Part shown: positions 1-64,000 of the stretch, in pieces
Layout of the letters: every line of letters begins with the position of its first letter
How positions within the stretch are numbered: position 1 is the stretch's first letter
Assembly: GCA_944380765.1 (NCBI GenBank)
Contig: CALWIO010000007.1
Span: 1-64,000 of the forward strand
DNA length: 64,000 nt
Direction of reading: 5' to 3'
Origin: an uncultured Clostridia bacterium
Lineage (GTDB): Bacteria > Bacillota > Clostridia > Oscillospirales > Acutalibacteraceae
The notes under the pieces: model-generated
Seen by the model: only the letters and a program-made list of their open reading frames with translations
Databases searched by the model: none
What the model was told of the DNA's origin: nothing
Program-made: the position numbers and the translations under genes

Positions 1-130
1 TCTTTCTTTGAAACGCTTAGAGTTTACGAAGAGAGAAAAACGGTCAGCGGACATTATCATTTCTTTTGAAGAACTTGCTGCTGTATTGCCTGATGAACGG
101 TATGCACCAAATATAAGTGATGAAGATATC
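1..130 (+). other. Unassigned edge segment, possible mobile-element gene scrap
   Basis: One frame is open from base 2 to a stop at 167-169 and is cut by the window edge. Its peptide is rich in charged residues, with a KREKRSADIIISFEELAAVL-like stretch. This vaguely recalls the middle of sigma-factor-like proteins carried by clostridial conjugative elements, but I cannot confirm that. The phosphate-transporter similarity begins in another frame at about base 131, so there may be a junction between unrelated sequences near 120-135. Confidence 0.25.
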
Positions 131-721
131 GGCAAGGTTAGTAGAAGAGAATATAACCCTTTCTTTTAATGCTATGGAAACCGGAAAATTGGTATCTAAC
201 GAAAAAATCGAGGCCAACGAAGCGGTTATTGATTTTACCAACGGTGCCTTGACACGCTTCCTTATCAAACTTTCCTCTATGGTGGAACAAAGCGATGAGT
301 TGGTTATCGGCTCTTATTTTCATGTGCTCAATGACTTGAAGCGTGTTGGTGACCACGCAGAGAATTTTTATGAAATCGTTGCAGAAATGTCATCGAAAAA
401 CTTGAACTTTTCAGAAAAAGGTCGGAATGATATTAAAGCAATGAGCGACAAGGTAATGCAAATGCTTGTTATCTCCAAAGACGCTTTTGATAACTTGAAT
501 AAAACGGAATTATCCATGCTTGATGAATTTGAGGAAGAAATTGATGCAATGAAAAAGGAACTTACCGCAAGCCATTTTTCTCGTCTTGCCGAAGGCGATT
601 GCGGTATGGAAGTAAGTCCGTATTATTCTTCTACGATTGCCGGTCTTGAACGTGTGGCGACCATTTAATCAATGTCGGATATAGTATTGTGAACCCAATC
701 GGTTCACAGAAAGAGGTGTGA
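131..721 (+). pseudogene. C-terminal PhoU-like part of a Na/Pi cotransporter, frameshifted
   Basis: The reading frame from about 131 gives an all-helical PhoU-like domain (key stretch LKRVGDHAENFYEIV) as found at the C-terminus of NptA-type sodium/phosphate cotransporters; these domains are thought to sense or gate phosphate transport. The membrane half is missing upstream. Near 657-660 one base appears to be lost: the frame ends at 668, whereas adding one base restores a second PhoU-type motif (ERVADHLINVG) and extends the frame to a stop at 719-721. The gene is therefore 5'-truncated and frameshifted. The domain assignment is by motif recognition. A start at ATG 117 would give a free-standing PhoU-like protein, which is less likely. 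Confidence 0.65.
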
Positions 722-727
722 TAATCT

Positions 728-2002
728 ATGATGTATGGTGCAATAGCGATTTTTGCAATCGCATATGTTTTAATGCTTGTTTTTAGCAAATACAGACCGT
801 ATATAGCGCTTGGTTCTGCCCTCATTTTTATTGTTACAGGTATGTTGCCGCTTGGTAATATAGTAGGTGCAATAGATTTTAACGTTTTACTTATGATTGC
901 GGGAACTATGGGCATTGTGGCTCTGTTCATTGAAAGTAAAATGCCTGAATTGCTTTCTGATTTGATAATGGAAAAAGTTCCGAACGTCAAATGGGCTGCA
1001 GTTGCAATGGCACTTTTTGCCGGTATTATTTCCGCATTTGTAGACAATGTAGCAACTGTTCTTATGGTAGCACCCGTTGCTCTTGAAATTTGCAAGAAGT
1101 TAAAAACAAATCCCGTTCCTTTTATAATTGCGATTGCCGTTTCATCTAACTTGCAAGGTGCTGCAACCTTGGTTGGTGATACCACTGCGATTATGCTCGG
1201 CTCAGCGCTTGATATGAGCTTTGTTGATTTCTTCTGGTATAAAGGCCGCCCCGGTATGTTCTTCGCTGTAGAGTTAGGTGCGGTTTTATCAGCTATAATC
1301 TTAGCGTTTCTATTCCGCAAGGAAAAGGCTTCGATTCCTAAAACTGGGGAACGCACAAAGGTTACAGATTATGTTCCTTCCGCTTTATTGCTTGGCACAA
1401 TTTTTCTCTTGATTTGCGCTTCCTTTATACCCAATAAACCTGATATGACAAATGGACTTATCTGTTGTGCGTTATTATTTGTTGGTCTTATTTATAAACT
1501 TGCAAAGAAAAAGAATGTTTCGGCTATAATTTCTCCGCTTAAAGAGATAGATTTTGAAACTATAGGTCTTTTGCTTGGTTTATTCCTGATGATTGGTGGT
1601 ATTACTGAGCAAGGTGTCATTGATGCTGCAGCAAATCTTCTTGCTAAAGCGGGTGGCGGCAATATATTTGTGCTGTACACTGTTATTGTGTGGGCATCCG
1701 TACTTATTTCTGCATTCATTGATAACATACCCTACGTTGCAACTATGATTCCTGTTATCGCAGGTCTTGCAGCTGCGCTAAATGTAGATCCTACAGTTTT
1801 GTATTTTGGATTATTGTCCGGTGCAACACTTGGCGGAAACTGTACACCTATTGGTGCATCTGCCAACATCACCGGTATTGGAATTCTCCGAAAGGAAGGA
1901 TATACCGTTAAAAACTCTGATTTCTTTAAAATCGGTATTCCGTTTACATTGGCGGCAATCATTCCGGCATATATTTACTTGTGGTTAATGTACGGAGTGT
2001 AA
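728..2002 (+). CDS. SLC13/ArsB-like anion permease
   Basis: A 424-residue, very hydrophobic protein with about eleven membrane helices. Two related halves each carry a helix hairpin with an F(V/I)DN motif: SAFVDNVATVLMVAP near residue 100 and SAFIDNIPYVATMIP near 330. This inverted repeat marks the ion-transporter superfamily containing ArsB, NhaD, CitM and SLC13. The substrate (arsenite, dicarboxylate, sulfate or sodium/proton exchange) cannot be read from sequence. The ribosome site is AAGAGGTG just upstream of two consecutive ATGs. The gene is intact although both neighbours are broken, and its AT-rich codon use matches them rather than the rest of the window. It probably arrived with them. 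Confidence 0.75.
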   Translation: MMYGAIAIFAIAYVLMLVFSKYRPYIALGSALIFIVTGMLPLGNIVGAIDFNVLLMIAGTMGIVALFIESKMPELLSDLIMEKVPNVKWAAVAMALFAGIISAFVDNVATVLMVAPVALEICKKLKTNPVPFIIAIAVSSNLQGAATLVGDTTAIMLGSALDMSFVDFFWYKGRPGMFFAVELGAVLSAIILAFLFRKEKASIPKTGERTKVTDYVPSALLLGTIFLLICASFIPNKPDMTNGLICCALLFVGLIYKLAKKKNVSAIISPLKEIDFETIGLLLGLFLMIGGITEQGVIDAAANLLAKAGGGNIFVLYTVIVWASVLISAFIDNIPYVATMIPVIAGLAAALNVDPTVLYFGLLSGATLGGNCTPIGASANITGIGILRKEGYTVKNSDFFKIGIPFTLAAIIPAYIYLWLMYGV

Positions 2003-2041
2003 ACACTAAATAATTGAGGGCTTTTTAGGAGGTTTATAGTT

Positions 2042-3174
2042 ATAAATGGAAATACTATACAAATTTTAATTGCCGTGGTCATATATATGGCGATTGTAAT
2101 TGGGATTGGACTTGTTTATGCAAAGCGTGCTAATAAAAACTCTGAGGCATATTTTCTTGGCGGTCGCTCGTTAGGTCCTTGGGTAACGGCAATGAGTGCT
2201 GAAGCTTCAGATATGAGCGGTTAGCTTTTAATGGGACTTCCCGGTGTTGCTTATTGGTGCGGACTTGCAGATGCCGCTTGGACTGCAATAGGACTTGCAG
2301 TAGGTACATATATTAACTGGCTTATTGTTTCAAAACGTTTAAGACGATATAGTGTAATAGCCAATAATTCCATTACCTTGCCGGAGTTTTTCTCTAACCG
2401 ATTCAGAGAAAATAAAAAAGTAATAATGTTTATATCAAATGCATTTATTTTGATTTTTTTCACTGTTTATGCGGCAAGCCGCTTTGTTACCTGTGGCAAA
2501 TTGTTTTCTACATTATTTGGTGCGCCTTATGTGGCTATGATGATTGTGGGTGCAATATTTGTATTGCTTTACACCTTGTTGGGCGGTTTCCTTGCAGAAA
2601 GTATTTCCGACTTTATGCAGGCTATCGTGATGGTGGTTGCTTTGACTGTCATTGTGATAATAGGAACGGTTCAAGCAGGTGGTATTACTTCTGTTTTGGA
2701 TAATGCCGGAAATATTCCCGGATTTTTAGAATTCTTTGGAATGGCAACCCCTGCTTTAGATGCTAACAGTCAGCAGATTGTAGAATCGGGTAAACCCATA
2801 TTCAATGAGGCTTCCAATTATAGCGTTTTATCTATTTGCTCTATGCTTGCTTGGGGTCTTGGTTACTTTGGTATGCCGCAGGTACTGCTTAGATTTATGG
2901 CAATCCGTAAAGAAGATGAATTGAAAAGATCCCGCAGAATCGCAACTGTTTGGGTTTTAATTTCTCTGTCCGTTGCGGTATTTATCGGTATTGTTGGTCG
3001 TCAATTATTCCCTATAGCCCATCTTACCAAGAGTGCCGCTGAAAACATTTTCATCACTTTAGCAACCAACTCTTTACCAGCTATTTTAGCGGGATTTGTT
3101 ATGACGGGTATTTTAGCAGCAACAATCAGTTCTTCCGACTCTTATCTGCTTATTGCGGCATCGGCGTTAATAAA
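2042..3174 (+). pseudogene. Sodium:solute symporter (PutP-like), broken
   Basis: The reading frame matches the sodium:solute symporter family (proline or pantothenate type), which moves small solutes inward with sodium. The hallmark SAEASDMSG motif near residue 55 is followed by an in-frame TAG at 2222-2224 where the family has tryptophan (SGWLLMGLPG), a one-base TGG to TAG change. The expected start position, set by AGGAGG at 2027-2032, reads ATA at 2042. The similarity stops after the SSSDSYLLIAASAL motif around 3170, where unrelated GC-rich DNA begins, so the last helices are gone. An open frame of 384 codons remains from ATG 2231 but lacks the first helix and the C-terminal part. Three separate lesions make function unlikely. 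Confidence 0.8.
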
Positions 3175-3300
3175 ATGTGCCGGCGGCACATTTTTAGCCG
3201 GAAGCGCGAGGGCGGTACCGCACGCAAAGCGTGGGGTGTCCCGAGCAGGCAGTATGCGCGGCACAGCCGCAGCAGACGGTCAGATCCCGACACTCCGACC
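3175..3300 (+). other. Short GC-rich insert of unknown origin
   Basis: About 125 bases of strikingly GC-rich sequence follow the break in the symporter gene, within otherwise AT-rich DNA. It contains short inverted repeats but no convincing gene. The symporter frame runs through it as low-complexity sequence. It ends in ACTCCGACCA, which resembles the 3' end of a tRNA, but I could not fold a tRNA body upstream of it. It looks like the end of a mobile element or an attachment-site remnant. Confidence 0.4.
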
Positions 3301-3305
3301 AAAAA
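3292..3305 (+). repeat. Direct repeat copy 1 (possible att site)
   Basis: ACTCCGACCAAAAA occurs here and again at 5742-5755. It looks like a tRNA acceptor 3' end with CCA followed by A residues, as expected where a site-specific integrase has copied the end of a tRNA gene. The two copies bracket the zinc-ribbon/nuclease gene and its small partner. Confidence 0.5.
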
Positions 3306-3339
3306 TCCAAATTCGACTATTTGTCGGGTTTGGATTTTT
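3301..3339 (+). terminator. Rho-independent terminator
   Basis: The arms AAAAATCCAAATTCGAC and GTCGGGTTTGGATTTTT form a long hairpin with one G-T style mismatch, followed by CTTTTTT. It directly follows the first 14-bp direct repeat. Confidence 0.7.
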
Positions 3340-3525
3340 CTTTTTTATAAACGTTTTTTCACATTCTCCTATGGATTTTTACTGATTCAAAAATAGTTAA
3401 ACAAATAACATCACTCCTTTCATTTGCTATTTTCTAGTTTTATGGTATAATATTCTAAAATATATTAAAAGCGAGGTGCCAAGGTTATAGCAGAAAAGAA
3501 ATATATAATTGACAATGCCGAACTG

Positions 3526-5352
3526 ATGGCAGAATGGAATTGGGAAAAGAATAATGAATTAGGATTTGATCCAGAAAATTTAACACTTGGAAACAATAAA
3601 AAAGCTTGGTGGAAGTGTAGCAAGGGACACGAATGGCAAGCATCGGTAGTTAATAGAAATAAAGGGAGCGGTTGCCCATATTGCTCGGGTCGATACGCCA
3701 TTAAAGGTGAAAATGATTTAAAAACTGTTAATCCCACTTTGGCAAACGAATGGAACTACGAAAAAAATGGTAGTCTAAAACCTGAACATTTTACAGTAAA
3801 TAGTCATAAAAAAGTATGGTGGAAATGCCAAAAAGGACACGAGTGGCAAGTAACAATTTCTCACCGTACTAATGGTTCTGGTTGCCCTTATTGTGCAGGC
3901 CAAAAAGTTATAAAAGGCCATAATGATCTTCAAACAAGCAATCCAACTTTAGCACAAGAGTGGAATTATGAAAAAAATAAAGATTTAACACCTGAGGATG
4001 TAATGCCCAATAGCAATAAAAAAGTTTGGTGGAAATGTCAAAAAGGACACGAGTGGCAGACGTCGATAGCTAATAGAAATTATGGCTATGGATGCCCCAT
4101 TTGTAATTCCGAACGACATACTTCTTTCCCTGAATATGCAATTTTATACTATCTTAAAGAATATGGTTTAGAGGTAATACATTCATATAAAGAAAAAGGC
4201 TACGAATTGGACATTTATATCCCATCAAAAAGAATTGCTATTGAATATGACGGAAGTTTTTGGCACCAAAACAAAATAAAAAAAGATTTAGAAAAAAATC
4301 AAAAGTGCGAAAAAGATGGTATTAAATTATATAGGATAAGAGAAGGATTGCCACCATTAAATGACAGCTCTATAGATTACGTTGTTCAAGAAAATCAAAA
4401 AGATTTACCCATAATACTTGAAGAAATTTTAAGCGAAATAATTGGAACTAGTGTTGATGTTGACTTGGAAAGAGATAGTATTGCCATAGAAAATTTGCGA
4501 GAATATACAGAAAAAGAAACTTCTCTTTTATTTTCCAATCCTGAAATGGCAAACGAATGGAATCATGAAAAGAACGGTAAACTAAAGCCGGAACATTTTT
4601 CATCGAATAGTAATAAGCAAGTATGGTGGATGTGTAGTAACGGACACGAATGGAAAGCAAGAATAAGCAGTAGAAATGCTGGGAACGGATGTCCGTATTG
4701 CTCTGGCAAAAAAGTCTTGAATGGTTTTAATGATTTGCGAACAATCAATCCATCCTTAGCCCGAGAATGGAATCGCGAAAAGAATGGCAACCTAAAACCC
4801 GAACAATTTTCAGTTAACAGCGACAAAAAAGTATGGTGGAAATGCAGTAAAGGGCACGAGTGGGAAGCCACGATAAGTAATAGAAACAAAGGTACAGGGT
4901 GTCCATATTGTGCTGGCAAAAAAGTCTTAAAAGGATTTAACGATTTGCAAACAGTTAATCCCGATTTAGCAAAAGAATGGAATTATAATAAGAATATGGG
5001 ATTAACCCCCATGGATGTAATGCCTAAAAGCGGAAAAAAGGTATGGTGGATGTGTAGTGACGGACACGAGTGGCAGGCCACAATAGCGCACAGAACTAAT
5101 GGTAGCGGTTGTCCCTATTGCTCTGGCCGATACGTTATTATGGGAGTAAACGATTTAGAAACAGTTAACCCAACTTTAGCTAATGATTGGAATTATAAAA
5201 GAAACGGTGATTTAAAGCCAGTACAATTCTTAGCAAACAGCCATGAAAAAGTCTGGTGGAAGTGTAGTCAAGGACATGAGTGGCAAGCTTCAATATGTAA
5301 TAGAAATAAAGGACGTGGCTGTCCTATTTGTAGAAAAAACGGGAGATATTAA
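3526..5352 (+). CDS. Seven-repeat zinc-ribbon protein with internal nuclease-like domain
   Basis: A 608-residue protein built from seven copies of a zinc-ribbon unit of the DUF4379/treble-clef kind, each with CxxGHEW, a helix, then GCPYC or GCPIC. The first Cys of each copy lies near residues 31, 101, 171, 370, 440, 510 and 580: an exact 70-residue period, broken once by about 129 residues. That insert carries FPEYAILYYL, then YELDIYIPSKRIAIEYDG and a following WH, the pattern of Vsr/MutH-like PD-(D/E)XK endonucleases. I infer nucleic-acid binding by the ribbons and cleavage by the central domain, perhaps in defence or element maintenance. The frame stays open upstream; homologue-like sequence starts at an ATA (3487) behind GCGAGG, so the true start may be a mutated ATG there. 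A 1-base gap separates it from the next gene. Confidence 0.75.
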   Translation: MAEWNWEKNNELGFDPENLTLGNNKKAWWKCSKGHEWQASVVNRNKGSGCPYCSGRYAIKGENDLKTVNPTLANEWNYEKNGSLKPEHFTVNSHKKVWWKCQKGHEWQVTISHRTNGSGCPYCAGQKVIKGHNDLQTSNPTLAQEWNYEKNKDLTPEDVMPNSNKKVWWKCQKGHEWQTSIANRNYGYGCPICNSERHTSFPEYAILYYLKEYGLEVIHSYKEKGYELDIYIPSKRIAIEYDGSFWHQNKIKKDLEKNQKCEKDGIKLYRIREGLPPLNDSSIDYVVQENQKDLPIILEEILSEIIGTSVDVDLERDSIAIENLREYTEKETSLLFSNPEMANEWNHEKNGKLKPEHFSSNSNKQVWWMCSNGHEWKARISSRNAGNGCPYCSGKKVLNGFNDLRTINPSLAREWNREKNGNLKPEQFSVNSDKKVWWKCSKGHEWEATISNRNKGTGCPYCAGKKVLKGFNDLQTVNPDLAKEWNYNKNMGLTPMDVMPKSGKKVWWMCSDGHEWQATIAHRTNGSGCPYCSGRYVIMGVNDLETVNPTLANDWNYKRNGDLKPVQFLANSHEKVWWKCSQGHEWQASICNRNKGRGCPICRKNGRY

Positions 5353-5353
5353 A

Positions 5354-5608
5354 ATGTGGTGGACAATAAGTGGTATTATATTGGTGGTAATTGGTATAAT
5401 TCTTGCTTTTGGCGGCACTTATTTAAGTTTATGTAATGTCATCAACATTGATTTAAAGAAGGCTGGAACATGGAAAGAATTATATGAAAGAGGAGAACAA
5501 GCCAAAAAGGAAAAAAGCAGGGCCACGTGTGCATTACGATATATCTTGATTGGAAGTGCAATACAAATAATAGGAAGTGTATTCCAAATAGTTGGATTGT
5601 TCAAATAG
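5354..5608 (+). CDS. Small two-helix membrane protein
   Basis: 84 residues starting WWTISGIILVVIGIILAFGG, with a second hydrophobic stretch near the C-terminus (IGSAIQIIGSVFQIVGLF) and a charged, Lys/Glu-rich segment between them. No family is recognised. It starts one base after the stop of the zinc-ribbon/nuclease gene, so the two are almost certainly co-transcribed. There is no separate strong ribosome site, so translation may be coupled. A small membrane protein beside a nuclease recalls two-gene defence or toxin-type modules, but that is only inference from context. Confidence 0.6.
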   Translation: MWWTISGIILVVIGIILAFGGTYLSLCNVINIDLKKAGTWKELYERGEQAKKEKSRATCALRYILIGSAIQIIGSVFQIVGLFK

Positions 5609-5741
5609 AATTTTCTCTCTGTGGGGTTGGTTATGAACACCCCACAAATACTAAACTGAATAGCAATCAAGAGATATGTACTGTTTTTGACTGCGAAAAA
5701 CCTAGTATTTATGCGGGTTTTCGCTTGATTACTATAACGCT

Positions 5742-5755
5742 ACTCCGACCAAAAA
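5742..5755 (+). repeat. Direct repeat copy 2 (possible att site)
   Basis: Second copy of ACTCCGACCAAAAA (first at 3292-3305). It is preceded by AT-rich sequence (ATGCGGGTTTTCGCTTGATT and ACTATAACGCT) of the sort found next to integrase attachment sites. The GC-richer core genome begins shortly after. Confidence 0.5.
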
Positions 5756-5758
5756 CAG

Positions 5759-5784
5759 AAAGAGCCGTAAATCGGCTCTTTTTG
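5759..5784 (+). terminator. Rho-independent terminator
   Basis: AGAGCCG and CGGCTCT arms around a TAAAT loop with a run of T residues after. It lies just beyond the second direct repeat and would end the two-gene cargo transcript. Confidence 0.75.
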
Positions 5785-5820
5785 TTTTTTCGGAACTTTG
5801 AGGATTTGAATCATGATTAT

Positions 5821-5856
5821 AAGCCGGAGCAAGTTTTTTGCTCCGGCTTGATTTTT
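5821..5856. terminator. Terminator hairpin
   Basis: AAGCCGGAGCAA and TTGCTCCGGCTT form a strong hairpin with T-rich flanks on the plus side. It sits between the plus-strand cargo and the convergent minus-strand nuclease gene. Confidence 0.65.
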
Positions 5857-5891
5857 GTTTATTTAACCTGTCAGAAAAATATTAAAACAAG

Positions 5892-7493
5892 TTATCTGTC
5901 CCATTTGTCCGAGAGAGCGTTAATCTGGTCGGTGAATTTTGCCAAATCCTTGTTTGCGCCGCCGCGGTTGTGCTCAATAACCAGAAGCAGGCGTTTTCCG
6001 GCTTGCAGCAGCCGCTGGAATACGGCGTTCGCGCGCTGAACATTGGGCTTGCTGCGCTTGATTTTTTCGTGATTGCCGCTGTCATAGCACTCTCCGCTTA
6101 CAATGTCATAGCAGGCGCCGTTATAGGGAGCCAGCGCCTCGCAGCCGATTGCGTTTCTCACTTCCCCGGCAAAAATATCGCATACGCTGTCCTCACCGTG
6201 ATTTACATAAACTCTTTCGGGCGCGGGGATAATATTGCCAAGCCAGCCGAGCAGCATATTTTTGTCGGCGTGACCGCTGATACCCTCCATCTGCTCAATA
6301 TGCGCCCTTACGGAGATTTCCTCGCCGAAGAGCTTTACTGCGGCCGCCCCGTCTATCAGCTTGCTGCCGAGAGTTCCCTCGGCCTGATAGCCTACGAATA
6401 AAACCGTACACTCCTCGCGCCACAGATTGTGCTTTAAGTGGTGCCTTATTCTTCCGGCTTCGCACATTCCCGAAGCCGAGAGTATAACCTTAGGCGTTGC
6501 GTCATTGTTTATCAGTTTTGAGTCGTCGCTTGTTACGGCAAGGTTAAGCCCTTTAAAGCTTATTGGGTCAATGCCTTTTTCCAGAAGTTTCAGCGTTTCG
6601 GCGTCATAGTAGTCGGTAAGACCTCCGGCGTAAATTTCTGTCGCCTCCACCGCCAGGGGACTGTCAACCCATACGGGGAAATTGTCATGCCCTTTAACAA
6701 GACCGTCCTCCTTGATTTTGCGTATAAGGTACAGCATCTCCTGCGTTCTGCCTACGGCAAAGCACGGCACAACAACATTTCCGCCCCTGTCAAGGGTACG
6801 CTGAATAATTTCCGTAAGCTGACTTATATAGTCCGGCCGCTCGCCGTGAAGCCTGTCGCCGTAGGTGGATTCAATCACCACAATGTCGGCTCTTTCGGGC
6901 TTTTGAGGGTCGCGTATAAGCGGACGCGAAACATTTCCCACATCGCCCGAAAACAGTAGCGTCTTCTGCGTGCCGTTTTCGCTTATTCTGATTTCAACCG
7001 AGGCTGAACCGAGCAAATGCCCGGCGTCAATGAATTTTACGGTTATGCCGTCGCATATATCGTATTCGCGGTTATATGAATAGGGTACAAACTGCTTCAT
7101 TGCCGCCGCCACATCATCTTTTGTGTAGAGCGGCTCATAGGGAGGCTCGCCCTTTCTTTGCGCTTTTCTGTTGCGCCATTCCGCCTCAAATTCCTGAATA
7201 TGGGCGGAATCCATAAGCATTATGGAGCAGAGCTTGTTTGTGGCGAGCGTGGTGTAAATCTGCCCCTCAAATCCGTTTGCCGTAAGATACGGAATTTTGC
7301 CCGAATGGTCAATGTGCGCGTGAGTCAGAAGCACAAAATCAATCGTGTTCGCGGCAACAGGCAGGTCGCAGTTTTCATATATATCCGGTCCCTGTTCCAT
7401 TCCGCAGTCAACCAAAAATCTTTTGCCGCAGGCGGTAATAAGCGTGCAGGAACCCGTAACCTCGTGAGCCGCGCCCAGAAACTGTATTTTCAT
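5892..7493 (-). CDS. Beta-CASP metallo-beta-lactamase-fold RNA nuclease
   Basis: A 533-residue protein of the Ysh1/CPSF-73-like family of zinc-dependent RNA nucleases. The N-terminal half carries the zinc signature THAHIDHSG near residues 56-64 and the later AGHLLGSAS and SGDVGN motifs. The middle is the beta-CASP domain (GRTQEMLY, ILSASGMCEAGRIRHHL). SGHAD and VNHGE motifs follow. About 75 extra C-terminal residues are basic. It probably processes or degrades RNA in the cytoplasm; the family also includes enzymes acting on DNA ends. A GGTGA ribosome site precedes ATG 7493. It stands alone, convergent with the island to the left and divergent from the nitroreductase. Confidence 0.85.
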   Translation of the reverse strand: MKIQFLGAAHEVTGSCTLITACGKRFLVDCGMEQGPDIYENCDLPVAANTIDFVLLTHAHIDHSGKIPYLTANGFEGQIYTTLATNKLCSIMLMDSAHIQEFEAEWRNRKAQRKGEPPYEPLYTKDDVAAAMKQFVPYSYNREYDICDGITVKFIDAGHLLGSASVEIRISENGTQKTLLFSGDVGNVSRPLIRDPQKPERADIVVIESTYGDRLHGERPDYISQLTEIIQRTLDRGGNVVVPCFAVGRTQEMLYLIRKIKEDGLVKGHDNFPVWVDSPLAVEATEIYAGGLTDYYDAETLKLLEKGIDPISFKGLNLAVTSDDSKLINNDATPKVILSASGMCEAGRIRHHLKHNLWREECTVLFVGYQAEGTLGSKLIDGAAAVKLFGEEISVRAHIEQMEGISGHADKNMLLGWLGNIIPAPERVYVNHGEDSVCDIFAGEVRNAIGCEALAPYNGACYDIVSGECYDSGNHEKIKRSKPNVQRANAVFQRLLQAGKRLLLVIEHNRGGANKDLAKFTDQINALSDKWDR

Positions 7494-7637
7494 AATATCA
7501 CCCTGACTTTATTAAGGATTATCATATACTATAATTATATAAAAAAGATTAAGTGATTTAAACTGTCAAAATTAACATAATTAACCGCGTTTTATTGTAA
7601 TAAAGTCCATCGCGGGGTAATAAATAATCAAACGGCG

Positions 7638-7666
7638 TTGACTAAGCGCCCGGGTTATTATAAAAT
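7638..7666 (+). promoter_or_regulatory. Sigma-A promoter of the nitroreductase gene
   Basis: TTGACT at 7638-7643, a 17-base spacer and TATAAA at 7661-7666, 21 bases before the start codon. The spacer contains CCCGGGTTATTA, closely similar to the spacer of the promoter at 45817-45845. Confidence 0.7.
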
Positions 7667-7687
7667 AAAAAGCGGAAGGTGAGTTTA

Positions 7688-8356
7688 ATGGATTTGATTA
7701 AAGCCATGAACGAGCGCCATTCGGTGCGTTCATATACAGAAAAGAAAATCGAGGGCGAAACCCTTGAAGATTTGCAGGCGGAAATCGACAGGTGCAACGC
7801 CGAGAGCGGACTCTCTGTTCAGCTTGTGACAGACGAGCCGGAGGCGTTCGACTCGTTTTTGGCGCATTACGGAAAATTCAGCGGAGTGAGGAATTATATA
7901 GCCATTGTCGGCAAAAAGTCTGAAGAGCTTTATGAAAAGGGCGGCTACTACGGCGAAAAAATTGTGCTTAAAGCGCAGGCTCTGGGGCTTAATACCTGCT
8001 GGGTGGCGCTGACTTTCAGCAAAAAGAAAGCGGCATATAAGCATAAAAAAGGCGAAAAGCTGGTCTGCGTAATAGCCGTCGGATACGGGCAGACGCAGGG
8101 CGTGCCGCACAAGAACAAATCGGTCGATAAGCTCTTTAAAATCGACGGCAGTATGCCCTCGTGGTTCAGAAACGGCGTTTATGCCGCCATGACTGCGCCT
8201 ACGGCAGTAAATCAGCAAAAATTCTGTTTTACCCTTTTGCCCGACGGCAATGTAAAGGCCGAGTCAACCGGCGGCTTTTATTCAAAAGTGGATTTGGGAA
8301 TAGTAAAGTACCATTTTGAGCTGGGTGCAGGCGGACACAGTTTTAAATTTGTGTAA
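7688..8356 (+). CDS. Nitroreductase-family protein
   Basis: 222 residues. The start MDLIKAMNERHSVRSYT carries the RxSxRxY-type FMN-phosphate motif near residues 10-15, and GYYGEKIVLKAQALGLNTCW near 100 is the second conserved helix of the family. C-terminal FSKVDLGI-like and GHSF segments fit the clostridial branch, which often reduces nitro, quinone or unknown substrates with NAD(P)H. The substrate cannot be predicted. The ATG at 7688 is chosen because GGAAGGTGAG sits a few bases upstream; an in-frame GTG at 7679 lies inside that site. It is a single-gene unit with its own promoter and terminator. Confidence 0.8.
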   Translation: MDLIKAMNERHSVRSYTEKKIEGETLEDLQAEIDRCNAESGLSVQLVTDEPEAFDSFLAHYGKFSGVRNYIAIVGKKSEELYEKGGYYGEKIVLKAQALGLNTCWVALTFSKKKAAYKHKKGEKLVCVIAVGYGQTQGVPHKNKSVDKLFKIDGSMPSWFRNGVYAAMTAPTAVNQQKFCFTLLPDGNVKAESTGGFYSKVDLGIVKYHFELGAGGHSFKFV

Positions 8357-8393
8357 TTTTGCGGACGATACAAAGGCTAAATTTGATGTTAAT

Positions 8394-8425
8394 AAACGCC
8401 CTTTGTTTTTACGGAGGGCGTTTTT
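8394..8425 (+). terminator. Terminator of the nitroreductase gene
   Basis: AAACGCCCT and AGGGCGTTT arms followed by a T run, 38 bases after the stop codon. Confidence 0.75.
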
Positions 8426-8465
8426 CATTTCCATATAGAAAATAAAATGCCGCGAAAACGGCGCA

Positions 8466-8522
8466 ATCAACGACTCTCGTTCTCAGAACGGGGGTTTCAG
8501 GGAAACCTCACATATTGTTGAT
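8466..8522. other. Three-way-junction RNA-like element
   Basis: ATCAAC (8466-8471) pairs with GTTGAT (8517-8522) as an outer stem. Inside are two hairpins: CGTTC/GAACG with a TCA loop (8478-8490) and GGTTT/AAACC with a CAGGG loop (8493-8507). The element is 57 bases long and symmetrical enough to fold from either strand. It matches no riboswitch or ribozyme core that I know. It lies between the nitroreductase terminator and the tRNA-Gly terminator, with no adjacent reading frame it clearly controls. Confidence 0.45.
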
Positions 8523-8531
8523 GGGAAAAAT

Positions 8532-8568
8532 AAAAACTTACGAACTATTATAGTCCGTAAGTTTTTTT
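8532..8568 (-). terminator. Terminator of tRNA-Gly
   Basis: AAAACTTACG and CGTAAGTTTT arms with T runs on both strands. On the minus strand it directly follows the tRNA gene. Confidence 0.75.
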
Positions 8569-8571
8569 ATG

Positions 8572-8645
8572 TGGAGCGGCTGATAGGAATCGAACCCACC
8601 TATCGAGCTTGGGAAGCTCGCATTCTACCGATGAATTACAGCCGC
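8572..8645 (-). tRNA. tRNA-Gly (anticodon CCC)
   Basis: Read on the minus strand the 74 bases form a full cloverleaf. The acceptor arms are GCGGCTG and CAGCCGC, the T arm holds GGTTCGATTCC, and the anticodon stem CGAGC/GCTCG encloses TTCCCAA, giving CCC at positions 34-36. Discriminator T and an encoded CCA end the gene. CCC reads the GGG glycine codon. Confidence 0.93.
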
Positions 8646-8815
8646 AAAATATTCCGTACATTATTTATAGCACATAATGTCCCGAAAAGTCAATATAAAA
8701 AGAAGCCGGCGGCAAACAAAACAGGGAAAAACCTGTCCGCGTTTTTAATCACAGTTTGTACCGCTTTCGCATATTCTGTGATGTAGGAAGAGGTAAATAA
8801 AGGAGTGATTATTAA

Positions 8816-9538
8816 ATGAAAAAGAAGCCATTCGGCAACTATATGAAATTTTTCGGACAACTTTACTGTGAGCCTGAGGGGAACTGCTGCCCGTGCTGCA
8901 TTCCCGGACCTCCCGGACCTCAGGGTGAGCCGGGACCTCAGGGCGAGCAGGGACCTCAGGGCGAACAAGGACCTCAGGGCGAACAGGGCCCTCAGGGTGA
9001 GCAAGGCCCTCAGGGCGAGCAAGGCCCTCAGGGCGAGCAGGGACCTCAGGGCGAGCAGGGACCTCAGGGCGAACAGGGACCTCAGGGTGAACAGGGTCCC
9101 CAAGGCGAGCAAGGCCCACAGGGCGAGCCCGGAGAATGTTCAAGGGATATTTTTGCTTCATTTGTAACCTATGAAATAAGGTTTACAAACGGCAGTTCAA
9201 TACCTTTTGGAACAGGCGTTTTTGACCCCACGGGCAATATTACCCTCGCAGGCAACACGCAGATTGTTCTGCGACCGGGATATTATTTTATATCTTACAG
9301 CGTTTCGGCGGTGCTTGACAATGCCGGTTATATGCAGGTAACCCCGTCATATAACGGGACATCGCATCTTGAATACGGCATATATTTTAAGACGAACACC
9401 CAGTCGTCCAGCGCTTACGGCTCGAATTCGCTGATAATATATGTACCCGCGCAGACCAACTTTACCCTGACTTACAACAGCAGTACACAGAGCCGTTCCG
9501 GCGCTGCGACTGTGGCTGTAATCAAGCTGAACAGATAA
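8816..9538 (+). CDS. Collagen-like surface protein with BclA/C1q-like head
   Basis: 240 residues. A short basic N-terminus leads to a Cys cluster (GNCCPCC, near residues 22-28), then a Gly-X-Y collagen stalk of about 76 residues made mostly of ten near-identical GPQGEQ units, then a 135-residue beta-rich head ([29 protein letters not shown]) resembling the trimeric C1q/TNF-like heads of bacterial collagen-like proteins such as BclA. Such proteins form triple helices on spores or cell surfaces. No classic signal peptide is seen, which fits a spore-layer protein assembled from the mother cell; this is inference. The cysteines could cross-link trimers. AAGGAG precedes the ATG. It is a single-gene unit. 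Confidence 0.8.
8905..9131 (+). repeat. 18-bp tandem repeats encoding the collagen stalk
   Basis: About ten 18-bp units (GGACCTCAGGGCGAGCAG and close variants) in tandem inside the collagen-like gene. Variation is almost all at third codon positions (ggacct/ggccct, gagcag/gaacaa), so the GPQGEQ peptide is preserved. Arrays like this change copy number easily between strains. Confidence 0.9.
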
Positions 9539-9552
9539 AAGCGAACAAAAAA

Positions 9553-9582
9553 ACGCGGCGGAGGATAAAACCTTCGCCGTGT
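9553..9582. terminator. Bidirectional terminator
   Basis: ACGCGGCGGAGG and CCTTCGCCGTGT arms, with a run of A on the left (T on the minus strand). It lies between the convergent collagen-like and DUF421 genes. Confidence 0.75.
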
Positions 9583-10257
9583 TTATATGTTCTTAAACAG
9601 AGTCAGCCGGCTGTCGCAGCCGTAAACGCCGAGCAAAATTTCCTTTGCGCTCTTAAAGCCCTGACGCTCAATCTGCTTTTGCAGCCACTGCGCGTCAAAG
9701 CCGAGCCGCTTTAAGTTTTCGTCCAGTATTCTGCCGTCCATTATAACTTCCGTGCTTATGGCTTCGGGCGGTATTTTTAAATTCATGTCCGAGGGATTTA
9801 CCGGCCTTTTAACAGCTTTGGGCAAAACGGTAAGCCTGCCGTTATACTCAAAAACAGCCGTTTGAATATCGTTTAAGTTAAAATAGCCCTCCTGCCGGCA
9901 CATCATCATAAACTCGCTTAAATCAATTTTTGCTTTTTTCATATTCTTGCGGTAAATTTTGCCGCTGTCCATAATGATTGTGGGCGAGCCGTTGATATAT
10001 TTCCTTGCGGAGGGCGCCTTGCCGCAGATATAGGTCAGTATAACGGTAATTGTTCCGTAAATTATCATAGCCGTAAGAGGTTTCAGCGGATTTTCAAGCT
10101 CTGTGGCAAACTCGGCGGCAATGGAGCCTATGGTAATTCCCGTAATATAATCAAAAAAATCCAGCTGTGACATCTGCTTGTGACCTATGATTTTCGCGAT
10201 TATAAAAAGCGCCAGCGCCGACAGCGCCGCGTTCAGGACAACTTTTAATATTTCCAT
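9583..10257 (-). CDS. DUF421 (YetF-like) membrane protein
   Basis: 224 residues. Three N-terminal membrane helices (residues about 5-80, with GHKQMSQLDFFDYITGITIGS) precede a soluble C-terminal half containing NGSPTIIMDSGKI and DIQTAVFEYNGRLTVLPK, the hallmark of the YetF/DUF421 family. In Bacillus, members are linked to the spore envelope and germination or to stress; the molecular role is not established. It has a good ribosome site (GGGGGCTGA) and is followed upstream by a small gene in the same direction 19 bases away, so the two are likely an operon. Confidence 0.85.
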   Translation of the reverse strand: MEILKVVLNAALSALALFIIAKIIGHKQMSQLDFFDYITGITIGSIAAEFATELENPLKPLTAMIIYGTITVILTYICGKAPSARKYINGSPTIIMDSGKIYRKNMKKAKIDLSEFMMMCRQEGYFNLNDIQTAVFEYNGRLTVLPKAVKRPVNPSDMNLKIPPEAISTEVIMDGRILDENLKRLGFDAQWLQKQIERQGFKSAKEILLGVYGCDSRLTLFKNI

Positions 10258-10276
10258 TTGTCAGCCCCCGTTTTTA

Positions 10277-10486
10277 TTAAGCCTTCCCGTCTTCTTCGGA
10301 AATATTACCGTTCCCACGCAATTTTTCTCCGCTCTCAAAAAATGCCCTGTGCGCCGAAATGGTGGCAAGAGTGTCGGCAAGCTGAGTCAGCGCCGTTGAG
10401 AGCAGAGCGAGTTCCTCGTCGTTAAGGCTGCCGGCAAGAGCGTTGACAATCGCGGTCAGAGAAAAGGTTATTTCACCGGCGTTCAT
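10277..10486 (-). CDS. Small conserved helical protein (DUF6774-like)
   Basis: 69 residues with a compact helical core (LTAIVNALAGSLNDEELALL, then LTQLADTLATISA) and an acidic, polar tail. The pattern recalls short clostridial proteins of the DUF6774 type, whose function is unknown. GGGGTGATG lies at a proper distance from the ATG. It precedes the DUF421 gene by 19 bases on the same strand and was probably transcribed with it. Confidence 0.55.
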   Translation of the reverse strand: MNAGEITFSLTAIVNALAGSLNDEELALLSTALTQLADTLATISAHRAFFESGEKLRGNGNISEEDGKA

Positions 10487-10569
10487 TTTACATCACCCCG
10501 TTAACAAAATATGATAACCCGTAAAAAAAGACACAGCCGGAAGCGGGGAGTGAAAAAGGGCAGAAAATA

Positions 10570-10603
10570 TCCCCTGTTTTTGAAAATTTCAAGAAACAGG
10601 GGA
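10570..10603 (-). terminator. Hairpin after the fructose PTS operon
   Basis: TCCCCTGTTT and AAACAGGGGA arms of ten base pairs, about 55 bases beyond the ptsI stop. The T run after it on the minus strand is short, so it may act as a terminator or an mRNA 3' stabiliser. Confidence 0.5.
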
Positions 10604-10656
10604 CAGTATATGCTGTAAAAGTAAACGCCTTTACAGACGGTTGAATTTTAAAAAGT

Positions 10657-12279
10657 CTATTCGCATTCGCAAATAGCTTTTCTTGTGGCGAGAACGGCGT
10701 TTGGCGTAACCGAAAATTCGTCAAGCCCCCACTTTACCAATAAGGGGATAAGCTCGGCGTCAGCGGCGGCTTCACCGCACATTCCAACGGGAATACCGGC
10801 TTTGCGAGCGCTTTTTATTGTCATTTCAATCGCCCTTAAAACGGCTTTCTTCTGAACGCTGTAAAGGTTTAATACTTTACCGTTTCCCCGGTCAACCGCC
10901 ATCACATAACCGGTAAGGTCGTTGGTACCTATGCTGAAAAACGCCGATTCTTTTGCCAGATCGTCGGCTATCAGCACCGCCGCGGGAGTTTCGATCATAA
11001 CGCCAACCGGCACATTCTTTTTAAACTGAGCGCCCCGCGCTTCCAGTTCCTTTTCACATTCCGAAATAAGCGATTTCGCGGCTTTAATTTCGCTTGTGTC
11101 GGTAATCAGCGGCAGCATAATTTTAATATCGCCGAAATACGCCGCCCGAAGCAGCGCTTTAAGCTGAGTTTTAAAAAGCTCTTTGTTGTCAAGACAGTAT
11201 CTTATTGCCCTGTATCCCAAAAAGGGATTGTCCTCTTTCGGAATATCAAGGTAAGGCACGGCTTTGTCGCCGCCAATGTCGAGCGTGCGTATGATAACCT
11301 CTTTGCCTGCCATTGATTTCGCTACGGTTGAGTACGCCTCAAACTGCTCGTTTTCTGTGGGCATGGAGTCGCGGTCCATAAACAGGAACTCTGTTCTGAA
11401 AAGTCCTACGCCCTCGCCTCCGTTGTGAATGACCGAGTCAATGTCCTCCGGCTTGCCTATGTTGGCGTAAACGGCTTTTTTAACGCCGCTTTTAGTAACC
11501 GTCTCTTTTCCGAAGTATTCGCTGAGCGAAGCCTTTTCTGCAAAATAGCTTTCTCTCAGCTTTTCATATTTTTCGGCGGTGGCTTCATCGGGTTCAAAAA
11601 TAATTTCGCCCTTGCTGCCGTCAACAGCTATCAGCGCGCCGTCCTGAATGTTTTCGGTAGCCGCCTTAACGCTCAGCACGGCGGGCATATCAATGGCGCG
11701 GGCGAGTATGGCGGAATGTGATGTCACCGAGCCTACCTCTGCGATTATGGCAAAAACATTATCGCGGTTTATGCGCGAGGTCATTGAGGGCGTAAAGTCC
11801 TTGGCAATAAGGATAGTGCCGCGCGGCATATCCTCAATGGATTCCGAGCGCACGCCGCTTAATATTTCCATAAGGCTGTTGCGAATATCGAGTATGTCCG
11901 AGGCTCTCTGCTTCATCATATCGTCGTCAACGGCGGCGAACATATCGTAAAAACCACAGCAAACCGCGTCAACAGCCTGCTGCGCGGTTTTTCCCGAATT
12001 TATGTTTTCGTTTATCTGTGAGAGCATAAACGGGTCGTTGACCATAACAAGATGACCGTTTAAAATATCGGCGTTTTCCTTGCCTGCCGACTCGTTCAAA
12101 CTTTCAATCAGCTTTCTTGTTTCTTTGGTATAGGCGGAAACCGCGTCCTGAAATTTTGCGAGCTCCTCCTGCGCCGTTGTATAGGCGCAGGAGTTTATGT
12201 CAATTTCAGCGTCTTTAATGATTTTCGCCCTTCCCACGGCGTAGCCGGAACTTACGCCTATTCCTTTAAGGACTTTCAT
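10657..12279 (-). CDS. ptsI: PTS enzyme I (PEP-protein phosphotransferase)
   Basis: 540 residues, slightly short of the usual 570. It takes phosphate from phosphoenolpyruvate and passes it to HPr. The phospho-histidine lies in GSVTSHSAILARA near residue 190. The C-terminal PEP-binding barrel shows FRTEFLFMDRD, RTLDIGGDKAVPYL and the active-site Cys in PVGMCGEAA. The start overlaps the end of ptsH by four bases, so translation is coupled. It is the last gene of fruR-fruK-fruA-ptsH-ptsI, so this genome keeps its general PTS enzymes inside a fructose operon. No second copy is in the window. Confidence 0.95.
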   Translation of the reverse strand: MKVLKGIGVSSGYAVGRAKIIKDAEIDINSCAYTTAQEELAKFQDAVSAYTKETRKLIESLNESAGKENADILNGHLVMVNDPFMLSQINENINSGKTAQQAVDAVCCGFYDMFAAVDDDMMKQRASDILDIRNSLMEILSGVRSESIEDMPRGTILIAKDFTPSMTSRINRDNVFAIIAEVGSVTSHSAILARAIDMPAVLSVKAATENIQDGALIAVDGSKGEIIFEPDEATAEKYEKLRESYFAEKASLSEYFGKETVTKSGVKKAVYANIGKPEDIDSVIHNGGEGVGLFRTEFLFMDRDSMPTENEQFEAYSTVAKSMAGKEVIIRTLDIGGDKAVPYLDIPKEDNPFLGYRAIRYCLDNKELFKTQLKALLRAAYFGDIKIMLPLITDTSEIKAAKSLISECEKELEARGAQFKKNVPVGVMIETPAAVLIADDLAKESAFFSIGTNDLTGYVMAVDRGNGKVLNLYSVQKKAVLRAIEMTIKSARKAGIPVGMCGEAAADAELIPLLVKWGLDEFSVTPNAVLATRKAICECE

Positions 12280-12542
12280 ATTTCTTCCAACCCGCTTTCG
12301 ATAAGGCGTACAGCCTCGTCAAGCATTTCCTGTTCGTCCTCGCCGCTGCATTCTATTGTAATTGGACTGTCGTATTTAATGCATGCGGCCATAATGTTCA
12401 TTATACTTTTTCCGTTGATTCTGTTGCCGTTGAAAATAATCGTAATATCCGATTTGTATTTTGTCATGGCGGTTATAAAGTTGTTGGCAGGGCGCATGTG
12501 AAAGCCCATTTTATCAATTACTCTGGTATCTTTGCTTACCAT
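12276..12542 (-). CDS. ptsH: HPr phosphocarrier protein
   Basis: 88 residues. His15 in GFHMRPA is the site phosphorylated by enzyme I. Ser46 in NGKSIMNIM is the regulatory site used by HPr kinase in Gram-positive catabolite control, so this HPr can act in both transport and regulation. The N-terminus is a little divergent (MVSKDTRVIDKM). Ribosome site GAGGTAATAAAT. It sits between fruA (10 bases upstream) and ptsI (4-base overlap). An alternative reading as an FPr-like fructose-specific HPr is possible from context, but the Ser46 region is of the normal type. Confidence 0.93.
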   Translation of the reverse strand: MVSKDTRVIDKMGFHMRPANNFITAMTKYKSDITIIFNGNRINGKSIMNIMAACIKYDSPITIECSGEDEQEMLDEAVRLIESGLEEI

Positions 12543-12552
12543 ATTTATTACC

Positions 12553-14490
12553 TCACTTGTTAGTCTGTTTCTTTTTAAGAAGGGCCAGCATAAGCGCGCC
12601 GACTATCGAGCCTGCCACAAGGGCTATAAGGTATCCTAACGGGTGGTCAACAACGGCGAAGGTGAATATTCCGCCGTGAGGAGCGGGACAGGCGCAGCCG
12701 AAGAGCGCGCAAACCGCGCCGGAAACCGCCGAGCCTACTATGCAGGAGGGAATAACGCGCAGGGGGTCGGAAGCGGCGTAGGGGATAGCTCCCTCGGTGA
12801 TGAAGCAGAGTCCCATAAGATAGTTTACGGGGCCGCTTTTAAGCTCCTCTTTTGTCCATCTGTTTTTAAAGAATGTGGTGGCAAGAGCAATCGCAATGGG
12901 GGGTACCATACCGCCTATCATAACCGCCGCCATAATCCAGGTGTTGCCGTCAGCGATAGCAGCCGTGCCGAAAACATAAGCGGCTTTGTTGAAGGGACCG
13001 CCCATATCAATCGCCATCATTCCGGCAAGAACTACCGAGAGAAGAAGACGGCTTGTGTTTCCGAGAGAAGCGAGACCGTTCGCGAGAGCGGTGTTGAGTA
13101 TTCCGATTACCGGATTTATAAGGCACATAAGAGCGCCCATTATGAATGTACCCAGAAGGGGATATATGAATACGGGCTTTATGCCGTCCATTGATTTGGG
13201 AAGCCATGAGAAAGCCTTTTTGATAAGCTCCACCACAATACCGGCGGCAAAACCTGCGAACAGCGCGCCGAGGAAGCCTGAAACCGCGCTGCTGTCGCCT
13301 ACAAGGTTCTGGTTTTCAAAGAAGGCGGCAAAGGTGTAGCCGTTCGCGGCAAAAAGACCGCCTATGAAACCGGGAAGAAGACCGGGCCTGTCGGAAATGG
13401 ACTGCGCGATATATGCCGAAAGAATGGGAAGCATAAAGGCGAACGCGGCTTTACCTATCCAGAACACAACCGCGGCCGCGTGGCTTGTAAAGCCGAAGGT
13501 GCCGCCCGCGTCTGCGTTGCCTGCTATGCTATCTATCAGGAAACCGAGCGCCACAAGCACACCGCCGCCCACAACAAAGGGAAGCATGTGCGAAACACCG
13601 TTCATAAGGTGCTTGTAAATTTTTCTTGTAAAGCTCTCTTTTTCCTGCGAATCGTCAGCGGCGTCATTTTCCCCGTCATGCTGATATACGGGAGCTTTTC
13701 CGTCAATGATTTTCTGTATAAGCTCTTCGGGCTTGTTGATTCCGCTTGAAACCGAAACCTTTAAAACCGGCTTGCCGTTAAAGCGCGCCATTTCAACATT
13801 CTTGTCGGCGGCTACAATAATGCCGTCGCATTCCTCAATTTCTTTTTTTGTAAGAGCGTTCTTTGTTCCGCCCGAACCGTTTGTTTCGGCTTTAAGAGGA
13901 TAACCCATTTTTTCTCCGGCTTTTGTAAGAGCCTCAGCCGCCATATATGTGTGAGCTATTCCGGTAGGGCAGGCGGTAACCGCCAGTATGCGGTAGCCTG
14001 TTTCTGCCTTTTCGGGTTTGGGCTCGTCAGGAAATTTTTCCTTTTCCGCATTGTCGATAATTTCAAGGAACTTTTCGGCTGACGGAGCGTTTCTGAGCGC
14101 CTGCGCAAAATCGCCGTCCATAAGCATCATCATAAGTCTTGAAAGAATTTCAAGATGAACTTCACCGTTTTCGGTGGCGGCAATCATAAACAGAAGGTCG
14201 GAATTTTTGCCGTCGGGCGCGCCGTAGTCGATTCCGCCCGGTACGGTTATACACGAAAGCGCGGGAGCTTTGACAGCCGCCGATTTTGCGTGCGGAACGG
14301 CTATTCCCTCGCCTATGGCGGTAGTTGACTGCGCTTCCCGGGCGAGAATATCCTCCTTGTAGCGCGCCGGGTCTGAAAGATTGCCAGCTTTTTCGTGCAG
14401 CGAAATAAGCTTGTCAATGGCTTCTTGCTTGGTTTTGACGCCGGAATTAAGCTCAATCGCGGCAGACTTTAATAAATCTGTGATACGCAT
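12553..14490 (-). CDS. fruA: Fructose PTS transporter, fused IIABC
   Basis: 645 residues in A-B-C order. The IIA domain (1-145) has its phospho-His in GIAVPHAKS near 60. The IIB domain (about 162-260) has the phospho-Cys in AVTACPTGIAHT. The IIC channel (about 290-640) has some nine membrane helices and the GGPFNKAAY and FITEGAIPYAASDP signatures of the fructose family. It imports fructose and releases fructose-1-phosphate, which the neighbouring FruK uses. The ATG at 14490 is preferred: AAAGGAG lies seven bases upstream, and inside the longer frame starting at GTG 14508. The Asp/Glu-rich linker before IIC is normal for the family. A mannose-type role cannot be excluded, but the neighbours argue for fructose. 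Confidence 0.93.
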   Translation of the reverse strand: MRITDLLKSAAIELNSGVKTKQEAIDKLISLHEKAGNLSDPARYKEDILAREAQSTTAIGEGIAVPHAKSAAVKAPALSCITVPGGIDYGAPDGKNSDLLFMIAATENGEVHLEILSRLMMMLMDGDFAQALRNAPSAEKFLEIIDNAEKEKFPDEPKPEKAETGYRILAVTACPTGIAHTYMAAEALTKAGEKMGYPLKAETNGSGGTKNALTKKEIEECDGIIVAADKNVEMARFNGKPVLKVSVSSGINKPEELIQKIIDGKAPVYQHDGENDAADDSQEKESFTRKIYKHLMNGVSHMLPFVVGGGVLVALGFLIDSIAGNADAGGTFGFTSHAAAVVFWIGKAAFAFMLPILSAYIAQSISDRPGLLPGFIGGLFAANGYTFAAFFENQNLVGDSSAVSGFLGALFAGFAAGIVVELIKKAFSWLPKSMDGIKPVFIYPLLGTFIMGALMCLINPVIGILNTALANGLASLGNTSRLLLSVVLAGMMAIDMGGPFNKAAYVFGTAAIADGNTWIMAAVMIGGMVPPIAIALATTFFKNRWTKEELKSGPVNYLMGLCFITEGAIPYAASDPLRVIPSCIVGSAVSGAVCALFGCACPAPHGGIFTFAVVDHPLGYLIALVAGSIVGALMLALLKKKQTNK

Positions 14491-14504
14491 AATATTTTCT
14501 CCTT

Positions 14505-15407
14505 TCACAAGTTTTTGTAAATTTGTTTTATTTCATCGGCTTTCGCCAATTCTTTTGAAAACGCGGTGGCCGCCGAGCAGGCAACCGAAAGTTTAAGCGC
14601 TTCGCCGTAATCCTCTTTAAAGATGTATCCGGCTATAAATCCCGCAACCATAGAGTCGCCGCAGCCTACGGAATTTACAAGCTTTCCCTTTACGGCTTTC
14701 GCGGGGTGAACCTCTGAGAACTCGTCTATAAGAACCGCGCCGTCGCCGCCTCTTGAAACGAGCACATTTACGGCTCCCATCTCTTTAAGCTTAAAAGCGT
14801 ATTTAACAATGTCCTCTTCTGAGGTGAGCTCTTTTGAGAAAATCTCGCCCAGCTCGTGGTGATTGGGCTTAATTAAAAACGGCTTGTATTTAAGAACATT
14901 AAGAAGCTGCTTTCCGGTTGTGTCAACAACAAAGCGCACGCCCCGTCCTTCAAGCCGGGAGAGCATTTTGCCGTACAGGTCGTCGGGCAGCTTTGCGGAA
15001 ACGCTGCCGGCAAGCACCAGGTAGTCGCCCTCTTTAAGAGAGTCGAGCTTGTTTAAGAGAGTTTCCGTATTTTTTTCGGAAATTTCCGGACCCTCGGCGT
15101 TTATGTCCAGCTCGCGGCCGTATTTAATCTTTACATTTATTCTTGTATAACCCTCTTCAAGCATAGTAAAATCGTTGCTGATTGAGTCGGCGTCAAGCAT
15201 TTCTTTGAGCTTGTTTCCGGTAAATCCGGCGGCAAAGCCGAGAGCCGTTGTCGGCACGCCGAGCCGGGAGAGTACCGCCGAAACATTTATTCCCTTGCCC
15301 CCGTAGTAAAGTTCCTCGGATTCGGTGCGGTTGACATCGTCGGTGTTAAGCGAGCCGAGATTCATAACATAGTCGAGAGCGGGATTGACTGTAACCGTAT
15401 AAACCAT
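14505..15407 (-). CDS. fruK: 1-phosphofructokinase
   Basis: 300 residues of the PfkB ribokinase-like fold. It phosphorylates fructose-1-phosphate to fructose-1,6-bisphosphate. The start MVYTVTVNPALDYV is typical of FruK. GGKGINVSAVLSRLG near 35-50 is the substrate-binding motif, and NSVGCGDSMVAGFIAGY near 250 is the ATP/anion-hole motif with catalytic Asp. The ATG at 15407 has AAGGAGTTGATAATT before it; a TTG nine bases upstream overlaps that site. It lies between fruR (28 bases) and fruA (its stop overlaps the fruA leader). Tagatose-6-phosphate kinase is the closest alternative, unlikely given the linked transporter. Confidence 0.93.
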   Translation of the reverse strand: MVYTVTVNPALDYVMNLGSLNTDDVNRTESEELYYGGKGINVSAVLSRLGVPTTALGFAAGFTGNKLKEMLDADSISNDFTMLEEGYTRINVKIKYGRELDINAEGPEISEKNTETLLNKLDSLKEGDYLVLAGSVSAKLPDDLYGKMLSRLEGRGVRFVVDTTGKQLLNVLKYKPFLIKPNHHELGEIFSKELTSEEDIVKYAFKLKEMGAVNVLVSRGGDGAVLIDEFSEVHPAKAVKGKLVNSVGCGDSMVAGFIAGYIFKEDYGEALKLSVACSAATAFSKELAKADEIKQIYKNL

Positions 15408-15434
15408 AATTATCAACTCCTTTTTCGCTTTGAG

Positions 15435-16184
15435 CTATTGCGCTACCTTGATGACGGTCAGCTTGTCAAAAATACCGTCGGGCATTTTGTCGGTTATTAT
15501 GCACGCGCGGTCAATGGGGGCGAAGCTGATTGACGAAACTTTTCCGAATTTAGAGGAATCCGCTAAAATATATGTCACAAACGAACGGTTTATAGCCGCG
15601 GCCTTTACAAACGCCTCTTCGCTGTCGGGAGTTGAAAAGCCCTGCGCCTCTGTAATGCCGTTGGCGCCTATAAACGCCTTGGTGAAATTGTAGTTTTGCA
15701 GATTGTTGGCGGCGGCAAGCCCTATAATAGCTTCGGTAGAATGTTTAAGCTGACCGCCCAGAATACAAACCGAAAAGCCTTTTTTTGAAAGAGCCTTCGC
15801 GTGGGTTATTCCGTTTGTGACAAAATTCGCCTTAATTCCTTCGGAAAGATAGTCTATCATAAAGAGTGTGGTCGTTCCCGCGTCAAGATATACAAAATCG
15901 CTGCTGTTAATCTGCGAAGCGGCGTATTTTGCTATTCTGCGTTTTTCGTCAATGTTCTTTTCGCTTTTGTCGCTTACCGTGTCCTCGCCGGAAATAAACT
16001 GCTTTTTTGTAAGCGTGGCGCCTCCGTGTATTTTTTTCAGATTTCCGCTGTTTGAAAGCAAAATCAAATCACGCCTGACGGTGGATTCCGAAACTCCGAG
16101 AGTTTTTGTAAGCTCCGCAACCGAAACCGAACCCTTTTCGCTTAGTATTTTAAGTATAGCCTCGTGTCTTTCCTGAGTCAGCAT
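15435..16184 (-). CDS. fruR: DeoR-family repressor of the fructose operon
   Basis: 249 residues. The N-terminal DeoR helix-turn-helix (MLTQERHEAILKIL, then VSVAELTKTLGVSESTVRRDL) binds DNA. The C-terminal sugar-phosphate sensor has the family motifs GGATLTKKQ near 60, VYLDAGTTTLFMIDYL near 95 and GANGIT near 160. FruR proteins are released from DNA by fructose-1-phosphate. It is the first gene of the operon, so it regulates itself and fruK-fruA-ptsH-ptsI. The ATG at 16184 follows GAAGGTGACGCT; an upstream ATG at 16217 would overlap the promoter. Confidence 0.9.
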   Translation of the reverse strand: MLTQERHEAILKILSEKGSVSVAELTKTLGVSESTVRRDLILLSNSGNLKKIHGGATLTKKQFISGEDTVSDKSEKNIDEKRRIAKYAASQINSSDFVYLDAGTTTLFMIDYLSEGIKANFVTNGITHAKALSKKGFSVCILGGQLKHSTEAIIGLAAANNLQNYNFTKAFIGANGITEAQGFSTPDSEEAFVKAAAINRSFVTYILADSSKFGKVSSISFAPIDRACIITDKMPDGIFDKLTVIKVAQ

Positions 16185-16207
16185 AGCGTCACCTTCTTTA
16201 CGGTTAC

Positions 16208-16236
16208 AGTGTAACATAATTTTTGATAGTTTTCAA
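16208..16236 (-). promoter_or_regulatory. Promoter of the fructose operon
   Basis: On the minus strand, TTGAAA (16231-16236), 17 bases, TACACT (16208-16213). The same stretch contains GTGATTGAAAACTATCAAAA, an imperfect repeat of the TGATTGAAA kind often bound by DeoR-type FruR. A further cluster of TGATT repeats lies upstream at 16311-16340 (tgattatgactgattttgat), possibly a second operator. Confidence 0.6.
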
Positions 16237-16370
16237 TCACTAACAGTCAATTTCGTGCAAATATATATAGAAACCAGCCGCATTTTGGTCATATTTTTAA
16301 TAAAACGGCTGTGATTATGACTGATTTTGATTGATTTATGAAAAACAGCGGCAAAACAGTCATCAAAAAA

Positions 16371-16412
16371 CAAAAAGAACGGAGCGCCCGCTGAGTATCA
16401 GCGAACGCTCCG
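16371..16412 (-). terminator. Terminator of the amt-PII gene
   Basis: CGGAGCG and CGCTCCG arms (with an inner CGCTGA/TCAGCG pairing), followed on the minus strand by TTCTTTTTGTTTTTT. It lies 45 bases past the stop codon. Confidence 0.75.
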
Positions 16413-16456
16413 CCTGTGTATTTTTTTGCAAGGCTGCAAACTGAGTTAAAAGGGAA

Positions 16457-17563
16457 TCAGAACTGGTCGTTTCCCTGCAGCGCGTCAAAGCCTTCCTCGC
16501 CGGTACGGACTTTAACCGCGTTTTCAACATCGTAAACAAATATCTTGCCGTCGCCGATATTTCCGGTGTAAAGCACCTGCTTGGCGGTTTCAATAACGCG
16601 GCGGACGGGAACTTTTGCAACAACAATTTCAACCTGAGCTTTCGGCTTTAAGTCCATGCTTTCAATTTTAACGCCTCTGTAATATCTGTCCTGACCTTTC
16701 TGTATGCCGCAGCCGAGCACCTTGGTAACGGTCATACCCGTAACGCCGATTGCGTTCATGGCGTTTTTAAGGTCCTCAAATTTTGATTCGTTGCACAAAA
16801 TCTCGATTTTTGTCAGCTTGCCTTCGGCTGAGGTTTCCTCAGCGCTTTCCATATCAGCGGCAGCTCCGTTGAAGCCGTACCAGCCGAACCAGAGGATAAA
16901 GCAGCCCAGCGCGCCGAGAGTTATCGAGTGACCGGGGATGGCGTTAACCTTAATGCTTCCGTCTTTGTTCTTGGAGTATTTGCCAAGTCTGGGGCCGAGA
17001 ATGGCCGTGCCGATAAGAGCCGAAATACCGCCGACCATGTGGATAAGGCATGAGCCTGCGAAATCCACAAATTCGGGCGAGCCTTCTCCGAAGAGGGTTG
17101 CGCCAAGGCGCGTCAGCCAGCCGCCGCTCCAAACCCAGTGAGCTTCAATGGGATAAACAACCGCGCTGATAACCGCGCTGTAAATGCAGTAAGCCGAAAA
17201 CTTTGTTCTTTCCGCCATGGCGCCGGAAACGATTGTAGCTGCGGTGGCGCAGAAAACAAGATTAAATACGAAGCTGTACCAGTCGTATGTATCAAAATCC
17301 GTGAACAGACCCATTGTGGGCAGTCCGAGGAATCCGCCCAGAGCGTCCTGACCGAGCAGCAGTCCGCCTCCCAAAAAAACAAATACCACGGTGCCTATGC
17401 AGAAATCCATAAGATTCTTCATAATGATGTTGCCGGCGTTTTTTGCCCTTGTAAAACCGGCTTCAACCATTGCAAAGCCCGCCTGCATAAAGAACACCAA
17501 CGCGGCTCCTATAAGGAACCAGACGCCTGTAGGCCCGTAGATGTTAGACATCAATTCTTCCAT
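16457..17563 (-). CDS. Half ammonium channel fused to a PII protein
   Basis: 368 residues. Residues 1 to about 240 match the first six helices of Amt ammonium channels ([20 protein letters not shown]; the twin-His partner in [11 protein letters not shown]; the sixth helix [11 protein letters not shown]). Amt proteins are about 400 residues with eleven helices, so helices 7-11 and the second pore His are missing. After an acidic linker ([14 protein letters not shown]) comes a complete PII/GlnK domain (residues about 253-365: [44 protein letters not shown]). The T-loop lacks the Tyr used for uridylylation. Amt-PII fusions with full channels are known in clostridia; this looks like such a gene after an in-frame deletion of roughly 200 codons, or a collapsed assembly. 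A PII-only role remains possible. Confidence 0.8.
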
Positions 17564-17584
17564 AATTCTTCCTCCTTAAAAGTT

Positions 17585-17667
17585 AAGGGCGCAGGTCGGA
17601 AAACCCAACCCACGCCCTTGTGGTAATAAAAACAAAAAAGCGCTGTGAACCTTAAAGTCCACAGCGC
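17585..17667 (-). promoter_or_regulatory. Leader with terminator hairpin before amt-PII
   Basis: On the minus strand, GCGCTGTG/CACAGCGC (17640-17667, loop GACTTTAAGGTT) is followed by TTTTTTGTTTTT: a complete terminator placed some 70 bases before the start codon of amt-PII. A second hairpin, AAGGGCG/CGCCCTT (17585-17619), lies between it and the ribosome site AAGGAGG. This layout suggests transcription attenuation. In clostridia, nitrogen genes are often controlled by ANTAR-domain antiterminators acting on such leaders; no ANTAR gene is in the window. Confidence 0.6.
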
Positions 17668-17846
17668 CTTTGCTGCTATGTGAAAATTTTACACCCGTAA
17701 AAATGCTTAGCCAAGAGAGAATTTGTGTTTTTTGTGCGTTTTGTATATTTGCATATTTAAAACAGGATTTAAAAAGCTTGCCTTTATATATTTTTTACAA
17801 AGTTGTTGCTGATTTCTGTAATTACAAAACAGTAATTTTTTTGATT

Positions 17847-18368
17847 TTAATTTACTCCCAGCTCATTTTGAGCGTCATTTGCTTTGCGGTATTCAACGCT
17901 TTCCTCTTCTGAATATTTTTGCCTCGCTTTCAGAATATTATAAACAGCTATCGCGATAATGCAGGATACCGCGCACATGTAAATTGAAAATACAGATATA
18001 TCATAGGTCGGTGAAGTTGCTGTGTCAATATTGAAAACCGCAGTAAAAAATACGGATAAATATAAGCTTATAAAGTTTGCGGCAATATAGGTCAAAACCG
18101 CGCCCAATACAAAAAATCCTGACGCTATTCCCGTAAAAGCGATTTTTTTGTAGGATTCCCCGCGTACATATTTAAAATATCTGTACCCCAAAAACGAGTA
18201 AAGACAGGCGGAAAAATACACACAAAGCGCCATAACCGTGCCTGATGATGAAGCGTGACGCTCCTGCGCGATTTTCAATATAACAAAATAAACCAATGAA
18301 ATACCAAGCAAAACCGCCGCTGAAATAAGAATATCTTTTGTAACACGCCCGCGCAAAGCTTTTTTCAT
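17847..18368 (-). CDS. Four-helix membrane protein of unknown function
   Basis: 173 residues. Hydrophobic segments lie near 13-35, 45-62, 75-110 and 125-145, and the ends are charged (basic start KKALRGRVTKD, acidic/polar tail SEEESVEYRKAND). No family is recognised. It is the second gene of a pair: the secreted-protein gene ends 23 bases upstream on the same strand. AGAGGTGATATT provides a good ribosome site. The pair sits in AT-richer DNA between the amt-PII gene and a conserved radical SAM gene. It may be a membrane partner of the secreted protein. Confidence 0.65.
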   Translation of the reverse strand: MKKALRGRVTKDILISAAVLLGISLVYFVILKIAQERHASSSGTVMALCVYFSACLYSFLGYRYFKYVRGESYKKIAFTGIASGFFVLGAVLTYIAANFISLYLSVFFTAVFNIDTATSPTYDISVFSIYMCAVSCIIAIAVYNILKARQKYSEEESVEYRKANDAQNELGVN

Positions 18369-18391
18369 AATATCACCTCTTTTAATTATGA

Positions 18392-19498
18392 TTACCAGTC
18401 ATTTGCGTAGTCCCAAGAATGAGACCAGTCATAATATTCCGGAGCAAAAAAATTGCTTATGGTTACACCTAACGGTCCCCAGTTGACAGAAAAAGAAGCA
18501 GAAAGAGGATTGCGTATATGCACATATCTAATATCTAACATAAAAAACTGATATTGGTTATTATAGTCTATTACGCGTCCAACAGAGAACAGTATAAAAG
18601 AGAAATTTCTGTAAAGTGTTTGAGCCAGTGGGTTATCGTTAGGCAGATTGTATTCAAAATATACTCCGCTGTTTGAAGAAACGGAGGCGGATATTGCGTC
18701 CAAACTATCTATTACATCTTCATTACTTATAAATATACCATTCTCGTCATAAGTCATTTTGCTGTATGCAGCAAATAAGAAATAATTTGATTGTCCGTTA
18801 GTTGTTTTTTCATACCAGTTTATATCATCAGAATGCATGGAAATAACATCAGTTTTTCGCATAACAGGAGTTTTAAGCCATAAGTATTCACCGATGAAAA
18901 CATATCTTCCAATTGATTGACCTTCACCATTGTAATTTGGCGTGTAAATTGCAAAAATCTGCATTTGCATATATCCATCCTCGGAAGTTCCTACATCACT
19001 TGAATGGCTGGTTGTCGGTCCGGTATCGGATTCGGTTGAAGCAGGCGAAATGTTTAATTGTGCTGAATTAAGTATTGCTTCTTCCCCGGCCGCGGCTTCC
19101 ATCGCTTCTTCACGGCTGACTTTGGTCTGGTTTCCGGCTCCGTCTGTTTTGATATATGAAGTTTCAACATGAATACTTTCAATATGAGACAGCTTTAAAT
19201 TTTCACTGATTTTTTCAAATTGTTGGTCAGAAACATTAAAATCAAGCGCTGTAAAAATATCTTTTAATTTTTCTTTATCGCTTTTGTGTTTATATTTTGC
19301 GGATTTTGAGATTCGAATACGATTTATATTATTACCGCTTAAAAATCGTATTTCGTGATCGCTGTATTGCCGAATCTGCACCATTGAATTCAAATCAATT
19401 GAGCCGTATTCATAGGCAAAAGCAGTTGCGGGAAAGGTAAACAGCAGTAAAACGGTCAAAACAAAGGCAATAAAAATCTTAATATTTTTTTCATACAA
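18392..19498 (-). CDS. Secreted protein of unknown function, start out of frame
   Basis: 368 codons. A clear signal peptide (IKIFIAFVLTVLLLF, cleavage probably after TAFA) is followed by about 340 polar residues rich in Ser, Asn and Tyr, with no recognised domain. The best start signal, AAGGAG seven bases before an ATG at 19492-19494, is not in the frame of the gene: it is followed by seven A residues and reaches a stop soon after. One extra A would give MKKNIKIFIAF and restore the whole protein. In frame as given, only a TTG at 19498 is available, too close to the ribosome site. This suggests slippage in the poly-A tract (phase variation), a recent mutation or a base-calling error. Confidence 0.6.
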   Translation of the reverse strand: MYEKNIKIFIAFVLTVLLLFTFPATAFAYEYGSIDLNSMVQIRQYSDHEIRFLSGNNINRIRISKSAKYKHKSDKEKLKDIFTALDFNVSDQQFEKISENLKLSHIESIHVETSYIKTDGAGNQTKVSREEAMEAAAGEEAILNSAQLNISPASTESDTGPTTSHSSDVGTSEDGYMQMQIFAIYTPNYNGEGQSIGRYVFIGEYLWLKTPVMRKTDVISMHSDDINWYEKTTNGQSNYFLFAAYSKMTYDENGIFISNEDVIDSLDAISASVSSNSGVYFEYNLPNDNPLAQTLYRNFSFILFSVGRVIDYNNQYQFFMLDIRYVHIRNPLSASFSVNWGPLGVTISNFFAPEYYDWSHSWDYANDW

Positions 19499-19771
19499 AT
19501 TCTCCTTTCAAATTATTACATATATAATATATCATAAAATTTTAAAAATGTAAATAATATATATAAATTTTTATAATCTACATAATTTTTTGTTAAAAAT
19601 ATATAAATTCCAAACACTGCCAAATACAATTTACCGGCGCAAAATTACAAAAAAGCAGATTTAACTTTTGCAACCGTCAGCCGCTTTATAAAAGGACTTT
19701 CGGGAAAAACACTTTAAACATTCGGTTGATTTTTACCGTGCTTTGAAATATAATCTATGTGCGGTGATAAA

Positions 19772-20683
19772 ATGAACAACAGATATTATTCGCTCAACGA
19801 GTATTTGCAGAAAACCTTCGGCGAAAAGGTTTATAAGCTCTCGCTTGATTTGGGGCTTACCTGCCCTAACCGTGACGGCGCGTTGGGCACGGGCGGCTGT
19901 ATTTTCTGCCATAACGGCTCTTCCCATTTCGCGCAGAGCGGAAGTACGGTAACCGAGCAGATTAACGGCGCAAAGCAAAGAATTGCAGGGAAAACCGGCG
20001 CGAAAAAATTTATAGCCTATTTTCAAAGCTATACAAATACCTACGCTCCCGTCAGCTTTTTGCGAAAAGCCTTTTTTGAGGCGGCAAACCTGCCCGAAAT
20101 CGCGGCGCTGTCAATAGCAACCCGTCCCGACTGCCTGCCGGCAGAGGTGCTGGAGCTTTTAGAGGAAGTCAATAAAATAAAACCAGTCTGGGTGGAGCTG
20201 GGGCTTCAGACCTCCAACGATAAAACAGCCGGGTATATCCGGCGGCATTACCCCTCGTCAGTCTATGAAAAAGCCGTAAAAGAGCTGAAAAGCAGAGGCA
20301 TAACCGTTGTGACGCATATAATAATCGGCTTGCCCGGCGAGGATAAAAACGATGTTCTGAATACCGTGGATTTCGCGGTAAAAGCCGGCACCGACGGCGT
20401 AAAGCTTCAGCTTCTGCATATACTTAAAGATACGGATTTGTACGGGGAGTACAAAGCGGGAAAGGTTAAAGCGCTTTCAATCGAGGAGTACGCCGATATA
20501 CTTTTTGACTGTATTGAAAGACTGCCCGAAAATGTGGTGGTTCACAGGCTCACGGGGGACGCGCCGAAAAAGTACTTAGCGGCTCCGCTGTGGAGCGCCG
20601 ACAAAAAAACGGTGCTTAATTTCATAAACCGTGAAATGGAAAAAAGAAATATAATACAAGGTAAAAATAAAAAGGAAGTGTAA
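19772..20683 (+). CDS. TIGR01212-family radical SAM protein (YhcC-like)
   Basis: 303 residues. The iron-sulfur cysteines lie in LTCPNRDG and GGCIFCHNG near residues 30-47 (C-x12-C-x2-C), the layout of the YhcC/TIGR01212 family rather than the usual CxxxCxxC. SIATRPDCLP near 110, WVELGLQTSN near 140, and HIIIGLPGE near 180 are the SAM-barrel motifs. The family is widespread; its reaction is not settled, though a link to tRNA modification has been suggested. The ATG at 19772 follows GCGGTGATAAA; a frame-mate ATG at 19757 overlaps that site. It ends three bases before the alcohol dehydrogenase gene, so the two form an operon. Confidence 0.88.
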   Translation: MNNRYYSLNEYLQKTFGEKVYKLSLDLGLTCPNRDGALGTGGCIFCHNGSSHFAQSGSTVTEQINGAKQRIAGKTGAKKFIAYFQSYTNTYAPVSFLRKAFFEAANLPEIAALSIATRPDCLPAEVLELLEEVNKIKPVWVELGLQTSNDKTAGYIRRHYPSSVYEKAVKELKSRGITVVTHIIIGLPGEDKNDVLNTVDFAVKAGTDGVKLQLLHILKDTDLYGEYKAGKVKALSIEEYADILFDCIERLPENVVVHRLTGDAPKKYLAAPLWSADKKTVLNFINREMEKRNIIQGKNKKEV

Positions 20684-20685
20684 AT

Positions 20686-21810
20686 ATGACCTGGGATTTT
20701 TCAATGCCCGTAAAAATTCATTTCGGCTGCGGCAAAACGCGGGAAATCGGCAAAATTATTGACGAAATCGGCGGCAAAAGGGGAGTGCTGGTGCTGTCAA
20801 AAACCCTGAAAAACAACGGCGTAGGCGAAAAAATCAAAGAGTACTGCGGCGGCAGAATTGCGGCTGATTTCTGCGATATAAGACCTAACCCCACAACCGA
20901 TAATGTCAACGAGTGCGTGCGCGTGTTAAGAGAGACCGGAGCGGATTTTGCCGTTGCGCTGGGCGGCGGCTCGCCTATGGACTGCTGCAAGGCTGCATGC
21001 GCCATAGCGAAAGGGGAAGATATAATCGAAAGCTACCATACAATGGGAAAACCCGTGTCGGCTGACGAGGCTATTCCCATGATTGCCGTTCCCACAACCT
21101 CCGGCACGGGAAGCGAAATCACAAACATATCCGTGCTGACCGATATGAAAAAAGGCATAAAAACGCCCATGAACGACCCGGCTATGTACCCGAAAGCCGC
21201 CGTAGTTGACCCGGAGCTGACGCTGAGCGTACCGCCAAAAGTAACCGCCTCAACGGGACTTGATGTGCTCGCCCACGCGGTTGAAAGCTATTGGAGCGTT
21301 TTGCACCAGCCCATCTGCGAAAGCTGTTCCCTGCACGCGGCAAGACTTGTTTTCCGTTGGCTTTACAAGGCTTATACCGAGCCGGACAACATAACCGCAA
21401 GAGAAAAAATGGCAGAGGCGTCAATAATCGCCGGAGTTGCGTTTTCAAACCCCAGAACCACCGGCAGCCACGCCTGTTCATTTCCGCTTACCAACCTTTA
21501 CGGCGTGCCCCACGGCGAAGCGTGCGCCATGACGCTCGATTATTTTATAAGGCTTAACGCCAAAGGGGACGACGGCAGAATTGAATGTTTTGCCCGTGAC
21601 TGCGGCTTTGCGGACGCTTACGCTATGGCCGACGAGGTAACCGAGCTTAAAAGGAAAATGGGAATGGCGATGACGCTCTCTCAAATCGGAGTCAAAGCCG
21701 AAGAGGAAATTGAGGAATTAACGAGGCTGAGTATGCACCCTCTGCTTAAAAACAATCCGGTAAAGCTGGATTTTGACGATATTAAAAAGATGTACGAAGC
21801 CATAAAGTAA
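20686..21810 (+). CDS. Iron-containing alcohol dehydrogenase
   Basis: 374 residues of the group III, iron-dependent dehydrogenases. GGGSPMDCCKAA near 95 binds NAD(P). PTTSGTGSEITNISV near 138-152 and the metal-binding His residues in LAHAVES near 195 and GVPHGEACAM near 275 are in place. Such enzymes reduce aldehydes or ketones to alcohols; butanol, 1,3-propanediol and glycerol-type substrates occur in the family and cannot be separated here. AAGGAAGTG precedes the ATG. The stop of the radical SAM gene is three bases upstream. Confidence 0.9.
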   Translation: MTWDFSMPVKIHFGCGKTREIGKIIDEIGGKRGVLVLSKTLKNNGVGEKIKEYCGGRIAADFCDIRPNPTTDNVNECVRVLRETGADFAVALGGGSPMDCCKAACAIAKGEDIIESYHTMGKPVSADEAIPMIAVPTTSGTGSEITNISVLTDMKKGIKTPMNDPAMYPKAAVVDPELTLSVPPKVTASTGLDVLAHAVESYWSVLHQPICESCSLHAARLVFRWLYKAYTEPDNITAREKMAEASIIAGVAFSNPRTTGSHACSFPLTNLYGVPHGEACAMTLDYFIRLNAKGDDGRIECFARDCGFADAYAMADEVTELKRKMGMAMTLSQIGVKAEEEIEELTRLSMHPLLKNNPVKLDFDDIKKMYEAIK

Positions 21811-21833
21811 AAAGAATAAAGCAAAAAAGAAAA

Positions 21834-21869
21834 AGGGCCGCCCGCAAAATTTGCGCGCGGCTCTTTTTT
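21834..21869 (+). terminator. Terminator of the radical SAM/alcohol dehydrogenase operon
   Basis: GGGCCGCCCGCAAA pairs with TTTGCGCGCGGCTC, followed by TTTTTTG. Confidence 0.75.
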
Positions 21870-21884
21870 GAGAGCAAAATATTC

Positions 21885-21913
21885 TTGACATTTTTATTGC
21901 CTGATGATATTAT
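21885..21913 (+). promoter_or_regulatory. Promoter of tRNA-Leu
   Basis: TTGACA at 21885-21890, 17 bases, TATTAT at 21908-21913, 28 bases before the tRNA 5' end. Confidence 0.8.
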
Positions 21914-21940
21914 ATTTAGGCAGCTTGAAAAACTGAATAT

Positions 21941-22027
21941 GCGGATATGGCGGAATTGGCAGACGCGCTAGATTCAGGTTCTAGTGAGGGTTCCCTCATA
22001 CAGGTTCAAGTCCTGCTATCCGCACCA
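21941..22027 (+). tRNA. tRNA-Leu (anticodon CAG)
   Basis: 87 bases including encoded CCA. The acceptor arms GCGGATA/TATCCGC, the long variable arm (GAGGGTTCCCTC) typical of leucine tRNAs, and the T arm CAGGTTCAAGTCCTG are all complete. The anticodon stem CTAGA/TCTAG encloses TTCAGGT, giving CAG, which reads CTG. Confidence 0.95.
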
Positions 22028-22070
22028 AAACGAGTGCTTTTACAGTATCTGAGTAAAAGCGCTCGTTTTT
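22028..22070 (+). terminator. Terminator of tRNA-Leu
   Basis: AACGAGTGCTTTTAC and GTAAAAGCGCTCGTT arms followed by a T run, directly after the CCA end. Confidence 0.85.
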
Positions 22071-22126
22071 TATTTTATCGCCCGGTTGATTGGTTTTTAG
22101 TCCCCGAAAGTAAAAAAACCGCACCA

Positions 22127-22154
22127 GTCGAGAGCCTCGACACGCAATTTGCGT
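22127..22154 (-). terminator. Paired small hairpins, possible terminator of the hemW/GNAT genes
   Basis: GTCGAG-AGC-CTCGAC (22127-22141) and ACGCAATTTGCGT (22142-22154) lie side by side. On the minus strand they are followed by a GGTTTTTTT run at 22115-22121. They sit 33 bases past the stop of the minus-strand acetyltransferase gene. Confidence 0.45.
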
Positions 22155-22186
22155 CCCGACTCTTTTAATGTTTTTTGTTTTCTGCT

Positions 22187-22738
22187 TTATTGTTTTTGGG
22201 TTTTGCCCAGCCATTCGCGCTTTAACACGGCGTACTGATATGTGTTTTCATAACGGTCGGTGCCGTCGGGATTTTTGACAAAGGAAATATATTCAATAAA
22301 TTCGCCCTCTTTTCTCATTCCGAGCTTTTCGCACAGCCTTTGCGACGGCTTGTTGCAGTCCTCGGTATAAGCGTAAATGCGGCGGGCGCCTTTCTCGTTG
22401 AAAAGATAGTCGAAAAAAGCGAAAGCCGCTTCAAAAGCGTATCCTTTTCCCTGACAGCTTTCACACAGCATCCAGCAGGGGCTGAACGAGTCGGGGGAGT
22501 ACTCGTCGGGGTGAGCGAATATTTCCCCTATAACTTTGCCGCTGTCTTTTAATACAACAGCGAAATAGTATTCCGTGTCGGAGCTTCGTTTTATCGCTTC
22601 CTTTTGCGCTTCTTCAAGGGAATGCAGAGCCATATCCGCAAAGCAGTTCACAGCCGGTTTTTTAAGATATGCCAGCATATCTTCGGCGTCCCCGGCGCGA
22701 AAAGGCCTTAAAATAAGCCTTTCGGTTTCAATCGTCAT
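22187..22738 (-). CDS. GNAT acetyltransferase, RimJ/RimL-like
   Basis: 183 residues. It starts MTIETERLILRPFRAGDAED, the typical opening of the RimJ/RimL branch of N-acetyltransferases. SPCWMLCESCQGKGYAFEAA near 90-110 is the acetyl-CoA binding loop (usually QxxGxG/A; here QGKGYA). RIYAYTEDCNKPSQRLCEKLGMRKEG near 140 is the C-terminal acetyl-CoA motif with the NxxSxxxxEKLGM pattern. It transfers an acetyl group to a protein N-terminus, amino acid or drug; the substrate is unknown. GGAGGG precedes the ATG. It follows hemW on the same strand after 21 bases. Confidence 0.85.
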   Translation of the reverse strand: MTIETERLILRPFRAGDAEDMLAYLKKPAVNCFADMALHSLEEAQKEAIKRSSDTEYYFAVVLKDSGKVIGEIFAHPDEYSPDSFSPCWMLCESCQGKGYAFEAAFAFFDYLFNEKGARRIYAYTEDCNKPSQRLCEKLGMRKEGEFIEYISFVKNPDGTDRYENTYQYAVLKREWLGKTQKQ

Positions 22739-22759
22739 AAAACCCTCCGTAAATTTTGC

Positions 22760-23869
22760 TTAAAGCAATTCGGCTAACAGCGAGTTGGAAACAAGAAAGC
22801 CCTTTCTTGTAAATCGTATGCCGCTGCTGTCTGAAATTAAAAATCCTCCGCTTTCAAATCTACGCGCTTTCTCTCTCATACTCATAGGAATTTTATGCCC
22901 GTAGCGCTTTATAACCCGTTCTTCCGAAAGACCTTCCGAGAGCCTGAGCGCGAGCATGGCGTATTCCTCAAAGCCGCCGCCGTTTCCGTCGGGAACGGGC
23001 GGTTTTCCGTCAAGAAAATACTCCCAGTCGCGCGGGTAGTAAAATCTTTTGCCGTCAATAAACGAGTGCGCCGACGGCCCCAGCCCAAGATATTCCTCAC
23101 AGCGCCAGTACTTTAAGTTGTGCCGGCTCTCATATCCGGGCTTTGCGAAGTTAGAGATTTCATACTGCATAATCCCGTGACTGCTTAAAGTTTCGCACAG
23201 CTGCAAATATAAGTCAGCCGTCATATCCTCGTCGGGAAAGCTGTATTTTCCGGCGTTTCTGTAAAGGGGAGTGCCCTCTTCAAGTTTCAGCATATACGCG
23301 CTTATGTGCGGTACGCCGAGCTGTAAGCAAAAGTCAGCGGTACGGCTCAGGGACTCTTTATCCTGATTGGGAATACCGAGCATTATATCAAGGGAAATGT
23401 TGAAAATTCCCGCTTTCTGCGCCGCGAGTACCGCCTTTTCCGCCTGATTTTTGTCCGAAATCCTGCCGAGAATAACGCGCTCGCCGTCAACAGCCGACTG
23501 AAGCCCCATGGATATTCTGTTAACTCCGCAGCCGTTCAGAATTTTAAAAAAATCTTCGTCCGTCCCGAAAGGATTGCACTCAACCGTAATCTGCGCGTCC
23601 TCGGTTAAAATTGCCGACTTTGCCGTGTTTACAAGGGATTCAAGCCTTTTCGCGCCTAAACAGGAGGGCGTTCCTCCGCCTATGTAAAGTGTGTCGGCTT
23701 TACATGGCTTCCGCTGTTGTAAAGCCTTACAGCTTGTCAAAATTGAAGAGCGCAAACAGTCGCAGTACCTGCCTTTTTGCTCCTCGGAAGCGGAAAACGA
23801 GTAAAAATCGCAGTAGCTGCACTTCTGACGGCAGAAAGGTATGTGAAGATAAAGTCCGATTTTTTTCAT
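22760..23869 (-). CDS. hemW: HemW-type radical SAM protein
   Basis: 369 residues. The start KIGLYLHIPFCRQKCSYCDF contains the CxxxCxxC cluster motif. IGGGTPSCL near 65, VECNPFGTDEDF near 95 and NRISMGLQSA near 115 follow the HemN/HemW pattern. The C-terminal HemN-like domain has LGLGPSAHSFIDGKRF. HemW is a haem-binding chaperone, often misnamed coproporphyrinogen III oxidase; the extra N-terminal residues and Cys needed for true HemN activity are absent. The ATG overlaps the stop of the YbaK-like gene (ATGA), so translation is coupled. Confidence 0.9.
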   Translation of the reverse strand: MKKIGLYLHIPFCRQKCSYCDFYSFSASEEQKGRYCDCLRSSILTSCKALQQRKPCKADTLYIGGGTPSCLGAKRLESLVNTAKSAILTEDAQITVECNPFGTDEDFFKILNGCGVNRISMGLQSAVDGERVILGRISDKNQAEKAVLAAQKAGIFNISLDIMLGIPNQDKESLSRTADFCLQLGVPHISAYMLKLEEGTPLYRNAGKYSFPDEDMTADLYLQLCETLSSHGIMQYEISNFAKPGYESRHNLKYWRCEEYLGLGPSAHSFIDGKRFYYPRDWEYFLDGKPPVPDGNGGGFEEYAMLALRLSEGLSEERVIKRYGHKIPMSMREKARRFESGGFLISDSSGIRFTRKGFLVSNSLLAELL

Positions 23870-24348
23870 ACTTTTATGTATCTGATAATGTGACCGTCCG
23901 ACTCAATATATTTTACAAGGTCGCTGAATTTAAGAAACACCGTGGCGCGGTTATCGTTTGGGTGACAGCCGAGAACGGACTCTTTTTTTAAATCCTCGTC
24001 AAAATATATTTCAAGTTCCTTTTCCCGGTCAAAAATTACGCCGAGAGGCGAAACCGAACCCTTTTCAACCGAAAGGTACTTCATAAGCCTTTCGTCGGAG
24101 GCAAAGCTCAGCTTGGTGGAGCCTATCTCGTCGCGGATAAGTCCCAGCTGCGCCCGTTTGTCCCCGTGCAGCACCACCAGCATATTCCTTGTTCCCTTTA
24201 CATCTCTCAGCACAAGGTTTTTGGGAATATGCCCGCGCGAGGAAATGCCGTACTGCGCAATATCCTCCATGGTAAACGCAGCAGGGTGTTCAACGGTCTC
24301 GTATTCTATGCCCATAGCGTCAAGCGTCTTAAAAATCCCGTTATTCAT
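23866..24348 (-). CDS. YbaK/ProX-type aminoacyl-tRNA deacylase
   Basis: 160 residues of the free-standing editing domain family (PrdX/ProX). These hydrolyse mischarged tRNAs such as Ala- or Cys-tRNA(Pro). Family motifs are [16 protein letters not shown] near 15-30, [12 protein letters not shown] near 38-50 and the C-terminal [18 protein letters not shown]. The catalytic region with Lys in HIPKNL is present. The start chosen, ATG 24348, overlaps the lepA stop (ATGAATAA); a TTG six bases upstream is possible. The last bases overlap hemW. The exact tRNA edited cannot be read from sequence. Confidence 0.88.
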
Positions 24349-26149
24349 CGTCAAGCTTCAACACCGCCATAAACGCCTCCTGCGGCACTTCAACCGTACC
24401 GAAACGGCGCATACGCTTCTTTCCTTCCTTCTGCTTTTCAAGCAGTTTTTTCTTTCTTGTTATGTCGCCGCCGTAGCATTTCGCCAGCACATCTTTGCGC
24501 ATGGCTTTAACCGTTTCGCGGGCAATAACCTTTCCGCCTATCGCCATCTGAATAGGTATTTCAAACATCTGGCGCGGAATATTCTCTTTGAGCTTTTCGG
24601 CGATTTTTCTCGCTCTCGGATAAGCCTTTTCGGAATGAATGATAAACGAGAGAGCGTCAACAATGTCGCCGTTGAGAAGAACATCAAGCTTAACAAGGCT
24701 TGAACGCTGATATTCGGCAGGCTCATAGTCAAAGGAGGCGTAGCCGCGCGTTCTGGATTTAAGAGCGTCAAAAAAGTCGTAAATTATCTCGTTGAGAGGC
24801 AGCTTGTAGTGCAAATCCACACGGTCGGCGGAAAGATATGTCATTCCTATATAACTGCCGCGCCTGTCCTGACAAAGGTCCATAATCGCTCCCACATATT
24901 CGGGCGGGGAGTATATATGAGCCTCAACGGTAGGCTCCTCGCAGTAGTCTATAATCGCCGGGTCGGGGTAGTTTGAGGGATTGTCAATCTCCTTTATCTC
25001 TCCGTTTGTAAGGTGAATTTTATATATAACGCTCGGAATTGTGGTGACAAGCTCCAGATTGTATTCTCTTTCAAGCCTTTCCTCAATTATTTCAAGGTGC
25101 AGAAGTCCCAGAAATCCGCAGCGGAAGCCGAACCCCAGCGCTCCCGAGGTTTCCGGCTCAAAGGAAAGCGCGGCGTCATTGAGCTGCAATTTTTCCAAAG
25201 CGTCATGCAGGTTTTCGTAATCGGCTCCGTCAGCCGGGTAAACTCCGCAGAATACCATCGGGTTTACCTTGCGGTATCCTTCAAGCGGCTCGGCGGCAGG
25301 TCTTTGCGCGGTGGTTACCGTGTCGCCTACTCTGGCGTCGCTGACTGTCTTTATTGAAGCCGTAATGTAACCTACTTCCCCTGAGGTCAGCTCTTTTGCC
25401 GGCTCCATGGCGTTGGGGCGCATATAGCCCACTTCAACTACCGTAAATTCGGCGCCTGTCGCCATCATTCTCATGGTGTCGCCGGCTTTGATTTTTCCGT
25501 CAACAATTCTGACATAAACAATTACGCCCTTGTAGCTGTCGTAAACCGAATCAAAAATAAGCGCGCGCAGAGGCTTTTCGTCATTGTCCTCAGGCGGAGG
25601 CACAAGCTTTACTATGCTTTCAAGCACTTCGCTTACATTTTCGCCCGTTTTAGCCGATACTCTCGGCGCTTCGTCACAGGGTATTCCTATTACTTCCTCC
25701 ACCTGTGCGGCAACCCGGTCGGGGTCGGCGGCAGGCAGGTCGATTTTGTTGATTACGGGTACTAATTCCAGATCGTGGTCAAGGGCAAGGTATGTATTCG
25801 CCAGCGTCTGCGCCTCCACCCCCTGCGAAGCGTCAATAATAAGCACAGCGCCCTCGCAGGCCGCAAGCGAGCGTGAAACCTCATAGTTAAAGTCCACATG
25901 ACCGGGAGTGTCGATAAGGTTAAGCTCATACTGCGTGCCGTCGTTTGCCTTGTAGTCGAGCTTTACGGCGTGAGCTTTTATGGTAATTCCCCGCTCTCTC
26001 TCCAAATCCATATTGTCAAGAAGCTGGTCGGTCATATCACGCTTTGAAACCGTCTGCGTAAGTTCAAGCAGACGGTCAGCAAGAGTTGACTTGCCGTGGT
26101 CGATGTGAGCTATAATTGAAAAATTCCTGATGTTTTCTTTTCTTGCCAT
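24341..26149 (-). CDS. lepA: Elongation factor 4 (LepA)
   Basis: 602 residues, full family length. The GTPase domain has [14 protein letters not shown] near 15-28, [10 protein letters not shown] near 54, DTPGHVDF near 80 and NKIDLP near 134. Domain II, two EF-G-like domains and the LepA-specific C-terminus ([20 protein letters not shown], then [18 protein letters not shown]) follow. LepA back-translocates stalled ribosomes or helps 30S assembly. AGAGGTAACT precedes ATG. Its stop overlaps the start of the YbaK-like gene, and hemW follows: lepA-hemW linkage is common in bacteria. Confidence 0.97.
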
Positions 26150-26176
26150 AGTTACCTCTGTATTCTGAGAAAATTG

Positions 26177-26902
26177 TCAGCGATTTTGCTTGTCCTTTGA
26201 TTTATTCCCGGCGCTTTTGGGTACTTTGCCTGAAAGTCCTTGAAGCGTCACTGCAATTCCCGCGATTATCATAATTACCGGTATAATCATGGGAAAATAA
26301 AAGCTGTTTATAAAAAACCGCGCTATGCCCGAAAGGGAGAAAGTGTTGGACATTATAGCGAGGGCCCCGTATGAAATTATTATAACAACAATCCCGGCGG
26401 CGGTGTAAAAAAGATTTATTTTGCTTTTACCTTTGCGGCGGCTTTTACCGCCTTTTTTCCTGCCGGTAAAAAACGGAACAATGAACACAAGCGAACACAG
26501 CGAGAAAAACAGACCTATGTAAATCAACTGATTTCCCGAGCTGTCAGGGCCGCCCATAACAGCCTCTTTTGGATTTTCGGGATTGTATAGTATATCCGCT
26601 CTGCTGCCTGCCGAGGGGACTATCGCCGTACCGTATGATGTAGTCAGCGTGTATTCCCTGCCGTCAACTTCGTATCTGTAAATCAGCCGGTATGTATCGG
26701 CGCTCTCGGTTTTTCGGGAAGCGTCATAGCCGCCTTCGCTGTAAAGCGTGTAATCGTATAAATATCCTGAGGCTTTCTCATAACCCCTTGTGCCGGCTGT
26801 TTCGCGGATTCCCCATATCAGCAGGCAAACGCCGATTACAAAGCAGAGCGCAGGCAGAAAGAAAAACATTATGGATATTTTGTCGTTTGAAATTCTTTTC
26901 AT
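26177..26902 (-). CDS. DUF3592-type membrane protein
   Basis: 241 residues. One N-terminal membrane helix (residues 10-30) leads to an extracytoplasmic beta-rich stretch (YRLIYRYEVDGREYTLTTSYGT, DILYNPENPKEAVM) typical of DUF3592 proteins. Three further helices (about 125-145, 165-190, 205-230) and a very basic linker (GRKKGGKSRRKGKSK) follow. No function is established for the family. AGAGGAAATA precedes the ATG. It is in line with yitT upstream and lepA downstream, probably all one transcription unit. Confidence 0.75.
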   Translation of the reverse strand: MKRISNDKISIMFFFLPALCFVIGVCLLIWGIRETAGTRGYEKASGYLYDYTLYSEGGYDASRKTESADTYRLIYRYEVDGREYTLTTSYGTAIVPSAGSRADILYNPENPKEAVMGGPDSSGNQLIYIGLFFSLCSLVFIVPFFTGRKKGGKSRRKGKSKINLFYTAAGIVVIIISYGALAIMSNTFSLSGIARFFINSFYFPMIIPVIMIIAGIAVTLQGLSGKVPKSAGNKSKDKQNR

Positions 26903-26937
26903 TATTTCCTCTTAAATTCACAGCAGTTAAAAAGCCG

Positions 26938-27837
26938 TTAAGTTTCGCGGCGTCTGAATCCCTCGCCCGAAATATCCGAGGTTTCGCATATAACCACAAA
27001 AGCCTTTTCGTCAGCCGCCCTTACCGAGGCGGTAACCCGCGCCACATCGCTTGCGCGCGCTGCGCAGAAGAGCATACTGTGCTGCGCTCCGGTATATCCG
27101 CCGGTAACGGGGATAACGCTTACCCCGCGGTCGAGCGTTTCGGTAATTTCACGCGCGGCTTCGCTGCCTGAGTCGGTGATAATAAACATCAGCTTGTCAT
27201 GCGACAGTCCGGCAAGCACCAAGTCGATAGTCTGAGCGCTTACATAGATTACAACAAGCGAGTACAGCACATTTTCAAGGCTTCTGTAAACCGAAAACGA
27301 AACGCCGATTACTATTAGGTCGAGTATAAGCACAACCCGCCCCATAGACATCTGCGGAAATTTAAGCCGAAGCAGCTTTGAAAGAATATCCGTGCCGCCC
27401 GTAGTCGCTCCGTGCAGAAAAACAAGCCCCAGTCCCGCTCCGCTTAAAATTCCGGCAAAGAGCGAGGAAAGAAGCCGGTCGCCCTCATACGCGGGAAGAA
27501 AAACGGCGGTAACATCAATTAAAACCGAAACCAGCAGTGTGGCAAAAACCGTTCTCAGAATAAAGCGCGGACCGAATTTTATATAAGCCGCAATAAAAAG
27601 AGGAATGTTTAAAATAAAAACAACCGTGCCTATCGGCGTGCCGAAAAGGTAGTTGAGTATTGTGGCAACGCCCGTAAATCCGCCCAGCAGTATGTTGTTG
27701 GGCGCTAAAAAAATGTTCACCGCCAGCGCGTAGCAGACCGCTCCGGCAAGATAAAACAAAAAGTCAACGGCGGTTTTTTTAAAATTTTTATCCGATTGAT
27801 TCAGACTTATCAGCTCCGTTTTGCCATATAGCGTCAA
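26938..27837 (-). CDS. YitT-family membrane protein
   Basis: 299 residues. Five or six helices cover residues 20-215 with the family motifs APNNILLGGFTGVATIL near 45 and GATTGGTDILSKLLR near 145. A soluble DUF2179 domain (residues about 225-285: GVSVIPVTGGYTGAQHSMLF) closes the protein. Function is not established; the soluble domain probably binds a small ligand. The first 50 bases overlap the end of the Mini-RNase III gene, unusual for tightly packed genes; no better in-frame start is present downstream. Confidence 0.88.
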   Translation of the reverse strand: MTLYGKTELISLNQSDKNFKKTAVDFLFYLAGAVCYALAVNIFLAPNNILLGGFTGVATILNYLFGTPIGTVVFILNIPLFIAAYIKFGPRFILRTVFATLLVSVLIDVTAVFLPAYEGDRLLSSLFAGILSGAGLGLVFLHGATTGGTDILSKLLRLKFPQMSMGRVVLILDLIVIGVSFSVYRSLENVLYSLVVIYVSAQTIDLVLAGLSHDKLMFIITDSGSEAAREITETLDRGVSVIPVTGGYTGAQHSMLFCAARASDVARVTASVRAADEKAFVVICETSDISGEGFRRRET

Positions 27838-28189
27838 ACAAAGACAGAAGCCTTTCCTCCTCTTTATTTAAATACAGATAACCGAAAAGCGCTTCCAGCC
27901 CCGTGGCGTAGTGATAATCCCCGCCCGACTGATTTTTCGGCGTATGACCGGGGTGAGCGTTGCGGCCTCTTTTGAAAACCGAAAGTTCCTCTTCGCTCAG
28001 CAGCGGCAAAACGGCGCGCGCGGCTTCTGCCTGAGCCGCGGCGTTTACACAGCCGGTAGAAAGGGTATGTAGCTTTGCGGGCTGACGGTTAGCCGTGAGC
28101 AGAATATGCTCGCGGACTAAAAGCGTATATACCGCGTCGCCTAAAAAGGCGAGGGCAAGGGGACTGTAATTTTTAATATTGTTTTCCAT
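27788..28189 (-). CDS. mrnC: Mini-ribonuclease III
   Basis: 133 residues containing only the RNase III catalytic domain without the double-stranded RNA-binding domain. SPLALAFLGDAVYTLLVR near 9-26 is the RNase III signature with catalytic Asp, and YHYATGLEALFGYLYL near 92-107 carries the second acidic group. In Bacillus it trims 23S rRNA ends. It lies just before obgE on the chromosome order and overlaps yitT by 50 bases. Confidence 0.93.
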   Translation of the reverse strand: MENNIKNYSPLALAFLGDAVYTLLVREHILLTANRQPAKLHTLSTGCVNAAAQAEAARAVLPLLSEEELSVFKRGRNAHPGHTPKNQSGGDYHYATGLEALFGYLYLNKEEERLLSLFDAIWQNGADKSESIG

Positions 28190-28221
28190 ATTCAGCTCTT
28201 TTATTCCTTTTCGGGTTTCCT

Positions 28222-29502
<1,281 letters not shown>

Positions 29503-29659
29503 TCAGAATTACATCGCCGTTTTCGGCCCTTTCAGCTTTTATACAATTATATCTTTAATATTTTACACTAAACGGAATAAATAATAAATAGAATTTTTAC
29601 TTTTTTTCGTCAAAACTGCAAAAAAATTATAAAAACCGCTTATTTTGTGCTGAACTATA

Positions 29660-29688
29660 TTGACTAATACTATATATTGTGTTAAAAT
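29660..29688 (+). promoter_or_regulatory. Upstream promoter P1
   Basis: TTGACT (29660-29665), 17 bases, TAAAAT (29683-29688). It would give a leader of about 165 bases before the small membrane protein gene. Confidence 0.5.
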
Positions 29689-29776
29689 AATAACAAGAAA
29701 AGGCTGATAACAAAATCAGGCAAAAGTTAAGTCCTTTTTAACGGACAGTTAATATATAAAAAATCGAACATTTGTA

Positions 29777-29804
29777 TTGACAATGTGCAAAAATCAGCTA
29801 TAAT
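29777..29804 (+). promoter_or_regulatory. Downstream promoter P2
   Basis: TTGACA (29777-29782), 16 bases, perfect TATAAT (29799-29804), about 55 bases before the ATG at 29859. Confidence 0.75.
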
Positions 29805-29858
29805 AAGGCTTGTAAGGAACATTTGTTCAACATTGTTCGGGTAACGGAGGTAATAATT

Positions 29859-30095
29859 ATGTCAGCGGGATTTGCGCTCAGAACTTTAATAGAATTTGCG
29901 GCTATCGCCCTTTTGCTTTACGGCCTTGTCCGTGAAGATGATGTAATAGCTTTTGAACAGTCGGTAAAGAGAATTGTTGTCGGCAATGTAAGAAGAATAA
30001 TTAGAATCAGAAAGCACAAAAAAGCAGTCGCGAGGGGCGAGCATTTAAGACTTCATTCATCGGGCGGCAGTGTAAGCCGTTCGGGAGTCGCTTAA
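29859..30095 (+). CDS. Small membrane-anchored basic protein
   Basis: 78 residues. A single N-terminal membrane helix (LRTLIEFAAIALLLYGLV) is followed by a very basic region (RRIIRIRKHKKAVARGEH) and a Ser/Gly tail. No family is recognised; similar short proteins occur in gut Firmicutes. The start at 29859 has GGAGGTAATAATT before it; a longer frame starts at 29823, upstream of that site. Two consensus promoters precede it, so expression is probably high. The basic tail would face the cytoplasm and could contact nucleic acid or phospholipid. Confidence 0.7.
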   Translation: MSAGFALRTLIEFAAIALLLYGLVREDDVIAFEQSVKRIVVGNVRRIIRIRKHKKAVARGEHLRLHSSGGSVSRSGVA

Positions 30096-30125
30096 TAAGA
30101 CAATATCCGTTCTTTCACATCTACA

Positions 30126-30155
30126 AGGCAGGGCCGTCCGTTCATCGGGCGGCTT
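30126..30155 (+). terminator. Possible terminator of the small membrane protein gene
   Basis: GGCCGTCCG and CGGGCGGCT arms around a short loop, followed by a T-poor stretch and then CCCTTTTT. Confidence 0.45.
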
Positions 30156-30241
30156 TGTCTATTACCCTTTTTGATTTTTCCACGAGGAACAGCAGCCGCC
30201 GCAAGCGCAGGGCGTTTTAATTTAAAATGAGTCAAGCACCG

Positions 30242-30278
30242 AAAAAAAGCGGACGCTTTGCGCGTCCGCTTAATTTTT
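30242..30278. terminator. Bidirectional terminator
   Basis: AAGCGGACGC and GCGTCCGCTT arms, with seven A on the left and a T run on the right. It ends the minus-strand vitamin B6/radical SAM operon and can stop plus-strand transcription too. Confidence 0.8.
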
Positions 30279-30311
30279 TTATGAGGGTTATACTGCACAA
30301 ATACGCGGCGT

Positions 30312-30917
30312 TTACGCGCTGTATGTGCGCACACGCAGGGGAATTGAAAGGCTGTCGGCAAGCTCGCGGCAGGCTTCAATATCCTCTTCGCTTATAACAT
30401 CAACTACCGTCATTTTTACATTTGCGCCGAAGCTTTTGCACTCCGAAGCGAATTTCAAAATTGCGGCAAAGGACTCCTCCCCGAAGGCGGGACTGCAAAG
30501 CTCGTTGTATTTTTCCGCCGTGGGAGCGTTAAGGCTGACGGAAACCGTGTCAATTAGGGAACTTATTTCCTGAGCGGTGGCGCGCTTGTTTATAAGGTCG
30601 GAAAGCCCGTTAGTGTTAAGGCGCAGGGTAAAGCCACGGTCTTTAAGATAACGGGCGGTTTTTATAAGAGCGTCATAGTTGCAGGTAGGCTCTCCGTAAC
30701 CGCAGAAAATAACGCTTTTGCCGTATATTGAAAAGTCAAAAGCGTCAAGGGCTTCCTTTATTTCCTCAAACGAGGGACTGTGCTTGTCAAACCACAGGGT
30801 TTTTGCCTCGCCTACGGAGTCGCCGTTGTTGCGTATGCAGAATTTGCAGCGGCAGGGACAGGCGTTTGTGATGTTGAGATAAACCTTGTTTTCATAAGTG
30901 TAAACTATATCGGCCAT
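30312..30917 (-). CDS. TatD-associated radical SAM protein (TIGR04038-like)
   Basis: 201 residues. The cluster cysteines lie in ITNACPCRCKFCIR near 18-28 (CxxxCxxC), and SVIFCGYGEPTCNYDAL near 70 is the GGEP-like motif. TLRLNTNGLSDL and DTVSVSLNAPT are core barrel motifs. The short single-domain form and the FCGYGEPT wording fit the family named after its association with TatD nucleases, whose reaction is unknown. No TatD gene is in the window. The ATG at 30917 follows CCGGAGGTATTTTTT. It is the last gene of pdxK-S component-radical SAM. Confidence 0.8.
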   Translation of the reverse strand: MADIVYTYENKVYLNITNACPCRCKFCIRNNGDSVGEAKTLWFDKHSPSFEEIKEALDAFDFSIYGKSVIFCGYGEPTCNYDALIKTARYLKDRGFTLRLNTNGLSDLINKRATAQEISSLIDTVSVSLNAPTAEKYNELCSPAFGEESFAAILKFASECKSFGANVKMTVVDVISEEDIEACRELADSLSIPLRVRTYSA

Positions 30918-30934
30918 AAAAAATACCTCCGGAA

Positions 30935-31474
30935 TCATAAAGATTTGTAAATCCTTGTTTTAAAATTCATTTTATCAAGAGCGGCTGCCGCCGCGTAATA
31001 AACAGCCGCGCTTGCCGCAGCCTGAACCAGACTTCCAAAAACGGACAGTACAGCCGTCTGAAAGCTGTACATAACGCTTTCTGCCGCCAAATATCCGAGA
31101 ATCGTTACCGCTCCGGAAACCAACGGCATAAACGCAGTCGCTTTGCTGAGCATTTTCTGCGGCTTTTTTGTAAGTTTCAGCGTGAATACAAGGGAAAAAG
31201 GCAGCGTAGTAAGCGCCTTTATAACAGCGGTCGGAACAGCCCATACCGCCGCGCCTGCCAGAATATCGGCTGCCGCTCCGCCTACCGCGGCGGCTGCCGC
31301 CGCGTAAGGCAGGGGAAGTGTGCAGGCGGCAAGGTATATAATGCCGTCGCCGAAATGAATATACCCCTCGTTTATTCCCGTATATAATTTGAGCTGTGAG
31401 GTTATAACGGCGGTCAAAGCCGCGAAAACGGCTGTGAACGCTATGTTGATAATGTGTTTTTTGCTTTTATTCAT
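30935..31474 (-). CDS. ECF transporter S-component-like membrane protein (TIGR04002-like)
   Basis: 179 residues with about five or six helices, many Ala-rich. The N-terminal TAVFAALTAVITSQL and the segment GYIHFGDGIIYLAACTLP match the substrate-binding S components of energy-coupling-factor vitamin transporters. Similarity also covers the TIGR04002 membrane family, often seen beside this type of radical SAM gene. Placement directly after pyridoxal kinase suggests uptake of a B6 vitamer. ECF A, A' and T genes are not nearby, as expected for group II S components. Start ATG 31474 overlaps the pdxK stop (ATGAATAA), and GGAGCG precedes it. Confidence 0.75.
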   Translation of the reverse strand: MNKSKKHIINIAFTAVFAALTAVITSQLKLYTGINEGYIHFGDGIIYLAACTLPLPYAAAAAAVGGAAADILAGAAVWAVPTAVIKALTTLPFSLVFTLKLTKKPQKMLSKATAFMPLVSGAVTILGYLAAESVMYSFQTAVLSVFGSLVQAAASAAVYYAAAAALDKMNFKTRIYKSL

Positions 31475-32306
31475 AGGTAAGCGCTCCAAGATATTTTTGA
31501 AAATTTATTCCGTCATTGGGGTCTCCGGTCTCGTTTAAATATGTGTCCTCAATGGCTTTTTCAAGAAACGCCGCGGCAAAGCTGACGGCGTATTCAACGC
31601 TTTTTCCCTTTACCATTTCACCGCATACAATACTGGTAAAAATATCGCCCGTACCCGAATATGTGGCTCCGAAAATTCTTGATTTTGAAATATGCGTAAA
31701 TCCTTTTTCAACGGCAAGATTGTGAATAAAACCGCCGCTTCTGACGCCTGTTACAATTACGGTTTTAAGCGTGTCCGAAAGAAGCGAGCGGGCAAGCTTC
31801 TCCGCTTTTTTCAGGCTTTCTTCGCCCGGCTCCTTTGAAAATTCGGCGTTATAGTCCGTGTTGCAGAGCAGACAAAGCTCCGAAAGATTCGGCGTAATCA
31901 AACAGGCTTTTTTCGCGAGGCTCTTCACTTTTTCGCAAAGGGCAAGACTGTATGAGTCATAAAGCGCGCCGTCATCAGCCATAATCGGGTCAACGGCAAG
32001 CAGCGTGCCGGAGTCCTTAAAGCTGTCAAAAAAATCCGAAATTATGTCCGCCTGCTTTTCACAGGCAATAAATCCGGTCAGAACCGCGTCAAACCGTGCG
32101 CCCAGCTTCCGCCATTCCTTTATTATAGGCAAAAGATGTTCGGTGCAGTCGGCGCTGTAATATGAGTCGTATGCCGTCTGATTTGACAAAACCGCCGTCG
32201 GCAGAGGGCAGCATTCAATGCCCATAGCCGAAATAACGGGTATTGCCGCCGTCAGCGAACATCTGCCGAAGCCGGAAATATCGTTGATAACCGCTATCCT
32301 TTTCAA
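31467..32306 (-). CDS. pdxK: Pyridoxal/pyridoxamine kinase
   Basis: 279 residues of the PdxK/PdxY ribokinase-like fold. It phosphorylates pyridoxal, pyridoxine or pyridoxamine with ATP. KRIAVINDISGFGRCSLTAAIPVISAMG at the N-terminus, LPTAVLSNQTAYDSYY near 35-50 and DPIMADDGALYDSY near 105-120 match the family; GATYSGTGDIFTSIVCGEM near 215 holds the anion hole and catalytic Asp. The start is taken as TTG 32306 because AGAGGTG lies six bases before it; the longer frame up to 32363 runs into the promoter region. Divergent from the MocR-type regulator and overlapping the S-component gene. Confidence 0.88.
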   Translation of the reverse strand: MKRIAVINDISGFGRCSLTAAIPVISAMGIECCPLPTAVLSNQTAYDSYYSADCTEHLLPIIKEWRKLGARFDAVLTGFIACEKQADIISDFFDSFKDSGTLLAVDPIMADDGALYDSYSLALCEKVKSLAKKACLITPNLSELCLLCNTDYNAEFSKEPGEESLKKAEKLARSLLSDTLKTVIVTGVRSGGFIHNLAVEKGFTHISKSRIFGATYSGTGDIFTSIVCGEMVKGKSVEYAVSFAAAFLEKAIEDTYLNETGDPNDGINFQKYLGALTYE

Positions 32307-32318
32307 GAGCGTCACCTC

Positions 32319-32347
32319 TTGCAAATTTCTTTTTCGTGATATATAAT
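32319..32347 (+). promoter_or_regulatory. Promoter of the MocR/PdxR regulator gene
   Basis: TTGCAA (32319-32324), 17 bases, perfect TATAAT (32342-32347), 58 bases before ATG 32406. It lies in the 99-base divergent region shared with pdxK, so one regulator bound here could control both genes. Confidence 0.65.
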
Positions 32348-32405
32348 AACTCAAAAGTGTCACTAATAAAATATATAAATTTAATAATTTTTAAGGGGAC
32401 AATTT

Positions 32406-33710
32406 ATGAGCGGAAGAACTCTTTACATGCAGATTTACGATTATTACAAGTCGCTTATTGAAAGCGGCGACATCAAAGAGGGCGAGCGTCTGCCGTCAAT
32501 ATGCCGCTGCGCCGAGGAGAGGGGAGTAAGCAAGACTACCGTTGAGCAGGCGTATATGTGCCTTTGCGACGACGGATATGTCGTGCCTAAAAGACAGAGC
32601 GGATATTATGTCTCAAAAAGAGGCGGCAACACGGTGTTTGAGGATTCCGTCTCGGAGGAGAAAAGCGAGAAAAACGCTGTTAAATATGACTTTTCCTCTT
32701 CGGGAGTTGACGCGGAGAGCTTTGATTTGAGCCTGTGGAGAAGATATATGAAAAGCGCCCTCAGAAGAAACGAGGAGCTTCTTTTTTACGGCGAGCCGCA
32801 GGGCGAGTATGAGCTGAGAAAGGAAATAGCGGCTTATGTACGGCAGAGCCGCAACTGCGTGTGCAGCGAGCGCAATATTGTAATAGGCGCGGGAGTCCAG
32901 ACCTTGCTGCATATTCTGTGCCCGTTAATCGGCAGGGGAAAGACCGTGTATTTTGAAAATGCGGCGTATATGCAGGGCAAAGCGGTTTTCAGTGATTACG
33001 GCTTTAAAATTTCGGACAGCCGCGAAAAAAGCGGAGTGCTCTATGTTTCCCCCTCCCATTCTTCGGCATGGGGCGGCACAATGAGCGTAGCCGAACGCTT
33101 TGAGCTTACCGATTACGCAAAAAAAAGCGGCAAGCTGATTATTGAGGACGATTATGCGAGCGAATTCCGTTATTTCAACCGCCCCACGCCTTCGCTTCAA
33201 GGACTTGACGGAGGGCAGAACACGGTTTATCTGGGAACTTTTTCCAAGCTTCTGCTGCCTTCAATCCGCATAAGCTTTATGATTTTGCCTAAAAGCCTTA
33301 TGAAAAAATACGAAGAACGCCGCCGGCTATACAGCCAGACCGTTTCAAAAGCGGACCAGATAGCCCTTTGCAGCTATATACGCGACGGGCATCTTGCCGC
33401 CGGTATCAGAAAATCCAGGAAGCTGTACGCTCAAAAAACCAGATTGCTTGCCGCGGAGCTTATAAAGCAGTTCGGCGACAGCGCGGAGATACTCAAAACG
33501 GATTCGCCTCTTTATTTAAGATGCAATATATACTGTCCGTTCAGCACTTCTGAGTTTTCGCAAAGAGCCAAAGCCGCCGGAGTAGCCGTAATTCCGGCTG
33601 ATACCGGGGAAAAGGGGGCTCAGATAGCCTTTTCGGTGTCGGCGGTCAGCGCCGAAAACTTTGAAAAAGCGGCTAAAATCCTTAAAAACACAGCGTTTAT
33701 ACGCCAATAA
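32406..33710 (+). CDS. MocR/PdxR-type GntR-aminotransferase regulator
   Basis: 434 residues. The N-terminal winged helix (residues 1-75: LYMQIYDYYKSLIESGDI, GERLPSICRCAEERGVSKTT) is of GntR type. The rest is a class I aminotransferase-like domain with PLP-lysine in LGTFSKLLLPSIR near 285 and IEDDYASEFRYFN near 247. PdxR proteins of this family use pyridoxal phosphate as their signal and control B6 synthesis or salvage. Its position divergent from pdxK fits that role. AAGGGGACAATTT precedes ATG. Other MocR proteins regulate GABA or taurine genes, so the call rests on context. Confidence 0.85.
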   Translation: MSGRTLYMQIYDYYKSLIESGDIKEGERLPSICRCAEERGVSKTTVEQAYMCLCDDGYVVPKRQSGYYVSKRGGNTVFEDSVSEEKSEKNAVKYDFSSSGVDAESFDLSLWRRYMKSALRRNEELLFYGEPQGEYELRKEIAAYVRQSRNCVCSERNIVIGAGVQTLLHILCPLIGRGKTVYFENAAYMQGKAVFSDYGFKISDSREKSGVLYVSPSHSSAWGGTMSVAERFELTDYAKKSGKLIIEDDYASEFRYFNRPTPSLQGLDGGQNTVYLGTFSKLLLPSIRISFMILPKSLMKKYEERRRLYSQTVSKADQIALCSYIRDGHLAAGIRKSRKLYAQKTRLLAAELIKQFGDSAEILKTDSPLYLRCNIYCPFSTSEFSQRAKAAGVAVIPADTGEKGAQIAFSVSAVSAENFEKAAKILKNTAFIRQ

Positions 33711-33772
33711 GCATAAAATTTTCCGTATATTGTGTGCTAAATGCCAATATTGCAAATTATTTGTAAAATTGA

Positions 33773-33801
33773 TAGACATTTTTATAGGTTTCTGTTATAA
33801 T
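33773..33801 (+). promoter_or_regulatory. Promoter of the hydrogenase operon
   Basis: TAGACA (33773-33778), 17 bases, TATAAT (33796-33801), with a leader of about 120 bases. The leader holds a GAGCCGC/GCGGCTT hairpin (about 33881-33901) just before AAAGGAGGAAA. Confidence 0.65.
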
Positions 33802-33928
33802 CGTCTTATATACTGTTATGCACAAATAGTATATTTGCCGAGGCGCTGAAAAGCGCGGCATAAATACATTTTGGCTGGGTGAGCCGCCTTATCGCGGCTT
33901 ACAGAACTAAAAAGGAGGAAACTCACAA

Positions 33929-34426
33929 ATGCTCAAAAAGATTAGTTCCATTCCGTTCAAGGGAACTGCGGAGCAGGAAGCGCAGCTTAAAGCTGTAATC
34001 GAAGCCAATAAGGACGATAAGAGTATGCTCATGCATGTAATGCAGCAGGCGCAAGCTATTTACGATTATCTTCCCTATGAGGTTCAGGTGATGATTGCGG
34101 AGGGTATGGATGTGCCGCTTGAAAAGGTTTACGGCGTTTCAACCTTTTACGCGCAGTTCGCGCTTTCACCTAAGGGCGAATATAACATCTCGGTTTGTCT
34201 GGGAACAGCCTGCTATGTTAAGGGAGCCCAGGAACTTCTTGACAAGCTCAAGGAAAAACTCGGCATCGGTCCCGAGGAATGCACCGAAGACGGAAGATTT
34301 TCGCTTGAAGCGTGCCGCTGCATAGGCGCGTGCGGACTCGCTCCCGTCCTCACCGTTAACGATGAGGTTTACGGCAAGCTCACAGCGGACGATATTCCCG
34401 ACATTTTGGAAAAATACATGGCGTAA
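33929..34426 (+). CDS. hydC: Hydrogenase NuoE-like [2Fe-2S] subunit (HydC)
   Basis: 165 residues of the thioredoxin-like [2Fe-2S] ferredoxin family, as in NuoE. The four ligands are in CLGTACYVKG near 92-96 and CRCIGACGLAP near 131-137. PYEVQVMIAEGMDVPLEKVYGVSTFY near 50-75 is the family signature. In HydABC enzymes this subunit passes electrons between the flavin subunit and the rest. First gene of the operon; strong AGGAGG site. The stop overlaps the next start (TAATG). Confidence 0.9.
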   Translation: MLKKISSIPFKGTAEQEAQLKAVIEANKDDKSMLMHVMQQAQAIYDYLPYEVQVMIAEGMDVPLEKVYGVSTFYAQFALSPKGEYNISVCLGTACYVKGAQELLDKLKEKLGIGPEECTEDGRFSLEACRCIGACGLAPVLTVNDEVYGKLTADDIPDILEKYMA

Positions 34427-34989
34427 TGAGGGAACTGTCGCTTAATATTTTGGATATCGCCCAGAACTCAATATCGGCAGGCGCGTCGCTGATAACCGTT
34501 GAGGTGCTTGAAAACACTAAGGAGCATACGCTTTTTATCGGCATTTACGACAACGGCTGCGGTATGAGCGAGGAACAGGTAAAGAGCGTTGTCGACCCGT
34601 TTTACACAACCAGAACAACTCGTAAAGTCGGTATGGGAATACCGCTTTTCAAAATGGCGGCTGAAATGACCGGCGGCGAATTTTCCATTGAGTCCCGGCT
34701 TTCAGAGGGGACGCGGGTAAAAGCCCTGTTTAAAACCGACAGCGTGGATTATACTCCCCTCGGCGATGTGGCTTCAACCGTAGTTATGCTTGTTACCATG
34801 AATACCGACCGCGACTTTGTTTACCGCCGAAGCGTAAACGGCAGGGAGTTTGCTCTGGATACAAGAGAGCTGAAAAACATATTGGGCGATGTGCCGCTCG
34901 GGGACTATGAGGTTTCCGAATGGATAAAAGAATATATCAAAGAAAACACAGACGAATTATACGGAGGTGCTCAAAATGAAAACTCTTGA
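34426..34989 (+). CDS. HATPase-type ATP-binding protein of the hydrogenase operon
   Basis: 187 residues. The GHKL ATPase fold is clear: LDIAQNSISAGAS (N box) near 10-22, YDNGCGMSEEQV (G1) near 45-56, and VGMGIPLFKMAAEMTGGEFSIES (G2) near 70-92. No phospho-acceptor His domain is present, so it is not a classical sensor kinase; the fold recalls RsbW-like or isolated histidine-kinase ATPase domains. Genes of this type occur between hydrogenase subunit genes in several clostridia; their role, perhaps regulation, is not established. It overlaps hydC by one base, and its 3' end overlaps the next gene by 14 bases. Confidence 0.8.
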   Translation: MRELSLNILDIAQNSISAGASLITVEVLENTKEHTLFIGIYDNGCGMSEEQVKSVVDPFYTTRTTRKVGMGIPLFKMAAEMTGGEFSIESRLSEGTRVKALFKTDSVDYTPLGDVASTVVMLVTMNTDRDFVYRRSVNGREFALDTRELKNILGDVPLGDYEVSEWIKEYIKENTDELYGGAQNENS

Positions 34990-35350
34990 AGAACTTATGG
35001 CTATAAGAGATAAAACAAAGCAGAGAATGACAGTCCGTGAGGATACGGGCGACGACGCTGTAAGAATAGTTGTCGGAATGGCAACCTGCGGAATTGCCGC
35101 GGGCGCGAGACCCGTACTCAACGCTTTTGTTGAGGAGATTGCGAAAAGAAACCTCAAAGGCGTAACAGTAACCCAGACCGGCTGTATAGGAATGTGCCAG
35201 TACGAGCCTATCGTTGAGGTAATTCAGCCCGGCAAGGAAAAAGTAACTTATGTTAAAATGACTGCCGATAAAGTCGCCAGAGTTGTAAACGACCATATTG
35301 TCAACGGCAACCCTGTTGCGGAATACACCGTCGGCGCAATTGAGAAATAA
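34976..35350 (+). CDS. Small [2Fe-2S] ferredoxin-like protein
   Basis: 124 residues with the thioredoxin-like [2Fe-2S] fold: ligands in GMATCGIAAGA near 37-40 and TQTGCIGMCQYEP near 70-80, four Cys in all. It is almost the same fold as the N-terminus of the next gene. It probably carries electrons for the hydrogenase complex. Start ATG 34976 follows GGAGGTGCTCAAA and lies inside the end of the HATPase gene; an in-frame start nine bases upstream is less likely. Confidence 0.88.
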   Translation: MKTLEELMAIRDKTKQRMTVREDTGDDAVRIVVGMATCGIAAGARPVLNAFVEEIAKRNLKGVTVTQTGCIGMCQYEPIVEVIQPGKEKVTYVKMTADKVARVVNDHIVNGNPVAEYTVGAIEK

Positions 35351-35362
35351 GGAGGAAGCAAG

Positions 35363-37150
35363 ATGTATCGTTCCCATGTGCTCGTTTGCGGCGGTACCGG
35401 TTGTACCTCTTCAAACAGTGCGGCAATTATAGAGGCGCTTGAAGCGCAGATTGCCGAAAAAGGACTCAGCGATGAAATCAAGGTTATCAGAACAGGCTGC
35501 TTCGGACTTTGCGCCTTAGGCCCGATTATGATAGTTTATCCCGAGGGCTGCTTTTATTCGCAGGTAAAGGTTGAGGATGTTCCCGAAATCGTTGAGGAGC
35601 ATCTCTTAAAGGGAAGAATAGTAACAAGACTTCTCTATGACGAGACCGTTCATCCCGATGAGATTAAATCACTTAAAGAGACCGACTTTTATGCTAAACA
35701 GCACCGTGTCGCACTTCGCAACTGCGGCGTAATCGACCCGGAAAATATTGACGAGTACATAGCCTATGACGGTTATCAGGCTCTCGCGAAATGCTTGAAA
35801 GAGCTGACTCCCGAGCAGGTTGTCCAGATAGTAAAGGATTCGGGACTCCGCGGAAGAGGCGGCGGAGGATTCCCCACAGGCCTTAAATGGAGCTTTACTG
35901 CGGCAAATCAGGCTGACCAGAAATATGTAGTCTGCAACGCCGACGAGGGCGACCCCGGCGCGTTCATGGACCGTTCGGTGCTTGAAGGCGACCCCCACTG
36001 CATAGTTGAGGCTATGACAATCTGCGGTTACGCCACAGGCGCTACCGAGGGTTATGTGTATGTAAGAGCCGAGTACCCCATAGCGGTTAAAAGACTGCAA
36101 ATAGCCATTGACCAGGCGAGGGAGTACGGGCTTTTAGGCAAGAATATTTTTGATTCGGGCTTTGATTTTGACCTTCATATAAGACTCGGCGCCGGCGCGT
36201 TTGTCTGCGGCGAGGAAACCGCCCTTATGACTTCAATCGAGGGCAACCGCGGCGAGCCTCGTCCGCGTCCTCCCTATCCGGCGGTAAAGGGACTTTTCAA
36301 AAAGCCCACCACCGAAAACAATGTTGAAACTTTCGCGAATATTCCCCAGATTATTCTTAACGGAGCCGAATGGTTCGCGTCAATGGGAACCGAAAAGTCA
36401 AAGGGAACAAAGGTTTTCGCCCTCGGCGGAAAAATCAAGAATACCGGACTTGTCGAGATTCCCATGGGAACTACTCTTCGTGAGATTATTGAGGAAATCG
36501 GCGGCGGTATTCCCAACGGCAAAAAGTTCAAGGCCGCCCAGACCGGCGGACCCTCCGGCGGCTGTATTCCCGCTTCGCTTATGGATACTCCCATCGACTA
36601 CGATAACCTCACGGCTATCGGCTGTATGATGGGTTCGGGCGGACTTATAGTAATGGACGAGGATAACTGTATGGTTGACATCGCCAAGTTCTTCCTCGAT
36701 TTCACCGTTGACGAGTCCTGCGGCAAATGCACACCCTGCCGCGTGGGAACAAAGCGCCTTCGTGAAATGCTTGAAAAGATTACCGACGGCAAGGCAACTC
36801 TTGAAGACCTTGATAAGCTCGAAGAGCTGTGCTATTACATCAAGGAGAACTCGCTGTGCGGACTTGGCCAGACAGCGCCCAACCCCGTGCTGGCAACCCT
36901 TAAATTCTTCCGTGATGAATATGTTGCTCATATTGTTGACAAGACCTGCCCCGCCGGCGTCTGCAAGAAGCTCGTCAGCTACTCAATCGACGCTGAAAAA
37001 TGTAAGGGCTGTACTGCCTGCGCGAGAAAGTGCCCGGTCGGCGCTATCAGCGGAGCGGTTAAGGAAATTCACAGTATCGACAAAGAAAAATGCATCAAGT
37101 GCGGCGTATGTATGGACACATGCAGATTCGGCGCCGTAGTTAAAAAGTAA
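35363..37150 (+). CDS. hydB: Hydrogenase NuoF-like flavin subunit (HydB)
   Basis: 595 residues. Order: [2Fe-2S] thioredoxin-like domain (1-95: CGGTGCTSSN, TGCFGLC), NuoF core with NAD/FMN-binding GLRGRGGGGFPTGLKWSF near 165-182 and NADEGDPGAFMDRSVLEGDP near 193-212, an SLBB domain, the [4Fe-4S] site in ESCGKCTPCRVGTKRL near 450 with C further on, and two C-terminal [4Fe-4S] sites (CKGCTACARKCP, CIKCGVCMDTC). It is the NADH/ferredoxin-reacting subunit where electron confurcation takes place. It lies 12 bases after the ferredoxin-like gene and 14 before hydA. Confidence 0.95.
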   Translation: MYRSHVLVCGGTGCTSSNSAAIIEALEAQIAEKGLSDEIKVIRTGCFGLCALGPIMIVYPEGCFYSQVKVEDVPEIVEEHLLKGRIVTRLLYDETVHPDEIKSLKETDFYAKQHRVALRNCGVIDPENIDEYIAYDGYQALAKCLKELTPEQVVQIVKDSGLRGRGGGGFPTGLKWSFTAANQADQKYVVCNADEGDPGAFMDRSVLEGDPHCIVEAMTICGYATGATEGYVYVRAEYPIAVKRLQIAIDQAREYGLLGKNIFDSGFDFDLHIRLGAGAFVCGEETALMTSIEGNRGEPRPRPPYPAVKGLFKKPTTENNVETFANIPQIILNGAEWFASMGTEKSKGTKVFALGGKIKNTGLVEIPMGTTLREIIEEIGGGIPNGKKFKAAQTGGPSGGCIPASLMDTPIDYDNLTAIGCMMGSGGLIVMDEDNCMVDIAKFFLDFTVDESCGKCTPCRVGTKRLREMLEKITDGKATLEDLDKLEELCYYIKENSLCGLGQTAPNPVLATLKFFRDEYVAHIVDKTCPAGVCKKLVSYSIDAEKCKGCTACARKCPVGAISGAVKEIHSIDKEKCIKCGVCMDTCRFGAVVKK

Positions 37151-37164
37151 GGAGCTGCCTGATT

Positions 37165-38904
37165 ATGGAAACAGTAAATGTTAAAATTAACAATAAAGCC
37201 TATTCCGTTCCTCAGGGAAGCACAATCCTTGAAGCCGCGCGGTATGCAGGTATAGAAATTCCCACCCTTTGCTATCTTAAAGACATCAACGAAATCGGCG
37301 CCTGCCGTATGTGTATGGTTGAGGTAAAGGGCGCAAGAAGCCTTGTAGCCGCCTGTGTGTTCCCCGTAAACGAGGGAATGGAAATATTCACCAACACCGA
37401 AAGAGTAAGACATTCAAGAAAACTCACGCTTGAACTTCTTCTTTCAACACACGATAAAAAATGCCTTTCCTGCGTGCGCAGCGGAAACTGCGAGCTGCAA
37501 AAGCTCTGCAAGGAGTTCGGCGTTGACGATGTAAACCGTTACGAGGGCGAGATTGTCCATTACAATTTCGACGATTCGGCCGCCCACATGGTAAGGGATA
37601 ACAACAAGTGCATACTCTGCCGCCGCTGCATTGCCGCTTGCGACCAGCAGGCAATATCGGTAATCGGCGTAAACGCCAGAGGATTTGATACCCATGTAAG
37701 CTCCGCCTTTGATAAGGACTTAGCGGATGTTTCCTGCATTTCCTGCGGGCAGTGCATAGTAAACTGCCCGACCGGCGCTATCGTTGAAAAGGACGATACC
37801 GATAAGGTTCTGGCGGCAATCAACGACCCCGACAAGTTTGTTATCGTAAACACCGCTCCTTCAATCCGCGCCACTCTCGGCGAGGCTTTCGGAATGCACA
37901 TCGGCACAAATGTCGAGGGCAAAATGGTAGCCGCGCTTCGCAGACTCGGATTTGATAAGGTTTTCGATACGGATTTTGCGGCCGACCTTACAATTATTGA
38001 GGAGGCAAACGAGCTGGTTGAGCGTATTCAGAACGGCGGCGTGCTGCCTATGATTACTTCCTGCTCGCCCGGCTGGATTAAGTACTGCGAGCATTACTAT
38101 CCGGACCAGATACCGCACCTTTCAACCTGCAAATCTCCTCAGCAGATGTTCGGCGCCACAATGAAAACTTACTATGCCGAGAAGATGGGAATTGACCCGG
38201 CAAATATGGTAGTTGTGGGAATAATGCCCTGCACAGCCAAAAAGTTTGAAACAAAGCGTGACAATCAGGCGGCTTCCGGTTATCCCGATGTTGACATCGC
38301 CATTACTACCAGAGAGCTTGTGAGAATGATTGAGAACGCGGGAATTTTCTTCCGTCACCTGCCCGACGAGCAGTTTGACTCACCCTTCGGCGAGAGCACG
38401 GGCGCGGGTACAATTTTCGGCGCCTCCGGCGGCGTTATGGAAGCCGCGCTTCGTACCGCGGTTGAAAAGCTTACGGGCAAAGAGCTTGAAAGCGTAGATT
38501 TCACCGAAGTACGCGGAATGCAGGGAGTTAAGGAAGCCGAATATGATGTGGGCGGCAAAAAGGTAAAAGTTGCCGTAGCCAGCGGAACAAAGAACGCCAA
38601 GGTTCTTATGGATAAGGTAAGAGCGGGCGACAGCGGCTATCTCTTTATTGAGATAATGGGATGCCCCGGCGGCTGCATCAACGGCGGCGGTCAGCCTATC
38701 CAGCCCGCAGTTGTAAGAAACTTTGTTGATTTGAAGGCGAGAAGAGCCGAGGCTCTTTACACAGCCGACAGAAACAATACAAAGAGAAAGTCCCATGAGA
38801 ATGAGAACGTCAAGGCTCTTTATACCGAGTATCTCGGCAAACCCGGCAGCCATAAGGCGCATGAAATTCTTCATACCTCTTATGTGGCAAGAAAGAAATA
38901 TTGA
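37165..38904 (+). CDS. hydA: [FeFe] hydrogenase catalytic subunit (HydA)
   Basis: 579 residues. An N-terminal [2Fe-2S] domain (1-75, CYLKDINEIGACRMC), a His-ligand [4Fe-4S] segment (CLSCVRSGNCELQ), two [4Fe-4S] ferredoxin sites (CILCRRCIAAC, CISCGQCIVNC), then the H-cluster domain. The three signature loops are TSCSPGW near 297, MPCTAKKFE near 354 and MGCPGGCINGGGQP near 497, all intact. The small-subunit-like tail ends HEILHTSYV. Together with HydB and HydC it forms an electron-bifurcating hydrogenase that couples ferredoxin and NADH oxidation to hydrogen formation. Maturases HydE, HydF and HydG are not in the window. Confidence 0.96.
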   Translation: METVNVKINNKAYSVPQGSTILEAARYAGIEIPTLCYLKDINEIGACRMCMVEVKGARSLVAACVFPVNEGMEIFTNTERVRHSRKLTLELLLSTHDKKCLSCVRSGNCELQKLCKEFGVDDVNRYEGEIVHYNFDDSAAHMVRDNNKCILCRRCIAACDQQAISVIGVNARGFDTHVSSAFDKDLADVSCISCGQCIVNCPTGAIVEKDDTDKVLAAINDPDKFVIVNTAPSIRATLGEAFGMHIGTNVEGKMVAALRRLGFDKVFDTDFAADLTIIEEANELVERIQNGGVLPMITSCSPGWIKYCEHYYPDQIPHLSTCKSPQQMFGATMKTYYAEKMGIDPANMVVVGIMPCTAKKFETKRDNQAASGYPDVDIAITTRELVRMIENAGIFFRHLPDEQFDSPFGESTGAGTIFGASGGVMEAALRTAVEKLTGKELESVDFTEVRGMQGVKEAEYDVGGKKVKVAVASGTKNAKVLMDKVRAGDSGYLFIEIMGCPGGCINGGGQPIQPAVVRNFVDLKARRAEALYTADRNNTKRKSHENENVKALYTEYLGKPGSHKAHEILHTSYVARKKY

Positions 38905-38918
38905 TTTTTAAATCGGTA

Positions 38919-38956
38919 AAGGGACGCGGAATATCTTCGCATATTCCCCGTCCCTT
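38919..38956 (+). terminator. Long hairpin after hydA
   Basis: AAGGGACGCGGAATAT and ATATTCCCCGTCCCTT arms, 16 bp with one mismatch, but with no T run after. It may protect the hydrogenase mRNA 3' end or end transcription with a factor. Confidence 0.5.
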
Positions 38957-38976
38957 AATATAAGGCAAATAATCTT

Positions 38977-40347
38977 ATGGCTAAAAACAGAACCGGAAAT
39001 ATGACAACGGGCAACCCGTTGAAAATAATAATAACCTTTGCCGTTCCCGTAATGCTTTCGGGAATAGTGCAGCAGTTCTACAATCTTGCGGATACATATA
39101 TAGTCGGCAGATATATTTCCGATGACGCGCTTGCGGCGGTCGGAGCGGTCGGGCCTATGAACAGCCTGCTTGTAGGTTTTGCCATGGGCGTAACCGGCGG
39201 ATTTGCAATTCCGGTGGCTCAGAGCTTCGGGGCGGGCGACAGAAAACTTACCAACCATTACGCCGGCAACGCAATTTCGCTCACCGTAATAACAAGTCTT
39301 GCAGTTACGGCTGTTTCCTTTGCGGCTATGAAACCCGTTCTGCGCCTTATGGGAACGCCGGAAAATATTTTTGACGACGCATATACTTATGTATCTATCA
39401 TTTATGCGGGAATAATAGTATCAACGGTTTACAATGTGCTTGCCGGAATACTCAGAGCGCTCGGCGACAGCAAAGCGCCCCTTAAATTTCTAACGGTTTG
39501 CGCGCTTGCAAATGTAGTTTTAAACTATGTGACAATAGTTTATTTTAAAATGGGAGTGGCCGGAGCGGCCGTTTCCACCGTGCTTTCCCAGCTTGCCTCG
39601 TGCGTAATGTGCGCGGCGTATATCGTCAAAAGAAAGGATATACTCTTAATCGGCAGGCGGGATTTTATAATCAGGAAATCAACAGCTGTTCTGATGATGA
39701 AAATGGGAATACCCATGTCGCTGCAATTTTCAATAACAGCCATAGGCTCAATGGTGCTGCAAAGTACAATAAATACCTACGGCTCCGATGTTGTAGCAGG
39801 GTTTACCGTGGCGAATAAACCGGAACAGCTTGCTAATATACCTCTTTCGGCTACGGGAGTCGCCTGCGCTACTTACGCAGGGCAGAATTACGGCGCCGGA
39901 AGAATGGACAGAGTGCGTAAAGGCACGGCGAGCGCCATGATTTTTTCGGGCGCGCTCTCCGTAGTAATGGCGGCGGTGCTGTTTGTCGGGGGCGAGAAAA
40001 TCGCCCGCATTTTCCTGGACAGCGAAAACACAAAAGCGCTGTGGGCGGCGCAGTCTTATTTAAAGGTAATCGCCGTGTTTTACTTCTTCCTTGCGGTACT
40101 GTTCGTTTTCAGAAATACTCTTCAAGGGCTCGGCAAAAGCTATGTTTCAATGATGGCAGGCGCCGCGGAGCTTCTCGGAAGAATTTTGGCGGCATGGGTG
40201 CTCTCGTCAATTTTCGGGTTTACGGGAATTTGCCTGGCTTCGCCCTTTGCGTGGATATTGGCGGATATTCCGCTGTTGGCAATTTATTTTACCAAGGTTG
40301 TTAAAACGGGGAATAAACCAAAGGAAAGAAAGGCCCAAAATGTTTAA
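38977..40347 (+). CDS. MATE-family efflux transporter
   Basis: 456 residues with twelve predicted helices in two similar halves. The opening MTTGNPLKIIITFAVPVMLSGIVQQFYNLADTYIVGRYI is typical of MATE proteins, as is the mirrored segment near 235-275 (MKMGIPMSLQFSITAIGSMV). It expels cationic drugs, dyes or metabolites in exchange for sodium or protons. The substrate is unknown. It follows the hydrogenase operon by 72 bases. The end overlaps the mltG start by 8 bases, so the two are co-translated. Confidence 0.92.
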   Translation: MAKNRTGNMTTGNPLKIIITFAVPVMLSGIVQQFYNLADTYIVGRYISDDALAAVGAVGPMNSLLVGFAMGVTGGFAIPVAQSFGAGDRKLTNHYAGNAISLTVITSLAVTAVSFAAMKPVLRLMGTPENIFDDAYTYVSIIYAGIIVSTVYNVLAGILRALGDSKAPLKFLTVCALANVVLNYVTIVYFKMGVAGAAVSTVLSQLASCVMCAAYIVKRKDILLIGRRDFIIRKSTAVLMMKMGIPMSLQFSITAIGSMVLQSTINTYGSDVVAGFTVANKPEQLANIPLSATGVACATYAGQNYGAGRMDRVRKGTASAMIFSGALSVVMAAVLFVGGEKIARIFLDSENTKALWAAQSYLKVIAVFYFFLAVLFVFRNTLQGLGKSYVSMMAGAAELLGRILAAWVLSSIFGFTGICLASPFAWILADIPLLAIYFTKVVKTGNKPKERKAQNV

Positions 40348-41236
40348 AAAAATTGTAGCTCTACTCCTTGTCTTTTGTATCGCCGCGGGAATAACCTCCT
40401 GCGACGGTCAAGAGAATGAGGACAAAACAGGAACATATATAGAGAACGGACAGGTAGTTTCCGAGGGAGACGGGCAAAGCTCCGCTCAGGCATCAACCGT
40501 AAAGGTGACAATACCCGAGGGCTATACTCTTGTGCGTATTTCGTGGCTTATTGAGGAAAAGGGATTTTGCACCTCCGAGGAGTTTATTGAGGCGGCTCAG
40601 ACATATACCGAGTGGCTCGACCTTTCGCAGTATTCATTTTTAAGCGATTTGCAGAACGCCGAAAATGTTTGCTTTTACCTTGAAGGTTACTTTTTCCCAC
40701 TTACCTATGATATTCCCGAAGGCTCTACGGCACAGGATATTATAAAAATTTTCCTTAACGGAACAAAGTCGGTTTTTGGTTCCGCGTTTATGCAGATGGT
40801 AGAGCAGAGCGGCTATAATCTGCACGAAATTCTTACAATGGCTTCGCTTATCGAAAAAGAAGCCTATTCCAACGAGCAAAGGCCGCTTATATCCTCAGTG
40901 CTTCACAACAGGCTTAAAACGGGAATGAAATTTCAGTGCGACCCCACTATAAAATATTGTACGGGAGTTATTGAGCCTATATATCCCGATAAACTTGACT
41001 ATTATAAATACTATTATAATACCTACCGGTGCGAAGGGCTTATGGCGGGTCCTATCTGCAATCCCGGAATGCCGTCTATTGAGGCGGCTATAAGTCCTGC
41101 CGATACCGACTATCTTTACTTTATAATCGGAACTGTGGAGCCTTACGAGTCTTATTTTTCATCAACTTATGAGGAACATTCGTCATATTGGGCGGAAAAT
41201 CAGGACAGGCTTACGGGAGTCGAGCAAAACGGATAA
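40340..41236 (+). CDS. MltG-like endolytic murein transglycosylase lipoprotein
   Basis: 298 residues. A lipoprotein signal (LLLVFCIAAGITSC) puts the lipid-bearing Cys at 21. A Ser/Gln-rich linker and a LysM-like subdomain (KVTIPEGYTLVRISWLIEEKG) precede the YceG/MltG catalytic domain with ILTMASLIEKEAYS near 180, including the catalytic Glu, then SVLHNRLKTGMKFQCDPTIKY and GLMAGPICNPGMPSIEAA. It cleaves nascent peptidoglycan strands at the membrane. Usual MltG is a transmembrane protein; a lipoprotein form is a small variation. The start overlaps the MATE gene. Confidence 0.85.
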   Translation: MFKKIVALLLVFCIAAGITSCDGQENEDKTGTYIENGQVVSEGDGQSSAQASTVKVTIPEGYTLVRISWLIEEKGFCTSEEFIEAAQTYTEWLDLSQYSFLSDLQNAENVCFYLEGYFFPLTYDIPEGSTAQDIIKIFLNGTKSVFGSAFMQMVEQSGYNLHEILTMASLIEKEAYSNEQRPLISSVLHNRLKTGMKFQCDPTIKYCTGVIEPIYPDKLDYYKYYYNTYRCEGLMAGPICNPGMPSIEAAISPADTDYLYFIIGTVEPYESYFSSTYEEHSSYWAENQDRLTGVEQNG

Positions 41237-41254
41237 AATTACAGGAGGTAATTT

Positions 41255-41848
41255 ATGAATATTAAACTTGCGGACAGATTGGTTCAGCTAAGAAAAGAGA
41301 ACGGCTATTCTCAGGAGGCTCTGGCGGAAAAGCTGGGACTCAGCCGCCAGTCAATTTCAAAATGGGAGCGCGCCGAGGCGTCTCCGGACACAGATAATCT
41401 TGTGGCGCTCGCTAAAATCTACGGCGTTTCACTCGATGAGCTTATTGGCGCGGCCGAGCCTGAAAAAGCCGAGGAGCCCGAAAAAGCCGAAAAGAAAAAA
41501 GCAGAGCTTAACGCTATGCAGCTTAAAGGCAAAAAGCTCTTGAAGATTTTTCCCGTTTTCACGCTGATAATCGTAGCGCTGTTTGTAGCGGTTGGCTTTG
41601 CTACCGGCTACTGGCACCCGGCTTGGCTTTTATTCCTGCTTATTCCGCTTGTGCTTACTGCGGCGCTGTCGCTGCTTTTAGGAAAGAGCAAAAGAATAGC
41701 GGCAATGCTGTTTACTTCAACGGTCGCTTTGATAGCCGTTATCTTGTTCCTTGCGGCAGGCTTGTTCTTGGACGCCTGGGCGGTAGCGTGGGTGTTTTTC
41801 CTCGCAATACCGATTTACGCCTACATAGCTTTCCTGAAAACAAAATAA
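41255..41848 (+). CDS. XRE-family regulator with membrane C-terminus
   Basis: 197 residues. The N-terminal helix-turn-helix (residues 5-60: LVQLRKENGYSQEALAEKLG, SRQSISKWERAEASPDTD, YGVSLDELIG) is standard XRE. A charged linker of repeated EPEKAE units (68-85) leads to about four membrane helices (residues 95-195). Such membrane-bound XRE proteins are common in Firmicutes and probably respond to envelope stress; the target is unknown. AGGAGG precedes ATG. It follows mltG by 18 bases, likely one operon. Confidence 0.85.
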   Translation: MNIKLADRLVQLRKENGYSQEALAEKLGLSRQSISKWERAEASPDTDNLVALAKIYGVSLDELIGAAEPEKAEEPEKAEKKKAELNAMQLKGKKLLKIFPVFTLIIVALFVAVGFATGYWHPAWLLFLLIPLVLTAALSLLLGKSKRIAAMLFTSTVALIAVILFLAAGLFLDAWAVAWVFFLAIPIYAYIAFLKTK

Positions 41849-41856
41849 AAATTTTC

Positions 41857-41887
41857 CCTCTTCCTTTTCCGGAAGAGGAGTTTTTTT
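41857..41887 (+). terminator. Terminator of the MATE-mltG-XRE operon
   Basis: CCTCTTCC and GGAAGAGG arms around TTTTCC, followed by GTTTTTTT shortly after the XRE stop. Confidence 0.8.
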
Positions 41888-42015
41888 GCCCGAACGCGCG
41901 CTTTCAATACGCTTTACGGCTTGTTTCAATAAGTTTAACATTACCGCTTTCCGGCTCGCTGAAATTCAGCTTAGCCGCCCTTTTGCGGCATAGATTTCTC
42001 ACAAAATGAATAAAC

Positions 42016-42048
42016 AAAAAACGGCAGGAAAATTGCTTTTCCTGCCGT
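42016..42048 (-). terminator. Terminator of the PFOR gene
   Basis: ACGGCAGGAAAA and TTTTCCTGCCGT arms, with a T run on the minus strand directly after, 20 bases beyond the stop. Confidence 0.8.
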
Positions 42049-42067
42049 AAATTATTAAGTTCCGGAA

Positions 42068-45000
42068 TTATTCTTCCGCGGGAGCATAGAGCGCTTTAAG
42101 ACGCATAAGATGCTCGTATCTCGCCTTGGCGGTGTCTTCCGCCTTGGTGAAGAGAACTTCCGCTCTTTCGGGGAACGCGCGTGAAAGAGCCGAATAACGG
42201 GCTTCGTTCATAATGAAGTCGCGGTAGCTTGTGGTAGCTTCCTTGCTGTCGATTGTGAACGGATTCTTGCCCTCGGCTTTAAGCGCGGGGTTGTAGCGGA
42301 ACATATTCCAGTAACCGCAGTCAACAGCCTTCTTCATCTCAGCCTGGCAGTTAACCATACCGCCCTTGATGGAGTGCATCTCGCAGGGAGCGTAGGCGAT
42401 AACGATTGAAGGACCGTGATATGCCTCAGCCTCTGTAAGAGCCTTGATGGTCTGGTTCTGGTCGGCGCCCATGGCAATCTGAGCAACATATACATAACCG
42501 TAGCTCATAGCGATTTCGGCAAGGCTCTTCTTGGCAACCGCTTTACCTGCCGCCGCGAACTGAGCAACCTGACCGATATTGGAAGCCTTGGAAGCCTGAC
42601 CGCCGGTGTTTGAGTAAACCTCGGTGTCAAATACCATTATGTTGACATCTTCGCCGGAAGCAAGAACATGGTCAACACCGCCGAAGCCGATGTCGTATGC
42701 CCAGCCGTCGCCGCCGAATATCCAGATGGATTTCTTTGAAAGGTATTCGCTGTTTTCAAGAATATCTTTGCGTGTCTCGCAGTCGCAGTCAAGAGCTTTC
42801 AGAGCCTCAACAAGAGCCTTTGAAGCCTCGCCGTTCTTTTCGCCGTCCTCAAGAGTGTCAAGGTATGCGTTGCAGGCAGCCTTAACATTTTCGGGAGCGT
42901 TCTCGCCGGCGGCAATTTCCTTTACCTCAGCGATAAGACGGTTTCTGACAGCCTTCTGTCCGAGATACATACCGAAGCCGTGCTCGGCGTTGTCCTCAAA
43001 CAGCGAGTTTGCCCAAGCGGGACCGTGACCGTCCTTGTTGACGGTGTAGGGTGATGTAGCGGCAGGGCCGCCCCAGATTGAAGAACAGCCTGTGGCGTTG
43101 GAAATATACATTCTGTCGCCGAAGAGCTGTGTGATAAGTCTTGCGTAAGAGGTCTCGGCGCAGCCCGCACAGGAGCCGGAGAATTCAAGAAGCGGAGTCT
43201 TGAACTGGCTTCCGATAACGGTGTTATTGGCAAGGTCCTCTTTAACGGAAACATTCTTAACCATATAGTTGAAGGCTTCCTGCTTGTAGTCCTGGCTCTC
43301 TCTGGGAACCATTTTAAGGGAGTTTGTGGGACAAACGCCTATGCACACGCCGCAGCCCATGCAGTCCAGCGGAGAAACGGCGAGCGAATATTTGTAAACA
43401 TCTTTGCCCTTGCCCTTCTTGTCAACGATTGTTGCGCATTCGGGAGCGCCGGCGGCCTCCTCAGCATTGAGAGCGTAGGGACGGATTGTGGCGTGCGGGC
43501 AAACATAAGCGCACTTGTTGCACTGCGCGCAGGTAGCGCCGTTCCACTCGGGAACCATAACCGCAACGCCGCGCTTCTCATAAGCGGAAGCGCCCTGCTC
43601 GAATGTACCGTCAGCGTGGTCAACAAAGGCGGAAACAGGCAGAGAGTCGCCGTCCATCTTTCCGACGGGCTTCATAATGCTGTCAACCATCTTGACAAGC
43701 TTTGCGGGACCGTCCTCGGCCTCTGCGGCGGCATTGTCAACAGCGTTTGCCCACTCGGCGGGAACATTGATTTTCTTGAACGCGCCGAAGCCTGCGTCAA
43801 TCGCCTTGTGGTTCATATCAACAATATCCTGACCTTTTTTGAGGAAGGATTTTGTCGCGGCGTCTTTCATGTACTGAATTGCCTCGTCCTTTGGAAGAAC
43901 ATTGGCAAGAGCGAAGAAAGCCGCCTGAAGAATTGTGTTTGTTCTCTTGCCGAGTCCGATTTCGGCGGCAAGGTCGATAGCGTTAACGGTGTAAAGCTGA
44001 ACATTGTTCTTGGCAATGTACTGCTTTGTCTGAGCGTTGAGCTTGTCGGCAAGCTCAGCCTCGTCCCACTGGCAGTTGATAAGGAATACGCCGCCGGGTT
44101 TAACATCGTTAACCATCTTGTAACCCTTTTCAACATAGGAGGGGTTATGGCAGGCAACAAAGTCAGCCTTGTTTATGTAGTAGGGGCTCTTAATGGGCTT
44201 GTCGCCGAAACGAAGATGGGATATTGTTATACCGCCGGTCTTCTTTGAGTCATACTGGAAATAAGCCTGAACATATTTGTCGGTGTGGTCGCCGATGATT
44301 TTGATGGAGTTCTTGTTGGCGCCGACAGTACCGTCACCGCCGAGACCCCAGAACTTGCACTCGATTGTGCCTTCTGCCGCCGTGTTGGGCGAGGGCTTTT
44401 CTTCAAGCGAGAGGTGAGTAACATCATCGTTGATGCCGATTGTGAACTGTCTTTCGGGAGTTTCCTTGTTAAGATGCTCATATACGGCGAAAATGCTTGA
44501 AGGAGGAGTATCCTTTGAGCCGAGTCCGTATCTGCCGCCGCAGACCTTAGCGGTTCTGCCCATCTCGTTGAGAGCGGCGATAACATCAAGGAAGAGAGGC
44601 TCGCCTATGGAGCCGGGCTCCTTTGTTCTGTCAAGAACGGCAATCTTTTTCGCGGTCGCGGGGATAGCTTCGCAGAACTTTGCGGCCGAGAAAGGTCTGT
44701 AAAGACGAACTTTAACAAGACCTACTTTTTCGCCCTTTGCGGTAAGATAGTCAATAACCTCTTCGGCGACATCGCATACTGAGCCCATAGCTATGATGAC
44801 TCTTTCAGCGTCGGGAGCGCCGTAGTAGTTAAAGAGCTTGTAGTCAGTGCCGAGCTTCTCGTTAACCTTGTCCATATACTTCTCAACAACGGCGGGAACA
44901 GCCTCATAATAGCTGTTGCAGGCCTCTCTGTGCTGGAAGAAGATGTCGCCGTTCTCGTGAGAACCGCGCATTACGGGGTGCTCGGGGTTGAGAGCGCGTT

Positions 45001-45634
45001 TACGGAACGCCTTGACAGCGTCCATATTGCACATTTCTTTAAGGTCGTCAAAATCCCAGATTTTGATTTTCTGGATTTCGTGCGAGGTGCGGAAACCGTC
45101 AAAGAAGTTGAGGAAGGGAACGCGGCTTTCAATAGTCGCAAGGTGAGCAACCGCGCCCAAGTCCATAACCTCCTGAACATTTCCTTCGGCAAGCATGGCG
45201 AAACCTGTCTGACGGCAGGCATAAACATCTGAATGGTCGCCGAAAATGTTAAGAGCGTGCGAAGCGACGCAGCGCGCCGAAACATGGAATACTGTGGGAA
45301 GAAGCTCACCGGCTATCTTGTACATGTTGGGAATCATAAGAAGAAGTCCCTGAGAAGCCGTATAGGTTGTGGTGAGCGCGCCTGCCGCGAGGGAACCGTG
45401 AACGGTACCTGCGGCGCCTGCCTCGGACTGCATCTCGGCAACGCGGACCTGTGTGCCGAAAATGTTTTTAAGGCCTTGTGCCGACCACTGGTCAACATAG
45501 TCCGCCATAGGGCTTGACGGAGTGATTGGGTAAATACCGGCAACTTCCGTGAATGCGTATGACACATGCGCGGCGGCGGTATTACCGTCCATAGTCTTTG
45601 ATTTTCTGACTATGGGGGTCTTTTTTTCTGCCAT
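42068..45634 (-). CDS. nifJ: Pyruvate:ferredoxin (flavodoxin) oxidoreductase
   Basis: 1188 residues, single-chain PFOR of full length. It converts pyruvate and CoA to acetyl-CoA and CO2 and reduces ferredoxin. YAFTEVAGIYPITPSSPMADY near 25-45 is the pyruvate-binding domain I start. The two [4Fe-4S] ferredoxin sites (CNKCAYVCPHA near 690, CMGCGVCIGVCP near 745) and the third cluster ligands (SCAGCAETSYARL near 815) are intact. GGDGWAYDIGFGGVDHVL near 960 holds the thiamine-diphosphate site. Start ATG 45634 has AAGGAGGAAATAAAA; the frame extends 23 codons further but into promoter-like DNA. It stands alone. Confidence 0.97.
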   Translation of the reverse strand: MAEKKTPIVRKSKTMDGNTAAAHVSYAFTEVAGIYPITPSSPMADYVDQWSAQGLKNIFGTQVRVAEMQSEAGAAGTVHGSLAAGALTTTYTASQGLLLMIPNMYKIAGELLPTVFHVSARCVASHALNIFGDHSDVYACRQTGFAMLAEGNVQEVMDLGAVAHLATIESRVPFLNFFDGFRTSHEIQKIKIWDFDDLKEMCNMDAVKAFRKRALNPEHPVMRGSHENGDIFFQHREACNSYYEAVPAVVEKYMDKVNEKLGTDYKLFNYYGAPDAERVIIAMGSVCDVAEEVIDYLTAKGEKVGLVKVRLYRPFSAAKFCEAIPATAKKIAVLDRTKEPGSIGEPLFLDVIAALNEMGRTAKVCGGRYGLGSKDTPPSSIFAVYEHLNKETPERQFTIGINDDVTHLSLEEKPSPNTAAEGTIECKFWGLGGDGTVGANKNSIKIIGDHTDKYVQAYFQYDSKKTGGITISHLRFGDKPIKSPYYINKADFVACHNPSYVEKGYKMVNDVKPGGVFLINCQWDEAELADKLNAQTKQYIAKNNVQLYTVNAIDLAAEIGLGKRTNTILQAAFFALANVLPKDEAIQYMKDAATKSFLKKGQDIVDMNHKAIDAGFGAFKKINVPAEWANAVDNAAAEAEDGPAKLVKMVDSIMKPVGKMDGDSLPVSAFVDHADGTFEQGASAYEKRGVAVMVPEWNGATCAQCNKCAYVCPHATIRPYALNAEEAAGAPECATIVDKKGKGKDVYKYSLAVSPLDCMGCGVCIGVCPTNSLKMVPRESQDYKQEAFNYMVKNVSVKEDLANNTVIGSQFKTPLLEFSGSCAGCAETSYARLITQLFGDRMYISNATGCSSIWGGPAATSPYTVNKDGHGPAWANSLFEDNAEHGFGMYLGQKAVRNRLIAEVKEIAAGENAPENVKAACNAYLDTLEDGEKNGEASKALVEALKALDCDCETRKDILENSEYLSKKSIWIFGGDGWAYDIGFGGVDHVLASGEDVNIMVFDTEVYSNTGGQASKASNIGQVAQFAAAGKAVAKKSLAEIAMSYGYVYVAQIAMGADQNQTIKALTEAEAYHGPSIVIAYAPCEMHSIKGGMVNCQAEMKKAVDCGYWNMFRYNPALKAEGKNPFTIDSKEATTSYRDFIMNEARYSALSRAFPERAEVLFTKAEDTAKARYEHLMRLKALYAPAEE

Positions 45635-45816
45635 TTTTATTTCCTCCTTGATGGAATTATGTATTATGGTAATGACATAATCATACAAATAATATGTTAT
45701 CACTTTAAGTATAAAAAGTAAATAGATTATAAATGGAAAATTTGAACGGTTTTAACGCTGTTTTTTGGTGATAATGCAGTTATAAAAGCGCTCCCGGGCA
45801 AGTAAGGGGCGCGTAC

Positions 45817-45845
45817 TTGACTAAACAGCCGGGTTGTTATATAAT
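45817..45845 (+). promoter_or_regulatory. Promoter of the CNNM transporter gene
   Basis: TTGACT (45817-45822), 17 bases, perfect TATAAT (45840-45845), about 54 bases before ATG 45900. The spacer AAACAGCCGGGTTGTTA is very like that of the nitroreductase promoter. Confidence 0.8.
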
Positions 45846-45899
45846 ACATACTGATATTTTATATATCTATTTTATTATTTTAAAGGAGAGGTTAAGTCT

Positions 45900-47297
45900 A
45901 TGGACGCAGACCCCGGGAGTATTATTTTACAAATAGTAATCCTATTTGCATTGATATTTGTCAATGCGTTCTTCGCTATGTCCGAGATAGCGGTCATTTC
46001 TTTAAACGATAACAAAATCGAGAAAATGGCTGAGGCAGGGCACAAAAAGGCGAAGCAGATTCAGAAGCTTACAAAAAGCTCAAGTTCGTTTTTGTCAACA
46101 ATTCAGATCGGCGTAACCCTGGCGGGATTTCTCACATCGGCGAGCGCGGCACAGTCCTTTGCGGTAATGCTGGCCGACGCAATTTCGGAAACTCCGGTTG
46201 CCAATGTAATTCCGTCGGGAGTAATCAGCGGCTTTTCAACCGTAATCATCACGCTGATTATGTCGTATTTCTCGCTGGTGCTCGGCGAACTGGTGCCTAA
46301 GAAGATAGCCATGCAGAAATCCGAAAAAATGGCGTTTATGGCGGCGCCCGTGCTTTTGTTTGTAGCGAAGGTCACAAAGCCCGTTGTAAAACTGCTGTCG
46401 CTTTCTACTAACGGAGTGTTAAGGCTTATCGGCATTGACCCCCACGCCGACGAAGAGGTTGTAACCGAAGAGGAAATCAGAATGATGGTCGATGTGGGCG
46501 GCGAAAAAGGCGTTATCGAGGATTCCCAGAAAGAGATGATTGACAACATCTTTGAGTTTGACGATATGGATGTTGCCGATATTATGACGCACAGAACCGA
46601 TATGGTCTGCATTGATGTTGAGGAGCCTCTTGCCGAGGCGGTCAAGCTCTCAATGGAGAACGGATTTTCGAGAATACCCGTATATGAGGAAGACCCCGAC
46701 AATATAGTGGGCATTATCTATATCAAGGACTTTCTTAAATATGTCGGCTCTTCTCTTCCGAAAACAAAGAGTATAAAGGATATGATGCGCGAGGCGTATT
46801 ATGTTCCCGAAACCAAACGCTGCGGCGAGCTGTTTTCCGAGATGACCGAAAAGCATATTCAGATGTCCGTTGTAGTTGACGAGTACGGCGGCACCGCCGG
46901 CATAGTTACCCTTGAAGATATTGTCGAGGCGATTGTGGGCAATATTCAGGACGAGTACGACCAGGAGTCCGACGAGTTTTCAATAATTGACGATACAACC
47001 TTTACGGTTGACGGTATAACGGATATCGAAGAGGTTGAGGAACATATCGGCAAAAAATTCCCTGAGGGCGATTATGACACCATAGGGGGATATATTATAA
47101 GCGTTCTCGGCTTTCTGCCTCAGGACGGTGAAATGAACGAGGTCGTTTTTGAAAATGTAAAGTTCACCGTTCTTAATGTAGAGGAGCGCAGAATAGGCAA
47201 GGTCAAGGTTGAAATTATGCCGCAGCCGAAACAGCAGCCCGAAGAACCTCAGGGCGCAACGCGCCGTGAGCGCAGGGAAAAAGAAAAGGAACAGTAA
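45900..47297 (+). CDS. CNNM/CorC-family (HlyC) metal-ion transporter
   Basis: 465 residues. Four N-terminal helices form the DUF21/CNNM domain (residues 10-190: FVNAFFAMSEIAVISLN, VLGELVPKKIAMQKSEK). A CBS pair (about 215-335: VADIMTHRTDMV, GFSRIPVYEEDPDNIVGIIYIKDFL, VVDEYGGTAGIVTLEDIVE) and a CorC/HlyC C-terminal domain (350-440) follow, then a basic tail. Members carry or regulate magnesium export; the old name hemolysin is misleading. AAGGAGAGG precedes the ATG. Its promoter is strong. Confidence 0.92.
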   Translation: MDADPGSIILQIVILFALIFVNAFFAMSEIAVISLNDNKIEKMAEAGHKKAKQIQKLTKSSSSFLSTIQIGVTLAGFLTSASAAQSFAVMLADAISETPVANVIPSGVISGFSTVIITLIMSYFSLVLGELVPKKIAMQKSEKMAFMAAPVLLFVAKVTKPVVKLLSLSTNGVLRLIGIDPHADEEVVTEEEIRMMVDVGGEKGVIEDSQKEMIDNIFEFDDMDVADIMTHRTDMVCIDVEEPLAEAVKLSMENGFSRIPVYEEDPDNIVGIIYIKDFLKYVGSSLPKTKSIKDMMREAYYVPETKRCGELFSEMTEKHIQMSVVVDEYGGTAGIVTLEDIVEAIVGNIQDEYDQESDEFSIIDDTTFTVDGITDIEEVEEHIGKKFPEGDYDTIGGYIISVLGFLPQDGEMNEVVFENVKFTVLNVEERRIGKVKVEIMPQPKQQPEEPQGATRRERREKEKEQ

Positions 47298-47303
47298 TTT
47301 TTA

Positions 47304-47329
47304 AATCCCGTTCGCAAGAACGGGATTTT
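47304..47329 (+). terminator. Hairpin between CNNM and queH genes
   Basis: AAATCCCGTTC and GAACGGGATTT arms around GCAA, right after the CNNM stop. It is followed closely by the queH ribosome site, so it may only partly stop transcription. Confidence 0.55.
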
Positions 47330-47342
47330 CAGGTGATAAGCA

Positions 47343-47969
47343 TTGGAAAACAGAAATTACAGCAAAGAACTGGAAAAAATAATAAAAAATCTTGATTCGG
47401 CGCCGAAATTGCTTCTGCATTGCTGCTGCGCTCCGTGCAGCAGCTACTGCATTGAATATCTGTCGGAATATTTTGAGATAACAGTGCTGTTTTACAATCC
47501 CAATATTTACCCCGAAGAGGAGTACGCCCACCGCAAATCCGAGCTTTTAAGGCTTATTCGAGAAATGCCCGTTAAATATCCCGTAAAGTTTATTGACTGT
47601 GACTTTGAAAGCGAAAAATTTTATGAAAGCGTCAGGGGACTTGAAGACTGCCGCGAGGGAGGCGAGCGCTGTTTCGCCTGTTACAGACTGCGCCTTTTAA
47701 AGGCGGCGCAAACGGCTTGTCAGGGCGGCTTTGATTATTTCACAACAACGCTCACCATAAGTCCGCTTAAAAACGCCCGTAAAATCAATGAAATAGGCGA
47801 GGAGTTGGCGAAAGAATACGGCGTTTCATTTCTGCCGTCCGATTTTAAGAAAAAGGAAGGCTTTAAAAGGTCTATTGAGTTAAGCCGTATATATAATCTT
47901 TACCGCCAGAATTACTGCGGCTGCGTCTTTTCCCGGGCGGGTGAGCCAAAAGAAAAAAGCGGTTCCTGA
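47343..47969 (+). CDS. queH: Epoxyqueuosine reductase QueH
   Basis: 208 residues. It reduces epoxyqueuosine in tRNA to queuosine, the last step of that pathway, without cobalamin. The twin Cys of LLLHCCCAPCSS near 23-32, the metal-binding CREGGERCFACYRLRL near 95-110 and NYCGCVFS near the end match the QueH family. A TTG start at 47343 is used, with CAGGTGATAAGCA before it; no ATG lies near. It is probably read on from the CNNM gene. Confidence 0.9.
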   Translation: MENRNYSKELEKIIKNLDSAPKLLLHCCCAPCSSYCIEYLSEYFEITVLFYNPNIYPEEEYAHRKSELLRLIREMPVKYPVKFIDCDFESEKFYESVRGLEDCREGGERCFACYRLRLLKAAQTACQGGFDYFTTTLTISPLKNARKINEIGEELAKEYGVSFLPSDFKKKEGFKRSIELSRIYNLYRQNYCGCVFSRAGEPKEKSGS

Positions 47970-48015
47970 TTTTTTCCTTTTCGGGTATCTTGCCGTTAAT
48001 TCAATAGCATTAAAT

Positions 48016-48038
48016 AAGCCGCCCTTTCGGGCGGCTTA
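48016..48038. terminator. Hairpin between convergent genes
   Basis: AAGCCGCCC and GGGCGGCTT arms with a TTTC loop, between queH and the convergent symporter gene. T runs on either side are short. Confidence 0.6.
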
Positions 48039-48065
48039 CTATATTTATACGGTTTTAAAACGATT

Positions 48066-49493
48066 TTATCCGTTTTGGGCGGTTTTAAGCTCCTCGCGCT
48101 GTTTTAAAAGAGCAGTATGAATTTCCTCTTTTCTCTTGCCTGTCAGCTTGTAGAAGAAGAAGGGGATACCCGCCAGCAGCATCATAATGCCGTGGAATAC
48201 GGTGTAGAAGAACAGCATGGCGATTTTTGTGTAAGCCGTCTGTTCGGGATAAATGCCCTCCATAGGCTGAATGTATTTGATAATCGAGCCTTCACCCAGC
48301 AGAATGTAAGGCGCAACCGCTCCCGCTATGGTGCCGCTTATTGTGGTGCCCAGACCTATAATAAAGGGCAGGCTGGCGTCAAGTCTTTTCCCCGTTTTAA
48401 GTTCAATGTCTTCAAGCACATCTGCCTGGAACATAGAGGGCAGCAGATTGGAAGCGCCGAATTGCAGTCCTATAAAGAACAGCATAACTATAAACAGTAT
48501 CTGCAAAACCGCCGACGGCGAGGTAAAGTATAAGTATCCCACCGCGAAAGCGAGAGCGTTGGCGCAGACCGAGTATATTCCGGACGCTATGTAGAGCTGT
48601 TTCGCGTTGAATTTCTTTAAAAGGAAGTTTATTACAAGCATTCCCACAGCCGTGCCTATTCCCGTGGGAAGTCCGAAGAAAAGGTATTTGCTTGTGCTGC
48701 CAAGCAGAGCGGCGGCAAGGAAAACGCCCATGTATGTGGCAATCTGCCTGAAATTTTTAAGAAAATCGCTTATAATGATAACCCATGCGTACTTGTTTTT
48801 GATAACATCTTTAAATCCTACAAGGGGATTTTTCTTCTCCACGCTGTAAACGGTGCGTTCTTTAATCATTTTCATACCTATAAGCATGGTAATCGCGCCC
48901 ATTACCGCGCATACCGAAGCGCCCGCTATGTACTGGTATTCCTCGTTGTCGGTAATAAAGCCTATTACAAGAACAATTACAAGCGGAGCGGAATTGCCTA
49001 TGGCGCTTGAAATTGAGCGGAAAGAAATCACCTGGTCGCGCTCTTTTGAGTCGGGAGTCATAACGAAAGCCACCAGGTTAAATACATTGCCGAACTGCGT
49101 AGCGATTGACTGCGCTATACCTACTGTAATAAGATAAATCATAAGTATTGTAACCGGCACGCTTTTCGGCGAGATAAATGTAAGTACGGTTGCTATGGCG
49201 CAGGGTATAGCCGTGTAAGCGCCTATCGGGCGGAATTTTCCTTTTGCCGAGGGCTTGTGACCGTCAATGTAAAGAGCCGAAAAAAAGCTGATTAAAAACG
49301 CCGCAATGCTAAGCACAGTGTTGTAAAAGGAAATTTCCTCTTTTTGCAGCTGCAAAACATTTACAAAATACGCCTGCTTGTAGCTTGCCACCATACCTGT
49401 CATTGTGGTGTAAAAAAATACTGCCATAAGGTAAAAAACAAATTCGCTTTTACCTACATATCTTCCCTTTTCCTTTTTAAGTGTTTCCGCCAA
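48066..49493 (-). CDS. MFS transporter of the GPH sugar:cation symporter type
   Basis: 475 residues with twelve helices. The pattern KEEISFYNTVLSIAAFLISFFSALYIDGHKPSAKGKFRPIG near 50-90 has the glycoside-pentoside-hexuronide layout (D-G-x-K/R between helices 2 and 3). SFRSISSAIGNSAPLVIVL near 155 and KNKYAWVIIISDFLKNFRQ near 230 are also typical. It probably imports a sugar or glycoside with sodium or protons; no sugar enzyme lies next to it to fix the substrate. TTG 49493 is the likely start because GAGGTG lies six bases upstream; the frame opens at GTG 49502 within that site. Confidence 0.82.
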   Translation of the reverse strand: MAETLKKEKGRYVGKSEFVFYLMAVFFYTTMTGMVASYKQAYFVNVLQLQKEEISFYNTVLSIAAFLISFFSALYIDGHKPSAKGKFRPIGAYTAIPCAIATVLTFISPKSVPVTILMIYLITVGIAQSIATQFGNVFNLVAFVMTPDSKERDQVISFRSISSAIGNSAPLVIVLVIGFITDNEEYQYIAGASVCAVMGAITMLIGMKMIKERTVYSVEKKNPLVGFKDVIKNKYAWVIIISDFLKNFRQIATYMGVFLAAALLGSTSKYLFFGLPTGIGTAVGMLVINFLLKKFNAKQLYIASGIYSVCANALAFAVGYLYFTSPSAVLQILFIVMLFFIGLQFGASNLLPSMFQADVLEDIELKTGKRLDASLPFIIGLGTTISGTIAGAVAPYILLGEGSIIKYIQPMEGIYPEQTAYTKIAMLFFYTVFHGIMMLLAGIPFFFYKLTGKRKEEIHTALLKQREELKTAQNG

Positions 49494-49574
49494 AGCTGTC
49501 ACCTCAAAACCTGTTTTTAATTATTTTAACTCATATTTTTTAATAGGTCAATAAATTTTTTGGATAAAATATAT

Positions 49575-49600
49575 AAAAGCAGCCGACTGCGGCTACTTTT
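49575..49600 (-). terminator. Terminator of hflX
   Basis: GCAGCCG and CGGCTAC arms in an A/T-run frame (AAAA..TTTT), about 10 bases after the hflX stop on the minus strand. Confidence 0.6.
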
Positions 49601-49610
49601 ATTTTCTCAC

Positions 49611-50858
49611 TTATTCTACTGTGTATTTTAAGAAATCGTTTGCCCTGTCAGCGCTTATTGATACTGTCATAAGCGTTCCGTCAGGCGTGAATTCCTCGCT
49701 CAGCACTTTCGCGCAGTTTCTTAATTCCCCGGCGGCTTTGCCGTCTGTAAAGGGAATAAGCAGCTTCATTACCGCCGTTCCCGTTTTAAGGCAGCCTTCA
49801 ATTTCCTTTAACAGCAAATCAAGGTTAATTCCTTTTAAGGCGCTTATCATAACGGTTTTGCCGAAGGGCAGAAGCTCAAAAATATTGCTCGACTTGTCGC
49901 ATTTGTTCATAACGGTAATAATGCTGTCAGGGTCCGCGCCCAGCTCCTTTAAAATTCCGGAGGTTATTTCAATATGGTCGGCGCATTTTTCGTCTGAGGC
50001 GTCGCAGACATTAAGTATAATATCCGCCTGAGCCGCTTCTTCAAGGGTTGATTTAAAGGCGTTTACCAGATCGTGCGGCAAACGGCTGACAAAACCTACG
50101 GTGTCAATGAGCATAACCGACTGACCGCCCGGCAGGGTGAGCTTTCTTGAAGTGGGGTCGAGCGTGGCGAACAGCTTGTCCTCGGCAAGTACGCCCGCGT
50201 CTGTAAGAGCGTTCATAAGCGTGGATTTTCCGGCGTTTGTGTAGCCTACGAGAGCTACCGTTGTGACGCTGTTTTTCTCGCGCCTCTGCCTTAAAAGCGA
50301 ACGGCGTTTGTCAATGGCTTCAAGCTGTTCTTCCAGAGCGTGCAGCCGCCGCATAATGTGGCGCCTGTCGCTTTCGAGCTTACTTTCTCCGGGACCTCTC
50401 GTACCAATGCCTCCGCCTAATCTTGAAAGGGATTTTCCCTTGCCGGAAAGCCTCGGCAGAGCGTATTTAAGCTGAGCCGCTTCCACTTGCAGCTTGCCTT
50501 CTCTGCTTTTCGCTCTCATGGCGAATATATCCAGAATAAGCTGCGTGCGGTCGATAACCCGTACTTCGGTAAAATTTTCTATGTTGCGTATCTGAGAGGG
50601 TGAAAGCTCGCCGTCGCAGATAATAAGGTCAACATCGCGGTTCTGGCAAAACAGCCTTGCTTCGCTGAGCCTGCCTTTTCCTATATATGTCGCGCTGTCA
50701 GGAGCCGCGCGGCGCTGAATTATAGTGCCCTGAACTTCGGCTCCGGCGCTTTCGGCAAGCATGGCAAGCTCGGCGGCCGAGGCCTCCGCGTCAAAATCGC
50801 CGGTGTCAGCGCACAGCAGCAGAGCGTTTTCTTTTTTGTTGTCAGTAATCTCCTGCAT
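49611..50858 (-). CDS. hflX: Ribosome-associated GTPase HflX
   Basis: 415 residues. The N-terminal HflX domain has GTIIQRRAAPDSATYIGKG near 45-60 and DRTQLILDIFAMRAKSREGKLQVE near 105-125. A Gly-rich linker (LGGGIGTRGPGESKLE) leads to the GTPase domain with ALVGYTNAGKSTLMNAL near 200 (P loop), DTVGFVSRLPHDLV near 250 and NKCD near 315. HflX splits stalled or hibernating 70S ribosomes after heat or antibiotic stress. AAGGAAACACT precedes ATG. Confidence 0.95.
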   Translation of the reverse strand: MQEITDNKKENALLLCADTGDFDAEASAAELAMLAESAGAEVQGTIIQRRAAPDSATYIGKGRLSEARLFCQNRDVDLIICDGELSPSQIRNIENFTEVRVIDRTQLILDIFAMRAKSREGKLQVEAAQLKYALPRLSGKGKSLSRLGGGIGTRGPGESKLESDRRHIMRRLHALEEQLEAIDKRRSLLRQRREKNSVTTVALVGYTNAGKSTLMNALTDAGVLAEDKLFATLDPTSRKLTLPGGQSVMLIDTVGFVSRLPHDLVNAFKSTLEEAAQADIILNVCDASDEKCADHIEITSGILKELGADPDSIITVMNKCDKSSNIFELLPFGKTVMISALKGINLDLLLKEIEGCLKTGTAVMKLLIPFTDGKAAGELRNCAKVLSEEFTPDGTLMTVSISADRANDFLKYTVE

Positions 50859-50869
50859 AGTGTTTCCTT

Positions 50870-50902
50870 AAAAAACGCGGGCAGTGCAAAAACACCGCCC
50901 GC
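50870..50902 (-). terminator. Terminator of the small Cys-rich gene
   Basis: GCGGGCAGTG and CACCGCCCGC arms, with six T on the minus strand. It lies between the 41-residue gene and hflX. Confidence 0.8.
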
Positions 50903-50939
50903 TTTAATATCATTTATTTTTCACAAGCCGTCATAAAAC

Positions 50940-51065
50940 TCAGCAGCAGTCGTTGTATCTTGTGCAGCCGCAGTCGTTGCACTTGGAGCCGCAGTTGCCG
51001 TCTGTAAGAAGAATTATGATGATGATGAGAATTAACAGAGAATTGTTTCCGAAGAAATTACACAT
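50940..51065 (-). CDS. 41-residue hydrophobic, Cys-rich protein (YjcZ-like)
   Basis: A short gene: MCNFFGNNSLLILIIIII, then LLTDGNCGS and a tail with seven further Cys (KCNDCGCTRYNDCC). Layout (Asn/Gly/Cys start, one short membrane helix, Cys-rich tail) resembles the YjcZ-type small spore or coat proteins of Firmicutes. Support comes from a strong GGGAGG eight bases before the ATG and a terminator directly after. It lies 100 bases from leuD on the same strand and may have its own promoter. Function is unknown. Confidence 0.65.
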   Translation of the reverse strand: MCNFFGNNSLLILIIIIILLTDGNCGSKCNDCGCTRYNDCC

Positions 51066-51165
51066 TACTTTTTTCCTCCCTTCCAAAGGCTGTTTGTTGT
51101 AACCTTCAATACATATTATGAAGATATCGCCTTTGTGTGCGGACGGAAGAAAGAAAAAGCAAAGC

Positions 51166-51645
51166 TTATTTCAAAGAAGCCAGAAGCCCGCCCTTTGAAA
51201 TAATATTCTGTATAAATTCGGGGAAGGGCTGCGCTTTAAATGAAACGCCCTTAGTGATGTCGGTTATAATTCCCTTGTCAAAATCCACCGAAACCTCGTC
51301 GCCGGATTCAATAGCGTCACAGGCTTCGGGACATTCAAGAATAGGCAGACCTATGTTTAACGAGTTGCGGTAAAAAATTCTTGCGAAAGTTTTGGCAATA
51401 ACGCAGGAAACGCCGGAAGCCTTTATGGCAATCGGAGCGTGCTCGCGGGAAGAGCCGCAGCCGAAGTTCACGCCGGCGACGATTAAATCGCCCTCCTTAA
51501 CATTATTGACAAAATCCTTGTCAATATCCTCCATACAGTGAGCGGCAAGCTCCTTGTGGTCCGCAGTGTTCAGGTATCTGGCGGGGATAATAACATCGGT
51601 GTCAACATGGTCGCCGTATTTATGTACAGAACCTTGAATTTTCAT
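51166..51645 (-). CDS. leuD: 3-isopropylmalate dehydratase small subunit
   Basis: 159 residues of the aconitase swivelling domain. It isomerises 2-isopropylmalate to 3-isopropylmalate with LeuC in leucine synthesis. [18 protein letters not shown] near 10-27 and [23 protein letters not shown] near 55-78 are the family signatures. The short form is that of the archaeal/clostridial type. Start ATG 51645 follows AGGAGG; 13 bases separate it from the leuC stop. Confidence 0.95.
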
Positions 51646-51658
51646 TGTAAAAACCTCC

Positions 51659-52918
51659 TTAAAGCATATCGGGAGTGCCGATATATCCCAGAACCGCGCT
51701 GGCGGCGGCGGTGTAGGGACTTGCAAGATAAACTTCGCTTTCGGGGTGACCCATTCTGCCTACAAAGTTGCGGTTGGTTGTCGAAACAGCCTTTTCACCG
51801 GCGGCAAGAATACCCATGTGACCGCCTAAGCACGGCCCGCATGTGGGAGTCGAGAAAACAGCGCCTGCCTCAACGAATATTTCGGCAAGACCTTCTTTTA
51901 TACATTGAAGATAAATATTCTGAGTGGCGGGAATAACTATTGTCCTTACATTCGGCTGAACTTTTCTGCCTTTTAAAATTTCAGCGGCGGCGCGCATATC
52001 CTCAATTCTGCCGTTGGTGCAGGAGCCTATAACAGCCTGGTCAATATATACTTTTTCTATACTGTCAACCGTGCGCGCGTTTTCGGGCAGATGCGGAAAA
52101 GCAACCGTGGGTTTAAGCTCGGAAAGGTCGATGTTTATAACCTCGTCATACTCGGCGTCCTCATCGGCTTCAAAAATAACGGGCTCGCGGTCTGTTCTGC
52201 CTTTCATATATTGAAGAGTTTTCTCGTCAACGGGGAAAATTCCGTTTTTGGCTCCGCACTCAATCGCCATGTTGGCAATACAGAAACGGTCGTCCATTGA
52301 AAGGTTCGCTATTCCGTCACCGGTAAATTCAAGCGAACGGTACAGCGCGCCGTCAACGCCTATCATACCGATAAGGTGAAGTATAAGGTCTTTTCCGCTT
52401 ACATATTTTCCCATTTTTCCGGTAACAACAACTTTGATTGCCGAGGGAACTTTAAACCACGCCATTCCGGAAATCATACCGGCGGCCATATCTGTTGAGC
52501 CTACGCCCGTTGAAAACGCGCCCAGCGCTCCGTATGTGCAGGTGTGCGAGTCCGCGCCTATAACCGTGTCGCCGGAAATTACAAGTCCCTTTTCGGGAAG
52601 CAGAGCGTGTTCGATTCCCATCTGACCGACATCAAAAAAGTTTTTGATGCTGTATTCGCCGGCAAACTGCCTTACCTGCTTGCAGTGCTCGGCGGATTTA
52701 ATGTCCTTGTTAGGGGTGAAATGGTCCATAACAAGGGCGATTTTGTCCTTGTCAAATACATTTTTAAAGCCTTTTGATTTCATCTCGTTTATGGCCACCG
52801 GGCTTGTAACATCGTTGCCCATAACCAGGTCAAGGCGTACATTTATAAGCTGGCCTGCCTTAACCTCGTCAAGTGACGCGTGAGCGGCTAAAATTTTCTG
52901 CGTCATGGTCATTGCCAT
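51659..52918 (-). CDS. leuC: 3-isopropylmalate dehydratase large subunit
   Basis: 419 residues of the aconitase family. The [4Fe-4S] ligands are [11 protein letters not shown] near 298 (first Cys) and GPCLGGHMG near 360 (with Cys a few residues before). [25 protein letters not shown] near 122-146 binds substrate. The shorter length is typical of the clostridial/archaeal LeuC, which may also act on related diacids such as dimethylmalate or citraconate. GGAGATGAATAATC precedes ATG and overlaps the ilvN stop, so ilvN-leuC-leuD are coupled. leuA and leuB are not in the window. Confidence 0.95.
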
Positions 52919-52920
52919 GA

Positions 52921-53436
52921 TTATTCATCTCCTTTAATACTCTTGTCTCCGCTTGAAAGCGCGGTAAGTCCCGAACGGGAAAGCTCAATAATTCCGTATT
53001 TGGTCATCTTGCCTATGAATGTGTCGATAAGCGAAGAAAGACCGGTAAGCTCGGCTGTTATTGTCGTGTGTCCTATATCCTTAACCTTTGCGCCGAAGCC
53101 GTTGATTGTTTTCAGAACTCTTGTCCTGTCTTTGTTAAGGGCGTGTACCTTTATAAGCAGCAGCTCCGAAGAAATAAGGTGCTCCGCGTCAAGACGGGCA
53201 ACCTTAATAACATCTTCCAGACGGGAAAGCTGCTGTTCAACCATAGTAAATTTGTAAGGCTCCACATCGGAAACAATCGTCATTCTCGAAAATTCGGGAC
53301 TTTCGGTTTCCGAAACCGTAAGGCTTACAACATTGTAACCGCGGCGGGCGAAAAGTCCTGCCACTCTCAGCAGAACGCCGGTGCGGTTGTAAACCAAAGC
53401 GGCCAGATAAATTCTCTGTTTTTGCATTTCTTCCAT
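52921..53436 (-). CDS. ilvN: Acetolactate synthase regulatory subunit
   Basis: 171 residues. The N-terminal ACT domain ([37 protein letters not shown], residues 9-45) binds valine for feedback control. [21 protein letters not shown] starts the second domain that activates the catalytic subunit IlvB, which is not in the window. Placed before leuC, it joins a branched-chain operon. GGAAGGTTTAAT precedes ATG 53436. It may also be named ilvH. Confidence 0.93.
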
Positions 53437-53449
53437 ATTAAACCTTCCT

Positions 53450-54487
53450 TTATACTGTAACCTTATAAATTGTAGTGGATTTCATCGTTTCGCCGGCGTC
53501 AAAAACGCAGTTTACAAACGAGGGAGTGTTTGTGGCGTTGGGATAGTACTGGGTTTCAAGGCAGAAGCCTGTTCTGAAATCCATCGGGACGCCGTTTTTA
53601 CCCTCTTTTCCGCAAAGGAAATTGCCGACATAAAGCTGCATGCCCGGCATATCTGTAAAGCATTCCAACTTTACACCGTCGGGAGAAACTGCAAATGCTG
53701 CCTCGCGCAGCTTGCCGTTGTAGCCGTTAATGCAGAAGTTGTGGTCATAGCCGTTTCCGGCGGCGAGCTGTTCGTCATCGGCGCCTATATCCCGGCCGAT
53801 TTCCTTAGGAGTTCTGAAATCAAAGGGAGTTCCCTCGACGGGACGGATTTCTCCGGTGGGGAGAAGCTCCGAGTTCATGGGTGTAAAGGCGTCTGCATTT
53901 ACACACAGAGTGTGGTCAAGGATTGTTCCCTTGTCATATCCCTTTAAGTTGAAATAGGCGTGGTTTGTGATGTTGAAGGCGGTTTTCTTGTCGGAAACCG
54001 CTGTGTAGTCAATAATTATCTCGTTATTGTCCGTAAGAGTGTAGCGGACGGTGGCATTTTTGTTGCCGGGGAAACCCTCTTTCAAATCGGGACTTAAATA
54101 TGTAAGCTCAACCGAGTCGCTGTCAACTATAACGGCGTTCCAGACCGCGGTTGAAAAGTCGCCGTTGCTGTGCAGAGTAACATCTCCGTTTGTGGTGGTA
54201 ACGGGAACCTTTTTTCCGTCAATGGTGAGTCCGCCGGCAGAAATTCTGTTCGCAACCGGTCCTACTATCATTCCCTGAAAATCGTGGCGTTCCTCAAAGC
54301 CCTTCATATCGTCAAAGCCGAGAAGAATATCCCGCTCTTTTCCGCCTTTATCGGTTATTAAAACGCTTTGCAGAGTCGCACCGTATGTAATAACCCGCAT
54401 TTTCATACCGCGGATATTCTCAAAGTTAAACGCGTCAACCTGCCGCCCGTCAGAGGTAAAGCCGAAAACGGTTTTTGTAATGCTCAT
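53450..54487 (-). CDS. galM: Aldose 1-epimerase
   Basis: 345 residues of the galactose mutarotase fold. It interconverts alpha and beta forms of sugars. MRVITYGATLQSVLITDKGGKERDILLGFDD near 30-60, FQGMIVGPVANRISAG near 70-85 with active Arg, NITNHAYFNLKG near 170 with catalytic His, and FCLETQYYPNATNTPSF near 310 with catalytic Glu are intact. GGAGTTTAACGCC precedes the ATG. Its end is only 13 bases before ilvN, so it may be transcribed with the leucine genes. Confidence 0.93.
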   Translation of the reverse strand: MSITKTVFGFTSDGRQVDAFNFENIRGMKMRVITYGATLQSVLITDKGGKERDILLGFDDMKGFEERHDFQGMIVGPVANRISAGGLTIDGKKVPVTTTNGDVTLHSNGDFSTAVWNAVIVDSDSVELTYLSPDLKEGFPGNKNATVRYTLTDNNEIIIDYTAVSDKKTAFNITNHAYFNLKGYDKGTILDHTLCVNADAFTPMNSELLPTGEIRPVEGTPFDFRTPKEIGRDIGADDEQLAAGNGYDHNFCINGYNGKLREAAFAVSPDGVKLECFTDMPGMQLYVGNFLCGKEGKNGVPMDFRTGFCLETQYYPNATNTPSFVNCVFDAGETMKSTTIYKVTV

Positions 54488-54522
54488 GGCGTTAAACTCC
54501 TTTTAATCAATCTTATTTTAAT

Positions 54523-54551
54523 AGTATATTATTTATAGCGTTCGTTGTCAA
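54523..54551 (-). promoter_or_regulatory. Promoter of galM (and perhaps ilvN-leuCD)
   Basis: On the minus strand TTGACA (54546-54551), 17 bases, TATACT (54523-54528), 36 bases before ATG. No T-box leader or leucine-rich leader peptide is seen after it. Confidence 0.75.
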
Positions 54552-54666
54552 TATTTTTAAGTCCCCGGCGGCTGGCGCTCTTATAAAATATTGAAAATTT
54601 ACTGTTCAAAACCGGAAAAATGTGATATACTTTATACTACTGTTTATTCGTGAGAGGGGGGAGCTT

Positions 54667-55671
54667 ATGTTTTCGGTTGACCCAAAGGTTTATTCGTCAA
54701 TGTTTTCACTGCCGTCGGTGATTGCCGAGCGTGAATTGAAGCTTGCAAGCGGCGACCAGCTTAAAGTTATAATATGTATATTTAAAAATCCGGGCGCGGA
54801 TATATCCGATATAGCCAAAAAGACCAATTTAACCGTGCAGCAGACCGAGGAGTGCGTGGAATACTGGATAGGCGAGGGCATTCTTCAAAGCGACTTTTCT
54901 GCCGCGGCAAATACCGAAAATCAGGCGCCCCGCGGCGAGACGCCCAAAACGCCTCTGCCGGAAATTCACTATGTCAACCCTACTCAGGAGGAAATAGCGA
55001 AAATCCTCAAAAGCAGCAGCTCAATGAAAAGGCTGTTCAACGAGGCGCAGGAGATACTCGGCAGAACTCTGGGCTATACAATGCAGTGCGCTATCTATGC
55101 GGTTGTCAATTTTTACGGCATAACGCCCGATGTGGCGAACTGCCTTCTGCATTTTGCAAAGAGCATAGGCTCTACTTCCCAGAACGATATTCAGAAAATC
55201 GCAAGATACTGGGCGGAAAACGGCGTGACAACGCTTTCGGCTGCTGATGAATACATAAACGAAACCGAAAAAGCCTACGGTTTGTATAGGGAACTCGCCT
55301 CCCGCACGGGGAACAGCGAGGAGCCGGCGTCTTTCGCGGTGCTTGAAATGATTTGCGAGTGGATTCGCTGGGGATACGGAGCCGACGAGGTTGTTAAGGC
55401 GTTTGAGATAATGAAGGCGGAAAAACAGACCGGCAGGCTTAAATTCAACAATTTCCGCCACATGAACGGCACAATCAAGAACTGGCGCGCGGCGGGAATG
55501 ATAACCGTTGAGGATATTGAAAAGGGAACAGCCGCTTTCGGCGGTAAAAAGAAAAAAGAAAATAAGGAAACTTCCTTTGATGTGGAGCTTGCCGAAAAAA
55601 CGGCGAGGGAAAAGCCCAAGTCATTCGGAAGCGCGAAAAATAAAAAGCATAAGGACAGAAAGGGGGCGTAG
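54667..55671 (+). CDS. DnaD-domain primosome protein
   Basis: 334 residues. The N-terminal winged-helix DDBH1-type region (residues 10-80: AERELKLASGDQLKVIICIF, ISDIAKKTNLTVQQTEECVEYW after small changes) is followed by two DDBH2/DnaD-like domains (residues about 120-310; YTMQCAIYAVVNFYG and AVLEMICEWIRWGYG, with NFRHMNGTIKNWRAAGM in the second). DnaD helps load the replicative helicase. Start ATG 54667 follows a GAGGGGGGAG site. The C-terminus is very basic. It ends two bases before the DnaI-like gene. Confidence 0.88.
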   Translation: MFSVDPKVYSSMFSLPSVIAERELKLASGDQLKVIICIFKNPGADISDIAKKTNLTVQQTEECVEYWIGEGILQSDFSAAANTENQAPRGETPKTPLPEIHYVNPTQEEIAKILKSSSSMKRLFNEAQEILGRTLGYTMQCAIYAVVNFYGITPDVANCLLHFAKSIGSTSQNDIQKIARYWAENGVTTLSAADEYINETEKAYGLYRELASRTGNSEEPASFAVLEMICEWIRWGYGADEVVKAFEIMKAEKQTGRLKFNNFRHMNGTIKNWRAAGMITVEDIEKGTAAFGGKKKKENKETSFDVELAEKTAREKPKSFGSAKNKKHKDRKGA

Positions 55672-55673
55672 CA

Positions 55674-56681
55674 GTGGCATATTCCAGAGAGATTTACGAG
55701 CAGGCGCTCGACGAACTTAAAAGAAGAAAGCAGAACGCCGAGTACACCGCGAGCAAGCGCAGAAAAGAACTCAGCTTAAAGTATCCCGAGTTTGCCGCTA
55801 TCGAACAGCAGCTTGCCGAAACGGGAATTCAGATTGTAAAAGCCTTTTCCATGCCCGCTTCTGCGGCGGAGGAGCGCTTTGCCGAAATCCGCAAAAAAAA
55901 CCGCGAGCTCAGGGCGAAACGGGCGGAACTTCTTTTAAAGCTCGGCTTGCCGGCAGATTACCTTGATGAAAAATATGTTTGCGAAAAATGTCAAGATAAA
56001 GGTTTTATCGAGGAGCGCGACGAAGCCGAGGGCGTTTCGCACGGCGTAAGCCTCTGCACATGCCACACCGACCTGCTTAAAAAACTGGCGTTTGAGAAAA
56101 TGTCGAGGGAAACCCCTCTTGAACTTTCAAATTTTGAGGATTTTGACCTTTTCTATTATTCAAAGACGAAAAAAGACGGCGTTTCCCCCTATGAAATAAT
56201 GAAAGATGTATATACTCAGTGCGTGGATTACGCAAATAACTTTGACGCCGACTCCGTAAGCCTTTTCTTTTACGGCAGAACGGGACTCGGTAAAACTCAT
56301 CTTTCGCTCGCAATAGCCAACGAGGTCATAAAAAAAGGCTACAATGTAATTTACGGAGCGGCAGGCAGCTTTTTAAGAAAAATCGAAAAGGAAAAATTCG
56401 GAAAAGCCGAGGACGCTGATACCGAAAGCCTGCTGGAAAACGCCGATTTGCTCATATTGGACGATTTGGGTGCGGAATTTTCCACCTCGTTTACCGTGAG
56501 CGTGCTGTATAATATTATCAACAGCCGCATTTGCAGGGGAGCGCCTACCATAATCAGCTCTAATCTCAGCCTGAAAGAGTTAAAGGAACGCTATCCCGAA
56601 AGTATAGCTTCAAGAATAATCGGTACTTACGCGCTTGTGAATTTCGCGGGGGACGATATAAGGCAGATTATGAACAGCTGA
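55674..56681 (+). CDS. DnaC/DnaI-like helicase loader ATPase
   Basis: 335 residues. The N-terminal half has a zinc-binding pattern (CEKCQDKGF, then CTC) near 103-125, as in DnaI. The AAA+ half has the Walker A motif FYGRTGLGKTHLSLAIANE near 200-218, Walker B LLILDDLGAEF near 260-270, and an arginine-finger segment near SRIIGTY. It loads the DnaB-type helicase with the DnaD-like partner just before it. It uses a GTG start at 55674 behind AAAGGGGGCG. Confidence 0.9.
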   Translation: MAYSREIYEQALDELKRRKQNAEYTASKRRKELSLKYPEFAAIEQQLAETGIQIVKAFSMPASAAEERFAEIRKKNRELRAKRAELLLKLGLPADYLDEKYVCEKCQDKGFIEERDEAEGVSHGVSLCTCHTDLLKKLAFEKMSRETPLELSNFEDFDLFYYSKTKKDGVSPYEIMKDVYTQCVDYANNFDADSVSLFFYGRTGLGKTHLSLAIANEVIKKGYNVIYGAAGSFLRKIEKEKFGKAEDADTESLLENADLLILDDLGAEFSTSFTVSVLYNIINSRICRGAPTIISSNLSLKELKERYPESIASRIIGTYALVNFAGDDIRQIMNS

Positions 56682-56701
56682 AAATTAAAGTCAGATTATT
56701 C

Positions 56702-56731
56702 AAAGCCGGAGCGCAAAAGCTCCGGCTTTTT
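56702..56731 (+). terminator. Terminator of the dnaD-dnaI operon
   Basis: AAAGCCGGAGC and GCTCCGGCTTT arms around GCAAAA followed by TT. Confidence 0.75.
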
Positions 56732-56822
56732 GCTGTATAAAAAAATATTAAAATTTAGTAAATTATATAAAAATTAAAGAAAACCAGAGAAAAACAGAGA
56801 AAATACCGCGTTCTAAATCAAA

Positions 56823-56839
56823 TTTGACCTTTTTTGACC
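56823..56839 (-). promoter_or_regulatory. CtsR operator 1
   Basis: Read on the minus strand, GGTCAAAAAAGGTCAAA: two perfect GGTCAAA heptads separated by three bases, the CtsR heptad repeat. It abuts the -35 box of the ctsR promoter. Confidence 0.9.
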
Positions 56840-56840
56840 T

Positions 56841-56868
56841 TTGACAGTATCCGTAAAACCGCTATAAT
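56841..56868 (+). promoter_or_regulatory. Promoter of the ctsR operon
   Basis: TTGACA (56841-56846), 16 bases, TATAAT (56863-56868), both perfect. It is flanked by CtsR operators on both sides. Confidence 0.9.
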
Positions 56869-56881
56869 AAAAAGCGTAAAA

Positions 56882-56898
56882 GGTCAAAGAAAGTCAAA
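56882..56898 (+). promoter_or_regulatory. CtsR operator 2
   Basis: GGTCAAAGAAAGTCAAA, one mismatch from the CtsR consensus, about 14 bases downstream of the -10 box, over the start of the transcript. A further GTCAAA follows at once. Confidence 0.85.
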
Positions 56899-56918
56899 GT
56901 CAAAAAGAGGCGACAAAA

Positions 56919-57365
56919 ATGAACATCAGCAATATAATAGCTTCTATGATTTCGGATATGCTCGAAGAGGACGGCTGCACCGAAATTCAGCGCAACGAGT
57001 TAGCGCAGAAAATCGGCTGCGTGCCCAGTCAGATAAACTATGTTATTTCTTCACGCTTCACGCCCGAGCACGGCTATATAGTAGAAAGCCGCAGGGGCGG
57101 CGGAGGTTATATAAGAATAACAAAAGCCGATTATGACATAAACTCTTTAAAGATGCATCTCGTGAACTGCATAGGGCAGAGTCTTGAAGAGAGCGTGTGC
57201 CGCGCGCACATAAAAAATATGTACGAGCGCGATATCATTGATGAAAAAACGGCAAAAATAATGTTATCGGCTCTCTGCACCAGCGCGTATAAAGATGTGC
57301 CAAAGGAATACGCCGACCGTCTGCGCGCGTCGATTTTCAAACAAATGGTATTGAATATTTTATAA
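56919..57365 (+). CDS. ctsR: CtsR heat-shock repressor
   Basis: 148 residues. It binds GGTCAAA heptads and represses clp genes until heat or McsB-linked control releases it. NISNIIASMISDMLEEDG at the start, then QRNELAQKIGCVPSQINYVISSRFTPEHGYIVESRRGGGGYIRI (residues 26-69) is the winged helix with the Gly-rich heat-sensing wing (RGGGG). The C-terminal domain is typical. First gene of the class III heat-shock operon, with two operators before it, so it represses itself. Confidence 0.96.
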   Translation: MNISNIIASMISDMLEEDGCTEIQRNELAQKIGCVPSQINYVISSRFTPEHGYIVESRRGGGGYIRITKADYDINSLKMHLVNCIGQSLEESVCRAHIKNMYERDIIDEKTAKIMLSALCTSAYKDVPKEYADRLRASIFKQMVLNIL

Positions 57366-57378
57366 GGAGTGGATATAT

Positions 57379-57888
57379 ATGCTTTGTCAGAATTGCGGAA
57401 AATATGAGGCAACAACTCATGTAAAAAGAATCGTAAACGGTGAGACCGCCGAAGCGCACCTTTGCAGCGACTGCGCCGCAGCGCTCGGATATACAGATGT
57501 TTTCGGAGGTTTTACAAACACTTTCAGCGACCTTTTAGGCTCGTTTTTCGGTGAGCCGGCGGTATCGGCTCTCAGTTCAAGAACGGTGCGCTGCGAAAAA
57601 TGCGGCAACACCTTCAACGACATCGTAAACAGCGGAAAGCTCGGCTGCGCCGACTGTTACCGCACATTTTACGATAAGCTGCTGCCCTCCATTCAGCGCA
57701 TACACGGCAAAACCCGTCACGAGGGCAAAACCCCGAAAGCCGTCAAGGTTGAGGCGGACAGTCCTCAGAATAAAATCATAAGGCTTGAAAAAGAGCTTAA
57801 AGACGCCGTTGAGCGTCAGGATTTTGAAAAGGCGGCTCAGCTGCGTGATGAGATAAAGGCTGTAAAGGAGAGCGGGAAAAATGAGTAA
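57379..57888 (+). CDS. mcsA: McsA, activator of the arginine kinase
   Basis: 169 residues. Zinc-binding CxxC pairs (LCQNCGKYE, LCSDCAAALG, RCEKCGNTF, GCADCYRTF) occupy residues 3-95. A UVR motif (ELKDAVERQDFEKAAQLRDEIKAV) closes the protein. McsA binds and activates McsB and helps control CtsR. AGGAGTGG lies before ATG; it lies 13 bases after ctsR and overlaps mcsB by 8 bases. Confidence 0.93.
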   Translation: MLCQNCGKYEATTHVKRIVNGETAEAHLCSDCAAALGYTDVFGGFTNTFSDLLGSFFGEPAVSALSSRTVRCEKCGNTFNDIVNSGKLGCADCYRTFYDKLLPSIQRIHGKTRHEGKTPKAVKVEADSPQNKIIRLEKELKDAVERQDFEKAAQLRDEIKAVKESGKNE

Positions 57889-58888
57889 ATGGTATATCGG
57901 AGTCGGCGAACAGAGCGACATAGTAGTAAGCACAAGAATCCGTCTTGCGAGGAATATAGCGGATTATCCCTTCCCCAACAAGCTGAATACCAAAAGCCGC
58001 ACTCAGCTTAACAATCTTATCCGTGACGCCGTAATGAAGAACAACGAGTTTTCGCTTAAATTCATAGAGATGAAAACGCTGACGCGCTTTGAGGCGGCTT
58101 CTATGGCGGAAAGGCATATAATAAGCCCCGAGTTTGCTTCCAGCGCCGACGGCAGAGCGCTCATGCTTTCTCCCGATGAGGACATAAGCATAATGCTCAA
58201 CGAGGAGGACCATATAAGAGTACAGGTTATGAAGCCGGGCTTCGCTCTTGACGAGGCTTACGAGCTGGCGGATAAAATTGACGACAGCCTGAACGCGGAC
58301 TTTAATTTCGCTTTCGACAGCCGCATAGGCTATCTTACTCAGTGCCCCACAAATCTCGGCACCGGTATGAGAGCCTCCGTTATGCTTCATCTTCCGGCGC
58401 TTACCATGACCGGAAGAATACACCGGCTTATCAATACCGTTTCAAAGCTCGGACTTACCTTCCGCGGAGCGTTCGGAGAAGGTACGGCGGCTGTCGGCGA
58501 TATGTACCAGCTAAGCAACCAGATTACCCTCGGTATTTCAGAGGAGTCGGCAATAAAGAATCTTAAAGCCATAACGCTTCAGCTCTGCGCTCAGGAGCGT
58601 TCCGCAAGGGAGGAGCTGCTCGGTGACTCCAACGCGGAGGACAGCATTTACAGAGCCTACGGAATGCTGAAATGGGCAAGGCTTTTAAGCTCAAAGGAGT
58701 TAATGGAAAATCTTTCGCTTGTAAGGCTCGGCTCGGTAACGGGCAAAATAAATGTACCTATCGAAACAATCAACGAACTTATGATTTCAATGCAGCCGGC
58801 GAGTATAAATGTAATGGCGGGCAAGCGGCTTGACGAGCGCGAGCGCGACATCATAAGGGCAAAAACAGTAAGAGAAAAATTGGGCTGA
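57881..58888 (+). CDS. mcsB: Protein-arginine kinase McsB
   Basis: 335 residues of the ATP:guanido phosphotransferase fold. It phosphorylates arginines to mark proteins for ClpCP. VVSTRIRLARNIADYPFP near 12-30 is the N-terminal ATP site; LTQCPTNLGTGMRASVMLHLPAL near 150-172 contains the catalytic Cys and phosphate-binding residues. GRIHRLINTVSKLGLTFRGAFGEG near 178-200 holds further kinase motifs. A little shorter than Bacillus McsB (about 360). It overlaps mcsA and is followed by clpC. Confidence 0.95.
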   Translation: MSKWYIGVGEQSDIVVSTRIRLARNIADYPFPNKLNTKSRTQLNNLIRDAVMKNNEFSLKFIEMKTLTRFEAASMAERHIISPEFASSADGRALMLSPDEDISIMLNEEDHIRVQVMKPGFALDEAYELADKIDDSLNADFNFAFDSRIGYLTQCPTNLGTGMRASVMLHLPALTMTGRIHRLINTVSKLGLTFRGAFGEGTAAVGDMYQLSNQITLGISEESAIKNLKAITLQLCAQERSAREELLGDSNAEDSIYRAYGMLKWARLLSSKELMENLSLVRLGSVTGKINVPIETINELMISMQPASINVMAGKRLDERERDIIRAKTVREKLG

Positions 58889-58962
58889 GGCAAAATTGTG
58901 CCGCAGGCGTGCAGCATAAATTTTGTCCTGTGCGGGAAACCGCGGAATTTGAGGTGATTTTT

Positions 58963-61395
58963 ATGTATAATTTTACAGGTTTTACGGAAAAGGCAAACAA
59001 CGCCCTCAATAAAGCTATGGAGGTTGCCGAGGATATGGGGCATACCTATATCGGCAGCGAGCATATCCTGCTCGGACTTTTAGACAGTCAGGATTCGGTT
59101 GCCGGCAAGTTTTTAAACTCAAAGGGCGTAACCTACAAAAAGATTTACGATATGATAGAGGAAAGCGTAGGCGCCGGAATCCCTACCGAGCTGCAGCCAG
59201 CGGACTTTACGCCCAGAAGCAAGCACATAATCGAGGGAGCCTTAATGCTCGGCAGCTCCATGGGGCAGAGCCTTTCGGGCACGGAGCATCTGCTGCTCTC
59301 AATGTGCCGCGAGGGCAGCGGCTACGCCTGCGAACTGCTCAACCGTTCGGGAATCAGCGCCCAGACGGTGTTGAAGGATATGGCGTCTCCGGCTTCACCG
59401 GGAGCGAAAGGCTCAAAATCCGGCAAATCGGGCGAGGAGTCGGGAGTGCTTGAAAAATATTCAAGAGACCTTACCGCCCTTGCCAGGGAAAACAAAATTG
59501 ACCCGGTAATAGGCAGAGAAAACGAAATCCAGCGCGTTATCCAGATTCTCAGCCGCCGTACCAAGAACAATCCCTGCTTAATAGGCGAGCCGGGCGTAGG
59601 CAAAACGGCTATCGCCGAGGGACTCGCTCTGCGCATAGCAAAGGGACAGGTGCCGGAATTGCTTGCAGATAAACGCATAGTTTCCCTTGACCTTACGGGC
59701 ATGGTAGCGGGAACAAAATACCGCGGCGACTTTGAGGACAGAATAAAGGGAGTTATCGACGAGGTTAAAAACGCCAAGGATATTATACTGTTTATAGACG
59801 AAGTGCATACTCTTATCGGTACGGGCAGCGCCGAGGGAGCCGTTGACGCGGCGAATATCCTCAAACCCTCGCTTGCAAGGGGCGAGCTTCAGGTAATCGG
59901 TGCCACAACTATCGACGAGTACCGCAGGAATATTGAAAAGGACGCGGCTTTGGAACGCCGTTTCCAGCCGGTAATGGTCGGTGAGCCCTCAGAAGAGGAT
60001 TCGATTGAGATATTAAAGGGCATTAGGGATAAGTACGAGGCGCACCATAAGGTTAAAATAACCGATGAGGCAATTGAAAGCGCAGTAAAACTCTCAACAA
60101 GGTATATCGGCGACAGATTCCTCCCGGATAAGGCGATTGACCTTATAGACGAGGCGGCGTCAAGGGTAAGGCTTAAATCCTTTACCGCTCCGCCAGAAAT
60201 TAAGGAGATGGAGCAAAAGCTTCAGAATATTTCGGCGGAAAAGGAAGTCGCTGTCAGCCAGCAGGATTTTGAGCGCGCCGCCAAGCTGCGTGATGAGGAA
60301 AAAGAACTTCAAAAAACCTATAACGCCGAAAAAGCAAAGTGGCAGTCCTCCGACAGCAGCCGTGAAAAACAGGTAACGGCGACCGAAATCGCCGAAATAG
60401 TGTCCGGCTGGACAGGAATCCCCGTGTCGCAGATGACCGAGCAGGAAAGCGAAAGACTTCTGCACATGGAAGAGGAGCTTCATAAGCGCATAGTAGGTCA
60501 GGACGCGGCTGTGTCGGCTGTGTCAAGGGCTATAAGAAGAGGCCGCGCGGGACTCAAAGACCCCAAACGCCCCATAGGCTCGTTTATTTTCTGCGGCCCT
60601 ACGGGAGTCGGCAAAACCGAGCTTACCAAGGCGCTTGCCGCGGCAATGTTCGGCGATGAAAACGCCATGATAAGGCTTGATATGTCCGAGTTTATGGAGA
60701 AGCATACGGTGTCAAAGCTCATAGGCTCGCCTCCCGGATATGTGGGTTATGACGAGGGCGGCCAGCTTACCGAAAAGGTACGCAGAAAACCCTATTCGGT
60801 TATCCTTTTCGATGAGATTGAAAAGGCGCACCCGGATGTGTTCAATATGCTGCTGCAAATTCTCGATGACGGTATTCTGACCGACTCAACGGGCAGAAAG
60901 GTTGACTTTAAGAACTGCGTAATTATAATGACTTCAAATGTGGGCGCAAGGCTCATAACCGAGGAACGGGCGTCCTTCGGCTTTACGCCCGAGGAGCAAA
61001 ACGCCTCCCGCAGCGACGAGCAGATTAAAGAAGCCGTTATGGGCGAGCTTAAAAATACCTTCCGCCCTGAGTTTTTAAACCGTGTGGACGATATAATCGT
61101 GTTTAACCGCCTGACCGAGGAGAATATAAAACAGATTGCGGCGAACCTGCTTAAAAATCTTGAAGCCAGAATCAAGGCTGTTGATATTTCAATAGAATTT
61201 GACCAAAGCGTGGTTGATTTCACCGCCAAGGCGGGCTTTGACAAGGTTTACGGCGCAAGACCGCTTAAAAGAGCAATTCAGACCAAAATCGAAGATGTGC
61301 TTTCCGAGAAAATTCTCGAAAAGGAAATCGAAAAAGGCAGCTCGTATAAGTGCTCCTGCGGCGAGGACGGCGCTTTGAAGATTGAGAAGCAGTAA
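58963..61395 (+). CDS. clpC: ClpC AAA+ unfoldase
   Basis: 810 residues. An N-terminal Clp repeat domain (1-145), AAA1 with Walker A IGEPGVGKTAIAEGL near 207 and Walker B ILFIDEVHTLIGTG near 270, a ClpC-type middle domain with a UVR-like stretch (DFERAAKLRDEEKEL near 430), AAA2 with GPTGVGKTELTKAL near 545 and Walker B near 610 (VILFDEIEKAH), and a C-terminal segment. It unfolds proteins for ClpP; McsB, McsA or MecA select substrates. Start ATG 58963 has GAGGTGATTTTT; a longer frame from 58909 lacks a good site. The ClpP-docking IGF/VGF loop is expected in AAA2 (FGF at SFGFTP). Last gene of the operon. Confidence 0.97.
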   Translation: MYNFTGFTEKANNALNKAMEVAEDMGHTYIGSEHILLGLLDSQDSVAGKFLNSKGVTYKKIYDMIEESVGAGIPTELQPADFTPRSKHIIEGALMLGSSMGQSLSGTEHLLLSMCREGSGYACELLNRSGISAQTVLKDMASPASPGAKGSKSGKSGEESGVLEKYSRDLTALARENKIDPVIGRENEIQRVIQILSRRTKNNPCLIGEPGVGKTAIAEGLALRIAKGQVPELLADKRIVSLDLTGMVAGTKYRGDFEDRIKGVIDEVKNAKDIILFIDEVHTLIGTGSAEGAVDAANILKPSLARGELQVIGATTIDEYRRNIEKDAALERRFQPVMVGEPSEEDSIEILKGIRDKYEAHHKVKITDEAIESAVKLSTRYIGDRFLPDKAIDLIDEAASRVRLKSFTAPPEIKEMEQKLQNISAEKEVAVSQQDFERAAKLRDEEKELQKTYNAEKAKWQSSDSSREKQVTATEIAEIVSGWTGIPVSQMTEQESERLLHMEEELHKRIVGQDAAVSAVSRAIRRGRAGLKDPKRPIGSFIFCGPTGVGKTELTKALAAAMFGDENAMIRLDMSEFMEKHTVSKLIGSPPGYVGYDEGGQLTEKVRRKPYSVILFDEIEKAHPDVFNMLLQILDDGILTDSTGRKVDFKNCVIIMTSNVGARLITEERASFGFTPEEQNASRSDEQIKEAVMGELKNTFRPEFLNRVDDIIVFNRLTEENIKQIAANLLKNLEARIKAVDISIEFDQSVVDFTAKAGFDKVYGARPLKRAIQTKIEDVLSEKILEKEIEKGSSYKCSCGEDGALKIEKQ

Positions 61396-61451
61396 GCGTA
61401 AGGCGTTTACATGCCGGCGGAATTGACCGCCTTGTAACCTCTTAATTAAAT

Positions 61452-61488
61452 AAAAAGCGGACGGTTTTATTAAACTGTCCGCTTTTTC
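61452..61488 (+). terminator. Terminator of the ctsR operon
   Basis: AAAAAGCGGACGGTTT and AAACTGTCCGCTTTTT arms with a TTAT loop, 57 bases after clpC. Confidence 0.85.
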
Positions 61489-61603
61489 GGTATATTACGC
61501 AAATCGGTTTCACACCAAAGCTTCGTCAAAATCAACAAAAACGCATTGTGCTGTTTGTTATTTTGTGACAATGGACGAAAGTTAAAAATTTAACGAAATT
61601 TCC

Positions 61604-61633
61604 TTGACTTTAAAAATTACGGGTTGTAATATA
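61604..61633 (+). promoter_or_regulatory. Promoter of the YczE-like gene
   Basis: TTGACT (61604-61609), 17 bases, TAATAT (61627-61632), about 57 bases before ATG 61689. Confidence 0.6.
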
Positions 61634-61688
61634 TAGACAAAGAAAGGCACTGTTATATGTGCAATTTAGACAAGGCAAGGCGAATAAC

Positions 61689-62420
61689 ATGGCAGAGATT
61701 TTAAAGAATATGAGTTTAAAAAACATAGCTAAACAGAAGGGCGGAGTAAAAAGAACGGCAATAATGGCGCTCAGCATTTTGCTTATGGGTTTTGCCGTTT
61801 CGGTATTTTCCTATTCAGGAATGGGCGTTGACCCTTACACAGCGTTTAATATGAGCATCAGCGCTAAACTCGGTATCGGCTTCGGATTCTGGCAGATGTG
61901 CATGAACGGCGTTATTCTTGTAGCCGTCGCCATAGTCGCCAAAAAGCTTATAAATATAGGAACAATCGTTAATATGGTGGGCGTAGGTTATGTGTGCCAG
62001 TTCTTTACCGGAATTTATGACCGCTTTTTCCCGAAAGAGAATCCCTTTGCCGCAAACCTTTCAATAATGGTTCTCGGCGTGTTCCTTTTAAGCCTTTCCG
62101 CTTCGCTGTATTTCAACTGTCATCTCGGCGTTTCGCCCTATGACGCTCTCGGCTTTGTGCTTGAAGATAAATCAAAGCTCAAATATAAATGGTGCAGAGT
62201 TATAACCGATTTAATATGCACGGGGGTTGCCTTTACGCTTTCCGGCCCTATCGGAATAGGCACGGTTGTTACCGCTTTCTTTATGGGCCCGGTGGTTTCC
62301 TTCTGCGACGCCAGAATTTCGGAAAAGGTTATCCGCTGCAAGTACCACTTCCTTCGCAATTTCGCAGTAATCAGATATTACGATTTAAGCTATATGCAGG
62401 GCAGCCGTTACGCGGGCTGA
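61689..62420 (+). CDS. YczE/YitT-like membrane protein
   Basis: 243 residues with five predicted helices from about 25 to 195. GVKRTAIMALSILLMGFAVSVFSYSGMGVDPYTAFNMSI near 20-60 and FNCHLGVSPYDALGFVLED near 125-145 are two similar halves, each with a GxxP(Y) DA motif, as in the YczE family. It probably moves or binds a small molecule; function is not established. ATG 61689 is chosen, though its ribosome site is weak (AAGGCGAAT); ATG 61710 is possible. It is a single-gene unit. Confidence 0.8.
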   Translation: MAEILKNMSLKNIAKQKGGVKRTAIMALSILLMGFAVSVFSYSGMGVDPYTAFNMSISAKLGIGFGFWQMCMNGVILVAVAIVAKKLINIGTIVNMVGVGYVCQFFTGIYDRFFPKENPFAANLSIMVLGVFLLSLSASLYFNCHLGVSPYDALGFVLEDKSKLKYKWCRVITDLICTGVAFTLSGPIGIGTVVTAFFMGPVVSFCDARISEKVIRCKYHFLRNFAVIRYYDLSYMQGSRYAG

Positions 62421-62442
62421 TAAACTATCAGAATAAAAAACA

Positions 62443-62480
62443 AAAAACCGTCTGAATGAAGTTCGTTCAGACGGTTTTTT
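62443..62480. terminator. Bidirectional terminator
   Basis: AAAAAACCGTCTGAA and TTCAGACGGTTTTTT arms around a short loop, between the YczE-like gene and the convergent folD. Confidence 0.85.
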
Positions 62481-62492
62481 ATGTTCTTTCGC

Positions 62493-63341
62493 TTATTTTT
62501 TATGGTTCTTGGAAGCTGTAAGCGTGTTGTTTAAAAGCATTGTAATGGTCATAGGGCCTACTCCGCCGGGGACGGGCGTTATGTATGAACACTTCTCTTT
62601 TACATTTTCAAAATCCACATCGCCGCAGAGCTTTCCCTCGGCGTTGCGGTTCATACCAACATCAATAACAACCGCGCCTTCCTTTACCATATCGGCGGTC
62701 ACAAATCCGGCTTTGCCTACGGCGCTTACCAGAATATCCGCCCGTTTTGTAACGCTTTTAAGGTCGGCTGTGCGCGAATGGCAGATGGTAACCGTGCCGT
62801 TTTGTTCAAGCAGCAGCATCATCATAGGCTTGCCTACAATATTGCTTCTGCCTATTACAACGCACTCCTTTCCCTCAACGGCTATGTCATAGTATTTAAG
62901 CATCTCTATTATTCCCGCCGGTGTGCAGGGCAAAAACGAGTGGTCGCCTATCATAATGTGACCTGTGTTAACCGGGTGAAAAGCGTCAACATCTTTGTCG
63001 GGCGAGATGGCGTTGAGCACTTTTTGCTCGTCAATCTGCCCGGGAAGCGGAAGCTGGCACAGAATACCGTCAACCTCGCTGTCACGGTTGAGCTTCTCTA
63101 TAAGGCTTAAAAGCTCCTCTGTTGAGGTGTCCTCGCCCAGCGCGTATTCAAATGAGCGTATTCCAACCTGCTCGCAGCCTTTTTTCTTGTTGTTTACATA
63201 CACGCGCGACGCCGGATTGTTGCCGACTATTATAACCGCGAGTCCCGTGCTTTTGCCCTCCTGCGAGAGCTTTTCAACCTCAGCTTTAATATTTTCGCGG
63301 ACAGCCGCCGCAACTTCTTTTCCGTCTATCAGCTTATACAT
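62493..63341 (-). CDS. folD: Methylenetetrahydrofolate dehydrogenase/cyclohydrolase FolD
   Basis: 282 residues, full length. It oxidises 5,10-methylene-THF with NADP and hydrolyses the product to 10-formyl-THF. GNNPASRVYVNNKKKGCEQVGI near 43-64 has the catalytic Lys. DGILCQLPLPGQID near 95-108 and the Rossmann part with GRSNIVGKPMMMLLLEQNGTVTICHSRT near 165-192 complete the match; PVPGGVGPMTITMLLNNT near 258 is the C-terminal signature. The start overlaps the end of lgt by 8 bases. Confidence 0.97.
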   Translation of the reverse strand: MYKLIDGKEVAAAVRENIKAEVEKLSQEGKSTGLAVIIVGNNPASRVYVNNKKKGCEQVGIRSFEYALGEDTSTEELLSLIEKLNRDSEVDGILCQLPLPGQIDEQKVLNAISPDKDVDAFHPVNTGHIMIGDHSFLPCTPAGIIEMLKYYDIAVEGKECVVIGRSNIVGKPMMMLLLEQNGTVTICHSRTADLKSVTKRADILVSAVGKAGFVTADMVKEGAVVIDVGMNRNAEGKLCGDVDFENVKEKCSYITPVPGGVGPMTITMLLNNTLTASKNHKK

Positions 63342-64000
63342 TTCCTTTTTTCTCCTTGTATTCCTTTACTTTTTGCTCGTCGGCTTTTCTTATCTGTATC
63401 AGCTTTGCGGCTGTAAGCGCGGCGCAGCATACTACAAGAACAAGCGACAAAATCTGTGAAACGCGCAGATTTGTGCTGCCTATATAAAGGCTGTCTGTGC
63501 GCAGTCCCTCTACAACGGCTCTTTCAAGACCGTAAATAATTCCGTATCCTAAAATAAGCTGACCGTCAAATTTATAGAATTTGCGGCAGACAATGTAAAG
63601 TATGATAAATCCTATAAGGCACCACAGCGACTCATACAAGAATGTGGGGTGAACCGGAAGCTCCGAGTCAATGGTAATTCCGCTGGCGGTAAGGGTAGAG
63701 TAGTGGGCGGATATGTAGTTTGAAATCTTTTCGCTTGTCATTCCCCAGGGCAGGTCTGTGTTGGTGCCGAAAGCCTCCTGATTTGTAAAGTTGCCCCATC
63801 TGCCTATGCACTGACCTATCAGAAAGCTCATGGAGGCAATATCAAGCAGCTTGTAAAAATTCAGGTCAACCTTTTTGCACACAAAATAAGCGGCAATCAT
63901 AGCGCCTATTATGCCGCCGTATATGGCAAGCCCGCCCTCCCAGATTTTAAAAATCGAAAGCAGGTCGTTTTTGTAGCTGTCCCATTCAAAGACCACATAG
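63334..64000 (-). CDS. lgt: Prolipoprotein diacylglyceryl transferase, 5' end cut by the window
   Basis: 222 codons are visible; the first 50 or so lie beyond the window edge. Lgt transfers diacylglycerol from phosphatidylglycerol to the Cys of prolipoproteins. WEGGLAIYGGIIGA is the typical second-helix motif. IGQCIGRWGNFTNQEAFG holds the essential Arg/Asn signature of Lgt, and HPTFLYESLW and LGYGIIYGLERAVVEGLRTDSL are later conserved helices. The C-terminal tail is basic. It modifies, among others, the MltG-like lipoprotein of this window. It is followed by folD with an 8-base overlap. Confidence 0.95.
   Translation of the reverse strand, partial: YVVFEWDSYKNDLLSIFKIWEGGLAIYGGIIGAMIAAYFVCKKVDLNFYKLLDIASMSFLIGQCIGRWGNFTNQEAFGTNTDLPWGMTSEKISNYISAHYSTLTASGITIDSELPVHPTFLYESLWCLIGFIILYIVCRKFYKFDGQLILGYGIIYGLERAVVEGLRTDSLYIGSTNLRVSQILSLVLVVCCAALTAAKLIQIRKADEQKVKEYKEKKGNV

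What the first reader, a model, noticed from the sequence alone, without database searches (positions are those of the whole stretch)
19485..19498. Poly-A tract after the start codon puts a secreted protein out of frame
Seen: on the minus strand an ideal AAGGAG site is followed by ATG and seven A residues, but that frame soon stops, while a 368-codon frame with a perfect signal peptide lies one base off. Eight A residues would join them (MKKNIKIF...). Known: homopolymer tracts at gene starts are a classic form of phase variation. Inference: this orphan secreted protein is switched on and off by slippage; a sequencing error is the plain alternative.
Basis: partly seen in the sequence, partly recalled or inferred. 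Interest (0 to 1): 0.52.

Follow-up and report, generated by a model that had tools for sequence, protein, structure and literature searches.

The report
Broken secreted gene beside intact partner
A gut-type bacterium carries a gene for an exported protein whose start and body are out of step by one base, next to an intact membrane-protein gene; relatives suggest a two-gene cassette, perhaps a toxin with its protector, whose exported half is often broken, and no on-off switch has been shown.

Summary
In detail: AAGGAG, 7 nt, ATG, seven A; the ATG frame stops after 12 codons and the 368-codon signal-peptide frame is one base off. Seven A after an ATG is ordinary here: 12 of 30 SD-ATG-A6+ sites read in this genome have A7, 10 of those 12 in frame, and the break cannot be pinned to the A run. 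The protein is no orphan. Among 20 related loci, 18 have a small membrane-protein gene just downstream, in five loci duplicated; the two-gene cassette is absent between the same flanking genes in the nearest sampled relative. The secreted gene is damaged in 5 of 20 (frame breaks in window, L002, L011; stop in L106; deletion in L003), each beside an open partner. Two other genes in the window are damaged. Best reading: a real, recent inactivation of the secreted half of an accessory, toxin/immunity-like cassette. The closest homologue, L002, has the same one-base offset at the same place, which argues against a simple consensus error but leaves slow slippage switching or unusual expression possible. 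Toxin/immunity function is inferred from anatomy, not tested.

The parts
19526..19554 (-). promoter-like site, TTTACA-17-TATATT with TG before the second hexamer
   Evidence: consensus match only
19502..19507 (-). Shine-Dalgarno AAGGAG, 7 nt before ATG and 3 nt before TTG
   Evidence: in 12 of 15 intact relatives the gap from the last SD tetramer to the start is 5-12 nt (9; L004, L093 and L094 read by eye)
19456..19494 (-). short ATG frame, 12 codons and stop, beginning with ATG and seven A
19485..19491 (-). A7 tract; length ordinary for this genome
18392..19498 (-). secreted-protein frame, 368 codons from TTG, one base off the ATG frame; family without an accepted Pfam, NCBIfam or PDB match
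17847..18368 (-). partner: 173-aa membrane protein, about 4 TM segments, open frame, own SD-like AGAGGTG
17801..19762 (.). approximate extent of the accessory cassette absent from relative G008 between the same two flanking genes
   Evidence: low GC
17636..17671 (-). terminator-like hairpin after the partner; sequence also present in G008, so it may belong to the host locus

Best explanation
The locus is a horizontally mobile-looking two-gene cassette: an exported protein of about 330-370 residues followed by a small integral membrane protein. The exported half has recently lost its reading frame within the first dozen codons, while promoter-like site, SD, coding body and the partner gene are kept. 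As assembled, ribosomes starting at the ATG make a 12-residue peptide and little or no exported protein, while the partner can still be made from its own SD. I infer that the exported protein is an antibacterial (bacteriocin-like) agent and the membrane protein its immunity factor, so the cell keeps protection without production. Shown: frames, family, cassette, its absence in a near relative, damage in 5 of 20 loci beside an open partner. Inferred: no expression, recency, toxin/immunity role.
For: Frames and SD. Eleven aligned members share invariant W207, P211, D217, P286, Y325, H327. Small TM gene right after the secreted gene in 18 of 20 loci (16, plus L060 and L061 read by eye); two tandem, related TM genes in 5 loci. 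In the genus the partner profile matched 4 places in 39 genomes, all beside a secreted gene. G008 has the flanking amt and radical-SAM genes with about 60 bp between the aligned blocks. Damage in 5 of 20: window, L002, L003, L011, L106. An unread frame of this length is still open in 0.8% of simulations at 0.1 events per site and in none of 2000 at 0.5, while window and L002 are near saturation at third positions (42% identity): the break is recent or bypassed. Two more damaged genes in the window: SSF symporter with an internal stop and lost C-terminus, Amt-PII fusion lacking about 210 residues. G000, 1.73 Mb, is smaller than the 11 other genus genomes listed at 98% complete or more (1.8-2.2 Mb). 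Precedent for immunity-only strains: pneumococcal blp (PMC4517551, passages).
Against: No assay or expression data; no family gives the partner an immunity function. 5 of 20 against 0 of 18 (Fisher p 0.048) is not corrected for gene length, and a broken partner would have counted as absent (L083 has none). Window, L002 and L003 group together with weak support, so the damage is clustered; at least 3 changes on the tree, 2 forced by starred branches. The same offset in window and L002 could be an inherited, tolerated state. The Amt deletion next door could hint at assembly trouble here.
Confidence: 0.55

Rival explanations
1. Phase variation: replication slippage in the A run after ATG switches the exported protein on and off reversibly.
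For: Tract directly after the start, frames one base apart, L002 offset at the same place. PMC2831843 (passages) reports 5' poly-A tracts enriched in bacterial genes, A6 to A7 reversion in inlA of the order of 1e-7 and A7/A8 switching of Mycoplasma vaa at 1e-3 to below 1e-4.
Against: A7 is ordinary here (12 of 30 sites); L002 has only A6; L011 and L106 are damaged elsewhere and L003 by deletion; no strain or read data; the break is not pinned to the tract.
Confidence: 0.14
2. The gene is expressed despite the offset, through the overlapping weak start (TTG here, ATT in L002) or a one-base slip by ribosome or polymerase.
For: The closest homologue L002 has the same offset at the same place, and both bodies are open after near-saturating divergence: one inherited arrangement would need one event, not two.
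Against: The start would lie 3 or 4 nt from GGAG, outside the 5-12 nt of 12 intact relatives (and by eye), and L002 has no ATG, GTG or TTG there. PMC6260861 (abstract): E. coli RNA polymerase needs a run of at least 7 T and even more A to slip; here A7 and A6. The 15 intact members start at an in-frame ATG or GTG.
Confidence: 0.13
3. Consensus or assembly error; the real gene is intact.
For: Assembly in 31 contigs; a neighbouring gene shows a large in-frame loss; plain alternative for any homopolymer.
Against: 24 of 30 comparable A6+ starts in this genome are in frame; L002, from a different assembly, has the same offset; the stop in the SSF gene is no homopolymer error.
Confidence: 0.13
4. 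Whatever broke the frame, the cassette is not toxin/immunity: the exported protein is anchored, exported or sensed by the membrane partner and is simply dispensable. (This rival concerns function and overlaps with the others.)
For: No functional annotation for either protein; L010's next gene is instead a 261-residue one-TM protein with partial similarity to the family.
Against: Small, very variable, tandem-duplicated membrane partners and patchy presence fit immunity genes better.
Confidence: 0.35

Closest known systems
Reversible inactivation by 5' poly-A tracts (Listeria inlA, Mycoplasma vaa; PMC2831843, passages seen)
   Same: A tract next to the gene start, frame lost early, short peptide made instead
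   Different: Variation not observed here; tract length ordinary for the genome; break not pinned to the tract; relatives damaged elsewhere
Pneumococcal blp bacteriocin 'cheaters' (PMC4517551, passages seen; Son 2011 cited there, not held)
   Same: Frame breaks on the production side, immunity genes kept
   Different: There the transporter gene is hit and the bacteriocins are small (size recalled); here an exported protein of about 370 residues with its own signal peptide
Bacteriocin or effector with adjacent membrane immunity gene (general kind, recalled)
   Same: Exported protein, adjacent small TM gene, tandem copies of the TM gene, patchy accessory distribution
   Different: No sequence similarity to a named family; function untested

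Membership tests
Phase-variable contingency gene | tract at which a unit change alters the frame | tested here: inconclusive
   A7 after ATG, frames one base apart, but the break may lie elsewhere in the first 12 codons
Phase-variable contingency gene | tract longer than the genome's norm | tested here: not met
   12 of 30 SD-ATG-A6+ sites have A7
Phase-variable contingency gene | variation within a clone or species | not testable with these tools
   one genome per species, no reads; one viral contigs pattern scan gave 0
Toxin/immunity (bacteriocin) locus | exported protein with signal peptide | tested here: met
   15 of 20 loci with intact start and signal-like N-terminus, judged by eye; no signal-peptide predictor was run
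Toxin/immunity (bacteriocin) locus | adjacent dedicated small membrane gene | tested here: met
   18 of 20 loci
Toxin/immunity (bacteriocin) locus | killing and specific protection | not testable with these tools
   needs bench assay
Young pseudogene | broken frame with otherwise intact, selected coding body | tested here: met
   368 open codons, family residues kept
Young pseudogene | no product made | not testable with these tools
   needs expression data
Programmed frameshift or slippage gene | conserved slip site in homologues | tested here: inconclusive
   same offset in L002 only (A7 and A6); 15 members start in frame
Alpha-hemolysin/leukocidin-type beta pore-former | fold | tested here: inconclusive
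   Foldseek best E 0.041, none of that family among the 50 rows shown; second look Z 7 or less with many such chains on a model of pLDDT 58; the model of the intact relative is worse and was not searched

The most novel reading that the evidence does not exclude
The offset shared by the window and its closest homologue is an inherited device: a decoy ATG in the ideal place makes a 4-12 residue peptide, and the potent exported protein is made only at trace level through slippage or the overlapping weak start, a built-in throttle for a secreted toxin.
Probability: 0.08. Interest if true: 0.7.

Novelty: new member of a known kind. Interest (0 to 1): 0.36.

Why it matters
It replaces 'orphan secreted protein' by a family with a dedicated membrane partner that Pfam-A, NCBIfam, PADLOC and the PDB do not name (by the searches run here), and it predicts something testable: that the membrane partners protect against intact exported members, and that gut Clostridia shed the costly half while keeping the protective half. 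If the shared offset proved to be functional, it would be an uncommon way to throttle a secreted protein.

Tried and rejected
A7 as special: rejected by the genome's own SD-ATG-A6+ sites. A real ATG TAT GAA AAA start elsewhere in the genome (L043): it lies inside a larger open frame, not a start. Ancient silent gene: rejected by openness after deep divergence. Orphan partner genes in the genus: none found. Phage, plasmid or viral-contig copies: none. Rfam element at the locus: none. Fold: best Foldseek E 0.041; the second look put many hemolysin-type beta pore-formers at Z 5.3-6.9 behind PsrP at 7.0; held as a lead only, because the model is weak; the second model was worse. Profile matches weaker than E 1e-8 were dropped from the family before counting: 2 of 4 matching genomes, 1 of 8, 20 of 30, 8 of 10, 11 of 16; most of them match only the signal-peptide end of the profile. 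The second G531 match, a piece in the neighbouring gene, was not counted as a locus. Remnants of partners were looked for only downstream of L060, L061, L083 and L010. The novelty statement rests and paper searches, none aimed at this family by name, since it has none.

Full report
Observation. On the minus strand AAGGAG (19507-19502) is followed after 7 nt by ATG (19494-19492) and seven A (19491-19485). The ATG frame runs 12 codons to a stop; the 368-codon frame 19498-18392 lies one base off and is listed from a TTG only 3 nt after GGAG. So the reading is correct.

Is the A run special? A pattern count in the window's own genome found 32 sites GGAG-N3-9-ATG-A6; loci for 30 were read. 12 of 30 have A7, none more; 24 of 30 are in frame with at least 88 codons, and 10 of the 12 A7 sites are in frame. 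A7 after ATG is therefore an ordinary spelling of Met-Lys-Lys here. Only this site has a long, otherwise unexplained frame one base off. Because the two frames overlap for a dozen codons, the position of the break is open.

Relatives. Protein and profile searches gave 20 loci at E 1e-8 or better: window, L002, L003, L004, L007, L010-L015, L017, L060-L062, L083, L093, L094, L106, L107. With the 3-row profile 8 of 398 family genomes matched; with the 11-row profile 30 of 398, of which 10 at E 1e-8 or better. Presence is patchy: 3 of 39 genus genomes by protein query, plus G007 by profile (which sampled only part of the genus). No plasmid or phage record matched. The family has no accepted Pfam, NCBIfam, PADLOC or PDB sequence match.

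Cassette. In 18 of 20 loci the next gene is a small membrane protein: 16 by script and two, L060 and L061, whose starts the script missed, by eye. L010 is followed by a 261-residue one-TM protein, L083 by none. In five loci (L013, L014, L062, L093, L094) two TM genes stand in tandem and align well above shuffled versions. In the genus the partner profile matched only at four cassette loci. In G008, the nearest relative by Amt identity (92%), the flanking amt and radical-SAM genes face each other with about 60 bp between the aligned blocks, so the cassette, of low GC, is accessory. The five genus loci sit beside different neighbours.

Damage. L002, the closest homologue (about 39% identity), has AGGAG, 8 nt, ATG, A6, and a stop after four codons, with its signal-peptide frame at the same one-base offset. 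L011 has a frame break between signal peptide and body. L106 has an internal stop. L003 lacks most of the gene. L004 and 14 others have an in-frame ATG or GTG start. So 5 of 20 are damaged, all with an open partner. Fisher against partners (0 of 18) gives p 0.048 without length correction, and broken partners would be missed. On a tree the damaged loci need at least 3 changes, with weak support inside the window-L002-L003 group.

Recent or tolerated? Window and L002 differ at 58% of third positions. A frame not read for that long would hold stops. Either two separate recent breaks hit the same short start region, or one inherited offset is tolerated by some expression. Against the second: the overlapping starts would be 3 and 4 nt from GGAG, where 12 of the 15 intact relatives have 5-12 nt (9; L004, L093 and L094 by eye; L013, L062 and L107 not measured), L002 has no ATG, GTG or TTG in that frame before the signal peptide, and bacterial RNA polymerase in E. 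coli needs at least 7 T and more A to slip (PMC6260861, abstract). I cannot exclude it.

Context of decay. The window holds two other damaged genes: an SSF symporter with a stop inside its N-terminal part and a missing C-terminus and an Amt-PII fusion lacking about 210 residues that relatives keep. G000 (1.73 Mb) is smaller than the 11 other genus genomes listed at 98% complete or more (1.8-2.2 Mb). Ordinary loss is therefore a sufficient cause.

Function. The anatomy (exported protein, variable and duplicated membrane partner, patchy presence, loss of the exported half with retention of the partner) resembles bacteriocin/immunity loci and the pneumococcal immunity-only strains (PMC4517551, passages). 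That is resemblance, not membership. The structure model (pLDDT 58) gives no significant Foldseek hit; the second look lists PsrP first and many hemolysin-type pore-formers below Z 7, a lead only.

Verdict. Observation confirmed, switch not shown, orphan status wrong; most likely a recent inactivation in a toxin/immunity-like cassette.

Noticed in passing
window 16457-17563 (-): Ammonium transporter fused to PII; relatives' fusions are 574-672-residue frames, this copy is 368 with about 210 residues missing in frame near 16826-16856.
   Followed up: partly
window about 2020-3385 (+): Sodium:solute symporter gene with a TAG inside its N-terminal part and an unrelated C-terminal tail in place of the last quarter of the profile.
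   Followed up: partly
window 3526-5352 (+): 608-residue protein of seven DUF4379 treble-clef repeats with a weak restriction-endonuclease-like match, in a low-GC stretch next to the broken symporter gene.
   Followed up: no
L013, L014, L062, L093, L094, downstream of the secreted gene: Tandem related TM genes after one secreted gene, like duplicated immunity genes.
   Followed up: partly
L010, gene after the secreted gene: 261-residue one-TM protein with partial similarity to the secreted family profile (33.7 bits).
   Followed up: no
L108 122-469: ParE/RelE-like toxin frame (recognised by eye, not searched) upstream of the G007 cassette.
   Followed up: no
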